The notes beneath the pieces were generated by a model. The model made no database searches. It was given only the letters and a program-made list of their open reading frames with translations, and was not told where the DNA came from. From a bacterium (lineage in GTDB: Bacteria > Patescibacteriota > Minisyncoccia > Phycocordibacterales > UBA2100), in NCBI GenBank assembly GCA_030698935.1, contig JAUYLR010000062.1, positions 1-10,899 of the forward strand: a stretch of DNA of 10,899 nt, read 5' to 3'. Positions 1-10,899 of this stretch are shown here, in pieces; the stretch's first letter is position 1; every line of letters starts with the position of its first letter. Position numbers and translations under genes: made by a program.

Positions 1-28
1 CTTCGTGCTTCGTGCTTCGATTCTTCAA
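1..28. repeat. 7-bp quasi-tandem tract before gltX
   Basis: Two exact CTTCGTG units are followed by a third beginning CTTCG and a fourth, decayed unit. The tract ends 6 nt before the gltX ATG at 35. It may continue left of the window. It belongs to the set of 7- and 9-bp-period tracts described under findings. Confidence 0.6.
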
Positions 29-34
29 ATCATT

Positions 35-1384
35 ATGAGTAATGTCCGTGTCCGCATTCCGCCGAGTCCGACGGGGTACTGCCACGTGGGAACCGCGCGG
101 ATGGCGGTAATCAATTATCTGTTCGCAAAAAAGAACGGCGGCACGATCGTATTCCGGAGCGAAGACACGGATAAAGAGCGCAGTACCAAAGAGTATGAGA
201 CGGACATCATGGATTCTTTGCACTGGCTCGGTCTTACGTGGGATGAATTCTACCGGCAATCCGAACGAACGGATGTATACCGCGGAGCTCTGCACACACT
301 GGTAGATTCCGGACACGCGTATGTTTCCGAAGAGGAAAGCAAAAAAGAGGCGGGGAAAATGATGCGCGTCGTCCGCCTGAAGAATCCCGGCTCCACGATT
401 ACATTTACCGATATGATACGCGGTGATATCACGTTTGATACGGCGGAACTCGGTGATTTCGTCATTGCGCGCAGCGTAGACGATGCGCTGTATCACTTCG
501 CCGTCGTTGTGGATGATGCCGCAATGAATATCACGCATGTCATCCGCGGGGATGACCATATCTCCAATACACCCCGTCAGATTCTGATACTGGAGGCGCT
601 GGGGTTTGAGCGCCCAAAATATGCCCATTATCCGCTGCTTTTAGGCGCCGATAAATCAAAACTCTCCAAGCGGACAGGGGATACATCGGTAAAAAGCTAT
701 CGGGACGCGGGATATCTTCCCGAGGCGTTTCTCAACTACATCGCCGTACTCGGCTGGACGCCCGCATCGCAGAGAGAAATCCTTTCACTCTCTGAAATGA
801 TTAACGAGTTTGATGTGAAAGACCTGCATAAAAGCGGGGCGGTGTTTGATATGGAAAAACTGCGCTGGTTTAACCGGCAGTATCTCACCGGCATGCCGCG
901 GGATGAATTTGCAAAGTCAGCGCTCGCAATCATGGAAGAGGCTGTTAGTAAACGCGGATTACGGTGGAGCTCTGAAACGGGCGCGCATCTGATTGAGATG
1001 CTTCGCGAGAGAATTTCCGTTTGGGAAGACGTTCGTCTTCTGACATCAGAAGGGGAACTGGACTATTTCTTTAAGGACCCGGCGTACGAGGCCGCTTTGA
1101 TTCCCGGCAAGCAGGGCTCGCCTGAATCGGCACAAAAACATTTGAACGCTCTTCTCCAAATTGTTGCAGGCATTTCCGGAAGCGAATTCGCACATCCGGA
1201 AACGATAAAGGCGCGCATCTGGGATTACGCGGCCAAAGAGGGGACCGGTGCGGTGCTGTGGCCGTTCCGTTTTGCGCTCACGGGGTTGGCACGCTCGCCG
1301 GACCCGTTCTTTGTCGCTTCGGTTCTTGGGAAAGATACGGTCCTTAAACGCATATCTGCCGCACTCTCCGCGCTTAGAGTATGA
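35..1384 (+). CDS. gltX: glutamyl-tRNA synthetase
   Basis: This class I aminoacyl-tRNA synthetase attaches glutamate to tRNA-Glu in the cytoplasm. In the 449-aa product, PSPTG at residues 10-14 runs into the HIGH-type signature H17-V-G19. The family block VIRGDDHISNTPRQ lies at about 169-182, and the KMSKS equivalent KLSKR is at 209-213. The C-terminal part is the helical anticodon-binding region. The length is slightly below the usual 460-490 aa. I see no Cys-rich zinc motif in the acceptor-binding insert. The ATG at 35 is chosen because MSNVRVRIPPSPTG matches the family N-terminus; the GTG at 5 would add ten residues encoded by a tandem repeat. There is no Shine-Dalgarno. The stop overlaps the next gene's start in an ATGA. 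CPR bacteria often lack GlnRS, so the enzyme may also charge tRNA-Gln for GatCAB amidation; that is an inference. Confidence 0.96.
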   Translation: MSNVRVRIPPSPTGYCHVGTARMAVINYLFAKKNGGTIVFRSEDTDKERSTKEYETDIMDSLHWLGLTWDEFYRQSERTDVYRGALHTLVDSGHAYVSEEESKKEAGKMMRVVRLKNPGSTITFTDMIRGDITFDTAELGDFVIARSVDDALYHFAVVVDDAAMNITHVIRGDDHISNTPRQILILEALGFERPKYAHYPLLLGADKSKLSKRTGDTSVKSYRDAGYLPEAFLNYIAVLGWTPASQREILSLSEMINEFDVKDLHKSGAVFDMEKLRWFNRQYLTGMPRDEFAKSALAIMEEAVSKRGLRWSSETGAHLIEMLRERISVWEDVRLLTSEGELDYFFKDPAYEAALIPGKQGSPESAQKHLNALLQIVAGISGSEFAHPETIKARIWDYAAKEGTGAVLWPFRFALTGLARSPDPFFVASVLGKDTVLKRISAALSALRV

Positions 1385-2664
1385 GGCGTGCTTCGCGGAA
1401 ATGTGCTGCGCTTTTTGTCGCGGCGATTATTGTTCCCGGTTTGGCATTCGCTCAATCCGCGGAGGAATTGCAGCAGCAGATAGACGAGCAGAATTCCCAA
1501 ATCGCGGCGCTGAACAAGGAAATTGCGGAATATCAGGCGCAATTGGACGCCACATCCAAAAAGAAACAGACCCTTCAAAATGAATTGGCGCAATTGAATA
1601 TTTCTCTAAAGAAAATCACGGCATCAATCACCGTGACAAAAAAGCAGATCAGTTCAACCCAGCTTCAAATACAGCAGTTGGCGAGCGGCATTCATACCAA
1701 GGAGGCCTCTATCAGCGGATACCGCGCATCCCTCGGAGAGTCCTTGAGAAGCTTGAACCGGACCGAGAATGTGCCGTTCGCGGAGTCGTTGCTTTCTTCG
1801 GATTCCATTTCAGAAGCGTGGAATGACGCGGACGCAATCGCCCTGCTTCAATCCGCCGTGCAGGATGATATCAGGCGGCTGGCCGGCGAAAAAGAAGACC
1901 TCACCAAAACAAAGACCGTCGCGGAGCAGAAGCGCGAACAGCTTCTTAAACAACAGAAAACGCTTGTCGTACAGCAGGGCTCGCTTGATGCCACGGTAAA
2001 GGCGCAAAAAGAACTGTTGGCACAAACAAAGTCGCAGGAATCAACCTACCAGAGCATTATCGCGCAGAAAAAAGCGCAGGAAGCCGCATTTGAACAGGCA
2101 TTGAGCGACTTGCAGTCAAGATTGCAATACATAGTCAATCCGGACGAAATACTGAAGGCCGGTAAAGGAATTATTAAGTGGCCTTTGGACGTTATTAGAA
2201 TTACCCAGCATTTCGGCGATACGGCGTTCGCGAAGGCGGGCGGATACAACGGCAAAGGCCATAATGGAATTGACCTTGCGGCGCAAATCGGAACCCCCGT
2301 TAAGGCGGCGCTGTCAGGGGTCGTTGTCGGCACCGGCAACACGGATTCTGTCAGGGGCTGTTATTCATTCGGCAAATGGGTGCTCATTCAGCATAATAAC
2401 GGACTGGATACTATGTACGCGCACTTTTCACAAATCGCTGAAGGCATCTCGGCCGGGCAACCCGTCGGCACGGGGCAGGTGATAGGGTACAGCGGACAAA
2501 CAGGATATGCGACCGGCCCCCACCTGCACTTCGGCGTATACGTATCCTCTGCGACGCAGATTATGAAACTGGGGGATGCGACCAATAAAAAGTCTCCGTG
2601 CTCCAGTGCCATGATGCCGATTGCACCTCTGTCTGCCTATCTGAATCCGGAGAACTACTTGTAG
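1381..2664 (+). CDS. secreted coiled-coil M23 murein hydrolase (EnvC-like)
   Basis: A 427-aa exported cell-wall protein. Residues 1-24 form a signal peptide: basic N-terminus, hydrophobic core, and a likely cleavage after AFA before Gln25. Two long coiled coils, about 26-110 and 160-250, are rich in Gln, Lys and Ala. The C-terminal part, from about 270, is a peptidase M23 (LytM) domain. The metal site looks intact: H294 and D298 (HNGID), H348 (YAH) and H381-L-H383 (HLHFG). Loss of these residues marks EnvC-type activators, so this one is probably an active zinc endopeptidase cleaving peptidoglycan cross-links, with the coiled coil as regulator. The start codon shares ATGA with the gltX stop, which suggests translational coupling. 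The final codons and the stop lie in a CTTGTAG word that begins the repeat tract downstream. Confidence 0.92.
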   Translation: MRRASRKCAALFVAAIIVPGLAFAQSAEELQQQIDEQNSQIAALNKEIAEYQAQLDATSKKKQTLQNELAQLNISLKKITASITVTKKQISSTQLQIQQLASGIHTKEASISGYRASLGESLRSLNRTENVPFAESLLSSDSISEAWNDADAIALLQSAVQDDIRRLAGEKEDLTKTKTVAEQKREQLLKQQKTLVVQQGSLDATVKAQKELLAQTKSQESTYQSIIAQKKAQEAAFEQALSDLQSRLQYIVNPDEILKAGKGIIKWPLDVIRITQHFGDTAFAKAGGYNGKGHNGIDLAAQIGTPVKAALSGVVVGTGNTDSVRGCYSFGKWVLIQHNNGLDTMYAHFSQIAEGISAGQPVGTGQVIGYSGQTGYATGPHLHFGVYVSSATQIMKLGDATNKKSPCSSAMMPIAPLSAYLNPENYL

Positions 2665-2696
2665 AAAGCCTGTAGCTTGTAGCCAGCAGCCTGTAG
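2658..2696. repeat. 7-bp quasi-tandem tract (CCTGTAG word)
   Basis: CTTGTAG at 2658-2664 holds the stop codon of the M23 gene. After a 4-nt offset come four 7-bp units at 2669-2696. The first and last are exactly CCTGTAG, and the middle two (CTTGTAG, CCAGCAG) are variants. A near-copy in the same register lies inside a coding sequence at 4563-4590. Confidence 0.75.
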
Positions 2697-2731
2697 CAAG
2701 AAATTCAAGTGGGCGATACTCAGCGTTTGAG

Positions 2732-2758
2732 ATATTGAAACATTGCAAACTGATTGCC
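2732..2758. repeat. 9-bp quasi-tandem tract (ATTGAAA/ATTGCAAA words)
   Basis: Three 9-bp units carry ATTGAAA, ATTGCAAA and ATTGCC in steps of nine. The tract stops just before the GC-rich palindrome at 2757-2786. A second tract with the same ATTG word lies on the other side of that palindrome. Confidence 0.5.
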
Positions 2759-2786
2759 CTCCGGAGGAGGGTCCGCCCTTGGCGGA
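2757..2786. repeat. double GC-rich palindrome, REP-like
   Basis: Two adjacent hairpins. The first is the perfect palindrome CCTCCGGAGG at 2758-2767. The second has the stem TCCGCC (2772-2777), loop CTT and GGCGGA (2781-2786). It is followed by A rather than T on the + strand, so it is not a textbook terminator for the M23 gene. Read on the minus strand, it also lacks a downstream T tract for the gene at 2812. It lies between two convergent genes and may still end transcripts through structure alone. Confidence 0.55.
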
Positions 2787-2789
2787 AAA

Positions 2790-2817
2790 ATTGCAAATTG
2801 ATAATTGAAAATTACTT
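2790..2817. repeat. 7-bp quasi-tandem tract (ATTGAAA word)
   Basis: Four consecutive 7-bp units begin with ATT: ATTGCAA, ATTGATA, ATTGAAA, then a decayed one. The last unit covers the stop codon (2812-2814) and the final Lys codon of the minus-strand gene, so the repeat reaches into coding sequence. Confidence 0.65.
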
Positions 2818-3453
2818 CCTCGGGTCCCGCCACTCTGTATTATTGATAGCCTTCACTTCCACTTCTGATGCTTTGCGGAGTTGTGCGATTACTTTTCTTG
2901 GCGCGACATCATAGTGCCTGCTGTCATCAAGCGCATCTACAAGCCAGAACAAATCTTCTTCCGCCACAGCCCACAGGGCGGGGGAGTACCGGCGCAGGTC
3001 AAAGGCTTTGGAAAATCGACGTAATGATTTTGTTCCATCATCCATCATGTACTCGTGAAAATATGACATCGCAAGTTCGCGGACGCTTTTGTACACGGGG
3101 TCCCTGTATCGCAGGATGGGGTGATTCGTTTTGCTTATTGCGCCCCATAAACCATTCTGTCTAAAGAGCGCGACGACATGGTCCTCATCGCGGTCTATCG
3201 TCACGAGGTCCAGCAAAAGCGGTTTCTGCCCGTGATAAGAAAATGCCGCGGCCGCCAAGAGCGCGCCTTCAAAACAGTGCGCTGTGTGTTCGCGTATTAC
3301 CCGTCTCGGCGACATGTACGTTTCTCCTGCCGTTTCAAAATTAATCGGGAGCGTGTCCAGATAATCTTGAATCTTTTTGGGAGAATTAAGTGCGGCAAAG
3401 ACTGTGCGTTCCGGAGGGGAGAGTACGGCTTTCAATCTTTGCCGGTAGGTCAT
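2812..3453 (-). CDS. transglutaminase-like cysteine protein
   Basis: A 213-aa cytoplasmic protein without a signal peptide. The middle resembles the papain/transglutaminase fold: C60 in HCFEGAL at a helix start, H92 in EDHVVALF, and N110 in GAISKTN in the place of the third catalytic residue. I recall this arrangement (SPRRV, then HC.EGA, then DHV, then WGAI.K.N and a Met-Ser-Tyr-Phe block) from a conserved family of uncharacterised bacterial and archaeal proteins; no search was run. The substrate is unknown. The start is placed at ATG 3453, where similarity begins; the frame stays open to TTG 3540, but that extension is mostly encoded by a repeat tract. TACTAT ends 7 nt before the ATG and could be a weak -10. 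It is convergent with the M23 gene. Confidence 0.8.
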   Translation of the reverse strand: MTYRQRLKAVLSPPERTVFAALNSPKKIQDYLDTLPINFETAGETYMSPRRVIREHTAHCFEGALLAAAAFSYHGQKPLLLDLVTIDRDEDHVVALFRQNGLWGAISKTNHPILRYRDPVYKSVRELAMSYFHEYMMDDGTKSLRRFSKAFDLRRYSPALWAVAEEDLFWLVDALDDSRHYDVAPRKVIAQLRKASEVEVKAINNTEWRDPRK

Positions 3454-3495
3454 TGGGTCAATAGTACTACAGGGTCGCGAGTGGCCGGTTGTATT

Positions 3496-3542
3496 TGTAA
3501 AACAATTACAACAAGGCGTAAGCCGATACAACATGTACAACA
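3496..3542. repeat. 9-bp quasi-tandem tract (TACAACA word)
   Basis: Two 9-bp units, TGTAAAACA and ATTACAACA (3496-3513), then an 11-nt break, then GATACAACA and TGTACAACA (3525-3542). The tract lies upstream of the transglutaminase-like gene and is partly translated if that gene is started at TTG 3540. Confidence 0.65.
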
Positions 3543-3628
3543 GTTAATGCGGCGCTGCGTGCTAATGACCCGCGGTAAGTCAATCCAATATATCGTGCGG
3601 TGGTACATAAAGTAGCGGCCACGCTCGC

Positions 3629-3665
3629 GTCTTTGCGAGGAGCCGAAGGCAACGAAGCAATCTAG
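3629..3665 (+). repeat. REP-like element, copy 1
   Basis: A 37-bp element begins GTCTTTGCGAGG and ends CGAAGCAATCTAG. It carries the same two conserved ends as the pair at 3849-3925. Elements of the type TTGCGAGG...GAAGCAATCT are familiar to me as dispersed intergenic repeats in many unrelated bacteria. I see no transposase beside it. Confidence 0.75.
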
Positions 3666-3848
3666 CGGGACATGTTACAGAATCTTTGCGTCCTATCCGT
3701 ATCCCTGTTCCGCAGGAATTCTCGGTGTCCGAGATAGCTCGCTATTACTGGCTATTATCGTGGACTCGGTTTGACGAGATTCTCTCTTAAGTTGTTCTAT
3801 ACGACGGAGTAGCCATTGTTGAAAAAGTACTTATGCAACTTCTGAATT

Positions 3849-3925
3849 GTCTTTGCGAGGCTTTGCCGAAGCAATCTAGGGTTAGGGCCGTAGAACCTGG
3901 ATTGCTTCGCTCCACTCGCAAAGAC
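3849..3925. repeat. REP-like inverted pair forming a long hairpin
   Basis: Copy 2 (3849-3880, direct) and copy 3 (3896-3925, inverted) face each other. GTCTTTGCGAG pairs with CTCGCAAAGAC at the base. CGAAGCAATC pairs with GATTGCTTCG above an internal bulge, and the pairing extends by about four more positions, one of them a wobble. The loop is about 15 nt. This is the BIME-like arrangement of REP elements. It may act as a transcription boundary ahead of the surface-protein remnant. Confidence 0.8.
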
Positions 3926-3972
3926 GGAAAGCGCGGTTTTACGCTGTCTTTTAAAGTTCTTGCGTAGGTCCT

Positions 3973-4262
3973 ATGATAATTGGAGATTCCATTCCCATTG
4001 GTCCAAAGAGCATATATGGCCTAATCCTGTTAAGAAGCAGCGTGGATAGGAGCCTTAACGATGTCGCTTATGTCTTATCCACAGTTTGCACACAGGTAAT
4101 CCACAAACACCCGAGCAGGCAGATTGATGCCGTCAGGTCAGACCTTGAATCTATCTCTGCGCAAAGCTCCGGCGAGACAGGGTCCTTCGCAGAAAGATTC
4201 TTCTCCAATATCTTCGCCCGTATTACACAGTGGCTCGCGGATGCCACAAATGGGGTGGGGGG
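3973..4262 (+). pseudogene. frame-shifted upstream piece of surface protein
   Basis: This frame is open from the stop at 3952 and reads to a stop at 4387-4389, but only its later part looks like protein of a known kind. Residues FFSNIFARITQWLADATNGVGGV (4196-4264, in two blocks FFSNIFARITQ and WLADATNGV) resemble the segment before the C-terminal domain of large CPR surface proteins. The natural continuation, FARAFHAKEEICV, is in the next frame. The switch falls at the run of six G at 4257-4262, and removing one G joins the frames. The first 50 or so residues match nothing I know, and no signal peptide is seen, so the true 5' end of the gene is probably missing. Confidence 0.6.
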
Positions 4263-4912
4263 TGTTTGCGCGCGCATTCCATGCCAAAGAAGAAATCTGC
4301 GTGGACGACCAGTGCCTTACCAAGGAAGACGTGCGAGCGCTCATCGTTCTTGCGCGCGCGCAAACGGCGAGCGCCGCCGGTACCACTGACTTGGCGGTTG
4401 AACCGCCAAGTAGCACGACGACAACCGCAAGCGGCGCTCCGATAATTGCCGTGCAGGGAAATAATCCGGCGAACATCAATGTGGGCGACACCTACGGAGA
4501 TTTGGGAGCAATCATTACGGGCCCAACGCAAGAAGATACAAACCTTGGAATCCACGCAGAAGCCTGTAGCTCGCAGCCGGTAGCCTGTAGCCAATTTGAC
4601 TCTCCCGAACTCGTCACACTTGATACGAGTACTCCGAACGAATTCACAATTACATACAGCGCGACCAATCAGGCAGGAGAGACCGGCTACGCGGAGCGGG
4701 TGGTAAATGTTCTCGCGCCTTTGAGTGCGGTTGTTGATTCAACCGCGACCCCGATACCATCCTCCGACCCCGGTACTACAGCAGGAGCTGACTACGGGGC
4801 AGGTGGAGGAGCTACGGGGCAGGCTTCCACGAGCGAAACCGGAGGAGACACGGATTCAACAAGTTCACCGCAGGCCGCCACCGACACAACGGCAACATCA
4901 ACGACACCGTAA
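4250..4912 (+). CDS. C-terminal part of surface protein with DUF5011-like domain
   Basis: A 220-aa product if started at ATG 4250; the frame is open back to ATG 4124, but that part reads against the coding frame of the upstream piece. It begins FARAFHAKEEICVDDQCLTKED, a Cys-x4-Cys segment (read as FARAFHAKEEICV then DDQCLTKED) typical of the region before the tail of CPR surface proteins. From about residue 65 comes a DUF5011/HYR-type Ig-like domain (GNNPANINVGDTYGDLGA ... DTSTPNEFTITYSATNQAG). The last 65 or so residues are Ser/Thr/Ala/Gly-rich with no membrane anchor. With the upstream frame it would be one gene broken at a G run. A 7-bp repeat tract at 4563-4590 is translated inside the Ig-like domain (CSSQPVACS). 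Whether any product is made is unknown. Confidence 0.65.
   Translation: MGWGVFARAFHAKEEICVDDQCLTKEDVRALIVLARAQTASAAGTTDLAVEPPSSTTTTASGAPIIAVQGNNPANINVGDTYGDLGAIITGPTQEDTNLGIHAEACSSQPVACSQFDSPELVTLDTSTPNEFTITYSATNQAGETGYAERVVNVLAPLSAVVDSTATPIPSSDPGTTAGADYGAGGGATGQASTSETGGDTDSTSSPQAATDTTATSTTP
4563..4590. repeat. CCTGTAG 7-bp tract inside a coding sequence
   Basis: Four 7-bp units, the first and fourth exactly CCTGTAG. It matches the intergenic tract at 2669-2696 at 24 of 28 positions in the same register, with the same flanking AG before and C after. The length of 28 is not a multiple of three, yet the frame stays open through it. Confidence 0.75.
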
Positions 4913-4932
4913 GAAGATTTGACTCTATAATG

Positions 4933-4941
4933 TGCTATACT
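4933..4941 (+). promoter_or_regulatory. extended -10 promoter for hicBA
   Basis: TG-C-TATACT is an extended -10 element ending 7 nt before the hicB ATG at 4949, so transcription would begin at or next to the start codon. There is no good -35 at 17 nt. A second -10-like TATAAT lies at 4926-4931. HicB-type antitoxins usually repress their own promoter, but no clear operator palindrome is visible here. Confidence 0.5.
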
Positions 4942-4948
4942 GTCGCGT

Positions 4949-5194
4949 ATGAAGTCGCAATCACATAGGATGCCTCTCTCTTCGTTCGCAGTTGAATTTG
5001 ACCGCGAAGAAGATGGTCGTTGGATTGCCGAAATCCCTCGGCTTCCAGGCGTTATGGCCTATGGTACCACCAAGCGTGACGCCTTGCGGCATGTGTACGC
5101 TATCGCACTCCGGACGCTTGCCGACACGGTAGAGGAAGGTAATACGCCTGCTCCGGTCTCACGTCTTTTCCGGTATGGAGTGGCGAGCCGTTAA
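4949..5194 (+). CDS. hicB: HicB-family antitoxin
   Basis: An 81-aa antitoxin of a type II toxin-antitoxin pair. The core FAVEFDREEDGRWIAEIPRL followed by PGVMAYG is the characteristic HicB partial RNase H-like fold (residues 13-39), followed by the helix TKRDALRHVYAIALRTLADTV in two parts (41-50, 51-61). The family role is to bind and mask HicA and often to repress the operon. There is no separate C-terminal DNA-binding helix-turn-helix or ribbon-helix-helix domain, so it is a short HicB. The start at 4949 is supported by the promoter 7 nt upstream; ATG 4970 (MPLSSFAVEF) is the alternative. The 3' end overlaps hicA by 20 bp, which fits coupled translation. Confidence 0.88.
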   Translation: MKSQSHRMPLSSFAVEFDREEDGRWIAEIPRLPGVMAYGTTKRDALRHVYAIALRTLADTVEEGNTPAPVSRLFRYGVASR

Positions 5195-5384
5195 GGCCAC
5201 GCGGGTACTGAAGGCGTTGCTACGTTCCGGTTGGAATATAAAACGTCAAAGAGGTTCGCACAGGATTCTTACAAAAGCGGAGTGGCCCGATGTCACTTTT
5301 GCTTTCCATGATTCGGAGGAGATAGGTCCGCGCATGCTTTCGCGTATCGGGAAGCGCACTGGCCTTACTCCCGAACAGCTTTAG
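5175..5384 (+). CDS. hicA: HicA-family toxin (mRNA interferase)
   Basis: A 69-aa protein with the compact double-stranded-RNA-binding-like fold of HicA: RVLKALLRSGW, then KRQRGSHRIL with the catalytic-type H29 in Gly-Ser-His, then a strand TFAFHD, and the C-terminal helix PRMLSRIGKRTGLTPEQL. HicA toxins cleave mRNA and tmRNA when free of HicB. Length and end (GLTPEQL) are normal for the family, so the toxin looks intact. The order is antitoxin first, as in many short hicBA loci. The stop codon at 5382-5384 sits directly on the start of a surface-protein remnant in another frame. Confidence 0.88.
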   Translation: MEWRAVKATRVLKALLRSGWNIKRQRGSHRILTKAEWPDVTFAFHDSEEIGPRMLSRIGKRTGLTPEQL

Positions 5385-5568
5385 CGCCGCAGGTACGCAC
5401 GAGATTCTATTCAGCGCGACAGACCAAGCAGGGAACACCGGCACGGCGACACGGACGGTAATAGTAGAAGCCACCGCGGACGTAGTTGCCACCGAGGAAG
5501 CAACCACGATTGTTGCCGATGAAGCCGCCTCAACTCCGGTGAGCGAGGCCGCTACATCCGCCCCCTAA
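5383..5568 (+). pseudogene. remnant of a second surface-protein C-terminus
   Basis: Reading from AGC at 5383 in frame 1 gives SAAGTHEILFSATDQAG, then NTGTATRTVIVEAT, then an Ala/Thr/Glu-rich tail ending at TAA 5566-5568. This is the last part of a DUF5011/HYR-type Ig-like domain plus a low-complexity tail, closely parallel to the end of the protein encoded just before hicBA (TITYSATNQAGETGYAERVV). No ATG or domain start precedes it, and the sequence to its left is hicA. It is therefore a 5'-truncated gene end, either left by a deletion or split off when the hicBA segment arrived. Confidence 0.75.
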
Positions 5569-5621
5569 AGGAGCCCCAGTCTAAGCCATTCGTGGGTTGG
5601 TAAAAATCGGGAGTTCGTATA

Positions 5622-6596
5622 TCACTCTTTGTCCATTTCCTTCCCGCCGTGAAATTTCTCATGGATATCTCTAAGCCGTTTGTTCGTAACGTGCGTATAT
5701 ATTTGAGTCGTTGCCACGTTTTTGTGTCCTAACAGCTCCTGAACGCTCCGCAGGTCTGCACCGTGCGATAACAGGTCTGTCGCATACGTGTGCCGCAGGG
5801 TATGGGGCGTAACCTTCTTTGAAATGCCCGCAAGCATCGCAGAACGGGATATCATGCGTTGAATATACCGCAGAGAGAGCCTGCAGTTGTCCGGATCTTT
5901 AGAACGGTGGTTTATGAAAAGGGGCTTGTATACGTCGCGCCTAGTATCAAGGTACGTCCGCAACCACTGTGCGGCTCGCGGCGAAATAAAAATAGTTCTC
6001 ACGTGCTTTCCTTTGCCGATAATGGAAAGTTCAAAAGTGCGTTTCGCGTTCTTGTCTTTAAGGAACGACATCTGGTCCGCATTGAGCGACGCCAATTCTG
6101 ATATACGCATTCCGGATGAAAAAAACAGCTCCATGATAGCGCGGTCGCGAATGCCAGCCGGCGTAGCGATATCGGGAACCTTGAGCATTCTCTCCACATC
6201 GCTCACCTCAAGAAATGAAACGACCTCGTCCGATTTCTGACGCGCCAATTTAACTTTGGAAGATGGGAGCGTAACGACATCGCGCTCGGCAAGAAAGCTC
6301 AAAAGGGCGCGCAGGGCGATAAGGTAGTAATTTTGGGACTTCTTTCCGAGGTATTCTTTCGCAGGCGTTTTATAGACCCTGGCGAGATAGAGCCGGTAAT
6401 CCCAAATATGCTTCGCCGTTAATTCATGGGGGAGGAGAGCGGAATTTTTGCTATGGTCTAGCCATTTAACAAAAAGTTGCAAGTATTGTCTGTAATTTCT
6501 CTGCGTATTATTTGATAATCCCTTCTCAATTTCACAGTAATCAAGAAACGGAAGTATGTACTCTCTGATAGGGAGGTCGCCGGATGCTGCGTTCAT
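5622..6596 (-). CDS. Xer-type tyrosine recombinase
   Basis: A 324-aa site-specific recombinase of the XerC/XerD/XerH class. The N-terminal SAM-like core-binding domain spans about 10-110 and the catalytic domain about 125-318. All catalytic residues are visible: R164 (SGMRISEL), K197 (GKGKHVR), H265 and R268 ([10 protein letters not shown]), H291 (LLGHKNV) and the nucleophile Y300 (TQIYTHV). The length is normal for Xer proteins and slightly long. The likely role is resolving chromosome dimers at a dif site; an integron- or phage-type role is less likely, as nothing mobile accompanies it. Which Xer it is cannot be told from sequence alone. It is transcribed towards the surface-protein remnant. 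A TGA-TAAAAT extended -10 lies 6 nt before the ATG. Confidence 0.92.
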
Positions 6597-6602
6597 AGGG
6601 CA

Positions 6603-6631
6603 ATTTTATCACACAGAGCTCGTGCGCACAA
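6603..6631 (-). promoter_or_regulatory. candidate promoter of the Xer recombinase gene
   Basis: On the minus strand TAAAAT (6603-6608), preceded by TGA as an extended -10, ends 6 nt before the ATG. TTGTGC (6626-6631) lies 17 nt further upstream as a weak -35. The -35 overlaps the perfect 8-bp palindrome GTGCGCAC (6622-6629), a possible operator. Confidence 0.45.
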
Positions 6632-6711
6632 TATACGTAAAACGGACCAGTGGGTATACACATTAGGACACATAAGCGTCAACTCGCTTCCCCGAGTCAC
6701 ATTACAATGCG

Positions 6712-6806
6712 CTGGCCTTATATGCTTATCGCGTCTTCCCTCGGACGAAATGCCAGCAAGCTGTCGTTTCGAATCCTCGTTAGACGCGATAAGCACATAA
6801 GGCCAG
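6712..6806. repeat. 95-nt near-perfect inverted repeat (MITE-like or structured RNA)
   Basis: Two 25-bp arms (6712-6736 and 6782-6806) are complementary at 24 positions. The arms start CTGGCCTTAT and end GGCCAG. The 45-nt loop is itself structured: CGAAA (about 6745-6749) pairs with TTTCG around an inner CAGC-AA-GCTG hairpin. No transposase, target duplication or reading frame explains it. It lies between the divergent-facing 5' end of the Xer gene and the 3' end of the next minus-strand gene. Confidence 0.85.
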
Positions 6807-6905
6807 GAAACATTTGGCGTAAGAAAATAAATGAAATATTCTTCAGTCAAACAAATTCTTCAGGCCGCAGGGGAGGGGCTTCATGTACACATGGGTCAAC
6901 GGAGC

Positions 6906-7388
6906 CTACATCCCCTGCCCTACGCGTGCCGGTCGTATGCATTCCAATGTAAACCTCTTTGCACCAAATAACTTACTAACGTGGGCCTTTTCTTCTTTGG
7001 ACATTTCTTTAAATTCCGTGGCTAGGATTTGGATGAGCAACTCTTTGCCGTCGTCCCCATGATGCCTAGGACCTGTCCAATGCCTACTGTTCCATCGGTC
7101 TACCTCAAGTTCGCACTCAATCAAACCATCTTCATAAAATCTGACATGATATTCATTTACCCCAGTATCGGTGATAGGAATTCTTTTGATTAACCCTGCT
7201 GTCTGTCCCGGAAACACAAGTTGCCATGTAGTCCTTCTGAATCCTATCGCCCTAAGACCTTTAAAAAAGATCTTCTGATAGTGATGGTGCGGTGCGTGGC
7301 CGAAATATCCAAAAAAGATTCTGGGCATTAATAGCGCACAAGGATATTTTGTAGTTCCATACAAAAAATCTGCGATATAGGTAATCAT
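6906..7388 (-). CDS. uncharacterised protein
   Basis: A 160-aa protein that I do not recognise. The N-terminal part is aromatic and hydrophobic (MITYIADFLYG, RIFFGYFGHAP) with a His cluster APHHHYQK. The middle is predicted to be beta-rich (EYHVRFYEDGLIECELEVDR), and the C-terminus is charged and helical (EFKEMSKEEKAHVSKLFG). There is no signal peptide or clear membrane segment. It follows the exonuclease gene by 11 bp on the same strand, so it is likely co-transcribed. The ATG at 7388 is preferred; TTG 7409 would overlap the exonuclease by 10 bp. GGAG lies only 1 nt before the ATG, too close to act as a normal ribosome binding site. Codon use looks more AT-rich than in its neighbours, which may hint at later acquisition. 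Confidence 0.65.
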   Translation of the reverse strand: MITYIADFLYGTTKYPCALLMPRIFFGYFGHAPHHHYQKIFFKGLRAIGFRRTTWQLVFPGQTAGLIKRIPITDTGVNEYHVRFYEDGLIECELEVDRWNSRHWTGPRHHGDDGKELLIQILATEFKEMSKEEKAHVSKLFGAKRFTLECIRPARVGQGM

Positions 7389-7399
7389 GCTCCGGCACG

Positions 7400-7990
7400 T
7401 TAATTCCAAGGAATCGGGAATTCTTCAAATTCGGGCAAAAGTTTTCGTCCATACAAAAGCCGCGCGATTACTTCCGCATGCGACAACGCGCCCGTGAGCG
7501 CATTGTGCGGGGCCGGTTCTTCTGGGATCCCGCAATAATTGAGAACCGCGTCCAAATCAAGAGCGGAACGGCGATGCTTTACCGGAGGTTGAATCCCCCG
7601 CTGTATGTGGTGCATGTAGGCAAGCGTGTGCGTATCTATTGTGCGATATGCAAATTGCCAGTCGGTGTGACCGGCGCGCTCCGCGGCCGCTTTCAGAAAA
7701 TCGCGGTCAAACGAAACGTTTTGCCCCGCCAGTGTCCTCTCCTCTACCCCCTCGCTCCAGTGCAAGAACGCATGTATAAGGTCGCCCTCGCTTTGTTTCT
7801 TAGAGTCAGTAATTTGTGCCTTTGTAAATCCGTTCACCGCAAGCGCCTCGTCCATAATATGCGCGCCGTCCCACACGCGGCACTCTTCATAAAATCGGTT
7901 GGTCGGGTTCGCAAAGTCCAACGCGCCCACAGACACGATGGAGTGTTTTTTTGCTTCTACACCGGAAGCTTCAACGTCTACAACCAACAT
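7400..7990 (-). CDS. DnaQ-like 3'-5' exonuclease (DEDDh family)
   Basis: A 196-aa single-domain exonuclease. Exo I is D5-x-E7 (VVDVEASG), Exo II is D95 (GQNVSFDRDF), and Exo III contains H162 (PHNALTGA). The family removes nucleotides from 3' ends using two metal ions; this could be a proofreading subunit, an RNase T-like enzyme or a repair nuclease. One oddity: the fourth acidic residue expected five positions after the His (H..L.D) is G167. That may weaken catalysis or mark a subfamily. I recall similar HNAL.GA segments in other CPR proteins but could not check. It heads a two-gene unit with the unknown protein downstream. Confidence 0.85.
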   Translation of the reverse strand: MLVVDVEASGVEAKKHSIVSVGALDFANPTNRFYEECRVWDGAHIMDEALAVNGFTKAQITDSKKQSEGDLIHAFLHWSEGVEERTLAGQNVSFDRDFLKAAAERAGHTDWQFAYRTIDTHTLAYMHHIQRGIQPPVKHRRSALDLDAVLNYCGIPEEPAPHNALTGALSHAEVIARLLYGRKLLPEFEEFPIPWN

Positions 7991-7992
7991 AT

Positions 7993-8028
7993 TGTTCTAG
8001 TCGTTCAAAATGTTCTAATTGTTCTAAT
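7993..8028. repeat. 9-bp quasi-tandem tract (TGTTCTAAT word)
   Basis: Four 9-bp units in exact register. The last two are identical TGTTCTAAT, the first is TGTTCTAGT and the second is a decayed CGTTCAAAA. The tract begins 2 nt upstream of the exonuclease start codon, so it forms that gene's leader or promoter region. Confidence 0.8.
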
Positions 8029-8044
8029 CGGCTTTTTCGTATAG

Positions 8045-8080
8045 AACGTTTATAACGAATATAACGATTATAACTCATTT
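8045..8080. repeat. 9-bp quasi-tandem tract (AACGATTAT word)
   Basis: Four 9-bp units each start with AAC: AACGTTTAT, AACGAATAT, AACGATTAT and a decayed last unit. The last unit contains the stop codon (8075-8077) of the minus-strand gene. With the neighbouring TGTTCTAAT tract it fills nearly the whole 84-bp gap between two genes. Confidence 0.8.
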
Positions 8081-8437
8081 AAGTCCCTTGCAATTCTTGG
8101 CGGGCGCATAGCCTGCCTGACGGGCTTTTTCTTCGCTCGCGAACCAAATTTGATTTTGCGGGGCAATCTTGGCGGCCGACGCGCACCACGGGAAATAGTA
8201 GGCGCTCCCCGTGCGCGAGGCCACAATAAGTCCGCCTATATTCATACCGCGCGGTTCCGCGATCGTAGGCGCATTCGTGATGGATACGGGCGGCCGAACC
8301 GTTTCTAATACTGAAAGGCGCCCTAATCCGAACGAGCCCAAAGCGACCAAGAGCACAACAAGGAGCAGTCCCCATTCCCCTACCGCAATATCGGCCCAAT
8401 TCTTGATTTTGAGCCACGCTTCCTGTATACTCGCCAT
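8075..8437 (-). CDS. one-pass membrane protein with Ada-like metal-binding tail
   Basis: A 120-aa protein with a short cytoplasmic or amphipathic N-terminus (1-20), one transmembrane helix at about 22-40 (WGLLLVVLLVALGSFGLG), a linker, and a C-terminal domain (70-120) resembling the zinc-binding domain of Ada: SAYYFPWC, then KIAPQNQIWFASEEKARQAG, then YAPAKNCKG. Only C85 and C116 are present, so metal binding with two Cys is uncertain. In Ada that domain repairs methylphosphotriesters; here, tied to the membrane, the role is unknown. Small proteins of this shape recur in CPR genomes as I recall them. The start at ATG 8437 follows a TAAAAT 7 nt upstream; the frame stays open to 8539, but that part is repeat-encoded. 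Confidence 0.75.
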   Translation of the reverse strand: MASIQEAWLKIKNWADIAVGEWGLLLVVLLVALGSFGLGRLSVLETVRPPVSITNAPTIAEPRGMNIGGLIVASRTGSAYYFPWCASAAKIAPQNQIWFASEEKARQAGYAPAKNCKGLK

Positions 8438-8444
8438 ACTCGTG

Positions 8445-8450
8445 ATTTTA
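8445..8450 (-). promoter_or_regulatory. -10 element of the Ada-like gene
   Basis: TAAAAT on the minus strand ends 7 nt before the ATG at 8437. No good -35 is seen. The spacing matches the other putative leaderless starts in the window. Confidence 0.35.
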
Positions 8451-8467
8451 CATGAATTCCGGGCCCT

Positions 8468-8502
8468 ATACGAGATACAAGATACTAAATACACGATACT
8501 AA
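8468..8502. repeat. 7-bp quasi-tandem tract (ATACTAA word)
   Basis: Five 7-bp units in exact register, each starting ATAC; the third and fifth are identical ATACTAA. The tract ends 4 nt before the rpmA ATG and lies between two divergent genes. The units look like -10 elements (GATACT, TACTAA), so the tract may provide several weak promoters for rpmA. Confidence 0.85.
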
Positions 8503-8506
8503 TCTT

Positions 8507-8779
8507 ATGGCCCATACAAAAGCAGGAGGAACAGCGCATAACCTGAATGATTCAAATCCGAAGTATCTCGGCGTTAAGCGCGCCGACGGCCAGAAAGTGG
8601 GCGTTGGCGAAATTATCGTCCGCCAGAGAGGGACAAGGATTCTCCCCGGCAAGAATATCGGCGTGGGCACTGACCACACGCTTTTTGCGATGTCTGCAGG
8701 CGTCGTTCATTTTCGCTCAAAAAGAAAGACGGATTTTGACGGACGCTCTAACGTCCGCAGAGTCGTGGACGTGGTTTAG
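8507..8779 (+). CDS. rpmA: large ribosomal subunit protein bL27
   Basis: A 90-aa protein of the 50S subunit whose N-terminal arm reaches the peptidyl-transferase centre. The start [12 protein letters not shown] and the core [18 protein letters not shown], then [16 protein letters not shown], are diagnostic. It lacks the cleaved N-terminal extension seen in Firmicutes. The usual partner rplU (bL21) is not upstream and obgE is not downstream, so the gene stands alone. There is no Shine-Dalgarno before the ATG, only the ATAC-word tract. Confidence 0.97.
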
Positions 8780-8817
8780 AGCACATCTAAAAACCACACC
8801 TACTTCGTTGCGGAGCC

Positions 8818-8890
8818 CCCGCCGTCGCTGAAGCTATGGCGGGCAAGTCTGCTTTTACGCTACGTCCTCCGAAGCCTTTGGCGAAGGAGG
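8818..8890. repeat. two GC-rich imperfect hairpins, REP-like
   Basis: The first hairpin has stem CCCGCC (8818-8823) and GGCGGG (8838-8843) with GCT-GA-AGC nested in the loop. The second has CCTCC (8866-8870) and GGAGG (8886-8890) enclosing GCC-TTT-GGC with mismatches between. Together they fill the gap between the convergent rpmA and rplI. Similar CCTCC.../GGCGG hairpins occur at 2757-2786. Confidence 0.6.
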
Positions 8891-8915
8891 GCGCCTCGCA
8901 TCTGATTGAGTACAA

Positions 8916-8938
8916 TCACCTACTGGGTGGGACTTTTT
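8916..8938 (+). terminator. weak terminator after rpmA
   Basis: A short stem CACC (8917-8920) and GGTG (8926-8929) with a T-G extension, then GAC and TTTTT (8934-8938). The hairpin GATTG-AGTA-CAATC (8904-8917) precedes and competes with it. It would serve rpmA transcription running towards rplI. Confidence 0.35.
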
Positions 8939-8947
8939 CAGCAGTTT

Positions 8948-9391
8948 TCAAATAGCAATAATATCAATCGTTGCCATCACTCGGTGCAACCCCAGTTTTA
9001 TTTCTACCTGCTCCTTCCCTGTTTTGTAAATCGGCACCTTCAACGTAACGGCGTCCTCCCCCACTGCGGACTGATATTTCTTGTTAATTTCTTTTGCAAT
9101 TTTCTCTGCGGTGATGTGCTCATATAAATGCCCTTTCTCGTTCGCGCGCACTTTGAAAACAATCGGTTCCACAGCCAGTTTCTCTGCAACCCGCTTGTAC
9201 TGTGTATCCCGGCTCTGCGCCTCTGCCTGTTGGACCGCTTTCCTGCCCTCGCTCGCCTTGAGGTTCGTGGCAATTGCCTCGTGCGCCAATCCGCGAGGAA
9301 TCAAAAAGTTGAGCGCATATCCGTCGGCCACCTCTTTGACGGTATCCTTCTTCCCTACCCCGCCCACGTCTTTGAGTAAAATTACCTGCAT
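8948..9391 (-). CDS. rplI: large ribosomal subunit protein bL9
   Basis: A 147-aa 50S protein that binds 23S rRNA near the L1 stalk base. The N-domain [36 protein letters not shown] (read as [15 protein letters not shown] and [14 protein letters not shown]) is diagnostic; a long connecting helix (about 42-75) and a C-terminal domain follow at full family length. It stands alone, without the usual rpsF, ssb or rpsR neighbours. Presence of bL9 is of taxonomic use, since I recall its loss being reported in Microgenomates and some other CPR lineages. A 7-bp repeat tract starts 1 nt upstream of the ATG. No Shine-Dalgarno is seen. Confidence 0.95.
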
Positions 9392-9392
9392 A

Positions 9393-9420
9393 TTTAGTAG
9401 ATCGTAATCTGTAGTCCGTA
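9393..9420. repeat. 7-bp quasi-tandem tract (nnnnGTA word)
   Basis: Four 7-bp units all end in GTA (TTTAGTA, GATCGTA, ATCTGTA, GTCCGTA). The tract begins at the rplI start codon and lies in the gap towards the divergent coiled-coil gene. Confidence 0.65.
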
Positions 9421-9444
9421 GAAATGCAACCTGTTGTGCAAAAG

Positions 9445-9474
9445 TTGCTGCGTATCCCTGTGCGGTGATATAAT
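9445..9474 (+). promoter_or_regulatory. sigma-70-type promoter of the coiled-coil gene
   Basis: TTGCTG (9445-9450), an 18-nt spacer, and TGA-TATAAT (9466-9474) as an extended, perfect -10. The hexamer ends 7 nt before the ATG at 9482, so transcription should begin at the start codon. This is the clearest promoter in the window. Confidence 0.65.
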
Positions 9475-9481
9475 CCAGAGT

Positions 9482-9754
9482 ATGGCAAAGGCAAAGCGTA
9501 TAAAGGAGGATAAGCTCGACAAGATTGCGCGGCTTATAAAAAGTGAGTCAGATGACGTGCGTAATGAAATAAAGAACGTACACAATGAAATAAAAAGTGA
9601 GTCAGCTGACATACGCAATGAAATAAAGAAACTTGAACAGAAAGTTGATCTTGGGTTTATGGGTGTAAACCGTCGTATCGATGGAACTATCCAGCCACAG
9701 CTTGATAATCATGCATTTCGAATCAAAAAGCTAGAAACAAAAGCACTTTCTTAA
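9482..9754 (+). CDS. small coiled-coil protein with 18-aa repeats
   Basis: A 90-aa hydrophilic protein, probably all helical and oligomeric. Residues 20-37 ([18 protein letters not shown]) are repeated at 38-55 ([18 protein letters not shown]), and the motif NEIK occurs three times. The last third ([23 protein letters not shown], given as [12 protein letters not shown] and HAFRIKKLE) continues the coil. The function is unknown; similar short coiled coils are common in CPR genomes as I recall them. There is no signal peptide or membrane segment. The ATG at 9482 is chosen because the promoter lies directly upstream; an in-frame ATG at 9434 lies before the -35. At DNA level the repeat is 54 bp, with 32 of the first 36 bases matching, which indicates a recent duplication. 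Confidence 0.75.
9541..9648 (+). repeat. 54-bp tandem duplication within the coiled-coil gene
   Basis: Unit 1 (9541-9594) and unit 2 (9595-9648) share AAGTGAGTCAG and AATGAAATAAAGAA, with only four differences in the first 36 bases, then diverge. The unit is 18 codons, so the reading frame is kept and one coil segment is added. Confidence 0.75.
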
Positions 9755-9768
9755 TTTGAGCCTATTTC

Positions 9769-9803
9769 CTGTTAACTGTTTACTATAAACTGTTAACTAG
9801 TTC
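9769..9803. repeat. 7-bp quasi-tandem tract (CTGTTAA word)
   Basis: Five 7-bp units in register all begin CT; the first and fourth are exactly CTGTTAA. The third unit contains the stop codon (9783-9785) of the minus-strand peptidase, whose last residues Val-Asn-Ser-Leu are encoded by the tract. Confidence 0.8.
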
Positions 9804-10899
9804 TACTGCTTTGTCCATCTGCGGGTCTTTCTCCGCCTTAACATCTGCTTCCGTCATCGTAACCTCCACGTCGGGCACAATGCCGTTATACGGTATTTGT
9901 TTGCCATCAGGCCCCAACCAGCGCGCAATCGTAAGCTTCAAGGCCGTGTCGGAGGTTATCTCTATAAGTTCCTGCACAGAGCCTTTTCCAAACGTAGTTT
10001 CGCCCACAAGTCTCGCCTTCCCGTAGTGGCGAAGCGCCGCCGCAAGAATTTCCGATGCCGAAGCCGAACCGCGGTCAACGAGAATAACCATCTTCAGGTT
10101 CTCATTGAAAATGTCATATCCGCGCGAGCGGTGTACGATGTTTTCTGCGTGCCCCGCATAGTCCTCTGATACGACTACTCTTCCTGTCGGAAGAAACCAG
10201 CTGGCCATATCCACCGCAGCCTCCAAATAACCACCCGGATTCCCGCGCAGGTCTATGATAAGTCTTTCATCTCCGGATTGTACAAATTCGCGCAGGCTGT
10301 TTCTGAAAAGATCGGGCGAATTTGACGTGAAGTTCATCAACGATATCAGAAACACATTGCCGGGAAGCGATTCTGTCGTGATGGTCGGAACGTCTATCAC
10401 GCCGCGCGTAACCTTTATTTCTTTTGCGTCGGCCCAGTCTTCGCGGAGAACCAACAGGGTGACTGCGCTTCCCCCGGGACCCCGGATTTTCTTTACCGCC
10501 GCCGAAATATCTATTCCCTGCGTATCAGTACCGTCTATTTTCAGTATCTTATCTCCGCTTCTAATGCCGGCTTTTTCGGCGGGAGAACCTTTGAGCGGCG
10601 AGACCACGGTGAGCACCTTTTCGCGCACGGCGATTTCCATTCCGACGCCTTCAAAACTGCCGCTCATATCTTCGGAAAAAAGCTTGTTGTCGCTCGGCGG
10701 GAGAAAGTACGAGTACGGGTCGTTCAGAGCGCCTGTGAGGCCTGTTATCATCCCCCAGACGCGCTCCTGATGTAATGCTTCCGTACTGGTTGCCACCGGG
10801 GTGCTCGTTGCCACCGCAGCCGGAACAAATTTCTCGTTTATGATGTTCCATGCTTTCCACACGGGCGAAAAGTCCACGCCGGCGGGTTGTTCCGCGGCG
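9783..10899 (-). CDS. S41 C-terminal processing peptidase (CtpA-like), N-terminus beyond window
   Basis: At least 371 aa; the frame stays open to the right edge (AAEQPAG before VDFSPVWKAW), so the signal peptide or membrane anchor and the start codon lie outside. Numbering from GTG 10877: N-terminal helical region 1-70, PDZ domain about 73-155 (GSFEGVGMEI ... SPAEKAGIRSGDKILKIDG), then the S41 protease core. The catalytic set is S273 (GSASASE), K298 (TFGKGSVQ) and Q302, with spacings of 25 and 4 as in CtpB. The family cuts exported substrates from their C-termini in the cell envelope, with the PDZ domain gating the site. An Ala/Thr/Ser-rich insert (VPAAVATSTPVATSTEA, 18-34) is unusual within the N-terminal domain. 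The stop lies in a repeat tract. Confidence 0.93.
   Translation of the reverse strand, partial: AAEQPAGVDFSPVWKAWNIINEKFVPAAVATSTPVATSTEALHQERVWGMITGLTGALNDPYSYFLPPSDNKLFSEDMSGSFEGVGMEIAVREKVLTVVSPLKGSPAEKAGIRSGDKILKIDGTDTQGIDISAAVKKIRGPGGSAVTLLVLREDWADAKEIKVTRGVIDVPTITTESLPGNVFLISLMNFTSNSPDLFRNSLREFVQSGDERLIIDLRGNPGGYLEAAVDMASWFLPTGRVVVSEDYAGHAENIVHRSRGYDIFNENLKMVILVDRGSASASEILAAALRHYGKARLVGETTFGKGSVQELIEITSDTALKLTIARWLGPDGKQIPYNGIVPDVEVTMTEADVKAEKDPQMDKAVELVNSL

Follow-up and report, generated by a model that had tools for sequence, protein, structure and literature searches.

Degenerate 7- and 9-bp repeat tracts at gene junctions of a patescibacterial genome as probable ends of IVS/IVP-type mobile elements

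The window (the whole stretch of 10,899 nucleotides analysed here) contains gltX, genes for an M23 peptidase, an Ig-like domain protein and an exonuclease, an Ada-like gene (labelled from a Pfam match under the family cut-off), rpmA (named in the original prediction and from reading of the sequence) and rplI (named in the original prediction). Short tracts of degenerate repeat units sit between or inside the protein-coding frames (Table 1). Eleven tracts with a period of 7 or 9 had been proposed, and each was scored at its claimed lag against 3000 second-order Markov pieces per length. Nine were well supported: none of the 3000 pieces scored equally well for 1-28, 2790-2817, 8468-8502, 7993-8028 and 8045-8080, and the fraction that did so was 0.001 for 9769-9803 and 0.002 for 2669-2696, 4563-4590 and 3496-3542. 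The tract at 9393-9420 was weak (0.016), and period 9 at 2732-2758 was unsupported (0.046; best lag 11).

Table 1. Repeat tracts of the window and their surroundings
Feature	Positions	Strand	Context
CTTCGTG right-arm-type tract, CGAAGCA/TTTCGGA word family	1..28	+	truncated by contig start; gltX start at 35
Left-arm-type tract, GTAGCNN family	2667..2697	+	immediately 3′ of M23 peptidase stop; solo arm
AATTGNN tract	2787..2813	-	at stop of minus-strand gene 2812-3540
Weak period-9 tract	3496..3542	-	close to start of minus-strand gene 2812-3540
GTAGCNN tract	4561..4592	+	within open frame 4124-4912 (Ig-like domain protein)
Mini-element right arm, period 9	7991..8028	-	adjoins exonuclease ATG at 7990
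Mini-element left arm, period 9	8038..8082	-	after Ada-like gene stop
Right-arm-type tract, ATACNNN family	8468..8502	+	adjoins rpmA start at 8507
Weak right-arm-type tract, CTACNNN on minus strand	9393..9420	-	adjoins rplI start at 9391
CTGTTAA tract, largely self-complementary (by eye)	9769..9803	.	between convergent stops 9754, 9783

Genome-wide counts and pairing indicated that this set of lag-periodic tracts is real and more extensive than first described. A scan of 27 contigs and the window (171,378 bases; lags 2 to 24; segment score of at least 12) returned 27 segments at lag 7, six at lag 9, 24 at lag 14, two at lag 18, four at lag 21, one each at lags 15 and 20, and none at the remaining lags, against a mean of at most 0.5 segments per lag in two sets of shuffled controls. 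The window accounts for two of the six lag-9 segments, and another (L021 4167) resembles a coding repeat. As evidence against itself, the original prediction had named lags 7 and 9 showing no excess, or other lags being equally enriched, and neither was found in this genome. Within tracts, the core of the unit was kept and other unit positions were variable. The predicted change of word from tract to tract was seen between adjacent gaps, but GTAGC, GTAT, AGCG and CGAAATC recurred at several loci. Very long pure arrays were present at loci L033 and L040.

Overlooked in the original prediction was that many tracts form inverted pairs, some of which enclose a gene. An inverted partner within 110 bp was found for 46 of 101 period-7 tracts, and a direct partner for 10 of 101. 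On the minus strand of the window, one pair forms a gene-less mini-element (hereafter mini), in which the Ada-like stop is followed by the left arm, a short spacer, the right arm and the exonuclease ATG. No inverted partner was found for the tract at 2667..2697. The tract at 1-28 matches a CGAAGCA/TTTCGTG family found at other loci, some of whose members have both arms, and the same word family (CGAAGCA/TTTCGGA) flanks a gene for the 23S rRNA intervening-sequence protein (IVP; PF05635) at locus L084. Three of the five wider pairs that were read enclose a PF05635 gene; the gene-bearing pairs read held IVP genes, except for one GIY-YIG gene in an apparent IVP element and one pair without a clear gene. 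No IVP gene occurs among the window's own tracts. Gene-less pairs outnumber IVP copies in the sample and, like miniature inverted-repeat elements (MITEs), are short, multi-copy and share inverted ends with a gene-bearing element. In the elements read, neither a transposase, recombinase or reverse transcriptase nor a template/variable repeat was recognised by eye. The predicted gene-edge placement was borne out and could be refined, with no random control, to a left arm close to the upstream stop codon and a right arm close to the downstream start codon. IVP elements were co-directional with both neighbours in 88 of 114 cases, compared with 61 of 111 other triples.

IVP, a ring-forming protein, has until now been described chiefly from insertions within rRNA genes. 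Six PF05635 genes (open frames of 123-154 codons) were present in this genome and none in 14 control genomes. Arms bordered every one of these genes (period 9 in one case), and all six were spanned by an inverted repeat of at least 18 of 24. IVP matched PDB 2gsc (XCC0516, five chains) with an E value of 1.3e-18, and TIGR02436 was matched by all five IVPs scanned. When the six genes were combined with 29 loci fetched among 70 other matches in the genus, a lag-7 tract in either flank was detected at 27 of 35 loci and 11 of 175 pseudo-genes, and an inverted repeat spanning the gene at 29 of 35 and 1 of 175, respectively; a lag-7 tract on just one side was also found near 41 of 130 other genes of this genome. 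The 30 best loci of the CPR phylum behaved similarly (lag 7, 23/30 vs 11/150; inverted repeat, 26/30 vs 4/150), as did the named phyla, represented by the best 80 of 581 candidates with one duplicate removed (lag 7, 58/79 vs 24/395 controls; inverted repeat, 63/79 vs 8/395), where lag 9 was not enriched (6/79 vs 21/395). By one common measure, terminal inverted repeats spanned 101 of 144 IVP loci from many phyla and 7 of 201 other ORFs. Period 7 dominated among the arms of IVP loci, periods 8, 9 and 15 also occurred (lag 15 at locus L226 was read as an alternation of 7 and 8), and 12 of the 144 loci had no arm period. The claim of just two periods holds in this genome but not beside IVP genes elsewhere. 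Arm period and inverted repeat were both missing at five loci of the genus (L109 and L112-L115, with L113-L115 under the family cut-off). Four further genomes contributed 13 PF05635 matches; 11 of these had period-7 repeats no more than 110 bp away on one or both sides, the exceptions being L339, without a tract within that distance, and L340 (below the cut-off), with period-9 tracts. Among 369 genomes sampled from gammaproteobacteria, GGGAATC arrays were found in one (G724), and the sole PF05635 match there has GGGAATC arms.

Word sharing was measured as the number of further tracts matching each IVP arm in a 289 kb sample. The mean was 5.9 for the genome's own IVP arms (at least one match for 9 of 10 arms), 4.64 for arms from the genus (26 of 33), 1.61 for other CPR (11 of 44) and 0.70 for other phyla (29 of 107). 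Gene-less copies carry words common to IVP elements of the same genome and genus. GTAGCNN, the most abundant word in one scan of this genome, was found at none of its six IVP genes in an assembly that is 69% complete. If IVP reads the word, words should follow the protein tree; clear agreement required a protein identity of more than about 70%, a range in which the outer flanks are often alike too, and the period agreed weakly with the tree (20 changes vs a shuffled mean of 23.2; 5 of 300 shuffles as low). At positions syntenic with the nearest relative, G023 (about 75% DNA identity), gaps were often empty or different: 16 of 52 tracts had the same word, 23 had another tract and 13 had none. 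A period-7 TAGCCAC tract replaces the mini at 7991-8082, the gap matching 2667..2697 contains only an AATT-type tract, and an AATT-type tract is also present in the gap matching 2787..2813. The tract before rpmA has the same word in G023 and other words or none in other species. Neither a target-site duplication nor a clean strain-level empty site was seen; the identity of G023, about 75%, is too low for duplications to be read.

Taken together, these observations make it probable that the tracts are the ends of an IVS/IVP-type mobile-element family residing at gene junctions, together with minis and solo arms. The full element would comprise a left arm of about four to five degenerate units (median about 31 bp for period 7 and 35-39 bp for period 9), a gene for the four-helix-bundle protein IVP, also named S23p, and a right arm whose units repeat the left-arm word, inverted. 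In a mini, about 0-100 bp would replace the gene, and a solo arm would be the remnant after loss of one side. Putative insertion sites are junctions of mostly co-directional genes, the left arm lying by the stop of the preceding gene and the right arm by the start of the following one. Differences between syntenic gaps would reflect movement, each arm would present a group of binding sites to a protein that works on the DNA at both ends, and slippage would add and homogenise units inside an arm. We tentatively suggest that IVP itself is the arm-binding protein or part of its machine. Of the causes offered in the original prediction, a decayed mobile element fits best, though the elements are not merely decayed, as some copies bear the gene and G023 has different arms at syntenic gaps. 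Elements of the IVS/IVP family have inverted ends and an S23p/IVP gene that is optional; both were found here, the minis being without the gene. The window tracts lie between or in protein-coding frames, and a comparison of 11 sources with Rfam (six being contigs of this genome or the window) gave no family at the gathering threshold. They are therefore regarded as IVS-like and not as 23S IVSs. Nor are the tracts simple heptanucleotide repeats (STRR/LSSR), defined by one direct 7-mer array, since the units are degenerate, about half the tracts form inverted pairs, and periods 8 and 9 occur.

Heptamer-prone replication slippage in permissive intergenic DNA, with no element involved, is very improbable. 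In its favour, one survey reportedly found that, among long simple repeats, heptamers were the most abundant in most genomes, for which contact with the polymerase was proposed as an explanation (PMC4679880, PMC4692102), heptamer copy number differs among Coxiella strains (PMC4990558), and very long pure arrays occur at L033 and L040. On the other hand, partners are inverted far more often than direct, words are common to distant loci, and unit cores persist while other positions vary. Because inverted pairs surround one gene family, slippage alone is insufficient, and the statement that ordinary slippage would not favour gene edges was right as far as it goes. Sites for a host translation or transcription factor are highly unlikely as well. 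Right-arm-type tracts adjoin start codons, including that of rpmA in several species, and a post-transcriptional regulator has been proposed for TAACTGA repeats (PMC4679880), but the word before rpmA varies among species of the genus, is missing in some, and words coincide with those of IVP elements.

It is unlikely that the arms are kept for pairing in the transcript, whether as a stem cut by RNase III, a terminator or a translation control between genes, although stop-to-start placement between mostly co-directional genes and the excision of 23S IVSs by RNase III (PMC4990558) would suit such a role. Fifteen minis folded as RNA gave z values from -1.67 (the mini at 7991-8082, the weakest) to -7.62, and for 12 of them none of 200 shuffles folded equally well. 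Against this, G-U mismatches on the gene strand were not in excess over A-C mismatches at 126 IVP loci (102 vs 118; 46 vs 40 at CPR and own loci alone), and between-arm identity was 0.84 in the best register, a value inflated by choosing the best, compared with 0.72-0.79 in shifted registers and 0.78-0.84 within arms. As the best register is barely above the shifted ones and resembles within-arm identity, pairing adds little. The arms look like arrays of one word, inverted, and both tests argue against pairing of the RNA as what maintains them, as does another tract or none in 36 of the 52 syntenic gaps. Classical MITEs that depend on an unrelated transposase encoded at another site of the genome, with IVP as a passenger, are rather unlikely. 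The inverted ends, the surplus of gene-less pairs and the lack of a mobility enzyme recognised by eye in the IVP elements read would fit such MITEs, but the gene-bearing pairs held IVP genes, apart from the two exceptions mentioned above.

Among known repeats, REP/RAYT palindromes are defined by the Y1 transposase RAYT and a GTRG-hairpin unit. The heptanucleotide repeats in P6b of the Nostoc tRNA-Leu intron, and cyanobacterial STRRs, are degenerate heptanucleotides that flank a hairpin and are known from within a group I intron. The claim that no named element has this design is limited by two systems. The IVS of Coxiella 23S rRNA has a 28-bp inverted stem and 7-bp repeats before the S23p start, in two or three sets depending on the strain (PMC4990558). 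The 23S IVSs of Coxiella, Leptospira and others share inverted terminal repeats and an optional S23p gene of the same family with the present elements. They occupy rRNA helices, from which RNase III removes them, whereas the present elements lie between protein genes, many per genome, with unit-built arms on both sides and no signature of RNA pairing. The second system is the Xanthomonas GGGAATC repeat (PMC4692102), which, with related Nostoc repeats, likewise has degenerate 7-bp units, mostly four per tract and mostly intergenic, and forms 70 close inverted pairs in one Xanthomonas genome and 75 in another; that study, centred on G-quadruplexes, generally saw no connection with mobile elements, whereas the word was found here around the IVP gene of G724, a genome other than Xanthomonas. 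CPR 16S and 23S rRNA inserts, with 23S_rRNA_IVP or GIY-YIG ORFs or short and without ORFs (PMC11270868), share hosts and both ORF types with the present elements, but that study concerns rRNA genes and its main text is without 'inverted repeat' or 'tandem'. TAACTGA repeats of Beggiatoaceae, cyanobacteria and Bacteroidetes are also 7-bp units just upstream of start codons, including those of ribosomal protein genes, but are direct repeats (one indirect) for which regulator binding was proposed (PMC4679880). BrickBuilt of Porphyromonas gingivalis is an intergenic MITE containing tandem repeats, but its 23-bp units lie inside the element, whereas units of 7-9 bp form both ends here (PMC4596501). 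In the literature searched, no link between heptamer arms and IVP elements was found, though the pieces are in print.

A wider proposal, which we consider doubtful, is that IVP is the mobility or end-recognition factor of mini mobile elements found across the bacterial domain, a five-subunit ring that would hold four to five sites at a 7-9 base step at both ends, possibly with a reverse transcriptase in trans, as Avd works. PF05635 and Avd of diversity-generating retroelements have been described as homologous (PMC10053308), and the Avd model NF033474 gave a weak match, below the cut-off, in two of five IVPs scanned. Orphan heptamers of Xanthomonas, Beggiatoaceae and cyanobacteria would then be minis of such elements, and the 23S rRNA IVS one special landing place. 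The main reading, that the tracts are element ends, would give a single explanation for degenerate heptamers at gene edges, a pentameric S23p/IVP family without a function, and the question of where rRNA IVSs come from and how they move. IVP and the arm words are a candidate protein and DNA target for binding, and heptamers near starts or stops should not be taken as regulators until insertion is excluded. The main reading also predicts that, where 7-bp repeats abound between the genes of a bacterium, IVP genes with the same words are present or were so in the past.

The original prediction held that the contig under study (C53, one of 111 contigs in an assembly that is 69% complete) carries at least eleven tracts of period 7 or 9 at gene edges. 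Against Markov pieces, nine of the eleven listed were well supported and one weakly, while the tract at 2732-2758 was rejected. A lag scan of the window together with 27 other contigs, 171,378 bases in all, yielded 27 segments at lag 7, 6 at lag 9, 24 at lag 14, 2 at lag 18, 4 at lag 21, a single segment each at lags 15 and 20, and none at the remaining lags from 2 to 24. At a lower threshold, 123 tracts were collected from 41 sources totalling 288,877 bases, 13 of them contigs picked for TGTAGC hits, and part of the period-9 tracts among the 123 are coding repeats by appearance. The pattern GTAGCNNGTAGCNNGTAGC, with at most one mismatch, was present in 20 of 60 genomes including the present one (21 + 20 hits, and 26 + 26 in its nearest relative, G023), and its reversed control gave one hit each in two genomes and zero in the others.

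The tracts commonly occur as inverted pairs. In the six cases of the GTAGC family first read, a reverse array follows the forward array after approximately 30-55 bp. A first pair test based on z-scores was set aside: it took its null from the same tract-rich genome, and just 8 of 123 tracts reached z ≥ 3. The replacement test shuffled locally, took direct repeats as a control, and used 120 of the 123 tracts (three of fewer than 18 bases were dropped); an inverted partner within 110 bp was found at the 1% level or better for 46/101 period-7 and 7/19 period-9 tracts, whereas a direct partner at that distance was found for 10/101 and 0/19, respectively. Further pairs occur at a wider spacing of about 350-480 bp. 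Six such wider intervals were read, and one (L036) held no pair; the remaining five contained four-helix-bundle genes in three cases, a GIY-YIG gene in one, and nothing clear in one.

The gene family most often enclosed by the paired tracts, hereafter arms, is the 23S rRNA intervening-sequence protein (IVP, PF05635), with six matches in the genome under study and none in 14 control genomes. Arms flank all six genes, with period 7 at five and period 9 at one. Among the four GIY-YIG matches in the same genome, clear arms were present only at the one enclosed in the wide pair. The IVP matches XCC0516 (PDB 2gsc, five chains), for which a ring made up of five four-helix bundles is described. The idea of one repeat unit per pentamer subunit was set aside: with periods 7, 8, and 9, median arm lengths ran from 27 to 39 bp, which does not establish a fixed count of five.

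IVP genes were found in 28 of 40 genomes of the genus, including the present one, and in 161 of 286 genomes of the phylum sample. The 144 loci compared comprise 35 from the genome and its genus (29 of the 70 matches outside the genome were studied), the 30 best of the phylum search, and 79 from named phyla, i.e., the best 80 of 581 candidates after L124 was dropped as the same place as L098. In every set, tracts of period 7 beside the gene and inverted repeats spanning it were strongly enriched. By one common measure, an inverted repeat was present at 101/144 IVP loci (29/35 in the genome and genus, 46/79 in named phyla, 26/30 in the phylum set) vs 7/201 other ORFs, and, less sharply, a lag-7 tract in either flank at 103/144 vs 55/201; in this comparison with real genes, the most stringent control used, IVP flanks were counted from the family match and other flanks from ORF ends, and the own-contig part of the 201 ORFs still includes IVP genes. 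The dominant period was 7 at 105 of the 144 loci, 8 at 16, 9 at 6, 15 at 5, and none at 12; in named phyla lag 8 was enriched (16/79 vs 14/395) and lag 9 was not (6/79 vs 21/395). On a tree from which five of the 144 loci were left out for containing a stop, period was at best a weak trait of IVP clades. The word was stable only among close proteins, whose outer flanks often resemble each other. An AGT period-7 pattern exceeded its reversed control in all ten genomes tested, which were selected for AGT cores in their IVP arms, e.g., 223 + 200 vs 7 + 7 in G352; the margin was smallest in G357 (14 + 21 vs 13 + 13).

The elements are placed at gene junctions. Where an IVP element had arms and a gene on either side, its orientation agreed with both neighbours in 88/114 cases, compared with 61/111 other gene triples. 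Upstream stops lay between -8 and +12 of the left arm start in 71/93 cases (searched from -60 to +25), and downstream starts between -12 and +18 of the right arm end in 84/99 (searched from -12 to +80), both counts being without a random control; no stop was found for 20/113 left arms and no start for 16/115 right arms. In the sample from the genome itself, tracts occupied 40/150 co-directional, 5/40 convergent, and 6/39 divergent gaps. The left arm of IVP elements was G-rich in 88/113 and the right arm C-rich in 92/115. This bias was weaker in pairs of the genome under study, where the first arm was G-rich in 15, C-rich in 10, and equal in 4, and the second C-rich in 18 and G-rich in 6.

Comparison with G023, about 75% identical over hits above 300 bases, points to turnover. 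After 23 of the 123 tracts scoring under 10 were left out, 52 of 100 could be placed, of which 16 had the same word, 23 another tract, and 13 no tract; the 52 include four period-9 tracts that resemble coding repeats or are very short, and as the same-word cut was 16 of 20, with four 'other tract' rows at 15 and a fifth too short to score, the 23 may include cases that keep the word. One gap holds an IVP element in the genome under study and a gene-less element with a different word in G023, another is free in the former and carries a GTAGC mini (a gene-less inverted pair) in the latter, and the tract in the window's exonuclease gap has period 9, as against period 7 in G023. A tract was present in the G023 gap in 16/25 cases where the corresponding gap had one and in 6/37 where it had none, which suggests repeated use of the same junctions. 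Upstream of rpmA, a tract scoring 8 or more was found in 7 of 19 genomes read (39 had a match; one locus was clipped), with differing words, and downstream of the M23 gene in 3 of 14 read. From these species differences we infer movement of the elements; at about 75% identity to the nearest relative, the comparison showed neither a target-site duplication nor a strain-level empty site. Arms of the genome's own IVP genes matched on average 5.9 further tracts in its sample, compared with 4.64 for the genus, 1.61 for other CPR, and 0.70 for other phyla. This is the pattern expected for a gene-bearing parent with gene-less derivatives, and it suggests that the minis derive from IVP elements.

The arms could be selected as an RNA stem, and, folded as RNA, 12 of 15 minis did surpass every one of 200 shuffles (z-scores of all 15 minis, -1.67 to -7.62). 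If transcript pairing were under selection, an excess of G-U pairs over A-C mismatches would be expected on the gene strand, but none was found over 126 loci (102 vs 118), and the match between arms in register was hardly above that one unit out of register; both tests argue against the stem as the selected feature. The simplest interpretation has one word arrayed in both arms but running in opposite orientation, and each arm would then be a cluster of sites for a putative protein acting on DNA at both ends. As the gene most often found inside is the IVP gene, our guess is that IVP is this protein, a guess made weaker by the fact that neither word nor period agrees well with the IVP tree.

Because the rRNA location is lacking, the elements are filed as IVS-like (intervening sequence-like), separate from 23S IVS; no Rfam family was found in 11 sources. 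The Coxiella IVS has heptameric repeats upstream of the S23p start, the number of sets being two or three depending on the strain (PMC4990558). In Xanthomonas, GGGAATC repeats are mostly built of four units, and two genomes hold 70 and 75 inverted pairs, respectively, at close spacing (PMC4692102). Among 369 genomes of the class of a named gammaproteobacterium, GGGAATC arrays occurred in one (G724), whose only PF05635 match (positions 1-64 of 106) carries GGGAATC arms on both sides and sits between accB and accC (gene names by reading). A tie of IVP genes to short-period inverted arms was not found in searches of the open-licence PMC literature, which lacks most subscription papers.

Further repeats and possible inserts in the genome
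Feature	Contig or locus	Positions	Remark
GIY-YIG gene carrying an inverted repeat of its own	L011	1794-2342	enclosed by heptad arms; the remnant after it resembles an IVP gene end
Arm tract apparently within an open frame	L011	1457-1568	by reading; one array only in G023
Arm tract apparently within an open frame	L037	6612-6645	by reading; absent in G023
Arm tract apparently within an open frame	window	4561-4592	
Second hairpin family, TTTGCGAG...GAAGCAATC and reverse complement	window	3625-3665, 3849-3926	
Same hairpin family	L087		
Same hairpin family	L085		next to GIY-YIG gene
UPF0150-like (below cut-off)/HicA gene pair	window	4949-5384	inside 4124-5567
Third hairpin family, long inverted repeat around CCTTATATGCTTATCGCG	window	6709-6808	
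Similar hairpin	L079	~1670-1710	
Fourth repeated palindrome, AAGGTGAGACCTT / AAGGTCTCACCTT-type hairpin	L016	1851-1914	
Same palindrome	L041	5125-5367	
Pure long TATAGCG array	L040	1-76	
Pure long TATAGCG array	L033	3157-3217	

The GIY-YIG interval of L011 is apparently an insert within an insert. The second hairpin family, given its copies in L085 and L087, may be another insert family. One of the two TATAGCG arrays lies at a contig end, so assemblies may be broken by arms, and arms under-counted. The frames on either side of the UPF0150-like/HicA pair both resemble, by reading, pieces of a single Ig-like-domain protein, and the pair has the appearance of an insert in its gene.
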